64,000 nt of DNA from Balneolaceae bacterium. GTDB lineage: Bacteria > Bacteroidota > Rhodothermia > Balneolales > Balneolaceae. A program made the position numbers and the translations under genes. The first letter of the stretch is position 1. Each line of letters opens with the position of its first letter. Positions 1-64,000 of the stretch are shown here, one piece after another. The DNA is taken from NCBI GenBank assembly GCA_017640665.1, contig JAEPQE010000002.1:620001-684000 (forward strand), given 5' to 3'. The notes under the pieces are model-generated. The model had not been told where the DNA came from, searched no databases, and saw nothing but the letters and a program-made list of their open reading frames with translations.

Positions 1-538
1 TGGCGGCTTCTTTCGCTCCGATTTCAGGTTTGCCCCGTTCATCCAGGTACCGCTTCTGTGTTTCTAAAGGTCTGGGCCCCCAATCCCCCAGAACTTCCAA
101 AGTTTCTGTATCCAGAACGATAACTTTCGGAATCGAGCGACTTTTTCCATCAGTAAGAAAGGCATCCATTACTTCAGGATATTCATTTCTCAGAATCACT
201 TTTAATGTAATTAGCGAATTTAACTCTGCCATTTTGTTAATAAAGGGAAGAATCTGAGCCGAATCTCCGCACCAGCCTTCGGTAATTACCAGCCAGGTTT
301 GTGATCGGTTTATATTCCTGATCATTTCTTCCACTTCAGTAAGAATGATTCCGCGTTTATCCCAGCGTGATGATCTCTGAATATTGAGTTTAGTGTAGTT
401 CAGGTTGCTTTCCGTGTTATTCTGATCCGTGACTTCATCCCTTTCAAATAGCTTTTCCACGATTGAATTAAAGGTGGAGTAGGAATATGCCTGATCAATG
501 ATATCCTGAGTGATTGGTGAAATAATAGTAGTACTCAT
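1..538 (-). CDS. Thioredoxin-family protein (partial, runs off the left edge)
   Basis: Read on the minus strand from an ATG at 538, this frame stays open to base 1, so the C-terminus lies outside the window. The protein has a helical N-terminal region of about 80 residues followed by a thioredoxin-like segment reading WLVITEGWCGDSAQ. The active-site loop is WCGDS, so the second cysteine of the usual CxxC is absent. Single-cysteine thioredoxin-like proteins of this kind are widespread in Bacteroidota; their substrates are mostly unknown. The following part (KVILRNEYPEVMDAFLTDG) fits the family strand order. It is a cytosolic protein without a visible signal peptide. Function beyond a redox or chaperone-like role is inference. 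Confidence 0.8.
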   Translation of the reverse strand, partial: MSTTIISPITQDIIDQAYSYSTFNSIVEKLFERDEVTDQNNTESNLNYTKLNIQRSSRWDKRGIILTEVEEMIRNINRSQTWLVITEGWCGDSAQILPFINKMAELNSLITLKVILRNEYPEVMDAFLTDGKSRSIPKVIVLDTETLEVLGDWGPRPLETQKRYLDERGKPEIGAKEAA

Positions 539-590
539 AACAGTTTATAATAATTTTGAAAGCCGATTAAATATACAAACTGTATTCATG

Positions 591-1472
591 TTAAATCATT
601 GATTTGATCAATAGTGTTGATAGAATGAATGCTACAAAACTGAATGAAGCGAGAAATTTAATTTTCATCACGAGCCCATATTCTTCTTGCTTTCCTTTCA
701 GCTTGAATAAAATGATTGAGACTCCCGAGAAAGCAAGCATTCCCAATCCACCAAAAATTAATCCGAGAATTGGATTAGTTTTGTAAAGAAAAGAGGCGAT
801 AATCCATGTGCCGGTTAAAAACATAATGGTGTAGAACACTCTGACTCCTGATAATCCAAATTTCATCGCAAAAGTATGGTCGCCTCGTGCTTTATCTTCT
901 TTCATCTGGTAAATTTGTGATGCTGGATATAAACTTAGAATGATACAAGCCACACCAAATGCGATAAATCCTTCAGTTACGGAGAGTGATCCACCCCCTC
1001 CGGCAAGAAACCCCAACAAAAAAGAATTAGTCCCGGTGCTGATTCCAATAGCAAACAAGCTTAAAAAAGGATTCCCTTTCCAGCGCGCCACTGGTGTTGA
1101 ATACAACCAGAATAAAATCAGACTGACCAGATAAATAATGGCAAAGCTCATTCCAACTGATAAAGCCCAAGCCAAACCAGCCCATTGCATTCCCATCGAT
1201 ACCACCCACATCCACCGGGTCATCTTCGGAGGATTTTTCAATCCACCAATTGGTCCTTCGTCTTTATCCCAATAGGAATTGTAGGCCGTTGCCCCTCCGA
1301 ATAACAATATATGCACATTCAAAAATTGAAGTGAAAATAAAGTCCATTCAACTTGTTCCAGGAAAAGTGATGATAGCAGATATCCCCCCGAAAGGATAAA
1401 AAACTGATAATGCAGCCGAAGATGCACAAAGAAGTGCCAGAGTTGAGTAGTAAGTGATGTAGATGGAGTCAT
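591..1472 (-). CDS. UbiA-like prenyltransferase, integral membrane
   Basis: 293 residues with about eight hydrophobic segments, the normal size for the UbiA superfamily. The first Asp-rich motif is NSYWDKDEGPIGG (residues 65-77, aspartates D69 and D71) and the second is YQMKEDKARGDHTFA near residue 190. These two motifs bind the Mg-diphosphate of the prenyl donor. The aromatic or lipid acceptor cannot be told from sequence; ubiquinone/menaquinone, heme O and tocopherol-type enzymes all share this fold. The context (a thioredoxin-like gene upstream, a gene of unknown role divergent) gives no pathway. The first motif is atypical, NSYWDxD instead of NDxxDxxxD, so it is probably a divergent subfamily. 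Confidence 0.8.
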   Translation of the reverse strand: MTPSTSLTTQLWHFFVHLRLHYQFFILSGGYLLSSLFLEQVEWTLFSLQFLNVHILLFGGATAYNSYWDKDEGPIGGLKNPPKMTRWMWVVSMGMQWAGLAWALSVGMSFAIIYLVSLILFWLYSTPVARWKGNPFLSLFAIGISTGTNSFLLGFLAGGGGSLSVTEGFIAFGVACIILSLYPASQIYQMKEDKARGDHTFAMKFGLSGVRVFYTIMFLTGTWIIASFLYKTNPILGLIFGGLGMLAFSGVSIILFKLKGKQEEYGLVMKIKFLASFSFVAFILSTLLIKSMI

Positions 1473-1544
1473 AATTTCTATTTCCCCTACCCCCTTTTTC
1501 TAAAGGATTGGAATTGCTCAAATGATACAAAACTTTTTAAAAAG

Positions 1545-1578
1545 TCCTCCTCCTTACCAAGGAGGAGACAGAGGAGGT
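1545..1578. repeat. Short GA/CT-rich palindromic repeat
   Basis: The stretch can fold as CTCCTCCTT-acc-AAGGAGGAG and is followed by a second GGAGG block. It lies in the gap between two divergent genes. It resembles the CTCC/GGAG-rich intergenic repeats at 4214-4355 and 57378-57490, so it is probably a remnant of the same dispersed family rather than a terminator. Confidence 0.5.
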
Positions 1579-1601
1579 CAAAAATCATTATCTTTAGCGC
1601 A

Positions 1602-2486
1602 ATGATTACCCAATCTCACATAACACTTCAACAAGTTCTTACCGAGCAGGAATGGCAGATTCGTAAAACCAACCACGAACAGCGTGTGGATAAACTTATT
1701 GGCGATTACCTGAAAGCTCGTTCTGCTCATAAAAAGCAGCCTGTGATGGATTTTCTGTTTGAGTATTATGCCTTTCGTCCCTCGGCTCTAAGGCGATGGT
1801 CTCCGGGACTGGAAGTTGGGTTAGAAGTTTCTGATCCTAACCAACTCCCGGAACTTAGTGAGTTGGTGATGGAAGATGGAGTGGCTTTTCTGAATCAGGA
1901 TTTATTTCCTGAGAAACGAATTAAGTCCACTCGATGGATTCTGGAAATGCTGCAAAACACACAAAACAAAAAACCGATGTTCGGTTGTTTTGGGATGCAC
2001 GAGTGGGCCATGGTGTACAAAGTCGATAAGCCCCGGCATGACCAGGTTCCGCTTCGAATGGAGCCGAAGGAACTAGCTGAATTTGTGGAATCCCGTACAC
2101 TGGTATGTACTCATTTTGATGCCTACCGCTTCTTTACACCCGAAGCCGTTCCGATGAATAAATTTGAGCTCAGCCGACAGGATTTTGCTAATACCGAGCA
2201 ACCCGGTTGCATTCATTCCAATATGGATTTATACAAATGGGCGCATAAACTCTATCCGTGGATTGGCAGTGATCTGATTCTGGAAGCCTTTGAACTTGCC
2301 TGCGAAGCCCGCACTATAGATATGATGGCAAGTCCCTACGATTTAACCGACCATGGCTTAGAACCCATCAAAATCGAAACCGAATCCGGACGAATTGAAT
2401 ATCTGAAAGTTCAGGAATCTATCTTCGAAAAAGGTAAGCCGGTTAGGGAAAGCCTAATCAATGCATTAAGTTCTTTAGTGATTTAA
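1602..2486 (+). CDS. Conserved protein of unknown function (often auto-named 3-methyladenine DNA glycosylase)
   Basis: 294 residues, soluble, no signal peptide. I recognise the sequence type as a conserved bacterial family that automatic pipelines often label 3-methyladenine DNA glycosylase, but I see none of the helix-hairpin-helix features that would prove this activity. Conserved-looking blocks include the N-terminal RKTNHEQRVDKLIGDYL, the central GCFGMHEWAMVYK and a C-terminal SNMDLYKWAHKLYPW. His, Trp and Asp residues in these blocks suggest an active or ligand site. The 3' end overlaps by 12 bases the end of a convergent broken gene (2475-2720). The molecular function should be treated as unknown. 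Confidence 0.75.
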   Translation: MITQSHITLQQVLTEQEWQIRKTNHEQRVDKLIGDYLKARSAHKKQPVMDFLFEYYAFRPSALRRWSPGLEVGLEVSDPNQLPELSELVMEDGVAFLNQDLFPEKRIKSTRWILEMLQNTQNKKPMFGCFGMHEWAMVYKVDKPRHDQVPLRMEPKELAEFVESRTLVCTHFDAYRFFTPEAVPMNKFELSRQDFANTEQPGCIHSNMDLYKWAHKLYPWIGSDLILEAFELACEARTIDMMASPYDLTDHGLEPIKIETESGRIEYLKVQESIFEKGKPVRESLINALSSLVI

Positions 2487-2720
2487 CACCCAAATTCCAG
2501 TTGGGGAAGTCTCGGCGGGTTTAATTATTTTTTGATCTCTTAGTCTTTTTCCAGACCAACGAAAATCATATTGCCAAGTGTAAAATAAATTACCTGATTT
2601 CCTAAGTTCGCTTTCATAATTTTTCCAAATAAACTTTGCAATTTCAACTATTTATCCTTTACCATTTAAACTCTTTAAAGCCTCTACAACCCACTCATCC
2701 AAATCTGTTCGATCAGCCAT
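2475..2720 (-). pseudogene. Small winged-helix-like protein gene broken by one in-frame stop
   Basis: On the minus strand an ATG at 2720 opens a frame of 82 codons that begins MADRTDLDEWVVEALKSLNG and ends at a TAA at 2477-2475. Codon 23 (2654-2652) is TAA, after which the same frame continues with IVEIAKFIWKNYESELR, FYTWQYDFRWSGKRLR and IIKPAETSPTGIWVLN. Both halves look like one compact winged-helix domain of the kind seen in small stand-alone bacterial proteins and at the N-terminus of Mrr-like nucleases. There is no frameshift, so one base change would restore it. No usable in-frame start codon follows the stop, so it is most likely inactive, unless the stop is read through or is a sequencing error. 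Confidence 0.7.
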
Positions 2721-2767
2721 TTTCCAAATTTTAATTAATGTTTTAAACTCACATTATAATTAATTAC

Positions 2768-3910
2768 TTAGAAACTAACCTTTCCTAAACCCACCTCTTC
2801 CCCATTCACCAAAAACTGATCACCAATAACCAAACTGTTCGCAAGAAACGCCATGAGTGCGGCTTCTTTGCTGTCGGCGGATATTTCCAATTCTTCAAAG
2901 TTTCTGAATTCAGCATTTGAGAGATTTTCTTCTAAGCCCTTCATGAGTGTTTGGTTATGAACTCCTCCTCCGCTTACAAAGAGTTCGTAGGATTGATCCC
3001 CAATCACTTTATCAAAAGCCCGTTCGATACTTTTGGTAGTCAGTTTGGTAAGTGTAGCAACCAAGTCCTTAGTGCTTATTTCTATCTGATACCCTTCCAT
3101 CAGATTTTCAACCAGTGTAAGATTAAAATCTTCTTGTCCTGTCGTTTTCGGAAAAGTTTTTCGGAAGTAAGGTTCCAACAATAAGTATTTGAGTAGTTCC
3201 GAATGAACGGTTCCTGATGAAGCCGTTTCTCCACCTTCATCAAAAGACTTATCAAAATGCTTTTGCATGGCTTCGTCAATGAGCGTGTTTGCCGGACCAG
3301 TATCGGAAGTAACTACTTCTTTCCCACTTTCTTTGGAAGGCAGCCAGGTGAAATTTGCAATTCCTCCGAGGTTTAGCAGTACACGATGTTTGGTCTCATC
3401 CCGAAAAAGACGCTCATCCATTAAAGCAGCTAAAGGTGCTCCCTGTCCACCGGCTGCCGTATGCTTTTGTCGAAAATCTGAAATAGTAATTATTCCTGTT
3501 TTATAGGCTATATGATCTCCATCAACAATCTGTAAAGTAGAAGTTTGTTCCTCGGTTGGATGGTGATAGATCGTCTGCCCGTGACTGGCGATCAAATCTA
3601 CTTCTTCTTTTGATACTCCCCATTCTTTCAAAGCTTCCAATACCCAATTAGCATATAAATGAGCCAGTTCAGTATTTGAAACCGTAACTTCCTTTAGGCT
3701 TACTGTTTCTTTCGATTGTATGGCCGCTATTCTGGTTCTGAGCTTAGCATCGTACCCTACAGTTTTAAACTGCTTCACTTCTATGGAATCATTTCCACAT
3801 TCGCACAAAGCAATATCCAGACCGTCTAGCGAAGTACCGGACATCAACCCTACTATAATCCGGGAAGATTTTTGAGCTATTTCGGAAAGTTTGATCAGCT
3901 GCTTGTTCAT
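2768..3910 (-). CDS. anmK: Anhydro-N-acetylmuramic acid kinase AnmK
   Basis: 380 residues, the usual AnmK length. It phosphorylates 1,6-anhydro-N-acetylmuramic acid with water-mediated ring opening to give MurNAc-6-phosphate, recycling cell-wall sugar in the cytosol. The N-terminal signature IVGLMSGTSLDGLD is diagnostic, and HGQTIYHHP, DFRQ, GGQGAPLA, NLGGIAN, DTGPAN and the C-terminal VSGGGVHN complete the actin-like ATPase fold. The start codon is the only ATG that keeps the signature about 20 residues in. The gene is divergent from a small acidic-protein gene whose ATG is at 3956, leaving 45 bases between them. A MurNAc-6-P etherase gene is not in the window. Confidence 0.95.
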   Translation of the reverse strand: MNKQLIKLSEIAQKSSRIIVGLMSGTSLDGLDIALCECGNDSIEVKQFKTVGYDAKLRTRIAAIQSKETVSLKEVTVSNTELAHLYANWVLEALKEWGVSKEEVDLIASHGQTIYHHPTEEQTSTLQIVDGDHIAYKTGIITISDFRQKHTAAGGQGAPLAALMDERLFRDETKHRVLLNLGGIANFTWLPSKESGKEVVTSDTGPANTLIDEAMQKHFDKSFDEGGETASSGTVHSELLKYLLLEPYFRKTFPKTTGQEDFNLTLVENLMEGYQIEISTKDLVATLTKLTTKSIERAFDKVIGDQSYELFVSGGGVHNQTLMKGLEENLSNAEFRNFEELEISADSKEAALMAFLANSLVIGDQFLVNGEEVGLGKVSF

Positions 3911-3955
3911 GGCTCAAACTCGGAGTATTTTGCGAAGCAATCAATCCCTGATATT

Positions 3956-4201
3956 ATGAGCGCTCCGGAAGAAATCGAATACGAATCCTTTGAAGAAGAT
4001 CTCAGCATTCTCGTCCAAACTCTGAAAGAGAGTTTTGAATCTACCGATGCAGAATACCATGTCGACGAACATAATGAGACCTTGTACATTAAACTGGAAG
4101 GTTTAGACGATTATTCTCAGGATGAAATTGTGGAAATAGCCGGTCCCATACTCGAAGAACTGGATATGGATTTTGAGGAGATTATTTTGCTTCCTTTGTA
4201 A
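3956..4201 (+). CDS. Small acidic conserved hypothetical protein
   Basis: 81 residues starting at MSAPEEIEYESFEEDL. The open frame extends upstream to 3872, but that would overlap the anmK start, so the ATG at 3956 is preferred. The protein is strongly acidic (many Glu/Asp), with a predicted alpha-beta pattern: helix SILVQTLKESFES, strands AEYHVDEH and TLYIKLE, then helix QDEIVEIAGPILEEL. No domain is recognised. It has no signal peptide and no Cys. It is probably co-inherited with anmK, but no functional link can be shown. Confidence 0.6.
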   Translation: MSAPEEIEYESFEEDLSILVQTLKESFESTDAEYHVDEHNETLYIKLEGLDDYSQDEIVEIAGPILEELDMDFEEIILLPL

Positions 4202-4213
4202 TTTGAAGGTTTG

Positions 4214-4355
4214 AATGTTCCTCTTTGGAGAGGGGCAGAATCGCGACTTTGAGCGATTCAGGGAGAGGACGGATATGATTCGAACTAGTTTACCATCACC
4301 GTCCTCCCTCTGATCAACCGCAAGCGTTTGATCTGTCTCCCTCCAAAGGGAGATA
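4214..4355. repeat. Long imperfect palindrome, intergenic repeat element
   Basis: About 140 bases with the symmetry of a cruciform. The outer arms are CTCTTTGGAGAGGG and CCCTCCAAAGGGAG; the inner arms are GGGAGAGGACGG and CCGTCCTCCCTC. Such CTCC/GGAG-bordered palindromes are dispersed in Bacteroidota genomes, and a relative lies at 57378-57490. It may end transcription of the small acidic-protein gene, but no U-run follows the outer stem. Confidence 0.6.
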
Positions 4356-4459
4356 ATCCTAACGAATAAAATCAGAATCAATCAAAAAAGCGCTTTTCCG
4401 CTATCATTTGAAGAGAATTTCTTCGTAACTTCGACCCGAATTTTTATCCTGATTACCCT

Positions 4460-6163
4460 ATGAAAAGTTCCAATTCCGGTTATACTCTGCGTTGCATTAC
4501 GTGCAGCCATGTTAATGATGAGCGCAAAACTTCCACCTACTGCACTAATTGTGGTAGTGTGCTAACCGTAGAGTACAATGAAGTCCGCCCGGAAATTCAG
4601 TACCCTCTGAAAAATATTCAGCCAGATCCGCTCAAAAATCATTATACCGCTTTAAAGTCATTGACTCGTCTATCAAAAATATATGGTGCGGATATTCATG
4701 CTAAACTAGAGTTTGAGAACCCGACAGGATGCTTTAAAGATCGTGGAAGTTATGTGGAAGTGTTGAAAGCAATCGAACTGGGTGCCGATGCAATTTGTCT
4801 TGCTTCAACCGGAAATATGGCAGCATCTGTTGCTGCTTATGCCTGCTATTTCAAAATCCCATGCTTTGTATTTGTACCGGAAAAAACGCCGGAAGTAAAG
4901 CTGGCACAATCTACTATTTATGATGCCACTATCATCAAGATTAAAGGGGATTTTAAACAATGTGAGCTTTTATGCCGGGAGTTCGCGAAATCCGGCAATT
5001 ACTATTTGGCTGGAGATTATGTATTCCGCATGGAAGGACAAAAATCATTTTCTTACGAGTTATACGAACAAGGTCCGATAGACTACGATTATATCTTTGT
5101 TCCTGTGGGAGCGGGAACCAATTTCGCAGCTATTTTTAAAGGGCTGAAGGAATTGAAAGCGGCAGGATTGGTCGATCATATTCCTTCGTTTGTTGCTGTT
5201 CAGCCAGAACAAAGTTCACCTGTGGTAGAAGGCATCTTCAAAAAGGAAAAAGTAATAGCCGAACAGGTTCATACGATGGCAGATGCCGTAGCGGTAGGTG
5301 ATCCTTTTGATTTCTATAAAGTGATGGAAGGCATTCAGGAAACTGACGGACTTGCATTCACAGCAACAGAAAATGAGCTGCTAGAATCCATGAAAGAGAT
5401 GACGGTGGAAGAAGGCTTATTTACTGAGCCTGCTTGTGCTATTCCATTAGCCTGTTTCAAAAATAATCTGGATAAGTTTAAAAGGAAAAAATGTCTGTTC
5501 GTACTTACAGGAACCGGGTTGAAAAGTTCGCAGATCGTTTCAAAGTACTCCCTCTCCTCTCCTGTGCTTTCTCCTAAGTTGGAACGGGTTCAACAATATA
5601 TCGAATCTGGTTTTCCTGACTTACAGCGTAAAAGTTGGGGACAATCCCGCGAGATGATGATGGGAAATGTATCTATGGATGAGGAGCACACCCGAATGTA
5701 TGATGAATACGTAAACAGCATCAACAAAAAGGGAAAAACGCTCAAAGAAGAAGAAATAAAAGCGTTGAAATCGTTGGTGTATAACGAAGATCTTGACCTC
5801 AAACATCCGGTTGAAGTGCTGGACTACAAACTAACCATGAGAATGCATGGGTTAGTAAGTGCCGCTGTAAAATTGCGGCTGCCTAACGGTGAGGAAATCA
5901 TTTCTCTGGATCAAGGTGTTGGACCCATGGACGCTGTGCTTACTGCCATCAAAGCAGAAACAGATGCATTTATACCATTGGATGTAAAAAACCATGAGGT
6001 GGAAATTCTGAGCCCCGATACCGATTCTCTGGTAATCGTTACGCTTACTCTTGAAAAAGAAGGATATCCCTTTACTACCAAAGCAGCATCACCAGATACG
6101 ATTGAAGCTTTGATACAAGCTTTTGTAAAGGGATTGGCAGTGGCTAATAAGGCGTTAGTCTGA
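4460..6163 (+). CDS. Threonine-synthase-like PLP enzyme fused to a LeuA-type regulatory domain
   Basis: 567 residues. Residues 1-40 form a zinc ribbon (C12-x2-C15 and C28-x2-C31) as in class I threonine synthases. Residues 60-370 are a fold-type II PLP domain with ENPTGCFKDRGS (PLP lysine K93), ASTGNMAAS phosphate-binding region, VPVGAGTN glycine loop and FVLTGTGLK. After a helical linker (about 375-455) comes a domain from about 458 that reads like the allosteric domain of 2-isopropylmalate and citramalate synthases (LeuA_dimer), including GVGPMDAVLTAIKA near residue 486. Known threonine synthases end near residue 350-450 and do not carry this domain. It likely makes threonine from O-phosphohomoserine, or alternatively deaminates threonine to 2-oxobutanoate. 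Control by leucine or isoleucine is inference. It sits alone, 78 bases before a sugar symporter gene. Confidence 0.85.
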   Translation: MKSSNSGYTLRCITCSHVNDERKTSTYCTNCGSVLTVEYNEVRPEIQYPLKNIQPDPLKNHYTALKSLTRLSKIYGADIHAKLEFENPTGCFKDRGSYVEVLKAIELGADAICLASTGNMAASVAAYACYFKIPCFVFVPEKTPEVKLAQSTIYDATIIKIKGDFKQCELLCREFAKSGNYYLAGDYVFRMEGQKSFSYELYEQGPIDYDYIFVPVGAGTNFAAIFKGLKELKAAGLVDHIPSFVAVQPEQSSPVVEGIFKKEKVIAEQVHTMADAVAVGDPFDFYKVMEGIQETDGLAFTATENELLESMKEMTVEEGLFTEPACAIPLACFKNNLDKFKRKKCLFVLTGTGLKSSQIVSKYSLSSPVLSPKLERVQQYIESGFPDLQRKSWGQSREMMMGNVSMDEEHTRMYDEYVNSINKKGKTLKEEEIKALKSLVYNEDLDLKHPVEVLDYKLTMRMHGLVSAAVKLRLPNGEEIISLDQGVGPMDAVLTAIKAETDAFIPLDVKNHEVEILSPDTDSLVIVTLTLEKEGYPFTTKAASPDTIEALIQAFVKGLAVANKALV

Positions 6164-6241
6164 TAAAAATTCCCAAAGTTGTTCCCAAGGTGATTTTGTC
6201 TTTTATTTACCGAGCTAATCAAATCGGAGTAAGGACAAAAT

Positions 6242-7681
6242 ATGAATCAGACTAAAACCGCTGTAAAAAATATCGTCCCATTTGGACAAAAAATAGCATT
6301 TGGACTAGGAATGTTAGCCAATCAAATGTTCCCGGCAATCATGTCCATTTTTATGGTAGTACTAGTTCAGGATTTAGGGTTCCCAGGCTGGATGTGGGGA
6401 GTACTTTTCTTTTTACCAAGATTGATGGATGCATTTACTGATCCTATTATGGGATTCATCTCAGATAATACCCGATCTAGATGGGGCCGAAGAAGGCAAT
6501 ATGTTTTTGTCGGCGCAATCCTCTCAGCATTAACATTTGCTGTTTTATGGCAGCTTTACCGTGAAAACGGACTTGATTATAATTTTACTTACTTCCTGAT
6601 TTGTTCGTTTCTTTTTTATATCTCGTTCACCGTCTTTAGTGTTCCTTATGTAGCTATGGGATATGAAATGAGCGACGATTTTCATGAAAGAACCAACATT
6701 ATGGCAGTAGCTCAATGGATCGGTCAATGGGCATGGGTTATTGCTCCATGGTTCTGGGTAATAATGTACGATCCGGATTGGTTCCCAAATGCTGATACAG
6801 CGGCTAGAACTTTGGGTTTATGGATGGGAATTATTTGTGGACTTTTAGCTTTAGTTCCAGCATTATTTATAAAGAGTAAGTCTACAGTTGAAAGAGATGA
6901 TTTCGAACCTTTAACCTGGAGTAATGTAGGTGGTAGTTTAACGGAGATTTTTAATGGTTTTGTGGAGTCATTTAAGATCGTTCAGTTCAGGAAAATGTGT
7001 TTCGCTACTTTCCTGATTTTTAATTCTTTCAACACGGTAGCCAGCTTCACCTTTTTTATTGTAGTGTACTACCTTTTCAGCGGTGATGCAGCTGCGGCAG
7101 GGATTTGGCCTACGTTGTTTGGTAGCGTCGGGGCATTGGGAACTACCTTTATTGTAATCCCAGCTACTGCCTGGATTTCCAGCAAAATAGGTAAAAAGCG
7201 TGCTTTTATGGTTTGTCAAGGAATTTCAATTATTGGTTACATATTACTTTGGTTCTTCTTTATACCTGGTAAACCATATATGTTTTTATTTGCTCTCCCC
7301 TTCTTTTCGTTTGGGATTGGGAGCCTTTTCACCATAATGATGTCGATGACAGCCGATGTGTGTGATCTTGATGAATTAAATACAGGCAAACGAAGAGAGG
7401 GTATTTTCGGTGCTATTTACTGGTGGATGGTTAAATTCGGCTTTGGGATCGCAGGACTGTTAACCGGTGCCATTATGACTATGGTCGGCTTTGATGTAGA
7501 ATCCGGTTCTACTTTTGGTGCTCCAATGACCGGGCTCAGACTTTTCTTTTCTGGCCTTCCAATTTTTGGAACCGTGATGGCGATGCTAATCATGAATGGC
7601 TACGATTTAACCGAAGAAAAAGCGAATGAAGTTTCCGCGCAGCTTGCAGCAAAAAAATCAACTAAACCTGCAACTGCTTAA
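6242..7681 (+). CDS. GPH-family (MelB-like) sugar:cation symporter
   Basis: 479 residues with about 12 hydrophobic segments, the usual MFS_2 size. The loop after segments 2-3 reads DPIMGFISDNTRSRWGRRRQ, which matches the cytoplasmic signature of glycoside-pentoside-hexuronide:cation symporters; a second conserved acidic loop is TADVCDLDELNTGKRREG. The protein sits in the inner membrane and imports a sugar with Na+ or H+. It lies next to GH17 glucanase and glucan phosphorylase genes, so the likely cargo is laminari-oligosaccharide or a glucose disaccharide; this is inference. A partial SD-like AAGGA precedes the ATG. It is convergent with the adjacent GH17 gene, with the two stop codons directly adjoining. 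Confidence 0.9.
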   Translation: MNQTKTAVKNIVPFGQKIAFGLGMLANQMFPAIMSIFMVVLVQDLGFPGWMWGVLFFLPRLMDAFTDPIMGFISDNTRSRWGRRRQYVFVGAILSALTFAVLWQLYRENGLDYNFTYFLICSFLFYISFTVFSVPYVAMGYEMSDDFHERTNIMAVAQWIGQWAWVIAPWFWVIMYDPDWFPNADTAARTLGLWMGIICGLLALVPALFIKSKSTVERDDFEPLTWSNVGGSLTEIFNGFVESFKIVQFRKMCFATFLIFNSFNTVASFTFFIVVYYLFSGDAAAAGIWPTLFGSVGALGTTFIVIPATAWISSKIGKKRAFMVCQGISIIGYILLWFFFIPGKPYMFLFALPFFSFGIGSLFTIMMSMTADVCDLDELNTGKRREGIFGAIYWWMVKFGFGIAGLLTGAIMTMVGFDVESGSTFGAPMTGLRLFFSGLPIFGTVMAMLIMNGYDLTEEKANEVSAQLAAKKSTKPATA

Positions 7682-8608
7682 TCAGAACATATCCTGAAGT
7701 ACAAGTTTTGGGGTTCTGTCTACTTTAAACAGACCCCAATGTTTCTCTGGTTCAAGCGGTTCCGGTGAACCCTTCCAAGGTTCATCAAAAGCTTCAAAAA
7801 CAAAAGTAATAATTCTCTCCCGTTCACTCCAATCAACAAGGTCTTGAAAGTATTGCTTCTGGAATTCCTCATTTACGTTTGCAGGATCAATACCTCTTCC
7901 ATTAGAATTGGTAGCCCAACCCGCTTCTGTAATAAGCACTGGTTTATCAGGATATTTATTTGCAACAGCGTAATAATTTTGCTTAGTGTATTCCATAGCT
8001 TCCTGTATGGTTTTATATTCCCAAACCGGATAAGTATGAATTGATATGAAATCTACTTCATTGACTAAAGACTCAATCTTATCTAACCATGGCAGATAAT
8101 TCTCACAAAAGGTAACCGGCTGACTGGTTTGAGTTTTAACCTGCCTAACGTAATCAATTACACTCTCTACGGGAACTAAATGGTCTGTCCATTCCACCGT
8201 AGCTTCATTTCCCGTTGATAGTGAGAAAATTATATCCGGATATTCATTTGCCAATCGAATCAGTTTATTAATTCTGAGTTGATTCAGCTTTTTATTTCTG
8301 CGGAGGTCTTTTTCATTATATTCTCCTCCCCACGGACAATTTGGATTACTTACTTCGGCAGCTACATACGCACCAAGCATCACTTTGAAATCCAATTCCT
8401 CTTCTTTGATGATCTGTAGAACAATTTCAGAGTGTTTGTCGCAATCGTACAATCGTAAATATTTCCAATGGCCATGAAGAATCATCAAGTCTTCTTTGAT
8501 TTCCTCATAAGTCGGAAAAATACCCAGATCGGGACTTTGCCCTTCTCTAAAACCAGAGTAACATATTGCTCTGCCAAATTCGAAATGCACTTTGCTTGCT
8601 TCATTCAT
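7682..8608 (-). CDS. Glycoside hydrolase family 17-like enzyme, cytoplasmic
   Basis: 308 residues, no signal peptide, so it likely acts in the cytosol. The (beta/alpha)8 barrel shows LSTGNEATVEW with the acid/base E135 and VLITEAGWAT with the nucleophile E228, the two GH17 signatures; HTYP between them is also typical. GH17 enzymes cleave or transglycosylate beta-1,3-glucans. It begins directly with FGRAICYSGFREGQSPDLG, a form seen in bacterial GH17 proteins. It forms a likely operon with the second GH17 gene (8646-9530), 37 bases apart on the same strand. A cytosolic glucanase fits import of short beta-1,3-glucans by the adjacent symporter. Confidence 0.9.
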   Translation of the reverse strand: MNEASKVHFEFGRAICYSGFREGQSPDLGIFPTYEEIKEDLMILHGHWKYLRLYDCDKHSEIVLQIIKEEELDFKVMLGAYVAAEVSNPNCPWGGEYNEKDLRRNKKLNQLRINKLIRLANEYPDIIFSLSTGNEATVEWTDHLVPVESVIDYVRQVKTQTSQPVTFCENYLPWLDKIESLVNEVDFISIHTYPVWEYKTIQEAMEYTKQNYYAVANKYPDKPVLITEAGWATNSNGRGIDPANVNEEFQKQYFQDLVDWSERERIITFVFEAFDEPWKGSPEPLEPEKHWGLFKVDRTPKLVLQDMF

Positions 8609-8645
8609 ATCAAAAAAAACTCTCGTTAGATGTGCTAATTTGCAA

Positions 8646-9530
8646 TTAGTATTTCAGGTTTTCGTCTTTATCCCAAAGTCCCCAGTAAGCACCAACGTCC
8701 CCTTCTGCTCCTGTTTTCCAAGACTCATCAAAAGATGAAAAGTAGAAGACTTCAATATCATCACTTTGCGACCAAAGTTGTGTATTGATAAAATATTTCA
8801 TCGCATTTTCCTCAGACGGTTCTGCACCATGAAAAGTCTCGCCTTTATTCGGCCACCCGGCTTCAGAGATAATTACTTTCTTACCTTTCCCCGCTTTTTG
8901 TGCACGATGGAACATATCCTTCATATACACAAATGCATAATCAATATGACACCCTTCCCAATACGGATAGCAGTTTGCCAGAATTACATCACAGGCATCT
9001 GCGATTGCAGGCCGGTTTTCAAACTCATAATAGGCATCTACATAACCAACCGGGATATCAGGTATTTCTTTTTTTACTCTTTGTATAAAACCAAGTAGTT
9101 CATCCTGTGTAAGATCTTTGCGATACATCACCTCATTTCCAACAGCGGCAATATCAACGTGACCAGCTTTTGCCAACTCGATTAACGACTCTATTTCCCG
9201 TTCATTTTTCTCTTCATCAGTCCCAAGCCATGCCCCTACCAAGGTCTTTATACCATGCTCATGTGCAATTACAGGAATATGTTCATTTCCATCAGTGCAG
9301 GAAAAGGACCGCACCCATTTTGTATAGGGCTTGATTATTTCCATTCTACGCCGGATTTGTTCCTCCGTAATCTGATCTCCGGGTTCCTGCCCTTCTTCAT
9401 ACGGGCTAAATCCTATCCCATGCATTCCATCTGCCAAAACCTCATTGAACTGAGCTTTAAGATCCTGGTTTGATTTCCCCGAGAAATTTTCGCCCAATAA
9501 CGAAAATACTTTTTCCTTTTTATAAGACAT
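8646..9530 (-). CDS. Glycoside hydrolase family 17-like enzyme, cytoplasmic (second copy)
   Basis: 294 residues from the ATG at 9530 (MSYKKEKVFSLLGENFSGK). The open frame reaches a TTG at 9581, but the ATG gives a normal length and no extra leader. GH17 signatures are AAVGNEVMYR with acid/base E133 and IISEAGWPNKG with nucleophile E223; a WC-less barrel end reads YWGLWDKDENLKY. It is a paralogue of the neighbouring gene but clearly diverged, and both lack signal peptides. It is first in the presumed two-gene operon, divergent from the GH17 lipoprotein gene at 9673, so 9531-9672 should hold promoters for both directions. Endo- versus exo-action cannot be read from sequence. Confidence 0.88.
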   Translation of the reverse strand: MSYKKEKVFSLLGENFSGKSNQDLKAQFNEVLADGMHGIGFSPYEEGQEPGDQITEEQIRRRMEIIKPYTKWVRSFSCTDGNEHIPVIAHEHGIKTLVGAWLGTDEEKNEREIESLIELAKAGHVDIAAVGNEVMYRKDLTQDELLGFIQRVKKEIPDIPVGYVDAYYEFENRPAIADACDVILANCYPYWEGCHIDYAFVYMKDMFHRAQKAGKGKKVIISEAGWPNKGETFHGAEPSEENAMKYFINTQLWSQSDDIEVFYFSSFDESWKTGAEGDVGAYWGLWDKDENLKY

Positions 9531-9672
9531 ACTATTGCTTTTACTTTCTTCTGATTCCTTTGTTAAACCGATATATAACAAGTCAAACTATTGACTTCAG
9601 ATTTTATTTAATCCAAAATTGAGGTTCACAAAATACACAAAATTTTAATTGAACAATTATTATCTTCAATCT

Positions 9673-10932
9673 ATGAAAAGATTTATTGTTTTTGTGGGAA
9701 TTTTTCTCACATCTATTATTGGCTGCGCAAGCTCAAATGAAATGAACGACAGGAATCGTTCTGCAGAAGAAATTTTAGGGAATCCTGATTTTCAGGCAAT
9801 TTCTTTTGGCGGATTCCGTGAGAAAACTCGTGATAATGTCCCTACCGTATCTGACTTAAAAGAAGACCTGAGAATTCTTGATGCGATAGGTATCCGAGTG
9901 CTTCGAACTTATAATACTCAGCAATTTCCCCATGCCGAGAATTTGCTTAAAGCAATCAAAGAACTTAAGGCCGAAGACAGCAACTTTGAGATGTATGTTA
10001 TGCTTGGTGCATGGATTGATGCAAAGAATGCTTGGACAGACCAGCCTGTAATCCATGATGTAGAAAGTCTTGAGAACAATACCGCAGAGATTGGAGCTGC
10101 TGTTCGTCTTGCCAATGAGTATCCAGACATTGTAAAAATTATAGCAGTTGGTAATGAAGCCATGGTTCATTGGGCAACCTCATATTTTGTTACACCTGAT
10201 ATTATTCTAAAATGGGTGAACTACCTTCAGGATCAAAAAGCTGAGGGAAATCTCGCCGATGATGTATGGATCACTTCTTCTGACAATTTTGCTTCCTGGG
10301 GTGGTGGGGATGAAAGTTATCACAATGAAGATTTAACTATGCTATTCAATGCCGTGGATTATGTTTCAGTGCACACCTACCCTTTTCATGATACCCATTA
10401 TAATTCTGACTTCTGGTTAGTACCCGATGAAGAAGAAAATCTGAGCGATTTGGAAAAAGTTGATCTGGCTATGAAAAGAGCTCGTGATTATGCTAAATCA
10501 CAGTTTGAAGCTGTTAAAACCTACATGACTTCCCTTGGAATTGATAAGCCGGTGCATATTGGTGAAACCGGCTGGGCTTCAACCACAAATTCGATGTATG
10601 GGAAAGAAGGATCCCGGGCTGCAGATGAATACAAACAAAAACTATTCTATGATTCTATGAGAAAATGGACGACTTCAGAAGGGATTTCCTGTTTCTATTT
10701 CGAGGCTTTTGATGAGCAGTGGAAAGACCCTTTAAATCCAATGGGATCAGAAAACCATTTTGGACTCATCAACCTTAAGGGCGAAGCTAAATATTTGCTT
10801 TGGGATGAAGTTGATGAAGGAGTTTTTAAGGGATTATCAAGGGGTGGAAATTCAATTACAAAAACGTACAACGGAGTTGAAGAAGCAATGATAGAAGATG
10901 TGCTTCCCCCTCTTACCTCCAGGGATGAATAA
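9673..10932 (+). CDS. GH17-like lipoprotein
   Basis: 419 residues from the ATG at 9673. The start MKRFIVFVGIFLTSIIGC has a lipobox with C18, so the enzyme is exported and lipid-anchored; an upstream ATG at 9649 would spoil the signal peptide. The GH17 barrel carries AVGNEAMVHW with acid/base E162 and HIGETGWAST with nucleophile E298, plus SVHTYP. A longer central insertion rich in acidic residues (PDEEENLSDLEKVDLAMKR) distinguishes it from the two cytosolic copies. It probably acts in the periplasm or on the cell surface on beta-1,3-glucan and feeds the importer. It lies 45 bases upstream of the phosphorylase gene and is likely transcribed with it. Confidence 0.9.
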   Translation: MKRFIVFVGIFLTSIIGCASSNEMNDRNRSAEEILGNPDFQAISFGGFREKTRDNVPTVSDLKEDLRILDAIGIRVLRTYNTQQFPHAENLLKAIKELKAEDSNFEMYVMLGAWIDAKNAWTDQPVIHDVESLENNTAEIGAAVRLANEYPDIVKIIAVGNEAMVHWATSYFVTPDIILKWVNYLQDQKAEGNLADDVWITSSDNFASWGGGDESYHNEDLTMLFNAVDYVSVHTYPFHDTHYNSDFWLVPDEEENLSDLEKVDLAMKRARDYAKSQFEAVKTYMTSLGIDKPVHIGETGWASTTNSMYGKEGSRAADEYKQKLFYDSMRKWTTSEGISCFYFEAFDEQWKDPLNPMGSENHFGLINLKGEAKYLLWDEVDEGVFKGLSRGGNSITKTYNGVEEAMIEDVLPPLTSRDE

Positions 10933-10977
10933 TTACCTGTACTAATTATTTTAAAAATCTAACCACGTTCTTTTATC

Positions 10978-13900
10978 ATGTCTTTAACCAGAATTCGCTT
11001 AGGTTCAACAAATTATCATCAGACTGATCAGTATGCAGATGGAACTTTTATAACTATTGATGGTGTAGAGTTTTATAAGATCAGCAATTATGATCAAATG
11101 CCTCCATTTTTTATCAGTGTAGTCAGCGACTCAGACCACTGGCTGTACATTTCCACAAAAGGCGGACTTTCAGCCGGACGTAAAAATCCCGAAAACGCTC
11201 TTTTCCCATATTATACAGATGACAAGATTCATGACGGAAGTGATATCACAGGAAGTAAAACCATAATGCTGGTGAACACATCTGACGAAACTTACTTGTG
11301 GGAACCTTTTGCTGAGCGATTTGAAGGTGTATATAGTATTGAACGAAATATTTACAAAAGTATCGCAGGGAATCAGCTCATTTTTGAAGAGATCAATCAC
11401 GATCTGAACCTCTCCTTTACTTATAGCTGGAACAGTAGCAGGAAGTACGGTTTTGTGAAAAAATCGACGCTTAATAACCTCAGTGAATCTGATGTAAAAA
11501 TCCGATTGCTTGACGGGCTACAAAATCTGCTTCCTTATGGTATTGATCGTAGAATGCAAAACGAATACAGCACATTACTCGACGCCTACAAGAAGAATGA
11601 ACTACAGACAGATTCTGGATTAGGGCTTTATTTGCTAAGCGCTATCCCTGTAGATAAAGCAGAACCAAGTGAGTCTCTGAAAGCAACCACGGTTTGGTCG
11701 CATGGAATTGAGGTAAACAACTATTTGCTAAGCTCTGACCAGCTGGATGATTTTAGAAAAGGAAAACACACCCAACAAGAAGTGGATGTTAGAGCACGAC
11801 GTGGTGCATACTTCCTCGAAAGTGAGATTCACCTCCCATCAATGCAAAATAAGCAGTGGTACTTTGTTGCCGAACTAAATCAAGGCCCTTCTGCTGTGGT
11901 TGAATTAAACGATTGGCTGCAAAAAGAATCGAATATCCCTTCTCTACTGGAATCTGATATTAAAGCCGGAACAAAAAGATTAACACATATTGTCGCAAAT
12001 GCTGATGGTTTTCAGAAATCAGGAAATAAGATGATGGATGCACGTCACTTCGCGAATGTAATGTTTAATGTGATGCGTGGTGGAATTTTTGAGAATAATT
12101 ATCAGGTACAGATCAAAGATCTAAAAGCGTTCCTCAAAGGATTCAATAAACTGATTACAGCAAAATATGATGAAGCACTGAATAACCTCCCTGAAGAAAT
12201 TTCTTATTCAGACTTACTTGAATTGGTAGAAAACCAAAATGATGCTCAGCTAAAGCGTCTTATTCTTGAATATTTGCCATTAACTTTCAGCCGCCGACAC
12301 GGAGACCCAAGTCGACCCTGGAATCACTTCTCCATCGAATTAAGGGAAGAGAATGGTGACAAGAAGTTATACTACGCAGGTAACTGGAGGGATATCTTCC
12401 AAAACTGGGAAGCACTTGCTCTATCCTATCCGAATTATCTTGAAGGGATTATCAGCAAGTTTATGAATGCCTCCACCGCTGATGGATACAATCCGTACAG
12501 AATTACCCGTGATGGAATCGACTGGGAAGTAATAGAGGAAGACGATCCATGGTCGTACATCGGTTACTGGGGCGATCATCAGATTATCTATTTGCTAAAG
12601 CTTCTGGAGCTTTCTCAGGCTCATCATCCCAAGGCTCTTAGCAACATGCTCACACAAGCTAACTTTGCCTACGCGAACGTCCCGTATCGAATTAAAGGAT
12701 ATGCAGATATACTGAAAGACCCTAAAGATACCGTGGACTTTGATCATCATGTGGAAGCTCTCACAAAAGAACGAACTTATAAGGTTGGTGCTGATGGGAA
12801 GCTTATCTGGGATAAAAATAATGATGTTTATTTAGTAAACCTGACTGAGAAGTTGTTAGTCACGCTATTAACCAAGCTTTCCAATTTTATCCCGGAAGCA
12901 GGAATATGGCTTAATACGCAACGACCGGAATGGAATGACGCAAATAACGCACTGGTAGGAAACGGGGTTTCTATGGTTACTCTTTTCTACATCAGGAGAT
13001 ATGTTACTTTCTGCAAAGAGTTGTTTTCAAAGGTTGAAAGCTCAGAGTTTAATGTATCTGAAGAAGTTGCTCGTTTATTCGGTTCGATAAACACCACCTT
13101 AGATAATTATTCTTCAAATTTATCAGGTTCGATTTCTGATGAATTAAGAAGAAATATTGTTGATGAGCTTGGTAAAGCTGGCGAAGCTTACCGAAACCGG
13201 GTTTATAAAGGCTTTTCTGAAGAACAGAATACAATCAGCCTTACTGATTTGGATTCATTTTTTGATATTGTCTTAAAGCATGTTGATCACACTATCGAAG
13301 CCAACAAAAGGAATGACAATTTATATCACTCCTATAATTTGATGAGTGTGAGACCGGATGGTGGAATAGGAATCAGATATCTCTATGAAATGCTCGAAGG
13401 TCAGGTTGCTGTGTTAAGCTCAGGAAAGCTTGGTTCCTCTGAAGTCATTGAAGTACTTAAAGCTTTACGTAACTCAGCATTATATCGTGAAGACCAACAC
13501 AGTTATATCCTTTATCCTAACCGGCAGCTCCCTCGGTTTTTTGAGAAAAACACAATTGCTAAATCGGATGTAGAATCTTCAAAACTCCTCGCTTCTATGA
13601 TTGAAGATGGAGACAACCGACTGGTTGAGAAAGACGTGAATGGAAACTATCACTTTAATGGAAGCTTCAATAATGTGAAAGATCTGATTGATGTACTGGC
13701 ATCACTTGAAGGTAACTATGTGAATCTTGCAGAGGATGAAAAGGAACATATTCTAAATGCTTTCGAATCGGTGTTTGATCATCAATCATTTACAGGTCGT
13801 TCCGGTACGTTCTTTGGTTATGAAGGTCTTGGTTCTATTTATTGGCATATGGTTTCTAAGTTAATTCTGGCAGTGGAGGAAAACTGTTGGGATGCGATTA

Positions 13901-14433
13901 ACAGTGGAGACGAAAATGAGCAAGTTCGAGAACTCATTGAGCTTTATTATGAGGTAAGAGAAGGTCTTGGAACTCATAAAACTCCAGAAAACTACGGGGC
14001 ATTTCCTTCCGATCCTTATTCGCACACTCCAGATAATGCAGGCGCTAAGCAACCGGGAATGACTGGTCAAGTTAAAGAAGATATTCTCTCCCGATTTGGT
14101 GAGTTAGGGGTTTATGTAGAAGAAGGCCAGCTTAAAATCAGATCAGGTTTATTAAAAGAATCTGAATTCCTGACATCTAAAGATACCTTCTCTTATATAG
14201 ATATCTACGGAAATGAGAACAGACTTTCGCTTGAAGCCGGTACATTAGCTTTTACTTATTGCCAGGTGCCATTCATCTATAAATTGGACGGGGAAAAATC
14301 TATACGAGTATTCTTTATGGATGGAAATAAAACCGAACTCGATAAGTTGTCAATGACCAAAGAGTTAAGTTCGAAGCTCATGAACCGAGCCGGAGAGATC
14401 AAAAAGATTGAAATAGGAATTTCAGCTATTTAG
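10978..14433 (+). CDS. Beta-1,3-glucan phosphorylase-like protein (GH149/GH161 type)
   Basis: 1151 residues, cytoplasmic, of the size of GH149 and GH161 phosphorylases and far longer than GH94 enzymes. It would split beta-1,3-glucan or laminari-oligosaccharides with phosphate to give glucose-1-phosphate. The catalytic (alpha/alpha)6 region shows DDPWSYIGYWGDHQ, where D533 aligns with the general acid of GH94-type enzymes, and PEWNDANNALVGNGVS (W652-N653-D654), the counterpart of the DWND motif. The N-terminal part is beta-rich, consistent with the beta-sandwich of this clan. The family call rests on these motifs, on length and on the GH17 neighbours; I cannot separate GH149 from GH161 by eye. 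It follows the GH17 lipoprotein gene closely. Confidence 0.78.
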   Translation: MSLTRIRLGSTNYHQTDQYADGTFITIDGVEFYKISNYDQMPPFFISVVSDSDHWLYISTKGGLSAGRKNPENALFPYYTDDKIHDGSDITGSKTIMLVNTSDETYLWEPFAERFEGVYSIERNIYKSIAGNQLIFEEINHDLNLSFTYSWNSSRKYGFVKKSTLNNLSESDVKIRLLDGLQNLLPYGIDRRMQNEYSTLLDAYKKNELQTDSGLGLYLLSAIPVDKAEPSESLKATTVWSHGIEVNNYLLSSDQLDDFRKGKHTQQEVDVRARRGAYFLESEIHLPSMQNKQWYFVAELNQGPSAVVELNDWLQKESNIPSLLESDIKAGTKRLTHIVANADGFQKSGNKMMDARHFANVMFNVMRGGIFENNYQVQIKDLKAFLKGFNKLITAKYDEALNNLPEEISYSDLLELVENQNDAQLKRLILEYLPLTFSRRHGDPSRPWNHFSIELREENGDKKLYYAGNWRDIFQNWEALALSYPNYLEGIISKFMNASTADGYNPYRITRDGIDWEVIEEDDPWSYIGYWGDHQIIYLLKLLELSQAHHPKALSNMLTQANFAYANVPYRIKGYADILKDPKDTVDFDHHVEALTKERTYKVGADGKLIWDKNNDVYLVNLTEKLLVTLLTKLSNFIPEAGIWLNTQRPEWNDANNALVGNGVSMVTLFYIRRYVTFCKELFSKVESSEFNVSEEVARLFGSINTTLDNYSSNLSGSISDELRRNIVDELGKAGEAYRNRVYKGFSEEQNTISLTDLDSFFDIVLKHVDHTIEANKRNDNLYHSYNLMSVRPDGGIGIRYLYEMLEGQVAVLSSGKLGSSEVIEVLKALRNSALYREDQHSYILYPNRQLPRFFEKNTIAKSDVESSKLLASMIEDGDNRLVEKDVNGNYHFNGSFNNVKDLIDVLASLEGNYVNLAEDEKEHILNAFESVFDHQSFTGRSGTFFGYEGLGSIYWHMVSKLILAVEENCWDAINSGDENEQVRELIELYYEVREGLGTHKTPENYGAFPSDPYSHTPDNAGAKQPGMTGQVKEDILSRFGELGVYVEEGQLKIRSGLLKESEFLTSKDTFSYIDIYGNENRLSLEAGTLAFTYCQVPFIYKLDGEKSIRVFFMDGNKTELDKLSMTKELSSKLMNRAGEIKKIEIGISAI

Positions 14434-14452
14434 GTAGCTTTAAACTAACAGA

Positions 14453-14532
14453 GTAATCCCTGCGAAGGCAGAGCATATTTGTTGTACTGGACTTTGTTAG
14501 CTCTCCAGATTTCCACCTTCGTGGGAATGACA
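14453..14532. repeat. Dispersed intergenic repeat (imperfect palindrome)
   Basis: The left half contains ATCCCTGCGAAGGCAGAG and the right half, read on the minus strand, begins GTCATTCCCACGAAGG. These are the ends of a common Bacteroidota intergenic repeat. It lies between the convergent phosphorylase and clan-A glycosidase genes, where it could act as a bidirectional stop for transcription. Confidence 0.5.
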
Positions 14533-14548
14533 CTTTTTTAAGCTGGAA

Positions 14549-15544
14549 TTAGTACTGAGTATAAATCTCTTTAACTACCGAAAAGGTTGCTTTCTTATTC
14601 CGGTCTATATCCACAATTCCCCAGTATTCTTCGTTAGGAGTACCGTCATAAGGTACACCACTACTGTTTGGTGCCCAGCCTCCGGGATCCTGCGTTTCCG
14701 GATTTCCCGCTTTCCACCAACCATCGGTAAATTGGAATAAAGCAACACCGGAACCGATCTCCTTATTTCGAAAGACATCTTCCAGAATATTCCGGTTTGC
14801 ATCTTCCTGCGCCTTTTCACTCACTCCTTCTTCATAACCATCTCTGGATATTGTCATATAACTGTCGCCCCCAGCTTCTGACAAATACATGGGTTTATCA
14901 CTTACCGAAGCCCATTGTTCATATATGGTCTCAGGGTTATCCCATCGATAAACATTCATTCCCCAAACATCAATACTTGGAGCCATTGCTAAAGCCAGAG
15001 AGTCAGGGAGTTCTCCGTGTGCTGTAGTAACCGGATGTTTAGAATCAATTCGATGAATAAGCTTTGTTGCTGCCTCCAACCTTGTGTACCAGTTTTTGAT
15101 ATCTCCTTCGAACCATTCAGGATGATAGTTATACTCATTTCCAAGCTCCCACATCAAAATCGATTTATGGTCCTTGAACATCTCTATATAATCAACAAAG
15201 GTACCTGATAGAATATCATAATTGCCCCCTTGATTATACCCAAAGCCTATAATCACTTTCAGTCCGGCCTCAGCAATCTCATTTAATACCCATTCTTCGG
15301 TGATAGGCTCATATACCCGGATTGTGTTGATCCCTGCTTCCTTCATAATTTCCAGATCTTCTGTCAAAGAACTGAAATCGCGGCTTTCACTTCCTTTGGG
15401 TACCGGATGGTAACAGATACCTTTTATGAAATAAGGTACATCATTAATCATTATCTGGCGATCTTGTATAGAAATCTGAGTTTCTTTCTTTTCCAATGTA
15501 CATCCTACAAGTAAAATGATTAGTAATAGCTTTAATTTTCTCAT
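14549..15544 (-). CDS. Clan-A TIM-barrel glycosidase lipoprotein (GH2/GH5/GH72-like)
   Basis: 331 residues. The start MRKLKLLLIILLVGC is a lipoprotein signal with C15. The barrel begins with YFIKGICYHPVPKGS and INTIRVYEP; ILMWELGNEYNY carries a presumed acid/base E137 and MYLSEAGGDSY the nucleophile E223. This pairing is general for clan GH-A; similarity to the GH2 catalytic domain and to GH72 beta-1,3-glucanosyltransferases is equally plausible. The gene is convergent with the glucan phosphorylase gene. Being next to three GH17 genes suggests action on beta-1,3-glucan outside the inner membrane, which is inference. The family cannot be fixed without a profile search. Confidence 0.75.
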   Translation of the reverse strand: MRKLKLLLIILLVGCTLEKKETQISIQDRQIMINDVPYFIKGICYHPVPKGSESRDFSSLTEDLEIMKEAGINTIRVYEPITEEWVLNEIAEAGLKVIIGFGYNQGGNYDILSGTFVDYIEMFKDHKSILMWELGNEYNYHPEWFEGDIKNWYTRLEAATKLIHRIDSKHPVTTAHGELPDSLALAMAPSIDVWGMNVYRWDNPETIYEQWASVSDKPMYLSEAGGDSYMTISRDGYEEGVSEKAQEDANRNILEDVFRNKEIGSGVALFQFTDGWWKAGNPETQDPGGWAPNSSGVPYDGTPNEEYWGIVDIDRNKKATFSVVKEIYTQY

Positions 15545-15655
15545 TTTAGAAAAAGTTCAATTTTGATTCCCTATTCTGGCTTTTAGATATCTAAACCGTC
15601 CGTATATTCAGAATACAAAAAAAATCGAGGCTGTGTTATTTAAACATCGAAATTC

Positions 15656-16792
15656 ATGAAAAAGCTTCTATACATCTTTAAAATTACTATGACTATTTTT
15701 ATTGGCTTTGCCGTATTACTCGTGTTTGCCACTTTTCTGTACATGAAACAAGCCAAGTTTGGCAAAACTCCCAATGGAGAACATCTTGACCGTATATCTC
15801 AATCCTCTAATTATAGTGATGGGATGTTTAAGAATCTTTCAGTAACACCTGATTTGAGTGAAGGTCACTCCTACTGGAGTATCATTAAAGATCAGTTTTT
15901 TACAAACCACCCAAGAACTGAACCCAAGGAGCGTATTCCTTCTAACAAAACGGACTTATTCACTCTTGATGAAGATGAAAATGTATTAGTTTGGTTTGGT
16001 CACTCCTCTTATTTCATTCAGCTCGATGGGATAAAAATTTTGGTTGATCCTGTTTTTAGCGGGAATGCCTCCCCTATTCCCGGAACAGTGAAATCCTTCC
16101 CTGGAACCGATCGGTATACACCTGAAGATATTCCTGAAGTAGATTACCTGATTATCAGTCATGATCATTATGATCACTTGGATTACAAAACCATTAAGGC
16201 TCTTGAGGCAAAGGTTAAAAATGTAATCTGCGGACTTGGCGTCGGTTCGCATTTCCAGCACTGGGGTTACTCTGAGGACAAAATCACTGAAAAAGATTGG
16301 AATGAAACTGTCGAGGTTGATTCCGGCTTTACCATTCATGCCCTTCCTGCCAGACATTTTTCTGGACGTGGATTTACAAGAAAAAACACACTATGGGCTT
16401 CTTATCTGATTGAATCACCATCTATGAAAATCTATGTTGGAGGGGATAGTGGATATGACTCCTTCTTTAAGGAAATCGGTAATCAGTTTGGTGAAATCGA
16501 TTTAGTGATTCTGGATAATGGTCAATACAATGATGCATGGAAAGAAATCCACCTTCATCCAGAGCAGGTTCTTCAGGCTGCTCATGATTTAAATGCCAAA
16601 CAACTTTTCCCTGTGCATTCTTCTAAATATGTGCTGGCAATGCATCCCTGGGACGAACCTCTGAACAGAGTAAAACAACTTAACGAAAATAATGAGAACC
16701 CAATTTCTCTTTTTACCCCAATAATTGGCACCAAGATTGACCTGAATGATTCTACTACAGTTTTTACTTCATGGTGGGAAGGGATTGAGTAA
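15656..16792 (+). CDS. Metallo-beta-lactamase-fold hydrolase (NAPE-PLD/UlaG-like), membrane anchored
   Basis: 378 residues. Residues 7-30 form one hydrophobic segment, so the enzyme is anchored with its catalytic part outside the inner membrane. The MBL core starts with VWFGHSSYFIQLDGIKILVDP; the metal site is H169-x-H171-x-D173-H174 in SHDHYDHLD, followed by LPARHFSGRG, GGDSGYDSFF and FPVHSSKYVLAMHPWD. This pattern matches N-acyl-phosphatidylethanolamine phospholipase D and related UlaG-like hydrolases. The substrate in bacteria is unknown; a phosphodiester or lipid is plausible. It is divergent from the glycosidase lipoprotein gene and has no obvious operon partner. Confidence 0.85.
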   Translation: MKKLLYIFKITMTIFIGFAVLLVFATFLYMKQAKFGKTPNGEHLDRISQSSNYSDGMFKNLSVTPDLSEGHSYWSIIKDQFFTNHPRTEPKERIPSNKTDLFTLDEDENVLVWFGHSSYFIQLDGIKILVDPVFSGNASPIPGTVKSFPGTDRYTPEDIPEVDYLIISHDHYDHLDYKTIKALEAKVKNVICGLGVGSHFQHWGYSEDKITEKDWNETVEVDSGFTIHALPARHFSGRGFTRKNTLWASYLIESPSMKIYVGGDSGYDSFFKEIGNQFGEIDLVILDNGQYNDAWKEIHLHPEQVLQAAHDLNAKQLFPVHSSKYVLAMHPWDEPLNRVKQLNENNENPISLFTPIIGTKIDLNDSTTVFTSWWEGIE

Positions 16793-16918
16793 ATAAATCC
16801 GATTTATTCATTTTTTCCTAAGCGTATAGTGAACTAGGAATTTACTCCAAAACCCACGTTATTACGCTTATCCTGTTGATTTATTAGGATAACATGAACT
16901 CAATGCGTGTTATTCTTA

Positions 16919-17577
16919 TGTTGTAGCACATATGAAAAAGACACTTATCGTATTATTGACAGTTTTTATAACTCAACTGAGTTTTGGGCAAAGTATGGAT
17001 GAGTTGATGAAAACGTGGAACTCAGAAATAGTTCGAATTGGAGACCGTGAAAAAGAGAAAATAGATATAGAAATACTAGACCTTAGTCTTGTTGATAAAG
17101 AACTTTTGAGTACACATTATTCAAAGGGAACTTTGAAAATTTATAGACAAAATGAATCAATAAGAAAGCTAGTCAAGACCTATACTAGGACAGATACGAC
17201 ATTTACAGAAAGTTATTATTTCCTTGGTCGTTGGCCTTTGTATGTAGAAATAAGCCATTCAAAGCAAAGATTGCCTGACAAATTCTATTTCGACAAGTCA
17301 AACTTGATGTTATGGATTGACGTCAATCAAAATGAATACACAGTTGAAAATGATAAGTCTAGCCAATGGTGGTGGAAACTAGCAGAATCAATAGACAAAC
17401 TGACTTTGGCAGCCAATTCTAAAGAGAAAACCATTAATGAAGACAAAATAAAATTACCTGAGCCACAACCAATGACTAAGGAAGATTCTTTGCAAATAAT
17501 TGAACTTAAAAAGCAATTTGACCAATTAATGAAAACTGTTCCTGACAGTTTAAAAAAATAAAATACGTGCTACAACA
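16919..17577. mobile_element. Possible gene cassette bounded by inverted repeats
   Basis: TGTTGTAGCACAT at 16919-16931 and its inverted copy ACGTGCTACAACA at 17565-17577 match in 12 of 13 positions and lie directly before the start and after the stop of one gene. The sequence beyond the right repeat (TATACGCAATGCGGGC, 17583-17598) resembles ends I associate with small cassette-like insertions in Bacteroidota genomes. No integrase or transposase is nearby, so the mechanism is unknown. Confidence 0.4.
16932..17561 (+). CDS. Hypothetical exported protein in a repeat-flanked unit
   Basis: 209 residues. The start MKKTLIVLLTVFITQLSFGQ is a signal peptide cut after FGQ, so the protein is periplasmic or secreted. 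The mature part has an alpha-beta mix, with WW-rich SSQWWWKLAESIDKL, and a charged C-terminal tail ending in a helix (DSLQIIELKKQFDQLMKTV). I recognise no family. The gene is AT-rich, ends in an A-run and is enclosed by the inverted repeats described at 16919-17577, which suggests arrival as a single-gene unit. Its neighbours have unrelated functions. Confidence 0.6.
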   Translation: MKKTLIVLLTVFITQLSFGQSMDELMKTWNSEIVRIGDREKEKIDIEILDLSLVDKELLSTHYSKGTLKIYRQNESIRKLVKTYTRTDTTFTESYYFLGRWPLYVEISHSKQRLPDKFYFDKSNLMLWIDVNQNEYTVENDKSSQWWWKLAESIDKLTLAANSKEKTINEDKIKLPEPQPMTKEDSLQIIELKKQFDQLMKTVPDSLKK

Positions 17578-17601
17578 ATACCTATACGCAATGCGGGCTG
17601 A

Positions 17602-17901
17602 AGTGATAACCGAAAGTTCGGTGCTTCTATTCCGCCAAAGCTCATAGCCAAACCGGTGAAGGAAAATTTGAAACATAGAAGACCTGACTTATTAAAGCCT
17701 ACTCTGATTCTTTCAGCTGTTGGGCTTTTTATCCCAGGATTTACCGCAATTAGACTTCTCGGTTTTCAAATGCTACTTACTTCCTTTGTACTTGAACGCC
17801 ATAATGCTTGGACAGTTCTTTGATCGGTTACAATTATTGGCGGGCTGATTCTACCCATACTTTTCTCTTTTACCCAAATGGAACAGGTATCAACAAGTTA
17901 G
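17602..17901 (+). pseudogene. Decayed membrane-protein fragment
   Basis: One frame is open from 17602 to a TGA at 17821-17823 and then again to TAG at 17899-17901. The translation contains two hydrophobic stretches (ILSAVGLFIPGFTAI and VTIIGGLILPILFSF) separated by the stop, so it looks like a short membrane protein or a fragment of one with a nonsense mutation. A GTG at 17656 could have been the start. It ends on top of the stop codon of the Lrp-type regulator gene on the other strand. No family is recognised, and it may be the remnant of a larger gene disrupted by the adjacent cassette-like unit. Confidence 0.45.
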
Positions 17902-18308
17902 GCCTCAGATAAGATTAAAAGTGTATTTGTATCTCCAAAATGCATCAATTTGTCTAACAAGCCCTGGAGTTCTACTTGGTTTTTAAGAATTACTTTTAAA
18001 TGTAGGTTTTGATTTCCCGTTATCCTGTGAGCTTCTTTAATTTCAGGAAAATCTTTAATCCGTCTTAGTACATCTTTTAAAAGCCCGGGAAAAACTTTCA
18101 CTAAAATGAACGCCTCCAGTTCGTAGCCTAACTTTTTGCTATCAATTTGAATACTGTACTTTTTAATCGTACCGGAGTCTTCCATCTTCTGGACTCTTTC
18201 CCGAACAGATGATGGCGATAAACTTATTCTTCTTCCTAAATCCGCAAAAGACAATCTGGAATTTTCTTTTAGAACTTCCAGTAGCTTTAAGTCGAGAGCA
18301 TCTACCAT
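17898..18308 (-). CDS. Lrp/AsnC-family transcriptional regulator
   Basis: 136 residues from the ATG at 18308 (MVDALDLKLLEVLKENSR); the frame extends to 18347 but the family starts at this point. The N-terminal helix-turn-helix is SFADLGRRISLSPSSVRERVQKMEDSG and the C-terminal part is the RAM ligand domain (AFILVKVFPG, EAHRITGNQNLHLKV). Lrp/AsnC proteins bind amino acids and control amino acid genes. It is divergent from the aminotransferase-RidA-aminotransferase-GGT genes, with only about 130 bases between the starts, so it is the likely regulator of that operon. The ligand is unknown. Confidence 0.9.
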   Translation of the reverse strand: MVDALDLKLLEVLKENSRLSFADLGRRISLSPSSVRERVQKMEDSGTIKKYSIQIDSKKLGYELEAFILVKVFPGLLKDVLRRIKDFPEIKEAHRITGNQNLHLKVILKNQVELQGLLDKLMHFGDTNTLLILSEA

Positions 18309-18437
18309 CGAATCAATATTTATTTTAAAAAAAGCACCCTGAATCAATGGTTTTTTCTATCCAAAAACAATTAATCGATTTCAATGTCTGTTTGGCATCA
18401 TTTATTTTTGAGTAAACACTTTCGAAATCAATTAATC

Positions 18438-19649
18438 ATGAAACTGGATAAAAAATTTGAAGCCCTCAAAGCAGACAATGCTCCAGGACAGGAAGTCCGA
18501 AAAGATCTGGCAGATATTAACACTATAATGACAGGAGAAATGCTGGATGGAATTCCCGTTGATTTCTCTCATGGGGATGTGGATGCCTTCCCGCCTACGC
18601 CTGATTCTGATAACGTATGGAAAAAGGGTTTTGATAAAGGAGGTCAGCAGGCGTACACAGAGTATCGAGGAGCTCTTGAAATCCGAAACAGCCTTGCAGA
18701 ATATCTTGCTGAGTTTACCGGAAAACCAATCCTTGCAGACAATGAACTAATTATTACTCCGGGTACTCAGGGGGCATTATTCCTGGCGCTAGGCACAACA
18801 GTCACTAACGGGACAAAAGTTGCTGTGGTAGAACCTGATTATTTCGCTAACCGAAAACTGGTTACTTTTTTCGGAGGGGAAATTATACCAATTCAGTTGA
18901 ATTATTTAGGCAACACTTCTGAAAATGGCCTGGATCTTATCAGTCTTGAAAAAGCGTTTAAAGAGGATACAGAAGTGTTTGTACTCTCTAATCCTAACAA
19001 CCCTACTGGGTATGTATACTCAGAGAGTGAGATAACAAAAATCTCAGCTCTCGCGGCTGCTCATGATGTAACTATAATCGTAGATCAACTTTATTCCAGG
19101 ATGCTATATAGCGAAGAGGTTTACACCCACCTTTGTTCCTGTAACATTCTACCTGAAAATCTGCTTACTATCATGGGGCCTTCAAAAACTGAATCTCTAA
19201 GTGGTTTTCGTCTTGGAGTGGCTTTTGGTACGTCTGAATTAATTGACAGAATGGAGCGCCTTCAAGCAATTGTTTCACTTCGTGCAGCGGGTTATAATCA
19301 AGCTGTACTTAATACCTGGCTCCGGGAACCTTCCGGTTGGATGGAAGATCGAATTCGGCAACATGAGTTGATAAGAAATGAACTATTAAAAGTGTTTAGG
19401 ACTGCTCATATAGAAACTGCGACTCCTAAAGCAGGGAGTTATCTTTTTCCAAAACTTCCTCCATTGAAAGTTGATATACATACATTTGTACATTTGCTCC
19501 GATATCAGGCAAAGGTAACCGTTACCCCGGGGACTGAATTTGCTCCTGAATGTAATGACAGTATCAGACTTAACTTTTCTCAGGACTTTGAGGCGGCCAT
19601 TTCGGCTGCAAAACGAATCGTAAAAATGGTAGAGATATACAGAAAATGA
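18438..19649 (+). CDS. Class I/II PLP aminotransferase
   Basis: 403 residues from ATG 18438 (MKLDKKFEALKADNAPG); an ATG at 18384 in the same frame would add 18 residues with no family match and would run into the regulator promoter region. Fold-type I motifs are QAYTEYRGALEIR (substrate arm), SNPNNPTG, IIVDQLYSRML with the Asp that contacts PLP nitrogen, and GPSKTESLSGFRLG with the PLP lysine. The usual Tyr-x-x-Leu context is changed to DQLYS, suggesting unusual substrate choice. It overlaps the RidA gene by four bases (ATGA), so translation is coupled. It likely uses an amino acid or amine imported or released by the peptidase encoded downstream. Confidence 0.88.
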   Translation: MKLDKKFEALKADNAPGQEVRKDLADINTIMTGEMLDGIPVDFSHGDVDAFPPTPDSDNVWKKGFDKGGQQAYTEYRGALEIRNSLAEYLAEFTGKPILADNELIITPGTQGALFLALGTTVTNGTKVAVVEPDYFANRKLVTFFGGEIIPIQLNYLGNTSENGLDLISLEKAFKEDTEVFVLSNPNNPTGYVYSESEITKISALAAAHDVTIIVDQLYSRMLYSEEVYTHLCSCNILPENLLTIMGPSKTESLSGFRLGVAFGTSELIDRMERLQAIVSLRAAGYNQAVLNTWLREPSGWMEDRIRQHELIRNELLKVFRTAHIETATPKAGSYLFPKLPPLKVDIHTFVHLLRYQAKVTVTPGTEFAPECNDSIRLNFSQDFEAAISAAKRIVKMVEIYRK

Positions 19650-20083
19650 AAACTTCAAAAGAACAACCTGTTCCACAAGGAAAATATCTGCCTGCTGTCC
19701 GGCATTCAGACCTCGTATATACTTCGGGAATGACACCCCGCAAAGCAGGCAAGCTACTTTATTCAGGTAAAATCAAATCCAAAGATCCAATCGAATTCTA
19801 TAAAGATGCTATAGAGTTGGCAACATCAAATGCCTTATTTGCTGCACAAACCTGCCTGAATGAGAACGAGAAAATATCTTCTATCCTCAAACTTGAAGTT
19901 TTTCTGAATACAGAAGAGAACTTCACTGCTCATTCCAAAATCGCCGATTTCTCATCAGATTTTTTAACAAAAAAACTTGGTGCTGATTGTATTGGAAGTC
20001 GCGCTGCCATTGGCGTTTCATCTTTACCTTCCAATGCCCCGGTAGAAATAACCCTGATCGCGAAAGCTGTTAATTCTAAATGA
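19646..20083 (+). CDS. RidA (YjgF/YER057c/UK114) family protein
   Basis: 145 residues, a normal RidA length. The N-terminal strand reads LVYTSGMTPRKAGK, and the active-site arginine lies in SRAAIGVSSLPSNAPVEI. RidA proteins hydrolyse reactive enamines and imines, such as 2-aminoacrylate, that PLP enzymes release. The ATG overlaps the stop of the aminotransferase (ATGA at 19646-19649). Being sandwiched between two aminotransferase genes suggests that it removes imine by-products of this pathway or catalyses a dedicated deaminase step. Whether the Arg-dependent deaminase activity is intact needs a test. Confidence 0.9.
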   Translation: MKTSKEQPVPQGKYLPAVRHSDLVYTSGMTPRKAGKLLYSGKIKSKDPIEFYKDAIELATSNALFAAQTCLNENEKISSILKLEVFLNTEENFTAHSKIADFSSDFLTKKLGADCIGSRAAIGVSSLPSNAPVEITLIAKAVNSK

Positions 20084-20248
20084 GCCATAATGTAATGTTT
20101 CATAAGCTAATCCCTGCACTTACTAAAAGTATTTTTCTGTACCTGGATTGAAAATAGCTCTATCAAACTCTGAGGTTAGATTTCATCTTTTTTTATTGTA
20201 AAATAGACTGAGCAGAATCTTGATCACCCTCAACATATTTTCTTATAA

Positions 20249-21520
20249 ATGGGCTACTCAATATTAAATCCTGGAATATCAGGTTTAAAGTCCTCGGCCA
20301 CTTTAGCAATAAATGAAAAGTGTGCTCAACTGGAAATGGATGGCAGAAAAGTTTACCGTCTTGGGTTTGGGCAATCCCCTTTCCCTGTGCCAGATTTAAT
20401 TATTGAAGGTCTGAAAGAACACGCTCATGTAAAAAACTACCTGCCCGTGCGTGGTTTACCACAACTTAGAGAGGCTATCAGTAGGCATTATTCCGCTAAA
20501 TATAATCTCCAGATTGATGCGGCTAATATACTGATTGGTCCTGGATCTAAAGAGCTGCTTTTCATTTTACAAAGCGTTCTTAGTGGATCTTTAATCTTAC
20601 CTTCTCCAAGCTGGGTTTCTTATGCTCCACAGGCACAGATTATTTCAAAATCTACCGTTTGGGTTGAAACCTTTTTTGAAAATAAGTGGGTACTTGATCC
20701 TGATGATCTTGACCGTGCATTATCTGCTAATTCTTTTGAACAGCCTTTACTCTTACTTAATTACCCCAATAATCCTACCGGTACAACCATCCCCGAAGAC
20801 TTACTAATCAGACTTTCGGAAGTAGCTCGTAAACATGGTGTATTGATTCTAAGTGATGAGATATACGGAGAGTTATCTTTTTCAGGGCAACACCAGTCTA
20901 TCGCACAGTATTACCCCGAAGGAACTATTATAAGTACAGGAATAAGCAAATGGCTGGGAGCAGGTGGGTGGAGACTCGGTCTGTTCATTGTCCCCTCCGA
21001 ATTGAATTTGGTAGCAGATAGTATGGCAAAAATGGCTAGTGAAACCTTTACCTCTGCAAGTGCCCCAATCCAGTATGCTGCCGTAAATGCTTACTCACAG
21101 TTTTGCCATTTGAGTGGTTATATCGAAAATTCAATTTCTATTCTGAAACTTATTGGTGATTACACCTTTCACAGGTTAAAAGACATGGGATTGAGGGTGG
21201 TACAGGCTGAAGGTGGGTTCTATGTATTCCCGGATTTCGTAAACTTTTCCGAAATGTTGGCTAAAAAAGACATCTTCACTAGCGAAGAGTTGTGTTCAAA
21301 TTTACTCAGTGAAACAGGAGTAGCTTTGTTACCGGGATCCGACTTTGGAAGGCATCAAAATGAACTTACAACAAGGCTTTCTTTTGTAGACTTTGACGGT
21401 GAGAAGGCATTAACTCTGTATAAAGAACATCAGGGGAAAAACCAGGAGCCCGAAATATCACTATTGGCTCCCAACATCATCGAAGCAATGGATAAAATTC
21501 AAGAATGGTTGAGCTTATGA
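20249..21520 (+). CDS. Class I/II PLP aminotransferase (second)
   Basis: 423 residues. Motifs are YLPVRGLPQLREAIS, LNYPNNPTGTTIPEDLL, ILSDEIYGELSFSG with the Asp-Tyr pair, and STGISKWLGAGGWRLG with the PLP lysine. This is closer to typical aspartate/aromatic-type class I enzymes than the first copy. A gap of 165 bases separates it from RidA, containing no visible terminator. Its stop overlaps the start of the gamma-glutamyltransferase gene (ATGA, 21517-21520). A role in breakdown or making of a specific amino acid is likely, but the substrate cannot be read out. Confidence 0.88.
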   Translation: MGYSILNPGISGLKSSATLAINEKCAQLEMDGRKVYRLGFGQSPFPVPDLIIEGLKEHAHVKNYLPVRGLPQLREAISRHYSAKYNLQIDAANILIGPGSKELLFILQSVLSGSLILPSPSWVSYAPQAQIISKSTVWVETFFENKWVLDPDDLDRALSANSFEQPLLLLNYPNNPTGTTIPEDLLIRLSEVARKHGVLILSDEIYGELSFSGQHQSIAQYYPEGTIISTGISKWLGAGGWRLGLFIVPSELNLVADSMAKMASETFTSASAPIQYAAVNAYSQFCHLSGYIENSISILKLIGDYTFHRLKDMGLRVVQAEGGFYVFPDFVNFSEMLAKKDIFTSEELCSNLLSETGVALLPGSDFGRHQNELTTRLSFVDFDGEKALTLYKEHQGKNQEPEISLLAPNIIEAMDKIQEWLSL

Positions 21521-23103
21521 AATCACATTTATACTGGATTGTTATTGTTTACCTGGGTTGTGCTAACATCAATGATCAGAATAAACACCTTGGAGCTGTA
21601 AGCACTGCTACTCCGGAAGCCACATCTGTAGGAATTGATATTCTCCAAAATGGGGGCAATGCCATTGATGCAGCGGTAGCTATTTCCTTTGTTCTCGCTG
21701 TTACTGAACCTGCCATGTCAGGTCTTGGAGGCGGGACACAACTTTTGGTAGATATGCCAGAACGAAGCCCTTTTATGATTAATGGAAGTACTCGCTCCCC
21801 TGCAAATACTCCTGAATTTATGGAGTCAAATTCGCTTGAGTATCACCAACGTTCTACCATTCCTTCAATGGTAAAAACACTTTATTACAGTTGGGAAAAA
21901 TACGGAAGTGGAAACTATACATGGGAAGAGTTATTAGAACCCGCAATTGAAATAGCTAATAAAGGTTTTAAGGTAGGTGAATTCAGGGCAAAGGTATATA
22001 ACAGGTATGGAGAACGGTTGACCGAAAGCCCATTTAATTCTCATTTTGTTTTGACTGAGCAAGGAGCAGTACCTGAAGAAAAGGATGTGATTAAGCAAGA
22101 AACACTTGCAAAGACTATTCAAAAACTAGCAATAGGAGGCTCTAAAGAATTTTATTCGGGAGGGATAGCACAGGAAATTGCAAGAGATATGGAAAAAAAC
22201 GGGGGCTGGATAACTTATGAAGATTTGGCTCAATTTCCGGACCCTAATGAAATAACTGCACTAAAAACTACTTTCCGGGGATATGATGTATACACTTCTG
22301 CTCCTCCCTGTGGTGGATGGGTATTGCTTGTTGCTCTCAATCTACTTGAAGATAACGAGAACGAAAATATAAAAGCAGTTATCGAATCTCTTTACTCTGC
22401 TCATAACGATCGTCTCCTAAACCCAGTGCTTGATGTTGAAAATTTCGATTCAATAATCTCAAAAAAATTATCAGAAGCCTATACAGATTCTGTTCCTCAG
22501 TTATCTGATGCAGATAATTTCAGAGATAGTGGCGAAACTACTCACTTTTCTGTTGTTGATGGGAATGGGATTAGTGTTTCAGTTACTGCAAGTATTAATG
22601 CCTATTTTGGAGCAAGAGCAGCTTCAGAGAAACTTGGGTTTCTCTACAACACTTACATGGATGATTTTGTTTTTGGTGAAGAGCATCACCCTTGGTTAAT
22701 CGGTCCTGATAAAATGGCTTTTTCCTCCATGACTCCCACGATTGTGAAAAAGAATGGAGAACCTGTTTTAGTTCTAGGAAGCCCGGGAAGTGCAAGGATA
22801 ATCTCATCTTTGACACAGGTTATTAATAACTGGACGAAATCTCAGGATATAGTCGAGGCTATTAATCAACCCCGAATCCACGTAAACAGGGACAGAGTAT
22901 ATTTTGAGAGCTCTACAGATTCAACAAACTACTCAAACCTTATACAGGATTTAGGCCTCAGAATTGGCACTTACAGAAAAGACCTTGAGGTAAATAGTCT
23001 GAACGCTTATTTCGGTGGAGTTCATGCAATAGCGAAAGAAAATGGTATATGGATAGCTCATTCAGATCCACGAAGAGATGGCACTGCAGAGTCTATTGAA
23101 TAA
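21517..23103 (+). CDS. Gamma-glutamyltransferase, lipoprotein
   Basis: 528 residues from the ATG at 21517 that overlaps the previous stop; an ATG at 21505 lies inside the upstream gene. MKSHLYWIVIVYLGC is a lipoprotein signal. The Ntn-hydrolase fold begins with GAVSTATPEATSVGIDILQNGGNAIDA (split here as a family block) and MSGLGGG; the autoprocessing Thr is in ETTHFSVVDGNG. SSMTPTIV and GSPGSARI complete the gamma-glutamyl site. The arginine region reads NGSTRSPANT, unlike the usual RETAP, so gamma-glutamyl binding may be altered. The enzyme acts outside the inner membrane, releasing amino acids from gamma-glutamyl compounds for the aminotransferases encoded upstream. Confidence 0.88.
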   Translation: MKSHLYWIVIVYLGCANINDQNKHLGAVSTATPEATSVGIDILQNGGNAIDAAVAISFVLAVTEPAMSGLGGGTQLLVDMPERSPFMINGSTRSPANTPEFMESNSLEYHQRSTIPSMVKTLYYSWEKYGSGNYTWEELLEPAIEIANKGFKVGEFRAKVYNRYGERLTESPFNSHFVLTEQGAVPEEKDVIKQETLAKTIQKLAIGGSKEFYSGGIAQEIARDMEKNGGWITYEDLAQFPDPNEITALKTTFRGYDVYTSAPPCGGWVLLVALNLLEDNENENIKAVIESLYSAHNDRLLNPVLDVENFDSIISKKLSEAYTDSVPQLSDADNFRDSGETTHFSVVDGNGISVSVTASINAYFGARAASEKLGFLYNTYMDDFVFGEEHHPWLIGPDKMAFSSMTPTIVKKNGEPVLVLGSPGSARIISSLTQVINNWTKSQDIVEAINQPRIHVNRDRVYFESSTDSTNYSNLIQDLGLRIGTYRKDLEVNSLNAYFGGVHAIAKENGIWIAHSDPRRDGTAESIE

Positions 23104-23113
23104 CAACAGTTTT

Positions 23114-23863
23114 TTAACGCAACGCATCTTCCAATTCCAAGGAAGCATCACTTCCTTCATCCCTGTATTTCACAATAATCGGGCATGCCATGCTTAAACC
23201 TTCCGATTGAGCCCATTCACTTCTCATAGGTCGGGTGCCTGGAATTACAACTGCTCCCTCCGGTATTTCATCTCCACGTTTTCTGATTTCTTCCTTCACA
23301 GCATCATATACCGGAATGGATTTAGATAAGGTGACCCCGGGAGCAATTACCGCTCTTTTTCGAACTAAAATTCCTTCTACAATTACCGCTCCGGCACCAA
23401 TAAAACAATCGTCTTCAATAATAACAGGACTCATTCCCACCGGCTCCAATACACCACCAATTTGAACCCCTGCAGACAAATGTACATTCTTACCAATCTG
23501 AGCACAGGAGCCGACCAAAGCGTGACTATCTACCATGGAACCAGAATCCACATAAGCCCCAACATTAATATACGCCGGGGGCATAATGATCACTCCACTT
23601 GCGACATAAGCTCCACGACGAACCGATGATCCACCCGGTACTAAGCGTACTCCGTCTTCTGGATCAAAGTATCTAGGAGGCATATTATGTTTGTCTACAA
23701 AGCCCTCATAAATACCTTCGTAAGAAGTATTTTCTCCATTTTTGAACGCTTCCAGAATGGCTTTCTTTACTTCGGTATTGACTTCCCAGTTACCGTCTGT
23801 AGTAGGATTAGCAGCTCTTACTTCTCCTTCTTCAAGTTGGTCTAATATTTCTTCGTATGCCAT
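23114..23863 (-). CDS. dapD: Tetrahydrodipicolinate N-succinyltransferase DapD
   Basis: 249 residues. The left-handed beta-helix is built of hexapeptide repeats through GVRLVPGGSSVRRGAYVASG, INVGAYVDSGSMVDSHALVG and AGVQIGGVLEPVG, the last being a DapD/acyltransferase signature. It succinylates (or acetylates) tetrahydrodipicolinate on the way to meso-diaminopimelate and lysine. It is the last of four minus-strand genes lysC-dapB-dapA-dapD. A 57-base gap from dapA holds a 26-base palindrome. Succinyl versus acetyl specificity is not visible. Confidence 0.92.
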   Translation of the reverse strand: MAYEEILDQLEEGEVRAANPTTDGNWEVNTEVKKAILEAFKNGENTSYEGIYEGFVDKHNMPPRYFDPEDGVRLVPGGSSVRRGAYVASGVIIMPPAYINVGAYVDSGSMVDSHALVGSCAQIGKNVHLSAGVQIGGVLEPVGMSPVIIEDDCFIGAGAVIVEGILVRKRAVIAPGVTLSKSIPVYDAVKEEIRKRGDEIPEGAVVIPGTRPMRSEWAQSEGLSMACPIIVKYRDEGSDASLELEDALR

Positions 23864-23885
23864 ATTTTTTGAGTTACTTAGTTAC

Positions 23886-23911
23886 AAAGTAACAGAGCGC
23901 TCTGTCACTTT
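23886..23911. repeat. 26-base palindrome between dapA and dapD
   Basis: AAAGTAACAGAGC at 23886-23898 faces GCTCTGTCACTTT at 23899-23911, with one mismatch and no loop. Read as RNA this is a stem with little loop, so it may be a dimeric-protein operator or a dispersed repeat, rather than an intrinsic terminator. It could lower dapD expression relative to dapA. Confidence 0.45.
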
Positions 23912-23920
23912 GTTTCTTTG

Positions 23921-24811
23921 CTACTTTGTCTCCTGCTCGAACCATTCATTAATTTTCTTATCCGCTTCCAGGAGCGCTTCTTCTGTTTCGGGTTTCAAAT
24001 CATTTGCTGAAAGCGGAAGTCTAACCTGATCGTTGGCAATCCAGCCTTTATGTTGCATCAAAGTTTTAACAGGTATCGGACTAGGTGCATCAAAAAGCAG
24101 ATCCGCACAAGCTACCCAATCTTTGAAAGTCAGTTCAGGTTTTCCTTCTAGAAATAGAGAAAGCTGTTTGTGTGTCTTCTTTGGCCATGCGTTGGAAGCA
24201 ACTGATACTAATCCAACCGCTCCTTCTTCCACGAATTCTTTAATCAGGTTATCATCTCCGCAATACACCGGTGATTTTGGCGATGCTTTAATAAACTCCC
24301 GAAGCTTTTCAATACTACCACTGGCCTCTTTAAGCCCCATATAATTTGGGAACGTTTTAGAAAGCGTAGCCGGCACCTCAGGATGCATATGAATCCCCGT
24401 TCTTGATGGTACATTGTAAACCATGCAAGGTGTTTTAGTTTCCTTCATCAAGGTGCTGAACCAAGCTAACTGACCTTCTTTACCGGGTTTGGCATAAATG
24501 GGATTAACCAATAGGAAAGCATCTACCCCGACTTCATCACAGTATTTCATAAAATCAATCTGACCATTGATATGAAACCCTCCTAAACCAGCCATTAAAG
24601 GAACTTCTAGTTTCAGAAGTTTCGCAAACTTCACGATTTCCCGCTTTTCCTCGTCCAGAAGGTTTAAGCCTTCACCTGTACTACCGAGTACGAGAATCCC
24701 GTTTCCTGCCTCTTCCTGTTTACGTAAAATAAACTCGAAGCTATTATAATCTACCCCACCATCTTTTTTAAGAGGGGTGACTATCGCGGTCCATAGTGGA
24801 TGTTTAATCAT
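23921..24811 (-). CDS. dapA: 4-hydroxy-tetrahydrodipicolinate synthase DapA
   Basis: 296 residues, the usual length. It condenses pyruvate with aspartate semialdehyde. The barrel shows WTAIVTPLKKDGGVDY, LGSTGEGLNLLDEEK (substrate carboxylate loop), YNVPSRTGIHMHP with the conserved Tyr, and MGLKEASGSIEKL with the Schiff-base lysine. The GTTGE motif reads GSTGE. Its start lies 3 bases after the dapB stop, so the two are probably translated in concert. Confidence 0.95.
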   Translation of the reverse strand: MIKHPLWTAIVTPLKKDGGVDYNSFEFILRKQEEAGNGILVLGSTGEGLNLLDEEKREIVKFAKLLKLEVPLMAGLGGFHINGQIDFMKYCDEVGVDAFLLVNPIYAKPGKEGQLAWFSTLMKETKTPCMVYNVPSRTGIHMHPEVPATLSKTFPNYMGLKEASGSIEKLREFIKASPKSPVYCGDDNLIKEFVEEGAVGLVSVASNAWPKKTHKQLSLFLEGKPELTFKDWVACADLLFDAPSPIPVKTLMQHKGWIANDQVRLPLSANDLKPETEEALLEADKKINEWFEQETK

Positions 24812-24814
24812 TCG

Positions 24815-25489
24815 TTAAGATTCCTTCATGACTAGATCAAATAACTCTCCAAAAGTATGAACTCCATCGCTTAAAGTCAGATTATTAACCAACTGTTCTG
24901 CAGTCCAGATAGCTCCTTCGGCGAATATAGAACGATCAAGTGCTTCATGTTTTAATGCAATTTCCTCCCTACTTGTTGAAAGCCTGAGCTCATGTACTCC
25001 ATTTACATCTCCTTCCCGTATGGATGTAATCTCAACATCTTTGTCTAGCCACTCTTTCCATGAAAGTGCGGTGCCACTGGGAGCATCTTTTTTGTGGATA
25101 TGATGAATCTCCTGAATCTCAAAGTTCGGATTCTCTAGAATCTTAGAGCCTTCTGAAATCTTTTTAATTGAGTGACGGATGATATTCATTCCCAGACTAA
25201 AATTAGTTGCCAACACCCATTTGGTTTTAGCTGCTTTCACCAGGTCATCCAAATCCTGAGGCCATTCGAATCCTGTGCTTCCCCAGGCAGCAGGAATTCT
25301 TGATTTGAGCACTAAATCCAGGATATCTGAAACTGCCTCTCCCGGAACAAAAATAATCACAGCATCCGATTCTTTTAACTTTTCGATCGTTGGCAGGGTA
25401 CTTTCATCAAAAGCATATAGCGATCTATCACCCAATAGCTCAACTACTTTGCTACCCGTTTTTCCTGTTCCAATTACTGAAATTTTCAT
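24815..25489 (-). CDS. dapB: 4-hydroxy-tetrahydrodipicolinate reductase DapB
   Basis: 224 residues, slightly shorter than the usual 240-270. MKISVIGTGKTGSKVVELL is the nucleotide-binding loop, ATNFSLGMNI and EIHHIHKKDAPSGTAL are the DapB catalytic signature with the catalytic His and Lys. The N-terminal domain is shortened after the Rossmann loop, as is common in Bacteroidota. It is 159 bases downstream of lysC; that gap contains a dispersed repeat (25523-25608). It reduces tetrahydrodipicolinate precursor with NAD(P)H. Confidence 0.93.
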   Translation of the reverse strand: MKISVIGTGKTGSKVVELLGDRSLYAFDESTLPTIEKLKESDAVIIFVPGEAVSDILDLVLKSRIPAAWGSTGFEWPQDLDDLVKAAKTKWVLATNFSLGMNIIRHSIKKISEGSKILENPNFEIQEIHHIHKKDAPSGTALSWKEWLDKDVEITSIREGDVNGVHELRLSTSREEIALKHEALDRSIFAEGAIWTAEQLVNNLTLSDGVHTFGELFDLVMKES

Positions 25490-25522
25490 TGCGATTTTTG
25501 GATCTTTAATTCTGAATTAAGT

Positions 25523-25608
25523 TGTCATTTCTAAGGAGTTTGACGACTGAGAAATCTAACGAGGTCGTTCATACATCTTGCAGATTTCTTGCATGAGCTC
25601 GAAATGGT
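25523..25608. repeat. Dispersed palindromic repeat in the lysC-dapB gap
   Basis: TTGTCATTTC at the left end faces GAAATGGTAA at the right end; inside, GAGAAATCT and AGATTTCT also pair. This is the pattern of a GTCATTTCGA-type Bacteroidota repeat, about 85 bases long. In the mRNA it would form a branched hairpin between lysC and dapB. Confidence 0.5.
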
Positions 25609-25648
25609 AAAGAGGAAAAATTCAGAATCCATAATTTACAATTTCTTC

Positions 25649-26974
25649 TTACTCAATAAACTTCCTATGAATCAACTTCACAATTTCTTCTCCGGTTCCT
25701 TCTTTTACCAGAAAACATACATTATTAGGAGAAGCGCCATGACAGACCAACCTAATGTTATGATTTTCCAGAAGCCCAAATAATGTACCGCTAATTCCTG
25801 AAGTTGCATCCATTTTATTCCCTATCAAAGCAACCAGTGAAAGGTTTTTTTCAACATCCACCTCGCAAAAGGTTCTGAGTTCATCGAGAATATCTTCTGT
25901 GAGCTCTACTTTATTTGAAGCTTTATGAGCAGTGTCTAGAGTAAGGGATACACTTACCTCGCTGGTAGTAACCAAATCCACTGAAATTTTATGTTCGGCT
26001 AACAGACCGAATAATTTTGCCAAAAATCCATGTTGGTGAAGCATCTCCAGACTTTTTACGGTTAGAAGAGTTTGGTCTTTTCTGAGGGATATTGCCCGAA
26101 CTACAGGTTCTTTGCTAGCCGTATTAACAATCAACGTACCTGGAAGTTCAGGTTGTTTACTGGATGCCACTCTGACCTTCACTCCTCCTCGAATTGCCGG
26201 TTTAAGTGTCGCAGGATGGAGTACTTTTCCTCCGAAAACAGATAACTCAGCTGCTTCATCAAAGGTTATCTCAGATATGGGCTGGGCTTCAGCTACAATT
26301 CTGGGATCAGTGGAATAAACACCGGCTACATCCGTCCAAATCTCTAATAAATCAGCATTCACTGCTTCAGCAAATAAAGCAGCAGAATAATCACTTCCTC
26401 CTCGTCCAAGTGTGGTTGTGTTCCCAAATTCATCCCTTCCAATAAAACCCTGTGTTAAATATCTTTTTTCAGGGTCTATTTTTTCTTCAACGTATTTTTT
26501 GATCAGAGTAACGTTTGGGACTGCATTTCCAAAGGTTGAATCAGTTTTAAGTACATCTCTGGCATCTAGCCATTCGACATCTATACCTTGCTCTTTTAAG
26601 ACTCCTGCAAAGATTCTGGTGGACATCAACTCACCGAACGCATACAACGTATCCTTCCATTTTTTATCTCTTCCCGGAAGTTCAAGATGATTTCTTAGAT
26701 GAGATAGTAGAATCCGAAAAGAACTCTCCGGTTTCTCTTTTTCTTTACACTGGTCAATAATAGCGAGATGCCTGTTTTCAATATTCAGAAGTATTGCTTC
26801 ACGGGAAGTAGAATCCAGATAAGGATCTTCGAGCGATACAAGATCGTTTGTTGTACCAGAGGTTGCGCTTATCACAACCAAGCTTCGATCCGAATTTTCT
26901 GCAACGATAGATGCACTATGGTGCATGGCTTCGAAGGTTCCAACACTGGTTCCTCCGAACTTAGAGACAATCAT
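25649..26974 (-). CDS. lysC: Aspartate kinase
   Basis: 441 residues from the ATG at 26974 (MIVSKFGGTSVG); the frame extends 15 codons further but the family starts here. Motifs are KFGGTSVGT, the nucleotide region LGRGGSDYSAA, and TDVAGVYSTDPR. Two ACT-type regulatory segments follow (TLLTVKSLEMLHQHGFLAKLF and LVALIGNKMDATSGISGTLF), so feedback control by lysine or threonine is likely. It is monofunctional, not fused to homoserine dehydrogenase. As first gene of lysC-dapB-dapA-dapD it feeds diaminopimelate and lysine, and supplies the phosphohomoserine branch. No lysine riboswitch or leader peptide was seen in its upstream 140 bases. Confidence 0.93.
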   Translation of the reverse strand: MIVSKFGGTSVGTFEAMHHSASIVAENSDRSLVVISATSGTTNDLVSLEDPYLDSTSREAILLNIENRHLAIIDQCKEKEKPESSFRILLSHLRNHLELPGRDKKWKDTLYAFGELMSTRIFAGVLKEQGIDVEWLDARDVLKTDSTFGNAVPNVTLIKKYVEEKIDPEKRYLTQGFIGRDEFGNTTTLGRGGSDYSAALFAEAVNADLLEIWTDVAGVYSTDPRIVAEAQPISEITFDEAAELSVFGGKVLHPATLKPAIRGGVKVRVASSKQPELPGTLIVNTASKEPVVRAISLRKDQTLLTVKSLEMLHQHGFLAKLFGLLAEHKISVDLVTTSEVSVSLTLDTAHKASNKVELTEDILDELRTFCEVDVEKNLSLVALIGNKMDATSGISGTLFGLLENHNIRLVCHGASPNNVCFLVKEGTGEEIVKLIHRKFIE

Positions 26975-27059
26975 AATTTTAAATTGAGTAGTGAGTGAAT
27001 TCTTAAAATAATGACTCAAGTGCTAAAAGCATGAAGAAATAATTTTGAATCGAGTATTC

Positions 27060-27083
27060 CGAAGGCCTTAAGACCTTCGCTTG
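27060..27083. repeat. REP-like palindrome, left flank of the RAYT gene
   Basis: A 24-base element that folds as CGAAGG...CCTTCG, ending in CTTG. Its inverted copy lies at 27527-27550 with 23 of 24 positions identical. Such hairpins are the targets and partners of REP-associated tyrosine transposases. Confidence 0.75.
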
Positions 27084-27114
27084 ATAATAAGGTTTTGATT
27101 AAGTTCATTTCTTA

Positions 27115-27525
27115 ATGCCAAAATCTTTTGTAAATATTTGGGTTCATGTGATTTGGACTACAAAGAATAGAGAGCCAAGACTGACCAAATCTATTAGGTT
27201 CAAATTATTCCGACACATGAAAGAATATGCTGTTCGAAATAAAATAGATCTGGATATTATAAATGGGGTTGAAGATCATGTTCATTGTCTAATCAGAATA
27301 AGCTCGACTCAATCAATTAGTGCCATTGTTTCTAAGCTGAAAGGAGAATCTTCTTTTTGGTTAACAGAAAATGGATATAAAATTAATTGGCAAGAAGGTT
27401 ACGGTGCTTTTTCTATAGATCATCAGAGTATTCTGGGGGTAAGAAAATATATTTACGATCAGGAGCAACATCATCAGGAGAGAAGTTATCCTGAAGAAAT
27501 AAAGGAATTGACCAGAATAAAATAA
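27115..27525 (+). CDS. REP-associated tyrosine transposase (Y1_Tnp, IS200/IS605 TnpA-like)
   Basis: 136 residues, single domain. The HUH metal motif is EDHVHCLI and the catalytic tyrosine is in VRKYIYDQEQHH near residue 110. NIWVHVIWTTKNREP at the N-terminus is the family start. These enzymes nick single-stranded DNA at hairpins. The gene lies between two nearly identical inverted REP-like palindromes 27060-27083 and 27527-27550, and has no TnpB partner, which is the RAYT arrangement rather than an IS element. It is probably domesticated; activity is unknown. Confidence 0.88.
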   Translation: MPKSFVNIWVHVIWTTKNREPRLTKSIRFKLFRHMKEYAVRNKIDLDIINGVEDHVHCLIRISSTQSISAIVSKLKGESSFWLTENGYKINWQEGYGAFSIDHQSILGVRKYIYDQEQHHQERSYPEEIKELTRIK

Positions 27526-27526
27526 T

Positions 27527-27550
27527 CAAGCGAAGGTCTTCAGGCCTTCG
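27527..27550. repeat. REP-like palindrome, right flank of the RAYT gene
   Basis: Starts CAAGCGAAGGTC and ends GGCCTTCG, self-complementary, and in inverted orientation to 27060-27083 with one mismatch. It begins one base after the transposase stop codon, so it may also act as a 3' stem of the transcript. Confidence 0.75.
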
Positions 27551-27634
27551 CGAATCTATTTACTCAAACTATTATAATCCGAAACTATATCTTATGGTCT
27601 TTGTAAAAGTGAAAAATTTGTAATCAACCTATCT

Positions 27635-28849
27635 ATGAAAAAGCTTTCTGTTCTAATCTTAGGGATTGTATTCATCTCCTGCTCTTCAAATAACGGAGCC
27701 CCCTCGTTCCCAAAAGCCGATCAACTCATACAGCAGTTGCAAGAAACTGCTTCCATTTCTGATGAAACAACAAGAAAAACTCGAATAGATGCTATCTGGG
27801 ATTCCCTTACCGTAAACAAGTTAATCCCATTAACAGAGGATAGTATAGCACTTTTCTTGTACCGGGGGGAAGCTGGGTCAGTAAGCTGGAATGGAGACTT
27901 CAACAGCTGGAGTGGAGATAAAAGAGTGGATACTCAAGGAAGCAACATTATGGGAACCGATATCTGGTTTCTGAAAATGAACTTCCCTTCTGATGCCCGA
28001 CTCGATTATAAAATAACCATAGAAAATGAGAACTGGATTCTTGATCCTGCCAACCCTCATCAACAGTGGAGTGGGTTTGGACCGAATTCCGAACTCAGAA
28101 TGCCGGACTGGAAAGAGGAACCTTTGACGAAAACCATGGAAGAGGCTGGCAAAGGAAGCCTTTCTGCTTACAAACTTATTGAAAGTGATAATTTGGGTTA
28201 TGAAGTTCGGTACCGGGTCTACACTCCTGCAGGATATGAGAATTTCGAGAATCTGCCTGTACTTTATGTAACAGATGGTCAGGAATACTCTGACGAACAA
28301 CTTGGTGCCACTACCATTGTATTAGATAACTTAATTCATCTCCAAAAAATTGAACCTGTTATTGCCGTTTTTGTCGAACCGTTAAATCCGGATAATCCCG
28401 ATGAAAACCGTCGTATGGATGAGTTTGGGAACAATGAAGAATACCTGGCCTTTTATATAGAAGAGCTTATCCCTGAGATAGAAAGGAGTTATAAAGTAAT
28501 AGCAGACAAGGACAATAGGGGTATTTTGGGAACCTCTTTAGGTGGACTAAACGCTACCTATTTCGCTTTTACAGAACCTGACGTTTTTGGTGCTGCTGCC
28601 ATTCAAGCTCCAGCATATTGGTTTCGGGAGGAAATATATGATCTGGTTCGCAATTATGAAGGAGAACAACCTAAACTGTATATGAGCACTGGCACCATTG
28701 GCGACAATACCGAAGAGAGTCGATTAATGAAATCCATCTTCGAAGAGAAAAATTATTCTTTTGAATACCTGGAAGTAAATGAGGGGCATTCCTGGGGAGC
28801 CTGGTCCGCTCAAATGGATGATATTCTGGTCTATTTTTATGGGAATTGA
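27635..28849 (+). CDS. CBM48-linked esterase lipoprotein (enterochelin-esterase-like)
   Basis: 404 residues. MKKLSVLILGIVFISC is a lipoprotein signal. Residues 75-155 read like the carbohydrate-binding/isoamylase-N domain common in esterase D-type proteins (SVSWNGDFNSWSG, WILDPANPHQQWSG). From about residue 180 an alpha/beta hydrolase follows with VLYVTDGQEY, LGTSLGGLNATYFAF (nucleophile Ser) and a C-terminal NEGHSWGAW (His). Such Fes-like enzymes hydrolyse esters of siderophores or acylated sugars in the periplasm. No siderophore genes lie nearby, so the substrate is open. The gene seems to be a single transcription unit followed by a 28865-28901 hairpin. Confidence 0.85.
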   Translation: MKKLSVLILGIVFISCSSNNGAPSFPKADQLIQQLQETASISDETTRKTRIDAIWDSLTVNKLIPLTEDSIALFLYRGEAGSVSWNGDFNSWSGDKRVDTQGSNIMGTDIWFLKMNFPSDARLDYKITIENENWILDPANPHQQWSGFGPNSELRMPDWKEEPLTKTMEEAGKGSLSAYKLIESDNLGYEVRYRVYTPAGYENFENLPVLYVTDGQEYSDEQLGATTIVLDNLIHLQKIEPVIAVFVEPLNPDNPDENRRMDEFGNNEEYLAFYIEELIPEIERSYKVIADKDNRGILGTSLGGLNATYFAFTEPDVFGAAAIQAPAYWFREEIYDLVRNYEGEQPKLYMSTGTIGDNTEESRLMKSIFEEKNYSFEYLEVNEGHSWGAWSAQMDDILVYFYGN

Positions 28850-28864
28850 AGAAAGTAACTGAAT

Positions 28865-28901
28865 CACAAAGGCACAGAGTTTTTTACTTTGTGCCTTTGT
28901 G
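28865..28901. repeat. Hairpin-forming dispersed repeat, possible terminator
   Basis: CACAAAGGCACAGAG at 28865 faces CTTTGTGCCTTTGTG ending at 28901 around a T-rich loop. This CACAAAGG repeat type is scattered in Bacteroidota intergenic DNA. Between the esterase and DUF819 genes it may slow or stop transcription, though no terminal U-run follows. Confidence 0.6.
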
Positions 28902-28945
28902 CCTCAGTCCCTATTCTTAGGCAAATTTGAACCAACGCTCAACTC

Positions 28946-30178
28946 ATGCCTTTGATAACTAACGACGCAGTAGTATTTGGACTCCTGATGGCCATTCTGG
29001 CTGTAATTTTTGTTACTTCTCATAGTGAGAAACCAGGTTTGAAGAAGTTCTATCGAATTATACCGTCTCTTCTTCTTTGTTATTTTGTCCCTTCAATATT
29101 TACTACACTAGGCATTATCTCTCCGGATGAATCCAACCTATATTACGTGGCATCGCGATTCCTTCTTCCTGCGAGTTTGGTTCTGTTAACCTTGAGCATT
29201 GACCTTAAAGCTATAATGGGGCTCGGTTGGAAAGCCGTAGCCATGTTCTTTACTGGTACGCTCGGAATTATTATTGGTGGACCATTAGCTTTGTTGATTG
29301 TTGGAAGTATCAACCCTGAAATTGTATCCGGAGCTGGACCTGAGGAAGTTTGGAGGGGCCTTGCTACCGTAGCAGGAAGCTGGATTGGAGGTGGTGCTAA
29401 TCAAACTGCGATGTATGAAGTATTTGAACCGAGCGATACATTATTCAGTGCAATGATTACGGTTGATATTATTGTCGCTAATATCTGGATGGGCTTTATT
29501 CTGTACGGTGCAGGTATTAGTGATAAAGTGGACAAATGGTTTAAAGCCGATTCTTCAGCAATAGAAAAACTCAAAAAAAGCATCTCGGATTATCAGGCAA
29601 GTATCGCCAAAGTACCAACCTTAGTTGACCTCGTGAAAATCGGTGCAGTAGCTTTTGTTGTCACCGCAGTTGGACATTTGGTTGGAGACTGGATTGCACC
29701 TTGGGTCGAGGAAAATTCAGTTACACTCAGCAGACTTAGCTTAAATTCTTCATTCTTCTGGATTATCGTGGTAGCAACACTTGGCGGGTTTGCTCTTTCA
29801 TTCACAAACCTACGCTACCTGGAAGGTGCAGGAGCCTCAAAAATGGGGAGTTTATTCCTCTATATCCTGGTGATGACGATTGGTATGAAAATGGATCTTG
29901 GAGCCTTCGCCGATGTACCTGGCTTTTTTGTTATTGGTTTTGTCTGGATTATCATTCATGTCATCTTATTACTGCTTGTAGGGAAATTGATTAAAGCTCC
30001 CTTCTTTTTTACTGCTGTTGGAAGTCAGGCAAATGTAGGCGGTGCAGCATCTGCACCTATCGTCGCTTCGGCCTTCTCTCCTGCATTAGCTCCCGTTGGT
30101 GTACTACTTGCTGTATTAGGCTATGGAGTGGGTACCTTCGGCGCCTGGCTATGCGCGTTAATAATGAGTGCTATTTGA
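28946..30178 (+). CDS. DUF819-family integral membrane protein
   Basis: 410 residues with about ten to twelve hydrophobic segments, an inner-membrane protein. The pattern, including GSWIGGGANQTAMYE in the first half and GSQANVGGAASAPIVASAF in the second, matches the DUF819 family. The two GG(A)-containing motifs in both halves suggest an inverted repeat as in transporters. A role as a transporter is likely, but the substrate is not known. The gene has 20 codons more than a bare transmembrane core, with a soluble loop at about residues 190-235 (KWFKADSSAIEKLKKSISDY). No operon partner is evident. Confidence 0.85.
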   Translation: MPLITNDAVVFGLLMAILAVIFVTSHSEKPGLKKFYRIIPSLLLCYFVPSIFTTLGIISPDESNLYYVASRFLLPASLVLLTLSIDLKAIMGLGWKAVAMFFTGTLGIIIGGPLALLIVGSINPEIVSGAGPEEVWRGLATVAGSWIGGGANQTAMYEVFEPSDTLFSAMITVDIIVANIWMGFILYGAGISDKVDKWFKADSSAIEKLKKSISDYQASIAKVPTLVDLVKIGAVAFVVTAVGHLVGDWIAPWVEENSVTLSRLSLNSSFFWIIVVATLGGFALSFTNLRYLEGAGASKMGSLFLYILVMTIGMKMDLGAFADVPGFFVIGFVWIIIHVILLLLVGKLIKAPFFFTAVGSQANVGGAASAPIVASAFSPALAPVGVLLAVLGYGVGTFGAWLCALIMSAI

Positions 30179-30215
30179 ATTATGCTTTAGTTTTGAATGA
30201 TGAAGGATTGATCTA

Positions 30216-30521
30216 ATGAGTACACAGGATGAGTTTGATGAATTTTGTGAGCATAAGCTTCAAGAGCTTAAACAAGTAAGGTTTGAGGATTTACCAAAAT
30301 TTGATAACAATCTATTTACTTTTAGTAAAGGAAGTAGAAAAGGGACGCTTTCAATAGCTATAGAAGAAGTGAGGGAAGATGAAATACTAGTTATTCTTCA
30401 GGGCGAAATTCCTGTACGGTTCTTTAGTTTTTTATCCCATCCATTTGTTGATGGATTCCGAAAAACAAAAAAGGAAGAAGTAACCCCTGCATCATATTCA
30501 GATATCAGTTACTATGATTAG
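30216..30521 (+). CDS. Hypothetical small protein
   Basis: 101 residues starting MSTQDEFDEFCEHKLQELKQ, no signal peptide, no membrane segment. It has a helical acidic N-terminus, a central beta-rich part (GTLSIAIEEVREDEILVILQG) and a short C-terminal tail with TYR-rich residues. I recognise no family. It begins 38 bases after DUF819 on the same strand, so it may share that transcript. Its C-terminal stop touches the left copy of a dispersed inverted repeat (30529). Confidence 0.55.
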   Translation: MSTQDEFDEFCEHKLQELKQVRFEDLPKFDNNLFTFSKGSRKGTLSIAIEEVREDEILVILQGEIPVRFFSFLSHPFVDGFRKTKKEEVTPASYSDISYYD

Positions 30522-30528
30522 CCTGTAA

Positions 30529-30556
30529 GTCATCCTGAGGACACCTCCGAAGGATC
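30529..30556. repeat. Inverted dispersed repeat, left copy beside the GIY-YIG gene
   Basis: 28 bases starting GTCATCCTGAGGA and ending CCGAAGGATC. The inverted copy at 30987-31014 matches 26 of 28 positions; a partial third copy is at 59335. The two copies enclose a GIY-YIG gene. Confidence 0.65.
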
Positions 30557-30610
30557 TTAGCTGGTTACAGGCACCAAAAAACAACCTACCCAAAACTTTA
30601 TCAACGCCCC

Positions 30611-30925
30611 TCACTTAGGCGGCCAATAACCCAGCACCTTTTTATTCAAAAAAGCCAAGGAAGGATTCATTTCCAGAACAATTGCTTCCTTCTTATTTCT
30701 ACTCTTACCCTTGATATATTTCTCTGCTTTAATTGCTTCGTAAGAATTAGAAAAAACTTCATAGTAAATCAATTGATAACAAAAATACCTCCCTGCAAAT
30801 GTCTTTTTATTTCCTTTATTCTGATAGTGCTCGATGAGCCTTCTTTCCAAATGGTTTGTCATCCCAGTATATAAGGTAGTTCTGCTCGGATTGGTTACGA
30901 TATAGACATAGTATTCTTGCTCCAT
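30611..30925 (-). CDS. GIY-YIG nuclease-domain protein
   Basis: 104 residues, one GIY-YIG domain. It starts MEQEYYVYIVTNPSRTTLYTGMT, with the two catalytic strand motifs appearing as YVYIVTN and LYTGMT, then the conserved Arg in LERRLIEHYQ and the metal-binding Glu in FSNSYEAIKAEKYIKG. Small stand-alone GIY-YIG proteins of this type are abundant in Bacteroidota, usually of unknown target. It is enclosed by inverted copies of a 28-base repeat (30529-30556 and 30987-31014), which suggests the gene and the repeat spread together. The catalytic core appears intact. Confidence 0.85.
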   Translation of the reverse strand: MEQEYYVYIVTNPSRTTLYTGMTNHLERRLIEHYQNKGNKKTFAGRYFCYQLIYYEVFSNSYEAIKAEKYIKGKSRNKKEAIVLEMNPSLAFLNKKVLGYWPPK

Positions 30926-30986
30926 ATCCTGTTAGACCTTGCTTCAGAGTATTCCTTACAAAAAAATTTAGGTACTTATCCGCTTG

Positions 30987-31014
30987 GATCCTTCGGAAGT
31001 ATCCTCAGGATGAC
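30987..31014. repeat. Inverted dispersed repeat, right copy beside the GIY-YIG gene
   Basis: In this orientation it starts GATCCTTCGGAAG and ends CAGGATGAC, and is the inverse of 30529-30556 with two mismatches. The spacing between copies is about 430 bases. Confidence 0.65.
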
Positions 31015-31142
31015 TCTCAAAAAATGAATTCTTTCTATCTTCCACATAAATAAAAAATCCCCCGAACCAAATGCTGATAATGGTTGTTTGTTCTTCGTAT
31101 CTTTAACAGATCGAAAATTTTGAATAAAACCGAACCAAACTC

Positions 31143-32297
31143 TTGAAGAGAGCGCTCTTATTTCTTGCAGTATTTGTAGTCATAGCCTCGGCGACTTATG
31201 CACTCGTTATCATACCGAATTTCTCTGCTTTCAAAACACTGTATTCCAATAACGATGGAATGCGGGATGGCTATGAGTACATCGAAAGCACCTATTCCCT
31301 CAAAGCTTTAACTGAATTCATTGGTAATCACCCGGAATATATGTCTGTGGTTTCGTTTAATGTGAATGATCCTGACTCCGGCATTTTCTATCAGGCTGAT
31401 GTACCCAGAACTCTTGGCACACTTTCTAATTTCTTTTTGATTCTGGAGTACGAGCGTCAGGTTGAGGAAGGCACGTTGAATCCAAATGAAAGAATTTCAG
31501 ACTTCAATCAAATAGAGCGCTTTTCTTTGCCTGATATCAGCGAAGAGTCTCACAAGAAGTCCGTTGAAATTCTGGGTGTGGCAGATGATAATCCCATTAC
31601 ACTGGACAATCTGGTTTCTGTGATGGTGGAAACTAATGATCTCGCTATCTCGGATTATTTATGGTTTAAGTTAGGTGAACAAAATATTCGGGCATTGATG
31701 GATTCTTTAAATCTCGAATCCACCAATACCCCTCTTCCTTTTTCCGGATTATATCTATCCATTCATCCTGATGTAAGTGATACTTCAACTTTTATTTCCG
31801 AAGCAGATGTAATTACACTGGCTGAACAAATGTTCCGGGATGATCAGTTTGTTTCTGATACTAAAGAACTATTTGATGATGTGCGTCTGAACCTAAGCTT
31901 TATAGAAGAAAGAGATGCCTTAGAGCATTTTCCTCACACAACGGCCAGAGAAATGTCGAGTTTAATGGCTCGACTTTATCAGAGTGATCTTCTTTCTCCG
32001 GAAATATCTCAACGGGTAAAAGAAAAGATGGGCTGGGTCTTTGAGGGGGAAGCCATCAAGCGAAGCTTTAGTAATTATGGTGCTTTGTATGATAACCGAA
32101 TGGGAATATTGAGCGGAATTGATTTTGGAACCCGGATCTACGACGGACAAGCTTCCGCTCAGGCTGTCTTTTTTGATAAACTCCCGGTTGCATTCTGGCT
32201 TCATCTTTCCGCGAATCACATGCAGGAAGATTACCAGCAACGCCTGATTTGGGATCCCGCGCTCTATGAAACGACAATCGATCAAATCTCTAATTAA
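31143..32297 (+). CDS. Class A beta-lactamase-fold protein with substituted catalytic motifs
   Basis: 384 residues, start codon TTG at 31143, since no in-frame ATG exists before the hydrophobic segment MKRALLFLAVFVVIASATYAL, a signal or anchor. The rest follows the serine beta-lactamase fold: VPRTLGTLSNFFLILEYERQV, then VEEGTLNPNE and DNLVSVMVETNDLAISDYLW. In active enzymes the first block has S-x-x-K and the second S-D-N; here they are T93-L-S-N96 and T-N-D. So catalysis of the usual kind is not expected. It may bind peptidoglycan or beta-lactam without turnover, or act as a receptor or scaffold. Upstream lies AT-rich DNA without a gene. The function is unknown. Confidence 0.7.
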   Translation: MKRALLFLAVFVVIASATYALVIIPNFSAFKTLYSNNDGMRDGYEYIESTYSLKALTEFIGNHPEYMSVVSFNVNDPDSGIFYQADVPRTLGTLSNFFLILEYERQVEEGTLNPNERISDFNQIERFSLPDISEESHKKSVEILGVADDNPITLDNLVSVMVETNDLAISDYLWFKLGEQNIRALMDSLNLESTNTPLPFSGLYLSIHPDVSDTSTFISEADVITLAEQMFRDDQFVSDTKELFDDVRLNLSFIEERDALEHFPHTTAREMSSLMARLYQSDLLSPEISQRVKEKMGWVFEGEAIKRSFSNYGALYDNRMGILSGIDFGTRIYDGQASAQAVFFDKLPVAFWLHLSANHMQEDYQQRLIWDPALYETTIDQISN

Positions 32298-32300
32298 TCA

Positions 32301-32430
32301 GTCATTGCGAGGAGTACATTTTGAGTTATCACTTAACCTTTAATCGACGAAGCAATCTCGGAATTATTCCCGGATCTATAAGACTACTTCGGCGTTCTAC
32401 CGACAAGTCGGTATCACTTCTCGTAATGAC
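32301..32430. repeat. Palindromic dispersed repeat of the GTCATTGCGA type
   Basis: Outer ends GTCATTGCGAGGAG and CTTCTCGTAATGAC are near inverse of each other, with inner GACGAAGCAATCTC and a GACAAGTCGGT region. A relative of about 120 bases is at 59204-59324. It lies between two genes on the same strand. Confidence 0.65.
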
Positions 32431-32445
32431 TTCTATTTATATTAA

Positions 32446-32928
32446 ATGAAATACTGCACTCTATACCTCGTCTGGTTCTTACCTGCTTACCTCCTGTTCA
32501 TTATGGTTCAACAGGCGCTTGTGTATCAAGGAACTATTGACACTTACGAAAATGGAGAAAGTATTGCCGCAAATGTACTCGATTTCGACATCAAACAAAT
32601 TGCAGCGCAAAGTAATGGCTATGTAGTTATCTCCTTTATTAACCCTGATGGAGAAACCATCGAGCGTAAACTCTCGCTATCCATCCAAATGGCGCAGCGT
32701 ATCATCGATACCTCTGTTATTCCCATTCGTTATCTGGAAGGTAATTTCCAGGATATCGTGATGATCCCCACTTATGACCTTCAGAAAAGCACTTCTCTTT
32801 CGAATATAGGAGTTGCATTCATGGGCTTTCTTGCGTTGATATTTGCTTCAATAATGATGACTCGTTTTGCAAATAAAAAAATAGCCAACAAAGAAGATAC
32901 CTATATTATCGAACGGGTAGATGCATGA
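32446..32928 (+). CDS. Hypothetical two-span membrane protein
   Basis: 160 residues. Hydrophobic segments at about 5-25 and 130-150 flank a mostly beta soluble domain (ESIAANVLDFDIKQIAAQ, VISFINPDGETIERKLSLS), so the middle part faces one side of the membrane. The layout resembles DUF3592-type proteins, but I am not sure. The stop codon overlaps the ATG of the following methyltransferase gene (ATGA at 32925-32928), so the two are translated as a pair. Confidence 0.6.
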   Translation: MKYCTLYLVWFLPAYLLFIMVQQALVYQGTIDTYENGESIAANVLDFDIKQIAAQSNGYVVISFINPDGETIERKLSLSIQMAQRIIDTSVIPIRYLEGNFQDIVMIPTYDLQKSTSLSNIGVAFMGFLALIFASIMMTRFANKKIANKEDTYIIERVDA

Positions 32929-33638
32929 GTAAAGGCACACTGTATTTAATTCCGACTACGCTTGGGAAAACTCCTGAGAATAATACAATCCCTGAGTTTA
33001 CACTTTCCGTTATCAGGAAGCTGGAAGTGCTTGTTGTCGAGAATATCCAAACCTCTGTTAAATTTCTGCAATGGGTTGGTGATACCATTCCTGAGTATAA
33101 AATTGATTTCTACCCACTCAACAAGAATACTCCCGATCAGGAAATCTATTCGTTTCTAAAGCCTCTCAGAGTGGGAAAAAACATTGGCTTAATGTCCGAG
33201 GCTGGCGCTCCTGCTGTTGCCGATCCCGGTTCAAAGCTGGTAAAAATGGCACATCAGAATGGAATTAAAGTAGTTCCTTTAGTGGGGCCTTCTTCAATTC
33301 TTTTGGCGCTGATGGCATCTGGATTCAATGGGCAGTCTTTCGCCTTTCATGGGTATCTACCTATCGATGCGAAAGCGCGCAAACAAATGCTGATTCAGCT
33401 GGAAGGGGAATCCCGTCGACATGACCGAACTCAGATGTTTATGGAAGCTCCCTATCGGAATAATGAAATGTTTAAATCGGTGCTGGAAACCTGTAACTCT
33501 TCGACCAGATTTTGTGTGGCGACAGATATCACCCTTCCAACAGAAGACATCCGCTCTATGGAAATTGCAGAATGGAAAAAACTCCCAAAGCCAGACCTGC
33601 ATAAGCGACCGACCATTTTTATTCTGTACGGGAAATAA
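32925..33638 (+). CDS. SAM-dependent methyltransferase, tetrapyrrole-methylase/RsmI-like
   Basis: 237 residues. The fold begins with TLYLIPTTLGK and continues with LEVLVVENIQTSVKFL, GLMSEAGAPAVADPG (the SAM-binding strand of this superfamily), VVPLVGPSSILLALMASG and FAFHGYLP. RsmI enzymes that 2'-O-methylate C1402 of 16S rRNA have this core but are around 280 residues, so this is a shorter paralogue. It may modify rRNA or a small molecule. Starting inside the stop codon of the upstream membrane-protein gene hints at joint expression. Followed by a terminator used by the opposite strand. Confidence 0.82.
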   Translation: MSKGTLYLIPTTLGKTPENNTIPEFTLSVIRKLEVLVVENIQTSVKFLQWVGDTIPEYKIDFYPLNKNTPDQEIYSFLKPLRVGKNIGLMSEAGAPAVADPGSKLVKMAHQNGIKVVPLVGPSSILLALMASGFNGQSFAFHGYLPIDAKARKQMLIQLEGESRRHDRTQMFMEAPYRNNEMFKSVLETCNSSTRFCVATDITLPTEDIRSMEIAEWKKLPKPDLHKRPTIFILYGK

Positions 33639-33670
33639 AAAATCCCGGTCTCTTCTTCAGAAACCGGGAT
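33636..33670 (-). terminator. Intrinsic terminator for the minus-strand ankyrin gene
   Basis: ATCCCGGT at 33642-33649 pairs with ACCGGGAT at 33663-33670 around a 13-base loop. Read on the minus strand the hairpin is followed by a run of six U (33641-33636), so it ends transcripts from the ankyrin gene. Confidence 0.8.
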
Positions 33671-33695
33671 GCTAAATGTGATATAGATTGCTTTC

Positions 33696-34076
33696 TTAGT
33701 GTGCCCCAGCCTCGCTTAAAGTGGCGGCTACTGAAGTATGTTGTTGTGCTACCGCCTGATCCAAAGCCGACCAACCGCGATCGTCGTGAACGTCTACTTC
33801 ACTTTCGTTTTCGATTAATAGCTGAACTATTTCGTTAAATCCGTTTGTTGAGGCCCAATATAAAGCCGTCGTTCCTCTGTTATCTCTTTGATCTACCTCC
33901 GCTCCATGTTTAATCAGCAATTTGGCTACATCAATATGTCCGTGTTTTGATGCTTTCAAGAGTGCTGTGCGATCGTGTTCGTCTTTCGTGTTTACGTCAA
34001 CTCCATCGTTAAGGAGCCCTTTTACTGTCTCAAGGTCGCCATTTTCAGCGGCATCAAGAAATATTTCATCGTTCAT
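33696..34076 (-). CDS. Ankyrin-repeat protein
   Basis: 126 residues, made almost entirely of ankyrin repeats: NGDLETVKGLLNDGVDVNTKD, RTALLKASKHGHIDVAKLL, TTALYWASTNGFNEIVQLL and SALDQAVAQQHTSVAATL. No signal peptide, so it acts in the cytosol as a protein-binding module. It has a strong SD (AGGAGG) 6 bases before its ATG, unusual in this SD-poor window. It stands 109 bases downstream of the MscS gene on the same strand, so it may be part of that unit. Its end is marked by the terminator at 33636-33670. Confidence 0.88.
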   Translation of the reverse strand: MNDEIFLDAAENGDLETVKGLLNDGVDVNTKDEHDRTALLKASKHGHIDVAKLLIKHGAEVDQRDNRGTTALYWASTNGFNEIVQLLIENESEVDVHDDRGWSALDQAVAQQHTSVAATLSEAGAH

Positions 34077-34184
34077 AGATTTCCTCCTACAGTAATTAAT
34101 ATTTAGATGTGCATTCGCATTGTAATTTTCGACTGAAACAATGTCAAATTAGAATCCAAAATGTGGATGAATATTTGATGAAGA

Positions 34185-35144
34185 TCAGGAAACCCCTCTT
34201 TTTACCTGAACACTTTCAGGCACCATTTCAAGAGTATTGAGTTCTTTAAGGATTAGCTCTGTGATTTCACTCTTTAATAAAAACTCGTAGCGTATATCCA
34301 GTACATACGCTTTTACTTTAAGCTGTATCACATAATTCTGTTCGAATACTTTGTTCTCTGAAACTATTACGATTGGTTTTTTTAAGTATACATATCGGGA
34401 TGATACCGCTGCCCGCCTGGCTATTTCTTTCACCTTTTCTACATTCACTGTTGCGGGAAGGAAGATGGAAGAAACCACTTGACAATCGAGCGCTCCCGAA
34501 TTTGTATTGGAAACAGCGTTGCTTACTAAATCCGCATTGGGAAGTGAAACCAGAGAATCATCCGGAGTAACAATACGAGTAGAACGTAAACCTATTTCAG
34601 TTACTTCTCCGTAATAGCCATCCACTTCAATTTTATCTCCTACCTGAAACGGGCGGTCCATGATAATGATAAACCCACCAAATATATTCTTCAGGATATC
34701 TTGTGCTGCAAATCCAACAGCAATACCCACGGAAGCTCCAACTGTTAAAATAGTTTCTATGGGCGGAGAAATAATCCCTGCTATAACAATAAAAATAGCT
34801 GTTGACCAGATCAATACATTCAGGAATGGAACTACGCGCTTTAGGATAAGGCGGTAAGAGGAGCGTTTCTCTGCAAGAGCCCCAAGAAGGAAGGAAAGTA
34901 CCCTGGTGAAAAAATATGTTCCGAACAGAACTACCAGGCTCATGAAAATCTTAGTGAACGAAAAGAAATCTTTGAACTGGCTGACCTTAGTGTCCACTGT
35001 CTGCCCAATAGTAGAATCCGGTTGTGCAATTGCTACTGAATCCTGAACAGTTGCCAGTGAATCCTGAGCTACAAGAGATTCCATTGCAAAAAGCATAACT
35101 AATATGCTCAAAATCACCATTGATATGTAGTTTTTCCTATTCAT
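34185..35144 (-). CDS. MscS-family mechanosensitive channel
   Basis: 319 residues. The start MNRKNYISMVILSILVMLFAMESLVAQ is a signal peptide, then three hydrophobic segments lead to the pore/TM3 and upper beta domain: VGIAVGFAAQDILKNIFGG, FIIIMDRPFQVGDKIEVDG and LRSTRIVTPDDSLVSLPNADL, all MscS signatures. It forms a heptameric pore in the inner membrane. Its ATG overlaps the stop codon of the large ATPase gene by one base (TAATG, at 35144), so the channel is made by coupled translation. The N-terminal extension of about 40 residues with a soluble linker is unusual for a minimal MscS. Confidence 0.92.
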   Translation of the reverse strand: MNRKNYISMVILSILVMLFAMESLVAQDSLATVQDSVAIAQPDSTIGQTVDTKVSQFKDFFSFTKIFMSLVVLFGTYFFTRVLSFLLGALAEKRSSYRLILKRVVPFLNVLIWSTAIFIVIAGIISPPIETILTVGASVGIAVGFAAQDILKNIFGGFIIIMDRPFQVGDKIEVDGYYGEVTEIGLRSTRIVTPDDSLVSLPNADLVSNAVSNTNSGALDCQVVSSIFLPATVNVEKVKEIARRAAVSSRYVYLKKPIVIVSENKVFEQNYVIQLKVKAYVLDIRYEFLLKSEITELILKELNTLEMVPESVQVKRGVS

Positions 35145-38119
35145 TAGTGTAAAATATTCCTGCTTTTAAGCATCCTTACTACCTGTCTGTATACCAAATC
35201 ATTAAGTGCATAATAGCCACTTTTTTGAGCCACCAATAATCCTCTCGATGCCAGCCTGGAGATTATCATTTCTGTATCAGACTCCGTTTGATTTAGAATC
35301 AGTGCGAGTTCTGAAGCTGTTAAAGAGTCATGCAGGATAAAACCTGACAGAGCAAACTGAGCCTGAGCATCCAAACCATCCAGGCTTGTTGTATTCATAA
35401 ATTCAAGCGATTCTATGGTGAAAAAGACTTCCCCGATCTCTTTAATAGACCGGATCCAGAGAATCATTGCAACCGTCGCGTTTCCTTCGGCTAGGTTTGT
35501 CAGTTTTTCAAAATACTTGTTTTGAAGAAATTCCTGCTCGGCTTCCTTATCATCTAAATACTTTTTATAAGCTCTGCTTTTTTGAGTAGAAGCATCCGGT
35601 ATATACTCCAATTGATACCCGCTTGCTTTTTGGCGTTTCAAAATAAGCGATTTCATCTGATCTGCATTCAGATTATCTGTAGTTATGGTATGAGAAAAAT
35701 ACTCCCCAACACTAAATACCACGTTCAGAAAATCCCATGCGTATCTGGAGCAAGTTACCACCCATAATACCTCTCTTTTAGTACTCGAAATAACGTAGAG
35801 AAGATTTTTAATTGCTTCATATCCCGACATATTTCTGAGGTAACAATTCTGAAGGTTTTCAATAATTATTACACTTCCCTTTCTTTTCTTTTTGATTTCA
35901 GCTACCAAATCTTCCGGGTTGTCTGACTCAGATAATCCTAACGTTTTTGAAACCTCTTTCAGAATTAAGTCACGTTTCCAAAATGTTTTTGTAAAGGAGA
36001 GGTTATAACTTTTTTCGCCTTTAAATACATCCTCAGTAAGAAAACGAGTAAGTGTACTTTTACCACTGCCTTTTTCCCCTAGCAAATTAATGCTTGCAGG
36101 AAATCCTCCTTTCCATAATTCCAACGCCTTTCTGCAATTATCAAAATACAATGGGTTTTGGATAAAAAAGCCTGGTTCTATTTCCCTTCTGAAATCAAAC
36201 AACCTCCGGTAAATAAAGGGAAGCTCTTCAAGCTTTTTATCGGTCTCGTATAGAAACGTAGCCAGATTTGTACTCTCCACATTTTGAGATACCGGCTTTT
36301 TCAGGCCGAGAAACCCACGTACAATATCATCATACTGGCGGTATTTTCGGGTTATAAATCTTCTGGATAAATCAGCCCGATCTACAGAATTAGCCCAAAA
36401 CACCGTTAGCTTAGTTCCAAAATCGCCTGCAGATTCGGTGACCTTCAATTGGGTGTCTGCCCATTTGATTTCACTTACATCCTGTTTAATCAATAGCGCG
36501 GAAAGCTTATTAATTAATATTTCATTTTGGGTAATTACTTTCTCCGTAAGTGCTTTTCTTTGTTCTTTTAAATCTTCCTCAATTTCTTCAATGCTAGTGT
36601 GGCTTCTCTCTAAACTCTTGAGAGCAATAGAAACTGGCTCCTCTTCCTCCTTTTTAGAAACTTCATCAATCACATCCAGGTTAGTTTCGATAATCTGAAC
36701 AACCTCCTGATACTGCTCGATATATTGAGCAAGTGAGGCTTCCGGATTGATCGATGAAGCGTCGAGCTCAGCCGCAATGTGCTTATTCATCATCCGCAAC
36801 ACAAAACGCTGCCATTCTACTTTTTTTATCGAAAACGAAGGCTTCTCCCCTTCTATGTTCAGGCCTTCAATGATTGCTCCTTGCTCGGGCTGTTTTGAAG
36901 AATACCCGGTAATTTCTTCAACATAGTCATCCAGCAACGAACTCAAATATTTTTGTTCAAGTGCAGATTGAATAGGCTCTATAATCTCTGCATTCGTTAG
37001 TTCCGAAACTTTAGTATGCACCGACTCGCAATGTGCTACTAAATTATTAATACTAAGTTTTTCAGAAGTTTCCAGTTCCCTGATCCCTTCTTTCACAGCC
37101 TCAGCAAGGTGTTTATGTCCCGAAACAATCTTCTCCAGATAAAACGATTGAATACGTTCTTCCAGATCATCTTCTTTTTGATCTATCCCTTTTTCCAGAG
37201 TTTTCAAACTCAATAGAAGTTCCAGCCTTTGAGCCAATGCATCTTTCAATTCCAGCCAACGGGAGTTACTTGCTTTCAGGTCTGAACTAAATCCGGTTTT
37301 TTCTTTCTCAAGGACCTCATCATCAAATTTAGAAGAAGAAAGCTCAACTGTACCCACCAGCTCCAGGATCTTTTTTAATTTGTCCTCGACAGATGTATAA
37401 GCTTTGCTAAGCTTTTTTTGCTGAAGACTAAATTCTTCGTTGTAAGTTTCTATCAATCCTGAGAGTAATTCATCGTAAGGCTTCCGCTCTTTAATTTCTT
37501 CTTTTTCCTGCTTTGGTTCCCCTTCTTTTTGTTGAATTTCTTCAGGATGTGACCAAATCTGAATCGCTTCAAATACTCTTGCTATAAATCGGTATTGCGC
37601 CTGTTTCCAGAGAATGATTTCCGGTTTGAGACGAAAAAGTAGAATCCGGACGATATTTTTTAAATGAACTTCACGAACGGCAATTTCGAACTCTAATTCC
37701 GGTTTTTTTAACATTCTTCGGAAAGCATTGGAAACAGAGTGACCCGTTTTTCTTATTCCTCTTCTTGCTCTCTTAACTAGTTTTCCTACCGAAATATAAA
37801 AGGTATCTCCTTCCCGCGAGTTAAAATGAGACTCATTCTGAGGAAGAATAATAATTTCCGGAAGACTTGAAGTTGCTTCTTCGATTGCCTCAACCCAGAT
37901 TTCATCCAGATTTTCCAGCTTTGATTCTTTAAGTGAAGTTAATTTCTGAACCGCTTCAATCGGAAAACTAGCATCATTTTCAGAAATGCTGGCTTTGAGT
38001 TTCCCTTCAACATCTTTCTTTTGTGCCTGCGGAATATGCTCAATAGCCTTTGCAAAAACCGGGAATACAGATTCATTAAAATCGTTAATAAGCTTTTCTA
38101 CGGAGTACCCCGGTTTCAT
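35144..38119 (-). CDS. Large coiled-coil P-loop ATPase (STAND/AAA-like) coupled to MscS
   Basis: 991 residues, soluble. About residues 1-650 are mostly helical with charged coiled coils (for example KEEIKERKPYDELLSGLIET and EVSKKEEEEPVSIAL). Then a NTPase domain: LLGEKGSGKSTLTRFL (Walker A near 683), SVIIIENLQNC (Walker B near 750), EVLWVVTCSRYAWDFL (sensor, near 790). From about 905 comes a winged-helix-like end (SELALILNQTESDTEMIISRL). This order is that of STAND or AAA16-type regulators. The one-base overlap with the MscS gene (TAATG) and lack of other partners point to a joint function: nucleotide-dependent signal sensing linked to channel gating or placement. I know no description of such a pair; defence, osmotic or envelope-stress roles are all open. 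Confidence 0.72.
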   Translation of the reverse strand: MKPGYSVEKLINDFNESVFPVFAKAIEHIPQAQKKDVEGKLKASISENDASFPIEAVQKLTSLKESKLENLDEIWVEAIEEATSSLPEIIILPQNESHFNSREGDTFYISVGKLVKRARRGIRKTGHSVSNAFRRMLKKPELEFEIAVREVHLKNIVRILLFRLKPEIILWKQAQYRFIARVFEAIQIWSHPEEIQQKEGEPKQEKEEIKERKPYDELLSGLIETYNEEFSLQQKKLSKAYTSVEDKLKKILELVGTVELSSSKFDDEVLEKEKTGFSSDLKASNSRWLELKDALAQRLELLLSLKTLEKGIDQKEDDLEERIQSFYLEKIVSGHKHLAEAVKEGIRELETSEKLSINNLVAHCESVHTKVSELTNAEIIEPIQSALEQKYLSSLLDDYVEEITGYSSKQPEQGAIIEGLNIEGEKPSFSIKKVEWQRFVLRMMNKHIAAELDASSINPEASLAQYIEQYQEVVQIIETNLDVIDEVSKKEEEEPVSIALKSLERSHTSIEEIEEDLKEQRKALTEKVITQNEILINKLSALLIKQDVSEIKWADTQLKVTESAGDFGTKLTVFWANSVDRADLSRRFITRKYRQYDDIVRGFLGLKKPVSQNVESTNLATFLYETDKKLEELPFIYRRLFDFRREIEPGFFIQNPLYFDNCRKALELWKGGFPASINLLGEKGSGKSTLTRFLTEDVFKGEKSYNLSFTKTFWKRDLILKEVSKTLGLSESDNPEDLVAEIKKKRKGSVIIIENLQNCYLRNMSGYEAIKNLLYVISSTKREVLWVVTCSRYAWDFLNVVFSVGEYFSHTITTDNLNADQMKSLILKRQKASGYQLEYIPDASTQKSRAYKKYLDDKEAEQEFLQNKYFEKLTNLAEGNATVAMILWIRSIKEIGEVFFTIESLEFMNTTSLDGLDAQAQFALSGFILHDSLTASELALILNQTESDTEMIISRLASRGLLVAQKSGYYALNDLVYRQVVRMLKSRNILH

Positions 38120-38282
38120 AAAATTCTAGCGGTGAAATGGTTTTTAAATTTAGTGGGAACTGATCGCAATAAAATCTAATAAATGAAGTAAACAAACTAA
38201 TTTAAAAATAATCCTGAGTATGTAAACACTCTCTTTCATTGGAAACGCTAAAAACGTATCTTTCATATCATCTACAAAAGCT

Positions 38283-39569
38283 ATGACTTACGAATTTAAC
38301 CCTTTAAAAAGAATACAAACGTGTTCTTTGTTCCGTATCTGTGCGGTTCTTGTATTCGTATTCTCTTTGATCAATACTTCTGTATTTGCTCAACCACATC
38401 TTGAGCGAATTTCAAAAGCCGAACGCAGCGACGGACTAGGGTATGTAGTTCGCTATCACCTGAGCGCGCCGGTAGACTCATTTACTGTGATTCAGCCTGC
38501 TCCCGATTTAATCCAGATGGAGTTATTTGCAGACAATATCGATACGACCGGAATCCAGATGTTTGATCAGGAAGGCAAGATTCAGGAGGTTCGTCTATAC
38601 AAACTTGAGCGAAGCTACGGGGTAGATATTTATCTGGATTCTGATATCTATGTGAAGTCAAAAGCATACCCTGATCAGAATGGGTCGGACATCTTATTAG
38701 CGCTTACCAAAGCGGATCCTTATGAAGTTGATGTATTTACGCAACAGTTTCTTGCAAAAACCTGGTATCTGGGGATTGATCCTGAAGAAGCCCTTAAGAT
38801 CGAATCTATACCTCTGCCCCAAGTTGATCCTGATGCAGAGTATAATCAAGTAAGAGATAAACTGAAGTTTGATACCATTGTAATTGATGCGGGGCATGGA
38901 GGGCACGATCCTGGTAATCTTGGTTATAGAAAAAGAACTAAAGAAAAAGATGTTGTATTAGCTATTGCTCTAAAACTTGGTGCATATATAAATGAGTATT
39001 TGCCAGATGTTAATGTAATTTATACTCGTGATGATGATACTTTTGTTGAACTTGAAGAAAGAGGTCGCATTGCAAACCGGTCGGAAGCTGACCTTTTTGT
39101 ATCAATACATGCAGATGGATGGACATCTTCTAAGGTATATGGATCATCTGTTTTCTTTCTAGGATTACATCGATCGGATCTCTCTCTTGAAATTATGAAA
39201 GAAGAAAATCAGGTTTTTAATACTCATGGAGTAATTGAGGATTTAACCGAGGAAGACCTTTTAATCTATGAGCTCGCGCATAGTGGTATCATTTCTACAA
39301 GTGAGCGAATTGCATATATGGTTGAAGATCAGTTGCGAAATCGCGCCGGCCGAAAATCCAGAGGGGTAAAACAAATGGGTTTAGTGGTACTTTACCAAGC
39401 TTCCATGCCGGGAATCCTTGTCGAAACAGGGTTTCTAACCAATCCATCTGAGCAACGATTTCTCACCAGTGATTATGGCCAATCCATAATGGCTTCCGCC
39501 ATTTTCCGGGCTATAAGGGACTATAAAGTTGAATACGAGAAAACAGAAACATTCTCCTCTTCAAACTAA
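38283..39569 (+). CDS. N-acetylmuramoyl-L-alanine amidase (Amidase_3), secreted
   Basis: 428 residues. The start has a hydrophobic signal (CSLFRICAVLVFVFSLINTSVFAQ). Residues 40-170 are a beta-rich domain like the AMIN module, which targets amidases to septal peptidoglycan. The catalytic domain is near residue 200-420: VIDAGHGGHDPGN (Zn His), LEERGRIANR (Glu), SIHADG (Zn His), LVETGFLTNPSEQ (catalytic Glu). It cleaves the MurNAc-Ala bond in the periplasm during cell division. A Rv3717-type inhibitory helix is not obvious. Divergent from the ATPase gene at 38119 across 163 bases; udk follows after 9 bases. Confidence 0.9.
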   Translation: MTYEFNPLKRIQTCSLFRICAVLVFVFSLINTSVFAQPHLERISKAERSDGLGYVVRYHLSAPVDSFTVIQPAPDLIQMELFADNIDTTGIQMFDQEGKIQEVRLYKLERSYGVDIYLDSDIYVKSKAYPDQNGSDILLALTKADPYEVDVFTQQFLAKTWYLGIDPEEALKIESIPLPQVDPDAEYNQVRDKLKFDTIVIDAGHGGHDPGNLGYRKRTKEKDVVLAIALKLGAYINEYLPDVNVIYTRDDDTFVELEERGRIANRSEADLFVSIHADGWTSSKVYGSSVFFLGLHRSDLSLEIMKEENQVFNTHGVIEDLTEEDLLIYELAHSGIISTSERIAYMVEDQLRNRAGRKSRGVKQMGLVVLYQASMPGILVETGFLTNPSEQRFLTSDYGQSIMASAIFRAIRDYKVEYEKTETFSSSN

Positions 39570-39578
39570 ATTGAGATT

Positions 39579-40193
39579 ATGAAACCTTTGGTAATTGGAG
39601 TAGCAGGAGGAAGTGGATCAGGGAAAACTACCGTTGTTGATTATTTGTGTGACCATTTTGGTTCCGAAAATATACTCCGTCTTGAACATGATTCTTATTA
39701 TCGTGATTTAAGCCATCTTGAATTTGAAGAGAGAGTTAAACTCAATTTTGATCACCCCTCCTCTCTGGAAACTGAGCTTTTAATCCGGCACTTGAAGGCA
39801 TTACTAGAAGGTTATCCAGTTGAAGTCCCAGTCTATGATTTTGCTGCCCATACCCGAAAAGACGAAACCATCAAAGCTAAGCCTACTCAGGTTATATTAG
39901 TTGATGGTATTCTCATCTTCAGCGAACCCGATCTCCTCAAATTGATGGATGTGAAAATCTTTGTGGATACCGATGATGACATACGTTTACTTCGAAGGTT
40001 AAAACGAGACATTACTGACAGGGGTCGTTCGGTAGAAAATGTGATGAAACAATACGAGACCTTTGTTCGCCCTATGCATCTGGAGTTTGTAGAACCCAGT
40101 AAACGCTATGCCGATGTGATCATTCCAAGAGGCGGAAAAAATAAAGTCGCAAGGGAAATGGTGATTTCGCTCATCGAGCGAAAGCTTAGTTAG
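39579..40193 (+). CDS. udk: Uridine kinase
   Basis: 204 residues. GVAGGSGSGKTTV is the Walker A, HDSYYRDL and NFDHPSSLE the uridine region, YDFAAHTRK the loop binding uridine and ILVDGILIFSEP the Walker B. It phosphorylates uridine and cytidine with ATP or GTP for pyrimidine salvage. It lies 9 bases after the amidase stop, so the two share a transcript without a functional link. Followed by 284 bases of noncoding sequence. Confidence 0.95.
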   Translation: MKPLVIGVAGGSGSGKTTVVDYLCDHFGSENILRLEHDSYYRDLSHLEFEERVKLNFDHPSSLETELLIRHLKALLEGYPVEVPVYDFAAHTRKDETIKAKPTQVILVDGILIFSEPDLLKLMDVKIFVDTDDDIRLLRRLKRDITDRGRSVENVMKQYETFVRPMHLEFVEPSKRYADVIIPRGGKNKVAREMVISLIERKLS

Positions 40194-40477
40194 AGCAGAC
40201 TTTTCTTATAACTAAAAGCGAGGTGCATTTATATACAGGTCGAATCTGAATTTGCATTGCTAGGTAATTTCTATTTCACAAGTGAAATCAGAATCCTCGT
40301 CTTCATTGGAATAACAGAATAGGAGTCATAACGAAATAAACACAACAGTCATCCCAGCGAAAGCAGAGTTCTTGAGTTTTTTATTATGCCATCTCCCTGA
40401 GATCACATGTCAATTGAATAACCGCAATTGATTACAAACAAGGCTCCTCTCGATAATTTTCTCTTATCTCGCTCCTG
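40194..40477. other. Noncoding gap with repeat fragment
   Basis: 284 bases between the convergent udk and coaX genes. A 25-base fragment at 40348-40372 (GTCATCCCAGCGAAAGCAGAG) resembles the ends of the dispersed repeats seen elsewhere in the window. No open frame, RNA gene or terminator is recognisable. Confidence 0.5.
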
Positions 40478-41227
40478 CTATTGTGCAATCTTTTTTAGGC
40501 CCATTAACACCAACCATGGGTTTACTTCTCCTACATGTCCTAATAGATCATACAAAACCGGAGCATCTCCACCAGTCAAGTATAGCTCATAATCCTCAAA
40601 CTTCTCATCATAAGATTCCAGGATGGAAATGACTCCGTCAACAAAAAAACCAACCTGTCCCCACTGCAATGATTCTGTGGTACTTTTTCCGGGAAATACT
40701 TTGGGAATTCCAACTTTTATATCCGGTAGTTCGGGAGCACTTTCTTTAAAAATATTCATTATGGATTTGAACCCGGGCACTATCACCCCTCCAAAAAACA
40801 CTCCATTTGAATCCATATAATCAATAGTGCAGGCCGAACCAGCATCAATCACAACTACTCCTTTTTCTGATTCGGAATAAGCCCCGAGACAAGCTAAGTA
40901 TCGATCAATCCCTAAAGTTTCGGGGGTTTCATAATCCAATTTATCAGAAGGAATATCAGCAATAGTTACTTCTTTCAGGTTTTTAGTTTCAATTTTACCC
41001 TCAAGAGCATCTTTCATGCCTTCCCTTACACTACATACAAAGATTTGTTTAACAGGATATATGTGGTTTTTAATCTCTTTTGCAGCTTCCATCGCTGTTT
41101 CGTGGGTGTGAACCGTCCACTTATCGCTACTCTGAAATCCAATCTTAATCGATGAATTCCCAATATCCACGTATAAAAAAGATTCCTGATTTTCAGAATC
41201 GAAATTGCTCATGTTTTTGTAGTACAT
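40478..41227 (-). CDS. coaX: Type III pantothenate kinase CoaX
   Basis: 249 residues; the start may instead be the ATG five codons in (41212). Type III PanK signatures are LYVDIGNSSIKIGF (phosphate 1), CSVREG, LDYETPETLGIDR, VVIDAGSACTIDYMD (phosphate 2 with the catalytic Asp) and GGVIVPGFKSIM. It phosphorylates pantothenate for CoA synthesis and needs a monovalent cation. The TGG metal-related end reads YLTGGDAPVL. It is divergent from the SDR gene with 39-54 bases between starts. Confidence 0.93.
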   Translation of the reverse strand: MYYKNMSNFDSENQESFLYVDIGNSSIKIGFQSSDKWTVHTHETAMEAAKEIKNHIYPVKQIFVCSVREGMKDALEGKIETKNLKEVTIADIPSDKLDYETPETLGIDRYLACLGAYSESEKGVVVIDAGSACTIDYMDSNGVFFGGVIVPGFKSIMNIFKESAPELPDIKVGIPKVFPGKSTTESLQWGQVGFFVDGVISILESYDEKFEDYELYLTGGDAPVLYDLLGHVGEVNPWLVLMGLKKIAQ

Positions 41228-41266
41228 TATTGAACACTAAAATATAAAATTCGAAGTGTACATTGT

Positions 41267-41986
41267 ATGAATTTAAAAGGAAAAATAGCGATTGTAACCG
41301 GTGCCAGCAGTGGGATAGGCGCGGAGTTCTGTAAAATACTTACAGAAGCCGGTGTTAGTGTATACGGACTTGCCAGAAGCCTTGACAAACTAACATCACT
41401 AAAAGAGCATTTGGGAGATTTATTAATTCCTGTAAAGATGGATATCACTCAATATGAAGATGTCGAACAATGGGTTGAGAAAACTTTTGATAGAAAGCAC
41501 ACACCCGATATTTTAGTCAATAATGCGGGGCTGGGTTATTTTGCGGATGTTGATGAATTGAGTCTTGAGCAATGGCATACAATGATGGATGTAAACCTTT
41601 CGGGAGTATTTTATTTGACCCGTTTGATTGTTCCATTGATGAAAGAGAACGAAGCTGTTTGCCATATTACGAACATTGCTTCTGTTGCTGGTTTGATGGG
41701 AAACCCACAAATTTCCGGATATAATGCCACCAAGTTTGGACTTCGGGGATTCAGCGAGTCGTTGTTTAAAGAGCTTCGATATGATGGCATTAAAGTAACC
41801 TGTTTTTTCCCTGGTTCAATTGCCACAAACTTCTTTGATTCAATTGATACTGTGGAACTCCATCCTAATATGATGCGACCGTTAGATATAGCTAAAACCC
41901 TTAAATACGTACTTGAAACACCGGATAACTTTCTGATTAATGAAATAACCATGAGACCTTTAAACCCTAAACCGCCCACTGAGTAA
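41267..41986 (+). CDS. Short-chain dehydrogenase/reductase
   Basis: 239 residues. Rossmann motif VTGASSGIGAEF, NNAGLG, catalytic Ser in TNIASVAGLMG and the YNATKFG Tyr-Lys pair show a classical SDR. The loss of a Cys/Asp after strand 2 does not fix NADH or NADPH. The substrate is unknown. It lies one base before the DUF4296 lipoprotein gene and is probably transcribed with it. Confidence 0.9.
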   Translation: MNLKGKIAIVTGASSGIGAEFCKILTEAGVSVYGLARSLDKLTSLKEHLGDLLIPVKMDITQYEDVEQWVEKTFDRKHTPDILVNNAGLGYFADVDELSLEQWHTMMDVNLSGVFYLTRLIVPLMKENEAVCHITNIASVAGLMGNPQISGYNATKFGLRGFSESLFKELRYDGIKVTCFFPGSIATNFFDSIDTVELHPNMMRPLDIAKTLKYVLETPDNFLINEITMRPLNPKPPTE

Positions 41987-41987
41987 T

Positions 41988-42359
41988 ATGCAAAAGTGGT
42001 TCCCGGCTTTATTGATTCTTATAACCGTTGTTTTCGCTGGTTGTAATAAGAAAGAACTGGTTCCAAAACCGGAAAATCTGATCCCCGAGAAAACGTATGT
42101 AAAAGTAATTACTGAACTCCAATTATTAGACGCCTGGATTTATACCAGTGAAGAAGTAACTAATCCCGATTCCATTATGCTGGAGATGTTTACCTACTAT
42201 GGAATTACTGAAACTCAGTTCGAACAATCACATGCTTACTATCAAAGCGATCCGGAAAATCATACTGCCCGTATTGATTCAGCACTAAATATTTTGGAGA
42301 AAGAACAAAAAAGGGTGAATCAATCTTCAAAAGAAGACGCCGATCCTGAAAGAAGATAA
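41988..42359 (+). CDS. DUF4296-type lipoprotein
   Basis: 123 residues. MQKWFPALLILITVVFAGC is a lipoprotein signal. The mature part (ENLIPEKTYVKVITELQLLDAW and TYYGITETQFEQSHAYYQ) matches DUF4296, a family of unknown function in Bacteroidota with a helical fold. The 3' end overlaps the 3' end of recQ on the opposite strand by 40 bases. The C-terminal tail is charged and lacks further features. Confidence 0.8.
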   Translation: MQKWFPALLILITVVFAGCNKKELVPKPENLIPEKTYVKVITELQLLDAWIYTSEEVTNPDSIMLEMFTYYGITETQFEQSHAYYQSDPENHTARIDSALNILEKEQKRVNQSSKEDADPERR

Positions 42360-44269
42360 TACCCCTCTTTTTGAGGATCAGAAACAACCAGCCCCTCTTC
42401 CACTAAATATTGTAGGCAACTGATAATTCGTTCTTTGTGCCAACCTGTTTCTTTTTTGAGTTCATACACACTTTTACCATCCTCAATCAATGTATTAAAT
42501 GTCTTTCGAATGTCTTCCGTTGTCACCTCTTCTCGCTCCTCAAGCATTTTTTCACAGTTATCACAATGCCCGCATTTCTCCGCTTCGATATCCCCGAAGT
42601 ATGTACGTAAGTAAACCTCCCTACAGCCTTTAGTTTTTGCATATCCGTTCATTAAATCTAATTTTTTAAGCAGATTCTTCCTGTAAGATTCTACTTCGGG
42701 TTTAGAAACCGGAACTTCTTTTGATCGAGCTTCCAGCAACTTGATAAGATTACGTTCCGGATAGACAGTAAACATCAATACGTGGTCGTTTTGCATAAGC
42801 ACATTCAAGGCTTTGATCAAACCATTTTTTGAAACTGAAAGTTTTTCCATCACCATTTCCAGCTCCAGATCAACCATGTCAGCGTAAGCATGATGTCCGA
42901 ACATACGCTCCAGTTTATCCATGAATTCCGCTTTTTCAGGGTTCTGACAACGTTCCTTAAACTTGCCCATCATTTCAGGACTTAGCGTAAACTGGACACT
43001 TACCATAGGTGGGATTTCAGATTGAGTTACCAAAATTCCAAACTGTTCCATTAATCGAATAGAAGAAGCACACACAGCCATAGGTAAACGGGATCGTGAT
43101 TGTACTTTTGAAAGTTCGAAAGCAGCCATTTCACTCATTTCAGAACCCACGGCCAGCATCAAAACATCACATAAAATAGTATAGGCCTTCTGTAACTGTT
43201 CCCAATTAGGATAATTCTCTTCTATCCTTTTTTGGGCTTTGATAAAATCAGAATGCCTGTAAAAAAGAATAGGAAAGCTTTCCTCTCCATCTCTACCTGC
43301 ACGTCCTGCTTCCTGATAATAAGCTTCAATGGAATACGGCATTTCTTCATGAATTACATAACGGCAATCCGGTTTATCGATTCCCATTCCAAACGCATTT
43401 GTTGCCACTACAAGCGGCGTATCGCCTGATATCCATCGCTCTTGTATCGCTTTTCTAAGTTCGCTTTCAACACCGGCATGATAGGCTTCGGATTCAATTC
43501 CATTCTTAGAAAACCGATCTGCCCAAAACTCACAATTCTTCCTGGTTCCTCCATAAATCAATCCATCTCCTTTTCGGGAGGCTTTTTTTACAGAGCTGAA
43601 TAACTTTTCCTTTTTATTCTCTGTTTGAAATACCCACCACTTAAGATTTGGACGGCTAAAACCTTTCGAGATCACATTAGGCTCATCAAAACCAAGTGTG
43701 GTTATGATGTCCTCCTTTACCTCAGGAGTTGCTGTTGCAGTTAATGCAATCCATCTCGTTCTGTTGGCAATACTTTCCAGATTGGTTCTTATTTCCCGGT
43801 ACGAAGGTCGGAAATCATGTCCCCACTCTGAGATACAATGGGCTTCATCGATCGCAACAAGTTCAATATTCAGTTTTTCTAACTCTGCCTGAAACAAAGG
43901 AGAGCCCAAACGTTCAGGTGCGCAGTACAACAATTTGTACATCCCGTTTCTGGCATTAACCAATCGCTGTTCAACTTCATAATTCGGAATGGTACTATTT
44001 ATAAATGTAGCTGAAACCCCATGATTTTTCAGCTGCTGAACCTGATCCTGCATCAATGCAACTAAAGGAGAAATTACCAGCGTCATCCCTTCAAAAATAG
44101 TGGCAGGAACCTGGTAGCATAATGACTTCCCTCCCCCGGTAGGAAAAAGTACCAATGTTTCATTTCCATTTAACACAGATTTGACTACTTCATCCTGTCC
44201 TGCTCTGAAATCAGGAAAACCCCAATATTTTTGCAAATTCTGTTGCGCTGATTCGAAAGAGTATTGCAA
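42320..44269 (-). CDS. recQ: ATP-dependent DNA helicase RecQ
   Basis: 649 residues. SF2 motifs: FPTGGGKSLCYQ (I), AIDEAHCISEWGHDFRPSYR (II, DEAH), ALTATAT (III), ATNAFGMGIDKPD (V), EAGRAGRDGEESF (VI). A RecQ zinc site follows with CREVYLRTYFGD and EKCGHCDNC, then a winged-helix RQC. No HRDC domain is seen, as in short RecQ forms. It unwinds recombination intermediates. It overlaps the DUF4296 gene at the 3' end and is divergent from the GH114-like gene. Confidence 0.95.
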   Translation of the reverse strand: MQYSFESAQQNLQKYWGFPDFRAGQDEVVKSVLNGNETLVLFPTGGGKSLCYQVPATIFEGMTLVISPLVALMQDQVQQLKNHGVSATFINSTIPNYEVEQRLVNARNGMYKLLYCAPERLGSPLFQAELEKLNIELVAIDEAHCISEWGHDFRPSYREIRTNLESIANRTRWIALTATATPEVKEDIITTLGFDEPNVISKGFSRPNLKWWVFQTENKKEKLFSSVKKASRKGDGLIYGGTRKNCEFWADRFSKNGIESEAYHAGVESELRKAIQERWISGDTPLVVATNAFGMGIDKPDCRYVIHEEMPYSIEAYYQEAGRAGRDGEESFPILFYRHSDFIKAQKRIEENYPNWEQLQKAYTILCDVLMLAVGSEMSEMAAFELSKVQSRSRLPMAVCASSIRLMEQFGILVTQSEIPPMVSVQFTLSPEMMGKFKERCQNPEKAEFMDKLERMFGHHAYADMVDLELEMVMEKLSVSKNGLIKALNVLMQNDHVLMFTVYPERNLIKLLEARSKEVPVSKPEVESYRKNLLKKLDLMNGYAKTKGCREVYLRTYFGDIEAEKCGHCDNCEKMLEEREEVTTEDIRKTFNTLIEDGKSVYELKKETGWHKERIISCLQYLVEEGLVVSDPQKEGYYLLSGSASSFED

Positions 44270-44325
44270 TATTTTAGTTAAATTTCGTTTAGCCTGAAGG
44301 TATCAATAACAACTAACTCACCAAA

Positions 44326-45309
44326 GTGCTAAGATCAAAATCGATTGCTTTATTTACTGTTCTCTTGATGTTCAGCAATATGGGATGTGCTCAGATTCGC
44401 GACAGTATTGACTACAAAGAAGAAATGAGGAACTTTGTAGAAGAAATTTCTGAGTATGGAAGAAATCAGAATCCGGATTTCATTGTGATTCCTCAAAATG
44501 GAGTTCAACTTGTTTCTGATAATGGAAAATGGAATGGCAAACCGGATAGAGATTACCTGGAAGCTATTGATGGTTTAGGGCAGGAAAGTCTTTATTACGG
44601 CAGTTATGGAGATGACATTGATACTCCACTTGAGTTGACGGACTACCTTCAGTTCTATCTGGATATCGGAAAGGAAGCGGGTAAAGCTATTCTTGTTACC
44701 GATTACACCTCTGTTCCAAACAAAATGGATAGTTCTTATGAGATGAATGAACAGAAAGAGTATATATCTTTTGCCGCTGATGACCGGGAACTAACCACCA
44801 TTCCTGATTACCCCGAACAAATTAAAGATGAAAATCCCGATCCGGTTACAACTCTTACAGAAGCTGAGAATTTTTTATATCTGTTAAATCCTGAAGAATT
44901 CGGATCAAAACAAGACTTTCTCGACTCTATAGCCGAAACAAATTATGGAGTAATAATTATTGATGCTTTTTATATGGGCACTATACTTACAAATGAGGAT
45001 TTAACAATAATCAGAAGTAAAGCTGATGGCGCTCAACGGCTTATCATAAGCTATATGAGTATTGGTGAAGCTGAAGATTACAGGTACTATTGGCAGGAAA
45101 ATTGGGAGCCCGGAAATCCCGATTGGATTGTTGCTGAAAACCCAAACTGGGAAGGTAACTATAAGGTTAAGTACTGGGAACAGGGGTGGAAGTCATACAT
45201 CTATGGCAATCAGGAGTCCTATCTTCAAAAAATAATAGATGCAGGTTTTGATGGAGTCTATCTCGATATCATTGATGCCTTCTATTACTTCGAACAACTA
45301 GAAAATTAA
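44326..45309 (+). CDS. GH114/TM1410-like lipoprotein
   Basis: 327 residues, start codon GTG at 44326. MLRSKSIALFTVLLMFSNMGC is a plausible lipoprotein signal. The rest resembles the endo-alpha-1,4-polygalactosaminidase (GH114) and TM1410-like barrel family: NYGVIIIDAFYMG, LIISYMSIGEAEDYR, YWEQGWKSYIYG and GFDGVYLDIIDAFYYF with the conserved Asp-rich ends. Members may cut galactosamine-containing exopolysaccharides. Function here is a family-level guess. It stands alone between recQ and the CBS gene. Confidence 0.75.
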   Translation: MLRSKSIALFTVLLMFSNMGCAQIRDSIDYKEEMRNFVEEISEYGRNQNPDFIVIPQNGVQLVSDNGKWNGKPDRDYLEAIDGLGQESLYYGSYGDDIDTPLELTDYLQFYLDIGKEAGKAILVTDYTSVPNKMDSSYEMNEQKEYISFAADDRELTTIPDYPEQIKDENPDPVTTLTEAENFLYLLNPEEFGSKQDFLDSIAETNYGVIIIDAFYMGTILTNEDLTIIRSKADGAQRLIISYMSIGEAEDYRYYWQENWEPGNPDWIVAENPNWEGNYKVKYWEQGWKSYIYGNQESYLQKIIDAGFDGVYLDIIDAFYYFEQLEN

Positions 45310-45767
45310 TGCCAGGTTTCATTTTTCAGATCCTGAATAGCTGCCATTACATCACGTTGACTAATCTGCCCAACTAGTTTTCCCTGATCGAGCACCGGGA
45401 ATCTGCGAAGTCTTAGCTTGAGAAAAAGCTGCGCTATCTCAAAAATGTTTTCATTGGGACCAACTGTTACCGGATCGGCCGTCATATAATCCTCAACAAC
45501 ACCCATCATTTGAGGACTGTTGTTGTATTTCCCTTTCACCACTTCTTTCAGGCAATCCCCTTCAGAAATCACCCCGATTAATTCCCCTTTTTCGTTTAGT
45601 ACCGGTCCACCTGATATTCCTTTAGAAATTAAAATTTGAATGACTTCATTGAGAGGTTGACCTGGGCTAAACGTAATAAGCTTTTTAGTCATAAAATCTC
45701 TGGCAAGTATTGCCTGATCAACGACTTTTTCGGGCTTCTTTTGAGCAGCTTTGTAACTGATTACCAT
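45306..45767 (-). CDS. CBS-domain pair protein
   Basis: 153 residues with two CBS motifs: DFMTKKLITFSPGQPLNEV with GVISEGDCLK, and DYMTADPVTVGPNENIFEI with GQISQRDVM. CBS pairs bind adenylates and control partner proteins. A strong SD (GGAGG) precedes the ATG, exceptional here. Its 3' end overlaps the GH114-like gene's 3' end by four bases. No partner is visible, and adenine nucleotide sensing is the usual role. Confidence 0.88.
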   Translation of the reverse strand: MVISYKAAQKKPEKVVDQAILARDFMTKKLITFSPGQPLNEVIQILISKGISGGPVLNEKGELIGVISEGDCLKEVVKGKYNNSPQMMGVVEDYMTADPVTVGPNENIFEIAQLFLKLRLRRFPVLDQGKLVGQISQRDVMAAIQDLKNETWH

Positions 45768-45837
45768 GATACCTCCATTAATTAGTGGGTACTAATTAAT
45801 ACACTAAAGAATCAGGTTAAAGGCAAATTTTGCTTAT

Positions 45838-47544
45838 TTATTTGATGAGCGTAAACTTTTTAACAGAAGAAAATGTACTTGTTTTTAGCTCGTAAAAATA
45901 AACCCCAGAAGAAAATCTTCCGGCATTAAATGTAAGCTGATACCTACCTGCGCTTACATTATTATCGATTAAGGTTGCTACCAGCCGACCTGTCAGGTCA
46001 TACACTTTCAACGAAGCCAATCCATTTTCTGGGATATCAAAGCTAATGACTGTGCTTGGATTGAAAGGATTCGGGTAGTTTTGGTAAAGCTTGAACTCTT
46101 CTGGAACAAAATTTTCTGTTTCTGAATTAACCGGTGTTTTTGATTCTTCGACAAAAACAGAATCAACCTCACCATCAGAAAGATCATGGTTGTAAAAACG
46201 GATATCATCAAGACTTCCTTCAAAGAATAAAGCATCTTCGCTGGTCTCGGTACGAGTCACATTAGCTCCAAAAAACACTTCATCAGAGGGAAGGTTTATG
46301 CCCCTTGGTATAGTTCCGTATAAACTCCCTACCTCAATTCCATCTCTGTAAACCCGAAGATATTCGTTAGCTCTGTATACCGCTCCATAGTGATACCATT
46401 TATCGGGATTAGTTATTAAGTCCTCAACGATAAGATTTAAAGCAATTTCTCTGGTTTGAACTGTGAATAAGAGCCTGTCTCCGTCATCAATTGCAAAATT
46501 AAATGGGTTATTATTCACAGTAGAAATAAATGATCTGAATGTAGAATCCTGTGAGATTCCTTTTGCCCAAAATGAAAATGAAAGGTTCTTCTGAGAATGC
46601 AGATTTTCCGGGTTGTCTATTCTTATGAAATCGTCAATACCATCAAACATATATGCCAACCCGGCTCTGCTAAACCTGTCTTCTGTAACAGATGCACCAA
46701 AAACTTTTCCATCGTTACCAAACCCACTTGAATCGGCTGCATTCCCATCAAGTTGATAATAACCGGCTAATACATCCTCAGGGAGGTTTGTGGTATCAGT
46801 TGGAGAAACCCAGCCATTTTCTGAATAGAGATTTTGAATGGCAGAATCTGGAATTACATAGTTGTAGATTCGTAAATCATCTATATCGCCATTAAAATAT
46901 CTATGATTCGTGTTTCTACCAACTCCAATAGCAGCATTAAAAAAACCATTATCCGTCACTGAATGAATATTCCCTGGATATGGAATCGAATCTAATAGTT
47001 CTCCATTCAAATAATGTTTGACCGCTGTTTGTGTAACTGAGACAGTTGCCAGGTACCACTCTTTTTTTTCAATTCCATAACAACTATCAAGTACTACATC
47101 AGCTCCTCCGTTATGAAAGCAAATATTGTCTTTGTCATCAAAGTTGGTAACCCAAATACTTGTCATTCCATATTCGATATCAGGATGGTCACTTACATAA
47201 ACCTGATGGAAGTTTTTGTCTTCTAGCACCGAAATTTCTTCCGCCTTAAGCCAAACAGATACTGTGCGTTCAGGAAAATCAAAACCTTCCGGTAAATATA
47301 TTTTATCATTGTTCCCATCAAACTCGTACGCACTATTTTCATTTCCGAATCGATCCCGGGTCAATGTGGCCCCAAAAACCTCACCATGATTCTCAAATCC
47401 ACTCGAGTCTTCTGCATTCCCACTAAATGAGTAATAAGCCACCAATGTATCAGTAGCTGTTGAATCCTGTGCATGCACACCTAGAAACGGGGTTAAAGCG
47501 ACTAAGAGAATAACCAGGATTTGGATATAGAATCGTTTCATCAT
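45838..47544 (-). CDS. LamG-domain protein with T9SS sorting domain
   Basis: 568 residues. MMKRFYIQILVILLVALTPFLGVHAQ is a signal peptide. Two concanavalin A-like LamG domains repeat the pattern LVAYYSFSGNAEDSSGFENHG and LAGYYQLDGNAADSSGFGNDG, each followed by SVWLKAE or SFSFWAKG blocks and GDIDDLRIYNY or GSLDDIRFYNH. From about residue 488 the end reads LYQNYPNPFNPSTV and ends KKFTLIK, a type A sorting signal for the type IX secretion system. It is thus an exported surface or secreted protein that probably binds sugars. No catalytic domain was seen. Confidence 0.88.
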   Translation of the reverse strand: MMKRFYIQILVILLVALTPFLGVHAQDSTATDTLVAYYSFSGNAEDSSGFENHGEVFGATLTRDRFGNENSAYEFDGNNDKIYLPEGFDFPERTVSVWLKAEEISVLEDKNFHQVYVSDHPDIEYGMTSIWVTNFDDKDNICFHNGGADVVLDSCYGIEKKEWYLATVSVTQTAVKHYLNGELLDSIPYPGNIHSVTDNGFFNAAIGVGRNTNHRYFNGDIDDLRIYNYVIPDSAIQNLYSENGWVSPTDTTNLPEDVLAGYYQLDGNAADSSGFGNDGKVFGASVTEDRFSRAGLAYMFDGIDDFIRIDNPENLHSQKNLSFSFWAKGISQDSTFRSFISTVNNNPFNFAIDDGDRLLFTVQTREIALNLIVEDLITNPDKWYHYGAVYRANEYLRVYRDGIEVGSLYGTIPRGINLPSDEVFFGANVTRTETSEDALFFEGSLDDIRFYNHDLSDGEVDSVFVEESKTPVNSETENFVPEEFKLYQNYPNPFNPSTVISFDIPENGLASLKVYDLTGRLVATLIDNNVSAGRYQLTFNAGRFSSGVYFYELKTSTFSSVKKFTLIK

Positions 47545-47613
47545 TGCGACTTGATTAGTTTTCTCTTTTAAACTAATAAAAATAACTATCTATATTCAGT
47601 TAAGTTCCAAAAA

Positions 47614-48729
47614 TCAAATCAACGGCAAACTACCTTCAAATAAATTCTCGAAGGATGTATCATCATCTAAATCGGATTCGATAAGAAGAGCAATAATATC
47701 TCCTACTTTTGAGCAAGAAATAAAATCCTCTGGATTGAGATCGGGAGTAACTAACCCTTTCTCAATAACTTTATTCACTGTATTTCTAACTCGTTTGGCT
47801 TCATCCAACATATCAAAGCTATCGAGTAGCATAGCCACAGATAAAATTGTTGCAACGGGATTTGCAAGATCTTTACCAGCCGCTTGAGGATAACTTCCAT
47901 GAATGGGCTCAAATAACGAGGTCTGCTCTCCAACCGAAGCCGAAGGCAATAATCCAATGGAACCGGTAATCACGCTGGTTTCGTCAGAAATGATATCCCC
48001 AAACATATTCTCGGTAAGAATTACATCAAATTGATTCGGGCGCTGAATTACCTGCATTGCGGCATTATCTACAAATAAATATTCAACTTCTATTTCAGGA
48101 TATTGCTTAGCAATTGTCTGAACGGTTTCTCTCCACAACCGGGAAGTTTCTAATACATTCGCTTTATCAACCAATGTAACTTTTCTTCTTCGCTTTCCAG
48201 CTGCTTCAAAAGCCATTTTAGCGATTCGGGTAATCTCTTCGGTATTGTAATCGCAGTGATCGTAGGCTGATTTCCCATCTTTACTTCTCCCTTTCTCACC
48301 GAAATAAATACCTCCTGTAAGTTCACGATACACTACTAAATCGGTTCCTGAAATACGATCCTCCCGTAATGGGGAACGATCAATTAATGACTCAAATAAC
48401 TGAACGGGTCTGATATTAGCATACAATCCTAAGCTTTTTCGAAGTTTCAAAAGTCCTTGTTCCGGGCGGACTTTAGCTTTTGGGTCATCATCATATTTAG
48501 GATCACCAATTGCGCCAAAAAGTACCGCATCAGCCAACCGGCATGCTTCAATGGTTTCATCCGGAAGAGGATCGTCGGTTTCATCAATCGCTGCGGCTCC
48601 TACCAGAGCGAAATCATAGGTAAAAGTATGTTTGAAACGATGAGAAACGGCGTTCAACACCTTGATGGCTTGCTTCACTACTTCCGGTCCAATACCATCC
48701 CCCGCTAATACTGCAATGCGTTTTTCCAT
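47614..48729 (-). CDS. leuB: 3-isopropylmalate dehydrogenase LeuB
   Basis: 371 residues. Motifs: AVLAGDGIGPEVV, LLKLRKSLGLYANIRPVQ, TGGIYFGEKGR, VDNAAMQVIQRP and the NAD site EPIHGSYPQAAGKDLANP. It oxidises and decarboxylates 3-isopropylmalate to 2-oxoisocaproate. It is the last of four minus-strand leucine genes, with a five-base gap to leuD. Confidence 0.95.
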   Translation of the reverse strand: MEKRIAVLAGDGIGPEVVKQAIKVLNAVSHRFKHTFTYDFALVGAAAIDETDDPLPDETIEACRLADAVLFGAIGDPKYDDDPKAKVRPEQGLLKLRKSLGLYANIRPVQLFESLIDRSPLREDRISGTDLVVYRELTGGIYFGEKGRSKDGKSAYDHCDYNTEEITRIAKMAFEAAGKRRRKVTLVDKANVLETSRLWRETVQTIAKQYPEIEVEYLFVDNAAMQVIQRPNQFDVILTENMFGDIISDETSVITGSIGLLPSASVGEQTSLFEPIHGSYPQAAGKDLANPVATILSVAMLLDSFDMLDEAKRVRNTVNKVIEKGLVTPDLNPEDFISCSKVGDIIALLIESDLDDDTSFENLFEGSLPLI

Positions 48730-48734
48730 GTATT

Positions 48735-49328
48735 CTAAAACTCCACGTGTTCTTTTTCGAACGCCTCTATTTTTTCCTTGTTACTAATCAAAAAGTCGAT
48801 ATCATCGTACCCATTAAGTAAGCACATTTTTTTATAAGGATTGATTTCGAAACTTTCCTTCAACTCTGTACCGGGTATTGAAATTTTCTGCTCTTCCAGA
48901 TCAATTACAATCTCAGTATTATGATTTTCTTCTGTTTTATCAAATACCTGTTGCAAGAATTCCGGGCTTACCTGTACCGGAAGTAACCCATTGTTGAGTG
49001 CGTTTCCTTTAAAGATATCAGCAAAAAAACTCGAAACTACGGCTCTGAAACCATAATCAGCCAATGCCCAAGCAGCGTGCTCCCTGCTCGATCCACATCC
49101 GAAATTGTTTCCGGCAACTAACACCATGCCTGAATAGGTTTCATCATTTAGAACAAAATCCTGCTTTGGATTTCCCTCCTGATCGAAGCGCCAGTCTCTA
49201 AACAAGTTTTCACCAAATCCTTCACGTGAAGTTGCTTTCAGAAACCGTGCAGGTATAATCTGGTCTGTATCTATATCCTCAATAGGAAGCGGAACAATCT
49301 GAGTGGTAAGTTTTACAAATTTCTCCAT
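48735..49328 (-). CDS. leuD: 3-isopropylmalate dehydratase small subunit LeuD
   Basis: 197 residues. Signatures: [27 protein letters not shown] and NNGLLPV. It forms the swivel part of isopropylmalate isomerase with LeuC. Its ATG overlaps the leuC stop (TAATG at 49328), a classic coupling of subunits. The C-terminus is standard. Confidence 0.95.
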
Positions 49329-50737
49329 TATGCCGATACTCCTTCTCCAATATAATTCCTGGCATCCACAATTCGACCTTCCACAGCAATAACCGCAGCA
49401 GTAAGCGGACTCACCAACATGGTTCTTGCTCCGGGCCCCTGACGACCTTCAAAATTTCTGTTTGAGGTAGATACACAATACTCTCCTTTAGGAATTTTGT
49501 CTTCATTCATGCCAAGACAGGCAGAACATCCAGGTTCTCTTAGTTCAAATCCTGCTTCCGCGAGTACTTCATGGATTCCTTCTTCCTGTGCCTGAACTTC
49601 TACCTGTTTTGACCCTGGAACAATCATTGCCTGAACATGCGAAGCTTTCTTTTTTCCTTTTACGTATTCGGCTACAATCCTAAGGTCTTCGATACGACTA
49701 TTCGTACAGCTTCCGATAAATACGTGATCGATCTTCTTTCCGAGGAGAAGCTCACCGGGTTTTAATCCCATATAGTCTAAAGATTTCTGTAACCCTGATG
49801 GATTTTTTACATCATCCAGCGTAGGGATATTCTGAGTTACTCCAATCCCCATTCCCGGATTGGTTCCATAGGTAATCATCGGCTCGATATCTTCGGCTCT
49901 GAAGGTATACTCGGAATCAAATTCAGCATCTTCATCAGAATACAAAGTACTCCAGTATTCTACCGCTTTGTCAAATTCTTCTCCTTTTGGGGCGTGGTTA
50001 CGTCCCTTCACATATTCAAAGGTTATTTCATCCGGTGCTATCATTCCACCCCGGGCTCCCATTTCAATACTCATATTGCAGATGGTCATTCGTGCCTCCA
50101 TCGAAAGTGACCGAATTGCAGATCCGGCATATTCCACAAAGTGTCCCGTTCCACCGGCAGTCGTTAATTTCGAAATTATGTAAAGGATGATGTCCTTGGA
50201 ATAAATGCCTTCACCAAGCTGTCCTTCAATATTAATGCGCATTGTCTTTGGGCGTTGAAGCAGCAGACACTGAGTTGCCATCACCTGCTCCACCTGTGAA
50301 GTACCGATTCCAAAAGCTATGGTTCCAAAAGCCCCGTGTGTAGATGTGTGGCTATCTCCACAAACAATCGTCATTCCGGGCTTGGTAATACCTAGCTCAG
50401 GTCCGATTACATGTACAATTCCCTGGAATTTATGCCCCAATCCAAATAAATCAATCTCAAATTCTTCGCAGTTTTTTGTAAGAGTATCAACCTGAAACTT
50501 TGAGAGTACATCTTTTATAGGAAGGTGCTGATCTTTGGTAGGGACATTGTGATCGGCTGTAGCAACAATCCGATCTTTCCTGAAGATATCGATACCTCTG
50601 TTACGTATACCATCAAAAGCCTGCGGACTGGTTACTTCATGTATGAAGTGACGATCTATATATAAAATTTCCAATCCTCCTTGAACCTTATCAACTACAT
50701 GTCGGTCCCATACTTTCTCGAATAGTGTTTTCTCCAT
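49328..50737 (-). CDS. leuC: 3-isopropylmalate dehydratase large subunit LeuC
   Basis: 469 residues. Aconitase-type 4Fe-4S cysteines appear in [13 protein letters not shown] and [27 protein letters not shown] is the substrate motif. With LeuD it isomerises 2- to 3-isopropylmalate. It is second in the leuA-leuC-leuD-leuB unit. Confidence 0.95.
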
Positions 50738-50746
50738 AAAATTCTG

Positions 50747-51910
50747 TCAGGCTGTTTTCACTGCTGTTCGAGAAAAAAGTACAATTAAATCGGAATCCTG
50801 TACTACTTTCTTTTCGTCGGCAATTTCTAAGAACTGTTGGTAAAGCTCTTCAATAACTTCGCGGGGAACATCAAAACCGAGCTTCTTAGCTCGATAGTTA
50901 AGTGCAGCTCGCCCGCTTCTGGCTGTTAAAACGATGGTGGACTCATCCACACCTACTTCCAGAGGATCGATGATTTCATACGTCTCTCGTTTCTTTATTA
51001 CCCCATCCTGATGGATACCAGATGAATGGGCAAAGGCATTCGCTCCAACAATGGCTTTATTTGGCTGAACAGGCATTCGCATTTTCGTTGATACCAGCTC
51101 GCTCATTGATTTCAGACATTTTGTGTTTATACCAGTATCGTAATTTAAATCCTGATGCTGGCGAAGAATCATTACTACTTCTTCAAGTGAAGCATTTCCG
51201 GCACGTTCACCAATTCCGTTGATGGTACACTCTATCTGCCCTGCCCCGTTTGCAACTCCGGCAATCGAGTTTGCTGTTGCCAATCCAAGGTCATTATGGC
51301 AATGTGTAGAAATTGTAGCACTATCAATCCCTTTTACATTTTCTTTAAGGAATTTGATTTTTTCTCCATACTGCCATGGCAGGCAATATCCTGTGGTATC
51401 AGGAATATTAACTACGGTGGCACCGGCTGCTATAACCGCTTCTATTATCGTAGCTAGATATTCATTATCAGTGCGCCCGGCATCCTCTGCGTAGAACTCA
51501 ACATCTTCTACAAACTTCTTTGCATACTTTACTGCATGCACTCCCCGCTCTAATACTTTTTCACGGGTTGATTTCAATTTATCAAAAATATGAGAGTCTG
51601 AAGTCCCAATGCCGGTATGAATTCTAGGTCGGGCTGCGTCCTTAATTGCTTCAGCTGCTACTTCGATGTCCTTTTCAACGGCGCGTGAGAGTGCGCAAAC
51701 GGTTGAATTTTTAATGATGGATGCAATCTTTTGTACCGATTCGAAATCACCCGGACTGGAAATTGGAAATCCAACTTCCATTACATCCACACCCAAGCTT
51801 TCAAGTGCCTGAGCTACTTCAATTTTTTCTTCAGTGTTTAATTGGCAGCCGGGGACTTGTTCCCCATCACGTAAGGTAGTGTCAAAAATCTGTATTCGCT
51901 TGTTTGGCAT
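50747..51910 (-). CDS. leuA: 2-isopropylmalate synthase LeuA, short form lacking the regulatory domain
   Basis: 387 residues. The HMGL-like catalytic domain is complete: [51 protein letters not shown] and [14 protein letters not shown], then the helical subdomain with [10 protein letters not shown]. It ends just where the LeuA_dimer allosteric domain would begin (full enzymes are about 500 residues), so leucine feedback by the normal route is absent. The gene leads the leuACDB operon and is divergent from a TPR-like protein gene. A regulatory domain of this type is instead found in the protein at 4460-6163. Confidence 0.94.
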
Positions 51911-52119
51911 TATGCTATGGATTTCTAACTTATCAACTTGTCATTTACAGATTTGGTCAGAATCCGTAATTGGTAGCCAAAAGTACTTGGAGTACATCTA
52001 CTTACGAAACTAGAATCGATGTATATTACAACATCCAACTATAGCCAAACTCTTTCAATAAATACTCAAAAATAATAAAATCAATATATTATATACCCTG
52101 AATAGTCTCTTTTTCTACA
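51911..52119. promoter_or_regulatory. Divergent control region of leuACDB and the TPR-like gene
   Basis: 209 AT-rich bases. On the minus strand TATTTTTG (52074-52067) fits the Bacteroidota -7 consensus TAnnTTTG, which could drive leuA with a long leader of about 160 bases; a matching -33 box is not clear. No Leu-rich leader peptide and no terminator hairpin were found, in contrast to the ilv operon. Low confidence for exact promoter positions. Confidence 0.35.
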
Positions 52120-53667
52120 ATGGCCAACCAACCAAATGATCATTTATACCTGTTAATTAAATCACTTTCCAAAGCTGAAAAGAGAAGCTTTAAGATTTAT
52201 GCGACAAGAAACAGTCCTGAAGACGCTAAATTTATTCAACTGTTCGATGCAGTAGATAAAGCTAAAGAGTATGATGAAGATCAAATCATCAAAAAAATAA
52301 AAGGTCTAAAGAAATCACAGCTTTCTAACCTGAAAGCTCATTTATATAAACAGATTCTTACCAGTCTCAGGCTTACTTATGTGAATCATAACATCGACAT
52401 TCAGCTACGGGAACAAATAGACTATGCCCGGATTTTGTACGATAAAGGCTTATACAAACAAAGTTTAAAGATTCTGGAAAAGGCTAAAGCGCTTTCCTAT
52501 CAACACCATCGCATTACCTTAACAACAGAGATTCTGGGATTTGAAAAACTGATTGAGTCGCAGTATATCACACGAAGTTTAAGGAACAGAGCTGATCAAC
52601 TTATAGAAGAAACGGAAGAATCTGTGCTATCGGTAAGCCGATATCATGCCCTTTCAAACCTGTCTTTACGCTTATATGGTATTTATATCAAAGCAGGACA
52701 TGTTCGTAGCGAAAGAGATTTTGACATCACCGAAAAATTCTTCGAAAACGCACTCAAACCGATTGATTTGAGAGACATCGGTTTTTTTGAAAAACATTAT
52801 CTGAATGTGTCTTATGCATGGTATAGTCTTATTGTTCAGGATTTCCTCATGCAATATCGATACGCTCAGAAATGGGTAGAACACTTCCGCAATAATCCGG
52901 AAATGCTGGAACTGGAATCAATTTGGTACCTGAAAGGAATGCATGTGTTACTTGAAGCACTCTTCATACTGGGACATTCTGAAAAACACAAAGAAGAAGT
53001 CCAAAGACTTAAAGACTTTTTGGACAACCCCCCTTCCCGAACCAATGAAAATCTGGAAACACTGGGGTTACAGTACTACTATACCTCATTAATTAATCAG
53101 CATTTTATAACCGGTAACTTTACCGATGGTCTGGACATTATTCCTCAGCTAAATAAAGCTATTGAAAAATTCGAGCATCGTATAGACCCACATAGAATCC
53201 TTGTTTTTTATTATAAAATTGCATGTTTATACTTTGGCGCTGGGAAATTCGAAGAAGCTATTTCGTATCTAAATAAGATTATCAATTACCCCGATCCCAG
53301 GTTAAGAGAAGATATTCATTGCTTTGCCAGAATTCTGAATCTGATTGCTCATTTTGAGTTAGGTAATCAGACACTGATTGAGTATCAGGCCCGTTCTACC
53401 TATCGTTTTATTCGAAAGATGAATGACCTTAATTCTGTGCAGGAAGAAATTCTGAGATTTCTGCGAAATCTTACTTCCACAAACACCAAAGATTTAAGAA
53501 AGGAATTCATTTCACTTCGTGATAAACTCATCGAAATTCAGCGAAAACCTTATCAACGAAGAGCATTTTTGTACTTGGACATCATATCATGGCTGGAAGC
53601 TAAAATAGATAATAAACCCATCCAGGAGGTCATTAAGAGCAAATTCAAACCAAGAAACAGCTCTTAA
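52120..53667 (+). CDS. TPR-like helical-repeat protein of unknown function
   Basis: 515 residues, all helical, no signal peptide. It starts HLYLLIKSLSKAEKRSFK, followed by repeat units of about 35-40 residues such as YDKGLYKQSLKILEKAKAL and YFGAGKFEEAISYLNKII, which look like degenerate tetratricopeptide repeats. Proteins of this type are conserved in Bacteroidota but have no known function. It lies upstream of the ilv operon on the same strand and divergent from leuA. A role in branched-chain amino acid metabolism is not proved by position. Confidence 0.7.
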   Translation: MANQPNDHLYLLIKSLSKAEKRSFKIYATRNSPEDAKFIQLFDAVDKAKEYDEDQIIKKIKGLKKSQLSNLKAHLYKQILTSLRLTYVNHNIDIQLREQIDYARILYDKGLYKQSLKILEKAKALSYQHHRITLTTEILGFEKLIESQYITRSLRNRADQLIEETEESVLSVSRYHALSNLSLRLYGIYIKAGHVRSERDFDITEKFFENALKPIDLRDIGFFEKHYLNVSYAWYSLIVQDFLMQYRYAQKWVEHFRNNPEMLELESIWYLKGMHVLLEALFILGHSEKHKEEVQRLKDFLDNPPSRTNENLETLGLQYYYTSLINQHFITGNFTDGLDIIPQLNKAIEKFEHRIDPHRILVFYYKIACLYFGAGKFEEAISYLNKIINYPDPRLREDIHCFARILNLIAHFELGNQTLIEYQARSTYRFIRKMNDLNSVQEEILRFLRNLTSTNTKDLRKEFISLRDKLIEIQRKPYQRRAFLYLDIISWLEAKIDNKPIQEVIKSKFKPRNSS

Positions 53668-53768
53668 GTTCTTGTTGGCCATTCCATTAATCTTTATATT
53701 TTTTCTCCTCACCTATTGATATTCGGAAGTAATAGCTCTTTCTTTGCCTGCATAAAGAAATTATAACT

Positions 53769-53846
53769 ATGCTATCAACAGTCATTTCTTTGGTCATTAT
53801 TCGAGTCATTGGTATTACATACCGACCAGGGAAAGCTTTATGTTGA
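53769..53846 (+). CDS. ilvL: ilv operon leader peptide (attenuator peptide)
   Basis: 25 codons plus TGA, too short for routine ORF calls. It begins MLSTVISLVIIRVIG and ends in RPGKALC. Eleven residues are Ile (5), Val (3) or Leu (3); nine of residues 5-16 are branched-chain. The order VISLV-IIRVI and the RPGKA end are strikingly like the E. coli ilv leader, which has VISLVVISVV and GRGKA. The gene ends 65 bases before the ilvD start codon region and runs into an antiterminator segment, followed by an intrinsic terminator. It is therefore a sensor of charged Ile, Val and Leu tRNA. No SD is visible, as usual here. Confidence 0.82.
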   Translation: MLSTVISLVIIRVIGITYRPGKALC

Positions 53847-53900
53847 TGGATTGATTTAGAAACTAAAAAGCCTTCCCTTGAAACGGAAGGCTTTTTTTTT
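53828..53900 (+). promoter_or_regulatory. Attenuator: antiterminator and terminator before ilvD
   Basis: AGGGAAAGCTTT (53828-53839), the end of the leader-peptide reading frame, can pair with AAAGCCTTCCCT (53867-53878) with one mismatch. The latter is the left arm of the terminator, so the two hairpins exclude each other. A ribosome stalled at the Ile/Val codons leaves 53828-53839 free and favours readthrough into ilvDBNC; a ribosome that reaches the stop at 53844-53846 covers it and allows termination. Confidence 0.75.
53865..53900 (+). terminator. Intrinsic terminator of the ilv attenuator
   Basis: AAAAAGCCTTCC (53865-53876) pairs with GGAAGGCTTTTT (53885-53896), loop CTTGAAAC, and a run of nine T follows. 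It lies 24 bases before the ilvD ATG and downstream of the leader peptide, so its default role is attenuation rather than ending a gene. Confidence 0.9.
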
Positions 53901-53923
53901 GAACAATACTTTTGTACTACCGA

Positions 53924-55603
53924 ATGTCAGAACTAAACAAATACAGTAAACAAATCACTCAGGACGGTTCGCAACCAGCAGCTCAGGCAATGCTTCATGC
54001 ACTTGGTTTAAGTGATGAAGACCTCAAAAAACCGATGATTGGTATTGCAAGTACCGGCTACGAAGGTAATCCTTGTAATATGCACCTTAACGATTTGGCC
54101 GTTCATGTGAAGCGTGGTGTAAATGCTTCTGATATGACCAGCCTGATTTTTAACACGATTGGGATCAGCGATGGTATTTCTATGGGAACTCCCGGAATGC
54201 GTTACTCTCTGCCCTCTCGTGATCTGATTGCTGACTCAATGGAATCCGTTGTAAAAGGAATGAGCTACGATGGTATGGTTGCTATTGTAGGTTGCGACAA
54301 AAATATGCCGGGAGCACTCATGGCTATGCTTAGAGTTAACCGACCAGCTATTCTTGTTTATGGTGGAACCATTGCGCCGGGGCATCACAATGGACAGAAA
54401 CTTGATGTAGTTTCTGCTTTCGAAGCGTGGGGACAAAAAGTATCCGGTTCCATAGATGACCAGGAATTCAAGGATATCGTGATGAACGCATGCCCCGGTC
54501 CGGGAGCCTGTGGAGGAATGTACACCGCCAATACAATGGCATCCGCGATCGAAGCGATGGGAATGACTCTTCCATACAATGCTTCAAATCCTGCTAATGC
54601 AAGTTCCAAAGTGATTGAGTGCGAAGAAGTTGGGAAGCATCTGATCAAACTGCTGGAAAATGACATCAAGCCAAAAGATATCCTCACCAAAAAATCCCTT
54701 GAAAATGCGTTTCGATTGATTACCGTCTTGGGAGGCTCAACTAATGCAGTACTTCACATGCTGGCAATAGCCAAAGAAGCCGATGTAGAATTTACACTGA
54801 AAGATTTTCAACATATCAGCGATACTACTCCTTTTCTTGGAGACTTAAAACCAAGCGGAAAATACGTGATGGAGGATTTACACAAAGTGGGTGGAATTCC
54901 TGCTGTAATGAAGTATATGTTGGAAGAAAGTATGCTTCATGGTGATTGTATGACCATCACCGGAAAATCTATTGCTGAGAATTTAGCACAGGTAGAACCA
55001 CTACAGGTTGATCAGGATGTAATTCACAAAATTGACAACCCTATCAAAGAAAGCGGACACATTCAGATTTTGTATGGTAACCTGGCTGAAGAAGGTGCAG
55101 TAGCTAAAATCACAGGAAAAGAAGGGCTGGCTTTTTCAGGGCCTGCCCGGGTTTTTGACAGTGAAGAAGAAGCCAATGAAGGAATCAGCGAGGGCGAAGT
55201 TCAGAAAGGTGATGTTATCGTAATCCGGTATGTAGGCCCGAAAGGGGGCCCGGGAATGCCCGAGATGTTAAAACCTACTTCGGCTATCATGGGAGCGGGT
55301 TTAGGAAAAGATGTGGCTCTTATAACAGATGGTAGATTTTCAGGAGGTTCGCACGGATTTGTTGTGGGGCACGTAACTCCTGAAGCACAAACCGGTGGAA
55401 ATATAGCACTGGTAAAAGACGGAGATTCTATCAGTATAGATGCCGAGAATAATACCATTCATGTGGATCTTAGTGATGAGGAATTGAAGGCCAGGAAATC
55501 TGAGTGGACAGAGCCTCCACTAAAAGAGCAGCGTGGTCAGCTATATAAATATGCACGCACTGTTTCTTCTGCATCAGAAGGCTGTGTTACCGATGAATTT
55601 TAA
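53924..55603 (+). CDS. ilvD: Dihydroxy-acid dehydratase IlvD
   Basis: 559 residues from ATG 53924 ([17 protein letters not shown]); a TTG four codons upstream is less likely. Family motifs: [27 protein letters not shown] (Fe-S Cys), [26 protein letters not shown] and [11 protein letters not shown]. It converts dihydroxyacids to the 2-oxoacids of valine and isoleucine. First structural gene after the attenuator. A TACTTTTG sequence at 53907-53914 fits a Bacteroidota -7 element and may give a second, unattenuated start. Confidence 0.95.
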
Positions 55604-55627
55604 ATCACACACTCAATTGTACACATT

Positions 55628-57367
55628 ATGGGAACTGTAGAAGCACCCGAACAAACATCAAAATCAAAAGCATCTAACACTGAGCGGTTAACCGGTGCAG
55701 AAGCAGTCGTTCGGATTTTACTGGAAGAAGGTGTCGATCTTGCCTTTGGATATCCGGGAGGCGCAATCATGCCCGTTTATGATGCAATGTACGATTTTCA
55801 GGACCAGCTGCACCATGTATTAGCCAGGCATGAACAGGGAGCCAGTCATGCTGCACAGGGTTATGCACGAGCATCCGGTAAAGTTGGTGTTTGCCTTGCT
55901 ACTTCGGGCCCCGGAGCCACAAATTTGATTACAGGCCTTGCCGATGCTCAAATCGATTCTACTCCTATAGTTTGTATCACAGGTCAGGTTCCTTCTGCTC
56001 TGTTGGGAAGTGATGCCTTTCAGGAAACGGATGTGATTGGCATTTCTATGCCGGTTACAAAATGGAATTATCAGGTTACTAAAGCAGAGGAAATCCCTGA
56101 TGCACTTGCTAAAGCGTTTTATATTGCGCGTTCCGGCCGGCCAGGTCCCGTTTTAATAGATATCACCAAAGATGCTCAGTTCCAGGAATTCGACTTTGAA
56201 TACAAAAAATGCACGTTCGTACGCAGCTACATCGAAAAACCTGCATTGGATATTACTAAAGTTGAAGAAGCAGCTGAACTCATCAACACTGCAAAACGAC
56301 CTTATGTGCTATTTGGTCAGGGTGTTATTTTGGCTCAGGCTGAAAAAGAATTCAAAGATTTTATAGAAAAAACTGGAATACCAGCTGCATGGACTATCAT
56401 GGGACTTTCTGCTCTGGAAACCGATCATCCGTTGAATGTTGGAATGCTTGGTATGCATGGAAACTACGGACCTAACCTGCTTACCAATGAGTGTGATGTG
56501 TTAATCGCAATCGGAATGCGCTTCGATGATCGGGTGACCGGAAACCTCTCAAAGTATGCGAAACAGGCCAGAGTAATCCATCTGGAAATTGATCCCGCAG
56601 AAATCGATAAGAATGTGAAAACTGATGTAGCAGTTCTGGGAGATGCAAAAGAATCGCTTACGGAACTCATCAAACTGGTAAAACCAAATAGCCATGAAGA
56701 ATGGCTGCAACGTTTCAGGGATTGTGATAAGCAGGAATGGGAAAAAGTAATTGATGAGGAGCTTCATCCTAAGACAGATATCCTGAGTATGGGCGAAGTT
56801 ATCAGGATTATAAATGACAAAACAGGCGGAGATCATATTCTGGTAACGGATGTAGGTCAACACCAGATGGTGGCGTGTCGCTATACCAAATTCACTCGCT
56901 CAAAGAGCAATATAACCTCCGGTGGGCTGGGGACCATGGGCTTCGGCCTACCAGCTGCGCTGGGGGCTGCTCTTGGTAAACCTGATCGAACGGTAATTAC
57001 TGTAGTTGGTGATGGAGGGTTCCAGATGACTTTACAAGAACTCGCAACTATATATCAAACAAAAGCGAAAGTAAAAGTACTTCTGTTGAATAATGAATTT
57101 TTAGGGATGGTTCGCCAATGGCAGCAGCTGTTTTTTGATAAACGATATTCATCCACCGAGATGATTAACCCTGATTTCCAGACGATTGCTAAAGGCTTTT
57201 ATATACCAACCAATAAAGTCACGGAACGTGATAAATTGGAAAGTGCTATTGAAGAATTTGTAAACCATGATGGCGCTTACTTCCTCGAAGTTATGGTTGG
57301 AAAAGAAAATAATGTATTCCCGATGGTACCAAGTGGCTCGGGTGTTGCAGAAATCAGATTGGAGTGA
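55628..57367 (+). CDS. ilvB: Acetolactate synthase large subunit
   Basis: 579 residues. ThDP enzyme signatures: FGYPGGAIMPVYDAM, ARHEQGASHAAQGYARASG (catalytic Glu), TSGPGATNLITGLADAQ, GMRFDDRVTG and VVGDGGFQMTLQEL with the Mg-ThDP site. It makes acetolactate or acetohydroxybutyrate. The gene follows ilvD by 24 bases. The small subunit gene follows after a repeat-containing gap of 155 bases. Confidence 0.95.
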   Translation: MGTVEAPEQTSKSKASNTERLTGAEAVVRILLEEGVDLAFGYPGGAIMPVYDAMYDFQDQLHHVLARHEQGASHAAQGYARASGKVGVCLATSGPGATNLITGLADAQIDSTPIVCITGQVPSALLGSDAFQETDVIGISMPVTKWNYQVTKAEEIPDALAKAFYIARSGRPGPVLIDITKDAQFQEFDFEYKKCTFVRSYIEKPALDITKVEEAAELINTAKRPYVLFGQGVILAQAEKEFKDFIEKTGIPAAWTIMGLSALETDHPLNVGMLGMHGNYGPNLLTNECDVLIAIGMRFDDRVTGNLSKYAKQARVIHLEIDPAEIDKNVKTDVAVLGDAKESLTELIKLVKPNSHEEWLQRFRDCDKQEWEKVIDEELHPKTDILSMGEVIRIINDKTGGDHILVTDVGQHQMVACRYTKFTRSKSNITSGGLGTMGFGLPAALGAALGKPDRTVITVVGDGGFQMTLQELATIYQTKAKVKVLLLNNEFLGMVRQWQQLFFDKRYSSTEMINPDFQTIAKGFYIPTNKVTERDKLESAIEEFVNHDGAYFLEVMVGKENNVFPMVPSGSGVAEIRLE

Positions 57368-57377
57368 TAGCATGGTT

Positions 57378-57490
57378 CAATTGACCCACACCTTTGTTTC
57401 CTCTCCAGGGAGAGGAAGACTCTTTGATAAAGCTCTAAATAGAACAAAAGAGCCTCCCCTCTTGAGAGGGTATTGAGGGGGGTGTCAGAA
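57378..57490. repeat. Dispersed CTCC/GGAG repeat inside the ilv operon
   Basis: Outer ends GACCCACACC and GGTGTCAG enclose TCTCCAGGGAGAGGAAG and CCTCCCCTCTTGAGAGGG with strong stems. It belongs with 1545-1578 and 4214-4355. Being in the ilvB-ilvN gap it would be transcribed and could stabilise the upstream part of the mRNA. Confidence 0.6.
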
Positions 57491-57522
57491 ATGGCAACCA
57501 GCGCAACTAAAGAATTTTAACC

Positions 57523-58056
57523 ATGGAAAAACAAGAATTCACCATTACCGCATACACTGAAAACCACGTTGGTCTCCTTCACCGGATCACCATTATTTTC
57601 ACGAAGCGGAAAATCAACATCGAAAGCCTTACCACTTCCGAAAGTGAGACAGAAGGCATTCATCGCTTTACTATTGCTGTAACGGAAACAGAAGAACTGG
57701 TTCAGAAAGTGGTGAAGCAAATTGAAAAACAGGTAGAGGTTCTCAAAGCCGGATACTATAAGAAAAAAGAAGTAGTACAACAGGAACTGGCTTTGTATAA
57801 AATCCCTACTGATTCTCTCACCAACGGACTTGAAGTAGAGCGTATCGTTCGGGAACACAATGCACGTTTCTTAACCATTGAAAAAGATTTTGTGGTGATT
57901 GAAAAAGCAGGCTACCGACGCGAAACTAAAGCTTTATTCGATGAACTTGAACCGTATGGAATTAATGAATTTGTCCGATCGGGACGAATTGCCGTTGCAC
58001 GTGAAGCATTCGGACTTGGGAAGGAAGTGGAAAAACTCCTTGCAGGAGTTAGTTAA
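57523..58056 (+). CDS. ilvN: Acetolactate synthase small (regulatory) subunit
   Basis: 177 residues. An N-terminal ACT domain opens with FTITAYTENHVGLLHRITIIFTK (family block, glycine-rich loop) and ESLTTSESETEGIHRF; a second domain contains LAREHNARF-like VREHNARFLTIEKDF. It confers valine feedback on the large subunit. The gene lies 91 bases before ilvC. Confidence 0.92.
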   Translation: MEKQEFTITAYTENHVGLLHRITIIFTKRKINIESLTTSESETEGIHRFTIAVTETEELVQKVVKQIEKQVEVLKAGYYKKKEVVQQELALYKIPTDSLTNGLEVERIVREHNARFLTIEKDFVVIEKAGYRRETKALFDELEPYGINEFVRSGRIAVAREAFGLGKEVEKLLAGVS

Positions 58057-58147
58057 TCATTATTGGTTAATAGTTTCTTCCATTAACTATTAACCAATAA
58101 AAAAAAACTAAAAATAGAAACACACTTAATAAAACTAAACACAACAA

Positions 58148-59194
58148 ATGGCACTTTTAAATTTTGGCGGAGTCGAAGAAGAAGTTGTAACACGGGAAGA
58201 ATTCCCTCTCGAGAAGGCTCGTGAAACCCTTAAAGATGAAACCATCGCGGTACTGGGATATGGAGTTCAGGGACCGGGACAGGCACTGAATCTGAAAGAC
58301 AATGGCTTTAATGTGATTGTGGGGCAACGTAAAGGCTCCAAAACCTGGGATAAAGCCGTAGCCGATGGTTGGGTTCCGGGAGAGACCCTGTTCGAACTCG
58401 AAGAAGCCTGCGAGAAAGGTACCATCCTTCAGTATCTCCTTTCTGATGCCGGGCAAATCGCCCTCTGGCCAATGGTTAAGAAACATCTTACTCCCGGAAA
58501 AGCACTGTATTTCTCTCATGGATTCGGAATCACCTACAAAGAGCGTACAAATATTATTCCTCCTGAAGATGTAGACGTAATTCTGGTAGCTCCAAAAGGT
58601 TCTGGAACATCCCTCCGACGTATGTTTTTGGAAGGACGTGGGTTGAATTCCAGTTATGCCATTTTCCAGGATGCAACCGGTAATGCCTTTGATCGCGTAG
58701 TTGCATTAGGAATTGGTGTTGGTTCAGGATATCTGTTCAAAACCGATTTCCGTAAGGAAGTGTATTCTGATTTAACCGGAGAGCGTGGCACACTGATGGG
58801 CGCTATTCAGGGAATCTTTGCTGCACAGTATGAAGTGCTTCGTGCCAACGGTCACTCCCCTTCCGAAGCCTTTAACGAAACCGTAGAGGAACTCACTCAA
58901 TCATTGATGCCGCTTGTTGCAGAGAATGGAATGGATTGGATGTATGCCAACTGCTCCACTACTGCACAACGCGGTGCTTTGGATTGGTGGAAACCATTCC
59001 GCGATGCTACAAAGCCTGTATTTGAAAAGCTTTACAGTGAAGTAGCTGCCGGAAACGAAGCACAAAAATCTATTGATGCCAACTCCAAACCCGACTACCG
59101 CGCCGGACTAGAAGAAGAGTTGAAAGAACTCCGCGAAAGCGAAATGTGGCGCGCCGGGGCTACCGTTAGAAAGTTGAGGCCAGAAAACAACTAG
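58148..59194 (+). CDS. ilvC: Ketol-acid reductoisomerase IlvC, class I
   Basis: 348 residues, a short class I form. VLGYGVQGPGQALNLKDNG is the nucleotide loop, VGQRKGSKTWDKA the NADPH phosphate loop, SHGFGITYKE and VAPKGSGTSLRR the active site, and DLTGERGTLMGAIQG the metal-binding Asp-Glu motif. It rearranges acetolactate and reduces it with NADPH. Final gene of ilvD-ilvB-ilvN-ilvC; no aminotransferase ilvE or threonine dehydratase ilvA is near. Confidence 0.95.
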   Translation: MALLNFGGVEEEVVTREEFPLEKARETLKDETIAVLGYGVQGPGQALNLKDNGFNVIVGQRKGSKTWDKAVADGWVPGETLFELEEACEKGTILQYLLSDAGQIALWPMVKKHLTPGKALYFSHGFGITYKERTNIIPPEDVDVILVAPKGSGTSLRRMFLEGRGLNSSYAIFQDATGNAFDRVVALGIGVGSGYLFKTDFRKEVYSDLTGERGTLMGAIQGIFAAQYEVLRANGHSPSEAFNETVEELTQSLMPLVAENGMDWMYANCSTTAQRGALDWWKPFRDATKPVFEKLYSEVAAGNEAQKSIDANSKPDYRAGLEEELKELRESEMWRAGATVRKLRPENN

Positions 59195-59203
59195 ATAAAA
59201 ACT

Positions 59204-59324
59204 GGTCATTGCGATCCCGACGAAGGTCGGGAGAAGCAATCTCATTGGGAGTGCCCATTACCATAAGATTGCTTCGTCGATCATTTTCTAACCTTGAAGA
59301 AGTACAAAGCTCCTCACAATGACC
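59204..59324. repeat. Palindromic dispersed repeat of the GTCATTGCGA type (second copy)
   Basis: Outer ends GGTCATTGCG and CACAATGACC are inverse, with inner GAAGCAATCT and AGATTGCTTC. Related to 32301-32430. It follows ilvC at once, so it could act as the 3' stem of the ilv mRNA. A partial copy of the GTCATCCTGAGGA repeat follows at 59335. Confidence 0.7.
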
Positions 59325-59485
59325 TTCTTAATAAGTCATCCTGAGGATACTTTTTTGTTATATTTTAAATCCACGCTGGAGCATACAGCTGCACAAGCGG
59401 ACGTTTGCCTTTACTACATCACACCCTCTTCCCAATCCAGATTTTTATTTATACTTTTTGCTAATTGCGAAAAAGCCGCCACTCT

Positions 59486-59878
59486 ATGAACCCCGAAACC
59501 CAATCCTGGAACAAGACCCAATCTGAAGAAGATCAGACGATTTGTAACCTGCTGGCTGAGGAAATTGACAGAGGACTACCTGAAGCGGAAAACAAGATTT
59601 GGCACAAACACCCGGTCTGGTTTTTAGATGGGAATCCAATAGTCGGATATAGTAAACAAAAGAAAGGCATTCGGCTTATGCTCTGGAGCGGAATGAGTTT
59701 TGAGGAAGATCAACTTGAACAAGGAACAGGGAAATTCAAAGATGCCTCTGTATTCTATAATGATGTGGGTGAAATTAACACCTCAGATTTGCAACGGTGG
59801 TTGGGAAAGGCGCGGGAGATTCAATGGGATTATAAGAACGTTGCTAAAAGGAAGGGGAGGTTGATAAGGTTGAAATAG
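59486..59878 (+). CDS. DUF1801-type protein
   Basis: 130 residues from ATG 59486 (MNPETQSWNKTQSEEDQT); a TTG at 59465 is possible. DUF1801 features: IWHKHPVWFLDGNPIVGY, GIRLMLWSGMSFEEDQL and KFKDASVFYND with the end REIQWDYKNV. The family is iron-storage/PF08818-like in fold but of uncertain function. It has no signal peptide and is isolated among repeats. Confidence 0.72.
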   Translation: MNPETQSWNKTQSEEDQTICNLLAEEIDRGLPEAENKIWHKHPVWFLDGNPIVGYSKQKKGIRLMLWSGMSFEEDQLEQGTGKFKDASVFYNDVGEINTSDLQRWLGKAREIQWDYKNVAKRKGRLIRLK

Positions 59879-59899
59879 TTCTATTCTGTGGTACTTATG

Positions 59900-60262
59900 A
59901 GCGACCAAAAGTACCCAAAAGTCGCCGTAAGAAATGAAGATGGCGCTTTAATCATCCGTTGATTTACTTCCAAGGGCTGGCTTCTGCTTGGCTCCAACTC
60001 TGTTTTTACCGCATTTCTTCCGGTCTTGTTTTGGAAGCCATATTAAGTTCCGCACAGCAAGAAAATCGGCCTAATAATTTTTGATGAGAAAGGATGAATC
60101 GGAGTGAGTGTCTCCGCAGGAGGGATAAATTCACACAGGCTCGGAAGGACTCTCTGAATGGAAAGAATGAAGACCATTGAATTTATTAAACGAGCGCAGA
60201 TGAATCCCATCAAAAATTATCAGCCTTGATCTTTTGGTACTTTTGCATCAAGGCAAAAGTAC
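59900..60262. repeat. Candidate non-autonomous element with nested inverted repeats
   Basis: About 360 bases without a gene. The left end is GACCAAAAGTACCCAAAAG (59902-59920), the right end is CTTTTGGTACTTTTGCATC (60231-60249), near inverse. Inside, TAATAATTTTTGATG (60072-60086) faces CATCAAAAATTATCA (60208-60222) with one mismatch. No transposase is present. It resembles mobile noncoding elements of Bacteroidota. Confidence 0.5.
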
Positions 60263-60362
60263 ATACATAATTAGACTTAGCATATTGCTCAAAAGTACCA
60301 ATAGATAAGAGAAAGGAACGAAATCTTTGAGTTGCATGGTTGTTTCTTCATTATTCAAAACT

Positions 60363-60530
60363 ATGCATCCCGAAAGCAACAAAATAGAACTTGATATTAC
60401 ATCTCACCCTGGTGGGAATTATGAAGTAACATCTTCTAATATCGAAGGGTTTAGTGTTACAAGTGCATCTATACTTGAAGCAATTTACAAAGCTATCTCA
60501 GCTTCTAATGAAAAGGCAGAGATTAATTAA
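60363..60530 (+). CDS. Small hypothetical protein
   Basis: 55 residues from ATG 60363 (MHPESNKIELDITSHPG). It has a beta hairpin followed by a helix (GGNYEVTSSNIEGF, ASILEAIYKAISAS), a layout like small HicB-type antitoxin domains, but the partner toxin is missing, so this is only a structural guess. It may be real because the frame has a clean start and stop; no other evidence. Confidence 0.4.
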   Translation: MHPESNKIELDITSHPGGNYEVTSSNIEGFSVTSASILEAIYKAISASNEKAEIN

Positions 60531-60561
60531 TCTCAATCTGGTGAAAGGCTGTCTCCGGAAA

Positions 60562-60732
60562 TCAATCATCAGATTCAAAGCCACACTTTTCCATGATATC
60601 ATCCAGCTCTCCGTTCTCTATCAATACTCCAACTACAACTCCAAGTGCTATCCAAAGTCCAAGACTCCCTGTAGCTACTCCAATTCCAACTCCTATAGCG
60701 ATTCCGATTGCGATGCCCGATCCTTTTTCCAT
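60562..60732 (-). CDS. Glycine-zipper small membrane protein
   Basis: 56 residues read on the minus strand, ATG at 60732, TGA at 60564-60562. It starts MEKGSGIAIGIAIGVGIGVA and carries two hydrophobic stretches separated by GSLGLW, with repeated G-x-x-x-G and GxGxG patterns, then an acidic soluble tail ELDDIMEKCGFESDD. A strong SD (AAAGGAG) lies 6 bases before the ATG. This is the layout of a small pore- or zipper-forming membrane protein, also seen in toxins and in stress proteins. Function unknown. It is missed by length cut-offs. Confidence 0.7.
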   Translation of the reverse strand: MEKGSGIAIGIAIGVGIGVATGSLGLWIALGVVVGVLIENGELDDIMEKCGFESDD

Positions 60733-60852
60733 GGTATTCTCCTTTCGTAGTAATTAAATACCCCGACCACTACGGCGTACTCCGCCTTAAAGTTTCCTTC
60801 CTTCTAAATTCATTTGTACTTTTCTCTTTTAATAACTCGCCTTCTTATGTGT

Positions 60853-61554
60853 ATGAAAAAGCTTTTACTAACTCTTCCGATATTACTTTCTATTTCTTTC
60901 AATGCACCTCTTCTTGCACAACTTTCTGCTGAACAGTTAGCTATTGATGAAGATCAAACTATGCAGTATCTCTTCTATACTCCTTCAGAAACAAGTGAGA
61001 AAATGCCTCTCGTTGTTTTCCTTCATGGAGGTGGTGAAGGCGGTACCGACATTGAAAAGGTAAAGATTCATGGGATACCAAAACTGATCGCCGGGGGGAA
61101 GGATTTTCCTTTTTATATGATTGCCCCTCAAAATCCATACGCCCGTGGTTTTTGGAATGATCGGGCCGTTGATAAAATAGTAGATCATATTATTTCAGAG
61201 TTTCCAATTGATACATCCCGGGTTTACCTGGCAGGTTTAAGTCGGGGTGGATACGGTGTCTGGAGAATGGCGATTAATAACCCCGGAAAGTATGCTGCAA
61301 TGATTTCTGTTTGTGCGGCCTCGATTCCTCAGATTTATGTAAATCGAATTGGCGAAATGCCAGTATGGCTATTTCACGGTGAAGAGGATTCGGTTGTTCC
61401 TGTAGAAGTATCAATCAATGCTTATGAGAAAATGAAACCTGCTAATCCCAATGTAAAACTTACCCTATACCCCGATACTGACCATGATAGCTGGACGCCA
61501 ACTTTCCTGAATGAAGAGGTGTATGAATGGCTACTAAAGCAGCGAAAGAATTAA
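60853..61554 (+). CDS. Exported alpha/beta hydrolase (esterase/peptidase-like)
   Basis: 233 residues from ATG 60853; the upstream ATGs at 60814 and 60847 spoil the signal MKKLLLTLPILLSISFNAPLLAQ. Alpha/beta-hydrolase motifs: VVFLHGGGEGGT (oxyanion loop), VYLAGLSRGGYG (nucleophile Ser), LFHGEEDSVVP (Asp) and DTDHDSW (His). It is akin to prolyl-oligopeptidase or phospholipase/carboxylesterase types found in Bacteroidota. It acts in the periplasm; the substrate is open. Confidence 0.85.
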   Translation: MKKLLLTLPILLSISFNAPLLAQLSAEQLAIDEDQTMQYLFYTPSETSEKMPLVVFLHGGGEGGTDIEKVKIHGIPKLIAGGKDFPFYMIAPQNPYARGFWNDRAVDKIVDHIISEFPIDTSRVYLAGLSRGGYGVWRMAINNPGKYAAMISVCAASIPQIYVNRIGEMPVWLFHGEEDSVVPVEVSINAYEKMKPANPNVKLTLYPDTDHDSWTPTFLNEEVYEWLLKQRKN

Positions 61555-61625
61555 CGTTGTTCATAGAGAATACTGCCGATTCTGTTTAGGAAAATTGCTT
61601 GCTTTTAAGTTTATCCAAAAATACA

Positions 61626-62204
61626 ATGACAGATACTGAAGCCCTTAAAAAATTCCTTACATCTTCGCATTATATTCCTGATGATATTTTGGATGAATAT
61701 GTATCTCAATGGTCTGAATATTCTCTTCCCAAAAAAACGGTGATGACAGCTCCCGGTCAAAAAGAAGAGTATTTATACTACATACTTGAGGGAGTTCAAA
61801 AATCCTACTATCTGCATAATGACAAATTCTATGTAATTGCCTTCACTTATGCACCCGGATTTAGCGGAATCATTGATTCTGTACTTACCGGTTCTCCATC
61901 CAAATATTATCTGGAAACTATTTCAGAAAGTAGGTTTCTTCGAATTCCAGTTTCAACTCATGAAAAACTTGTTGAGAAACACAGAAGTCTGGAAACTATG
62001 TATCGAAAGTATAATGAACGTGTATTAGTTGGCTTACTTGACCGCTATTTTGAATTAATGGCTTATGATATTGAAAGTCGTTTTAAGTCTTTTGTGAAAA
62101 GAAGCCCGCATCTGTTAGCTATGGTTTCTCAGAAAGATTTAGCCTCCTACCTTCGCATAGACGCTACGAACTTTAGTAAACTTATTAATTCGGTTCGCAT
62201 CTGA
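61626..62204 (+). CDS. Crp/Fnr-family transcriptional regulator
   Basis: 192 residues from ATG 61626 (MTDTEALKKFL); a start at 61599 would add 9 residues. The cNMP-binding beta roll is in the first 120 residues (EEYLYYILEGVQKSYYL, APGFSGIIDSVLTG), and the HTH at the C-terminus reads SQKDLASYLRIDATNFSKL. Members in Bacteroidota respond to unknown ligands. It may control the adjacent DinB and DNA-alkylation-repair genes; this is inference from position. Confidence 0.85.
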   Translation: MTDTEALKKFLTSSHYIPDDILDEYVSQWSEYSLPKKTVMTAPGQKEEYLYYILEGVQKSYYLHNDKFYVIAFTYAPGFSGIIDSVLTGSPSKYYLETISESRFLRIPVSTHEKLVEKHRSLETMYRKYNERVLVGLLDRYFELMAYDIESRFKSFVKRSPHLLAMVSQKDLASYLRIDATNFSKLINSVRI

Positions 62205-62280
62205 AAATTGGTTTACACCAACTCTTTTCTTTTTAAAACTCCGGACTTTATTTCGGAACTATTAATTACACCAGAAAATC

Positions 62281-62841
62281 ATGCACGAAGACTGGATCGA
62301 ACGAATTGACAGAAATACTTCACTCTTTAAAGAAAATTTCGAAGGATTATCATATAAAGAACTCAACTGGAAACCAACTGATGACTCATGGAGTATTGGC
62401 CAGATTATTGAGCATATAATTCTGATTAATGAAAGTTATTTTGAAGTCTTCGATAAACTCAAAACTGGATCTTTAAAAGTTCCATTTACAGCTCGATTTC
62501 AATCAGTGAATTCTTTCTTTTTGAAAATACTAAGTCAGGCGACCGAACCTTCCAGACAGAAAAAGATGAAAACGATGAATCCCTGGAACCCATCCAAAAA
62601 AGAAGTTCCAAAAGAGATATTTAGTCGTTTCTCATTAAATCAGGAAATATTGAAAGAGTATGTCAATTCATTGGAGGGCTATATTAAAGATAAATCTATT
62701 ATTTATTCACCTATGTTCAGAGGTATTACTTTTCCGGTGGATGAGTTTATAGAGGAATTAGTTAACCATGAGTTGAGGCATTTCAATCAGGCTAAAGAAG
62801 TACTCGGAAAATTAAATAAAAGTAATAGTCAGACTGTCTAA
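62281..62841 (+). CDS. DinB-family protein
   Basis: 186 residues. The four-helix DinB fold shows LNWKPTDDSWSIGQIIEHIILINE with the metal-binding His and a C-terminal ELVNHELRHFNQAKEVL with the second and third His. It is a putative metal-dependent thiol-related enzyme. It lies 76 bases after the Crp/Fnr gene and may belong to the same unit. Its specific substrate is unknown. Confidence 0.85.
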   Translation: MHEDWIERIDRNTSLFKENFEGLSYKELNWKPTDDSWSIGQIIEHIILINESYFEVFDKLKTGSLKVPFTARFQSVNSFFLKILSQATEPSRQKKMKTMNPWNPSKKEVPKEIFSRFSLNQEILKEYVNSLEGYIKDKSIIYSPMFRGITFPVDEFIEELVNHELRHFNQAKEVLGKLNKSNSQTV

Positions 62842-62904
62842 AAATCTTTGACATAGGGTTGTCAGTATCAATTACGATATTTGGTGAGAACTAATAAACT
62901 CGCT

Positions 62905-64000
62905 GTGGCTGAACCGCTTAAAAATCTATATAACGAAGCTTTCTTTAATACGCTTACCCAGGCCTGTAAAAAAGTAATCCCTCAATTTGACTCTTCCCTA
63001 TTCGCGAAAAGCATTTATGATTCGGAATGGGAAAACAAAGAACTCAAAGAGCGTTTACGGCACATAACCATCACTTTAAAAGAGCAAATGCCTGATGATT
63101 ATTCGGAATGTATTTCTTTAGTGATTGATCTGATTCCGGCTTTGAAAGATTATGGAGCTCCAAGTGACACCTTTGAGTACACCTTCCTTCCAGATTTCAT
63201 CCAACTGTTTGGAACCGATGATCACGAAATCTCAATACATGCAATGGAGAAAATCACCCGATTTGTAACTTGTGAGTTTGCGATCCGGCCCTTTCTAATT
63301 CAATATCCCGATTTGATGAGGAAGCAAATGTTGATTTGGTCTACTCATAAACATCCGGCTGTTCGGCGTTTATCGTCAGAAGGATACCGACCACGGCTCC
63401 CCTGGGCAATGGGTGTGCCATCACTTAAAAAAGATCCGTCACCAATTTTACCCATTCTTGAAAATCTAAAAACGGATCCATCAGAATCGGTTCGAAGAAG
63501 TGTTGCGAATAATCTTAACGATATTTCTAAAGATCATCCGGAATTGGTAATTGAAATCGCAAAACGATGGAAAGGTACCTCAAAAGAAACAGATCGTTTA
63601 GTTAAACATGCCTGCCGGACTTTGCTAAAGCAGGGAAACCGGAAAGTAATGAGTTTGTTCGGATATGGCTCAACAGATGACATTTCTGTTACAGGATTCG
63701 AAATACTTACTCCAAAAGTGACCATAGGCGACTCATTGGAATTTAATTTTGAACTTAAAAATCTGAGTTCAGCTACACAAAAAGTACGGGTGGAATATGG
63801 TATTTACTATTTAAGAGCGAATGGGAGTCATTCAAAAAAAGTGTTTAAGATTAGTGAGAAAGAATATTCTTCTGAATCCTCCAGTCACGTTAACAGGTCA
63901 CAATCTTTCCGGCCAATCACAACCAAAGTGTTTTATCCAGGCAAACATATATTATCAATCATCTTAAATGGAATTGAGATTGATAAAAAAGAATTTGAGT
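62905..64000 (+). CDS. DNA alkylation repair protein, HEAT-repeat type (partial)
   Basis: Open from 62881 to the window's right edge. The family start (M)AEPLKNLYNEAFF fits GTG 62905; GTG 62884 is also possible. The helical repeats continue through WENKELKERLRHI, FEYTFLPDFIQLFG, FAIRPFLIQYPDLM, AVRRLSSEGYRPRLPWAM and SVRRSVANNLNDISKDHPEL, diagnostic for the AlkC/AlkD-like HEAT glycosylases. A beta-rich C-terminal domain (VTIGDSLEFNFELKNLSS) follows from about residue 270. It removes alkylated bases. The C-terminus lies outside the window. Confidence 0.88.
   Translation, partial: MAEPLKNLYNEAFFNTLTQACKKVIPQFDSSLFAKSIYDSEWENKELKERLRHITITLKEQMPDDYSECISLVIDLIPALKDYGAPSDTFEYTFLPDFIQLFGTDDHEISIHAMEKITRFVTCEFAIRPFLIQYPDLMRKQMLIWSTHKHPAVRRLSSEGYRPRLPWAMGVPSLKKDPSPILPILENLKTDPSESVRRSVANNLNDISKDHPELVIEIAKRWKGTSKETDRLVKHACRTLLKQGNRKVMSLFGYGSTDDISVTGFEILTPKVTIGDSLEFNFELKNLSSATQKVRVEYGIYYLRANGSHSKKVFKISEKEYSSESSSHVNRSQSFRPITTKVFYPGKHILSIILNGIEIDKKEFE

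Follow-up and report, generated by a model that had tools for sequence, protein, structure and literature searches.

The window, a 64,000-nucleotide stretch of a Balneolaceae genome, carries two genes on its minus strand that encode, in this order, a coiled-coil P-loop protein of 991 residues and an MscS-family channel of 319 residues, and that share a single base within a TAATG stop/start overlap (Table 1). The first-pass annotation, made from the DNA letters and a list of open reading frames, had described this pair and its one-base overlap, and had given the larger protein a long helical N-terminal part, a Walker A motif near residue 683, a Walker B motif near residue 750 and a winged-helix end. 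We recovered the two reading frames and their overlap at the same place, together with each of these elements, the second motif being Walker B-like and the winged helix resting on a weak MarR-type match.

Table 1 Features of the paired genes and the neighbouring ankyrin gene (positions are those of the window)
Feature	Position	Strand	Basis or remark
Coiled-coil P-loop protein, partner of the MscS channel	35144..38119	minus	ORF, 991 aa
Long helical, charged N-terminal part (~residues 1-620)	36260..38119	minus	composition
Walker A, GEKGSGKS (residues 681-688)	36056..36079	minus	sequence and alignment of relatives
Walker B-like, IIIEN (residues 751-755), lacking the usual catalytic DE pair	35855..35869	minus	alignment
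C-terminal winged-helix-like segment (~residues 925-991)	35147..35347	minus	MarR-type YusO profile match, E 5e-5; conserved end
TAATG stop/start overlap	35142..35146	minus	sequence
MscS-family channel	34185..35144	minus	ORF, 319 aa; PF00924 E=2e-21, PDB MscS matches
Predicted cytosolic TM1-TM2 loop with linked-type residues; candidate docking site	34827..34874	minus	comparison of linked with unlinked MscS
MscS beta domain (residues 149-215)	34500..34700	minus	PF00924
Ankyrin gene	34076..33696	minus	adjacent only in some genera

The N-terminal 620 residues of the larger protein are rich in glutamate, lysine and leucine, and hydropathy analysis indicated no transmembrane segments anywhere along its length. 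Searches against Pfam, NCBIfam and PADLOC passed no curated threshold. The best Pfam match was AAA_22 (E=9e-4, 20 bits against a cut-off of 27), and two relatives, L072 (29.3) and L189 (31.7), exceeded the cut-off for this type. Among PDB profiles, the best match besides many-domain midasin was Cdc6/ORC (E 9e-6); the midasin matches proved to add up several weak hits to P-loops, and we disregarded them. Because no curated Pfam or NCBIfam cut-off was passed, the label of a STAND-like ATPase proposed in the first-pass annotation is not established; up to E=1, no STAND or nSTAND model matched the protein of the window, and one relative reached a STAND-type model at E 0.09, with 13 of the 34 bits required. 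The closest named record, found in a single-protein search that returned only one close relative, was the Balneolaceae metagenome-assembled genome CP051242.1 at 70% identity. Following the GTDB placement of that record, the order, class and phylum referred to below are Balneolales, Rhodothermia and Bacteroidota. A structure prediction built from the window protein and one close relative reached a pLDDT of 43.8, too poor for use.

The channel was far easier to place. The beta domain of PF00924 (MS_channel_2nd) was recognised in the 319-residue protein at 76.3 bits against a curated cut-off of 20.2, and together with the PDB matches this identifies it, by domain, as a clear and ordinary member of the MscS family; its N-terminus bears a signal-like helix. 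MscS channels are usually regarded as stand-alone tension valves. The window channel differs in belonging to a subfamily that is inherited with a P-loop partner and has a residue signature of its own.

The pairing is conserved well beyond the window. An MscS-family gene with a significant match directly adjoined the P-loop gene on the same strand in 91 of 91 assessable loci, which sample mostly one phylum and are phylogenetically non-independent, and the linked genes mostly overlap or stand a few bases apart. These loci comprise 29 of the 30 numbered L001-L030 (the thirtieth lies at a contig end), 7 further loci of the family, 36 of 40 from a search of the class (the other four at contig ends), 15 from the phylum (L139-L153), two with SLC12-type fusions and two on alphaproteobacterial plasmids, which PLSDB types as non-mobilizable. 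For a genome with eight MscS genes, we estimated the probability of chance adjacency at ~0.5%. At E<=0.001, relatives of the P-loop protein were present in 47 of 92 genomes of the family and in 40 of its 66 good ones, nearly always as a single copy, and roughly one in three of the good Balneolaceae genomes lacks the pair. A profile search at the same threshold returned relatives in 91 of 199 genomes of the class, the few weakest being marginal P-loop matches.

Gene order within the pair is not fixed. In Balneolales the P-loop gene precedes the MscS gene, at intergenic distances of -44 to +13 bp within the family. The reverse arrangement, with the MscS gene leading and frequently four bases shared, was seen at 27 loci from other orders of the class. 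That the neighbour is kept while the order is reversed would be hard to explain otherwise, and thus argues for a functional link. Since both the gap and the order vary, translational coupling is no proof of the fixed stoichiometry that had been read from it at first pass. The two genes are also present or absent together: among 67 Balneolaceae genomes, with MscS orthologues called at E<=1e-60 (42 genomes), 41 had both genes and 25 had neither, and the one exception (G077) has its MscS gene at contig position 6. This contig-edge case aside, genomes of the lineage carry both partners or neither; the opposite pattern, with either gene mostly on its own, is what the first-pass annotation had named as speaking against a system. 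Genomes without either gene are found within each of the genera g2, g3 and g11, which makes more than one origin of the joint absence probable. The two-gene system proposed at the outset is thereby borne out across the phylum and as far as Alphaproteobacteria and, as judged by these sequence comparisons, the pair is a conserved system and not a chance neighbourhood. In the open-access literature, at the level of titles, abstracts and term counts, we found no description of such a pair and no report of an MscS channel with such an ATPase partner.

We then considered the linked channels as a group. In a quick tree whose paralogues came largely from the genomes that also supplied linked channels, the 47 linked MscS sequences fell on one side of a branch and 35 unlinked paralogues on the other (SH-aLRT 95). 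The linked side includes the MscS proteins of the fused Bacteroidota systems described below and those of the alphaproteobacterial pairs. Given the speed of the analysis and the long branches of L145, L152 and L153, a single origin of the linked MscS is supported rather than proved. Comparison of 89 linked with 56 unlinked sequences, the paralogue set being uneven and the topology inferred from E. coli MscS, singled out E92, R98, L99, K102, R103 and P106 in the predicted cytosolic TM1-TM2 loop as typical of linked channels and rare in paralogues; further linked-typical residues (N215, P230, K256, K278 and Y280) lie later in the cytosolic part. All of these are candidate contact sites for the P-loop protein.

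On the side of the P-loop protein, the partner can be much shorter than in the window. In genera g2 and g5, open frames of only ~440-466 aa contain the P-loop and C-terminal part and retain the coupling to MscS; a separate N-terminal gene was looked for in the gap, and none was seen. L151, from another family, is a minimal form of 394 aa beside an MscS of 288 aa. Because these short forms remain paired with MscS, the long N-terminus is optional and the C-terminal module is the constant partner: across the compared sequences, P-loop plus winged helix is the part kept everywhere.

The residues of the P-loop itself are less constant. The Walker A lysine is intact in the window protein, in both alphaproteobacterial copies and in 12 of 12 long forms (L143-L150, L152, L153, L221 and L222). 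Alignment showed that it is absent in all 31 loci from other orders of the class, where R, M, L, A, V, S or G takes its place, and in all five free forms outside the class; in three Balneolaceae loci (L004-L006) it is replaced by R. At the position of the catalytic glutamate, after the Walker B acid, relatives mostly have N, G, S, H or a similar residue. With the lysine lost and the usual glutamate mostly replaced, hydrolysis looks dispensable in several lineages, where the protein more likely acts by binding or has a purely structural role. Since entire clades lack the lysine, nucleotide binding, not turnover, is probably the property that matters, and "ATPase" is doubtful as a general description. 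The same substitutions set the protein's relatives apart from the ORC/Cdc6 and AAA_22 ATPases, which the protein resembles in its profile matches and in the winged helix that follows, but to which its similarity is weak and mostly confined to the P-loop.

Transporter fusions supplied a functional pointer. Eight loci outside the class (L143-L150) encode a protein of ~1500 aa, with ~490 extra residues at its front. In L143, Pfam identified these as a PF00999 domain (residues 46-427), which marks a Na+/H+ antiporter, followed by the coiled coil and the P-loop ATPase part; the nearest NCBIfam family was CPA2, well under its cut-off. The fusion was identified by Pfam on L143, and L144 and L146-L150 were grouped with it by length and layout; over their full length, the proteins of L143 and L149 share 31% identity. 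The gene that follows MscS was confirmed by Pfam as TrkH (PF02386) at both of these loci, and a gene of similar length occupies the same place at L144, L146-L148 and L150, in cassettes of like layout. At L145, the long protein and its MscS stand beside TrkH and TrkA. A second type of fusion occurs at L152, L153, L221 and L222, where proteins of ~1700 aa, with the MscS gene next, begin with an SLC12-like transporter that is mutually alignable among the four. That of L152 matched KCC/NKCC chains in the PDB (E about 1e-75), L152 and L222 matched the K-Cl cotransporter model TIGR00930 at E about 1e-116 to 1e-118, below its cut-off, and this type of fusion was also recognised as AA_permease/SLC12. 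SLC12 proteins are not otherwise known to carry a P-loop module of this kind; the window protein, for its part, has no transporter part, and no transporter is fused or adjacent to the window's own pair. At L227, the P-loop gene is accompanied by a gene that resembles MscS at no better than E 0.03 and by a free-standing PF00999 gene. Three other large proteins (L223-L225) were rejected as fusions, their matches being weak, located at the P-loop or scattered, with no MscS partner; the MscS-type match at L224 (E 0.004) belongs to a gene on the opposite strand. L226 resembles an ABC ATPase.

The fusions, with the Trk and PF00999 neighbours, are therefore a pointer to ion and volume control, and they favour the envelope or osmotic role that had first been noted as an alternative to defence. 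In CPA2 antiporters such as KefC, the position taken here by the coiled coil and P-loop part is normally occupied by a TrkA_N regulatory domain, and no TrkA_N domain was detected in the window protein or in the fused proteins scanned, L143 included. This placement behind antiporters and SLC12-type transporters, at their cytosolic end, suits regulation better than a role in which the P-loop protein folds, inserts or remodels this MscS subfamily and takes no part in gating. Strict pairing and translational coupling would suit such a dedicated assembly or quality-control factor, but the loss of the lysine disfavours an ATP-driven remodeller, and we consider this explanation unlikely. The fusions also weigh against the idea that the winged helix binds DNA and that the protein, a transcription regulator, merely has an operon in common with MscS. 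The weak MarR-type match is what recommends it; the same C-terminus is, however, fused behind membrane transporters, the pairing persists when the gene order flips, and a winged helix can equally mediate contacts between proteins, as it does in ORC-type ATPases, so that we give transcriptional control hardly any credence.

We regard it as probable, with appreciable room for doubt, that the 991-residue protein acts in the cytosol as a regulatory subunit dedicated to its MscS channel, tied to ion or osmotic control. The osmotic part of this reading comes from association, found mostly in other lineages. A close analogue may be the RCK/KTN (TrkA) module, a nucleotide-binding cytosolic module common to Trk, Ktr, MthK, CPA2 antiporters (KefB/C) and K+ channels. 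The window-type module is similarly common to MscS-linked, CPA2-fused, SLC12-fused and Trk-linked systems; unlike RCK/KTN, it lacks TrkA_N and consists of a coiled coil, a P-loop domain and a winged helix. A wider reading, which we put forward tentatively and hold to be possible more than probable, is that this module is a general bacterial regulator of cell-volume ion transport, an alternative to RCK that physically links CPA2, SLC12-type and Trk transporters to an MscS release valve through one cytosolic sensor, with the window carrying the transporter-free version.

The genomic surroundings of the pair are steady within the family. Wherever the locus reaches that far, a cell-wall amidase gene adjoins the pair; where a longer flank was fetched, genes for uridine kinase and pantothenate kinase follow further out. 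In Balneolaceae, MscS is often trailed by an M49 peptidase gene, an arrangement that recurs once in the order (L073) and nowhere beyond, so the link of this gene to the pair is positional only. The downstream ankyrin gene, which the first-pass annotation had offered as a possible third part, has its own promoter-like site (34147..34119, 11/12) and a terminator-like hairpin (33670..33642), such matches being weak evidence; that promoter-like site and its irregular adjacency rule it out as a member of the system.

The pair had first been put forward as a plausible defence system. On this reading, the ATPase would detect infection and, by opening the channel, depolarise the cell or kill it. A sensor-plus-pore arrangement is known in defence systems, and the MscS effectors of nucleotide-signalling defence are likewise pores of this type whose operon may also encode a sensor; the alphaproteobacterial copies, moreover, lie on plasmids, the non-phage records searched there being plasmids only. 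Against this, PADLOC models matched neither the P-loop protein nor the MscS, and among the ten flanking genes they recognised only a generic RecQ helicase gene, so that the company of defence genes that one might look for was absent at the locus. No relative of the P-loop protein was found among 50,697 phage records. The pair keeps its chromosomal place beside the amidase gene throughout the family, nearly always in one copy and in 40 of the 66 good genomes; its channel comes from one MscS subfamily without exchange, unlike defence effectors, which shuffle; and its fusion partners are ion transporters. We judge an antiphage function to be very improbable.

The evidence instead suggests that the pair is a new switch for the handling of cell salt and volume rather than a defence against viruses. 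As a regulatory subunit, the module would dock on the cytosolic face of the channel, at the TM1-TM2 loop and the vestibule, and would read a cytosolic cue, for example ATP, ionic strength or crowding, probably by binding nucleotide without needing to turn it over. It might thereby set the time at which the MscS valve opens, either by opening it or by holding it shut; where the module is fused to transporters, ion release may be coordinated with ion uptake during osmotic change. If this is true, some bacteria exert cytosolic control over an MscS valve and couple it with the uptake of ions, and the pair offers a concrete candidate for how bacteria coordinate the loading and release of salt. The SLC12-fused forms would further be a bacterial case of a regulatory ATPase-type module carried by SLC12-like transporters, which are related to the principal cell-volume transporters of animals. 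Should the module prove to be a general regulator, loading and release would be set by one cytosolic sensor.

The P-loop module, the C-terminal P-loop and winged-helix-like part of the 991-residue protein, also occurs fused to SLC12-like transporters, in bacterial proteins of ~1700 residues (L152, L153, L221 and L222) found both within the window's class and beyond; in all four loci, an MscS gene comes after the fusion. One genome (G266) carries two versions of the module, free (L142) and SLC12-fused (L152), each with a separate MscS. The SLC12-like part is also matched by proteins annotated "amino acid permease" on Picosynechococcus plasmids (H6–H9; 36% identity over 715 residues), which may themselves be SLC12-like transporters.

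Features in the window and in loci of ATPase relatives
Feature	Location	Strand	Remarks
Ankyrin-repeat protein gene	window 33696-34076	minus	own promoter-like and terminator-like sites
RecQ-type helicase gene	window 42320-44269	minus	strong matches to DpdF and PsyrT defence models
SLC12-like (KCC/NKCC-type) transporter fused to P-loop module	L152:3483-8570; L222:4080-9140; also L153, L221		
414-422-aa membrane protein	L143:8048-9292; equivalent position in L144, L146-L150		precedes fused antiporter gene
Tandem MscS pair (n = 2)	L190:7292-9135 (Caulobacter sp. NIBR2454 plasmid)		after ATP-binding protein gene
MscS in two overlapping frames	L102:6460-7553		

The membrane protein ahead of the fused antiporter, without a Pfam match in L143, weakly resembles that antiporter (20% identity, E 2e-6) and is possibly a degenerate antiporter half. 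Within the tandem MscS pair, only the first copy clusters with the linked MscS proteins; the split MscS of L102 is the result of a frameshift or sequencing error.

Among other genes of the window, the ankyrin-repeat protein shares 88-92% identity with two same-genus relatives, and the defence-model matches of the helicase are probably those expected of any RecQ.

The Walker A lysine is lost clade-wide in 31 loci from other orders of the window's class (L074-L099, L103-L105, L107 and L108), where the sequence family and the gene pairing are retained.
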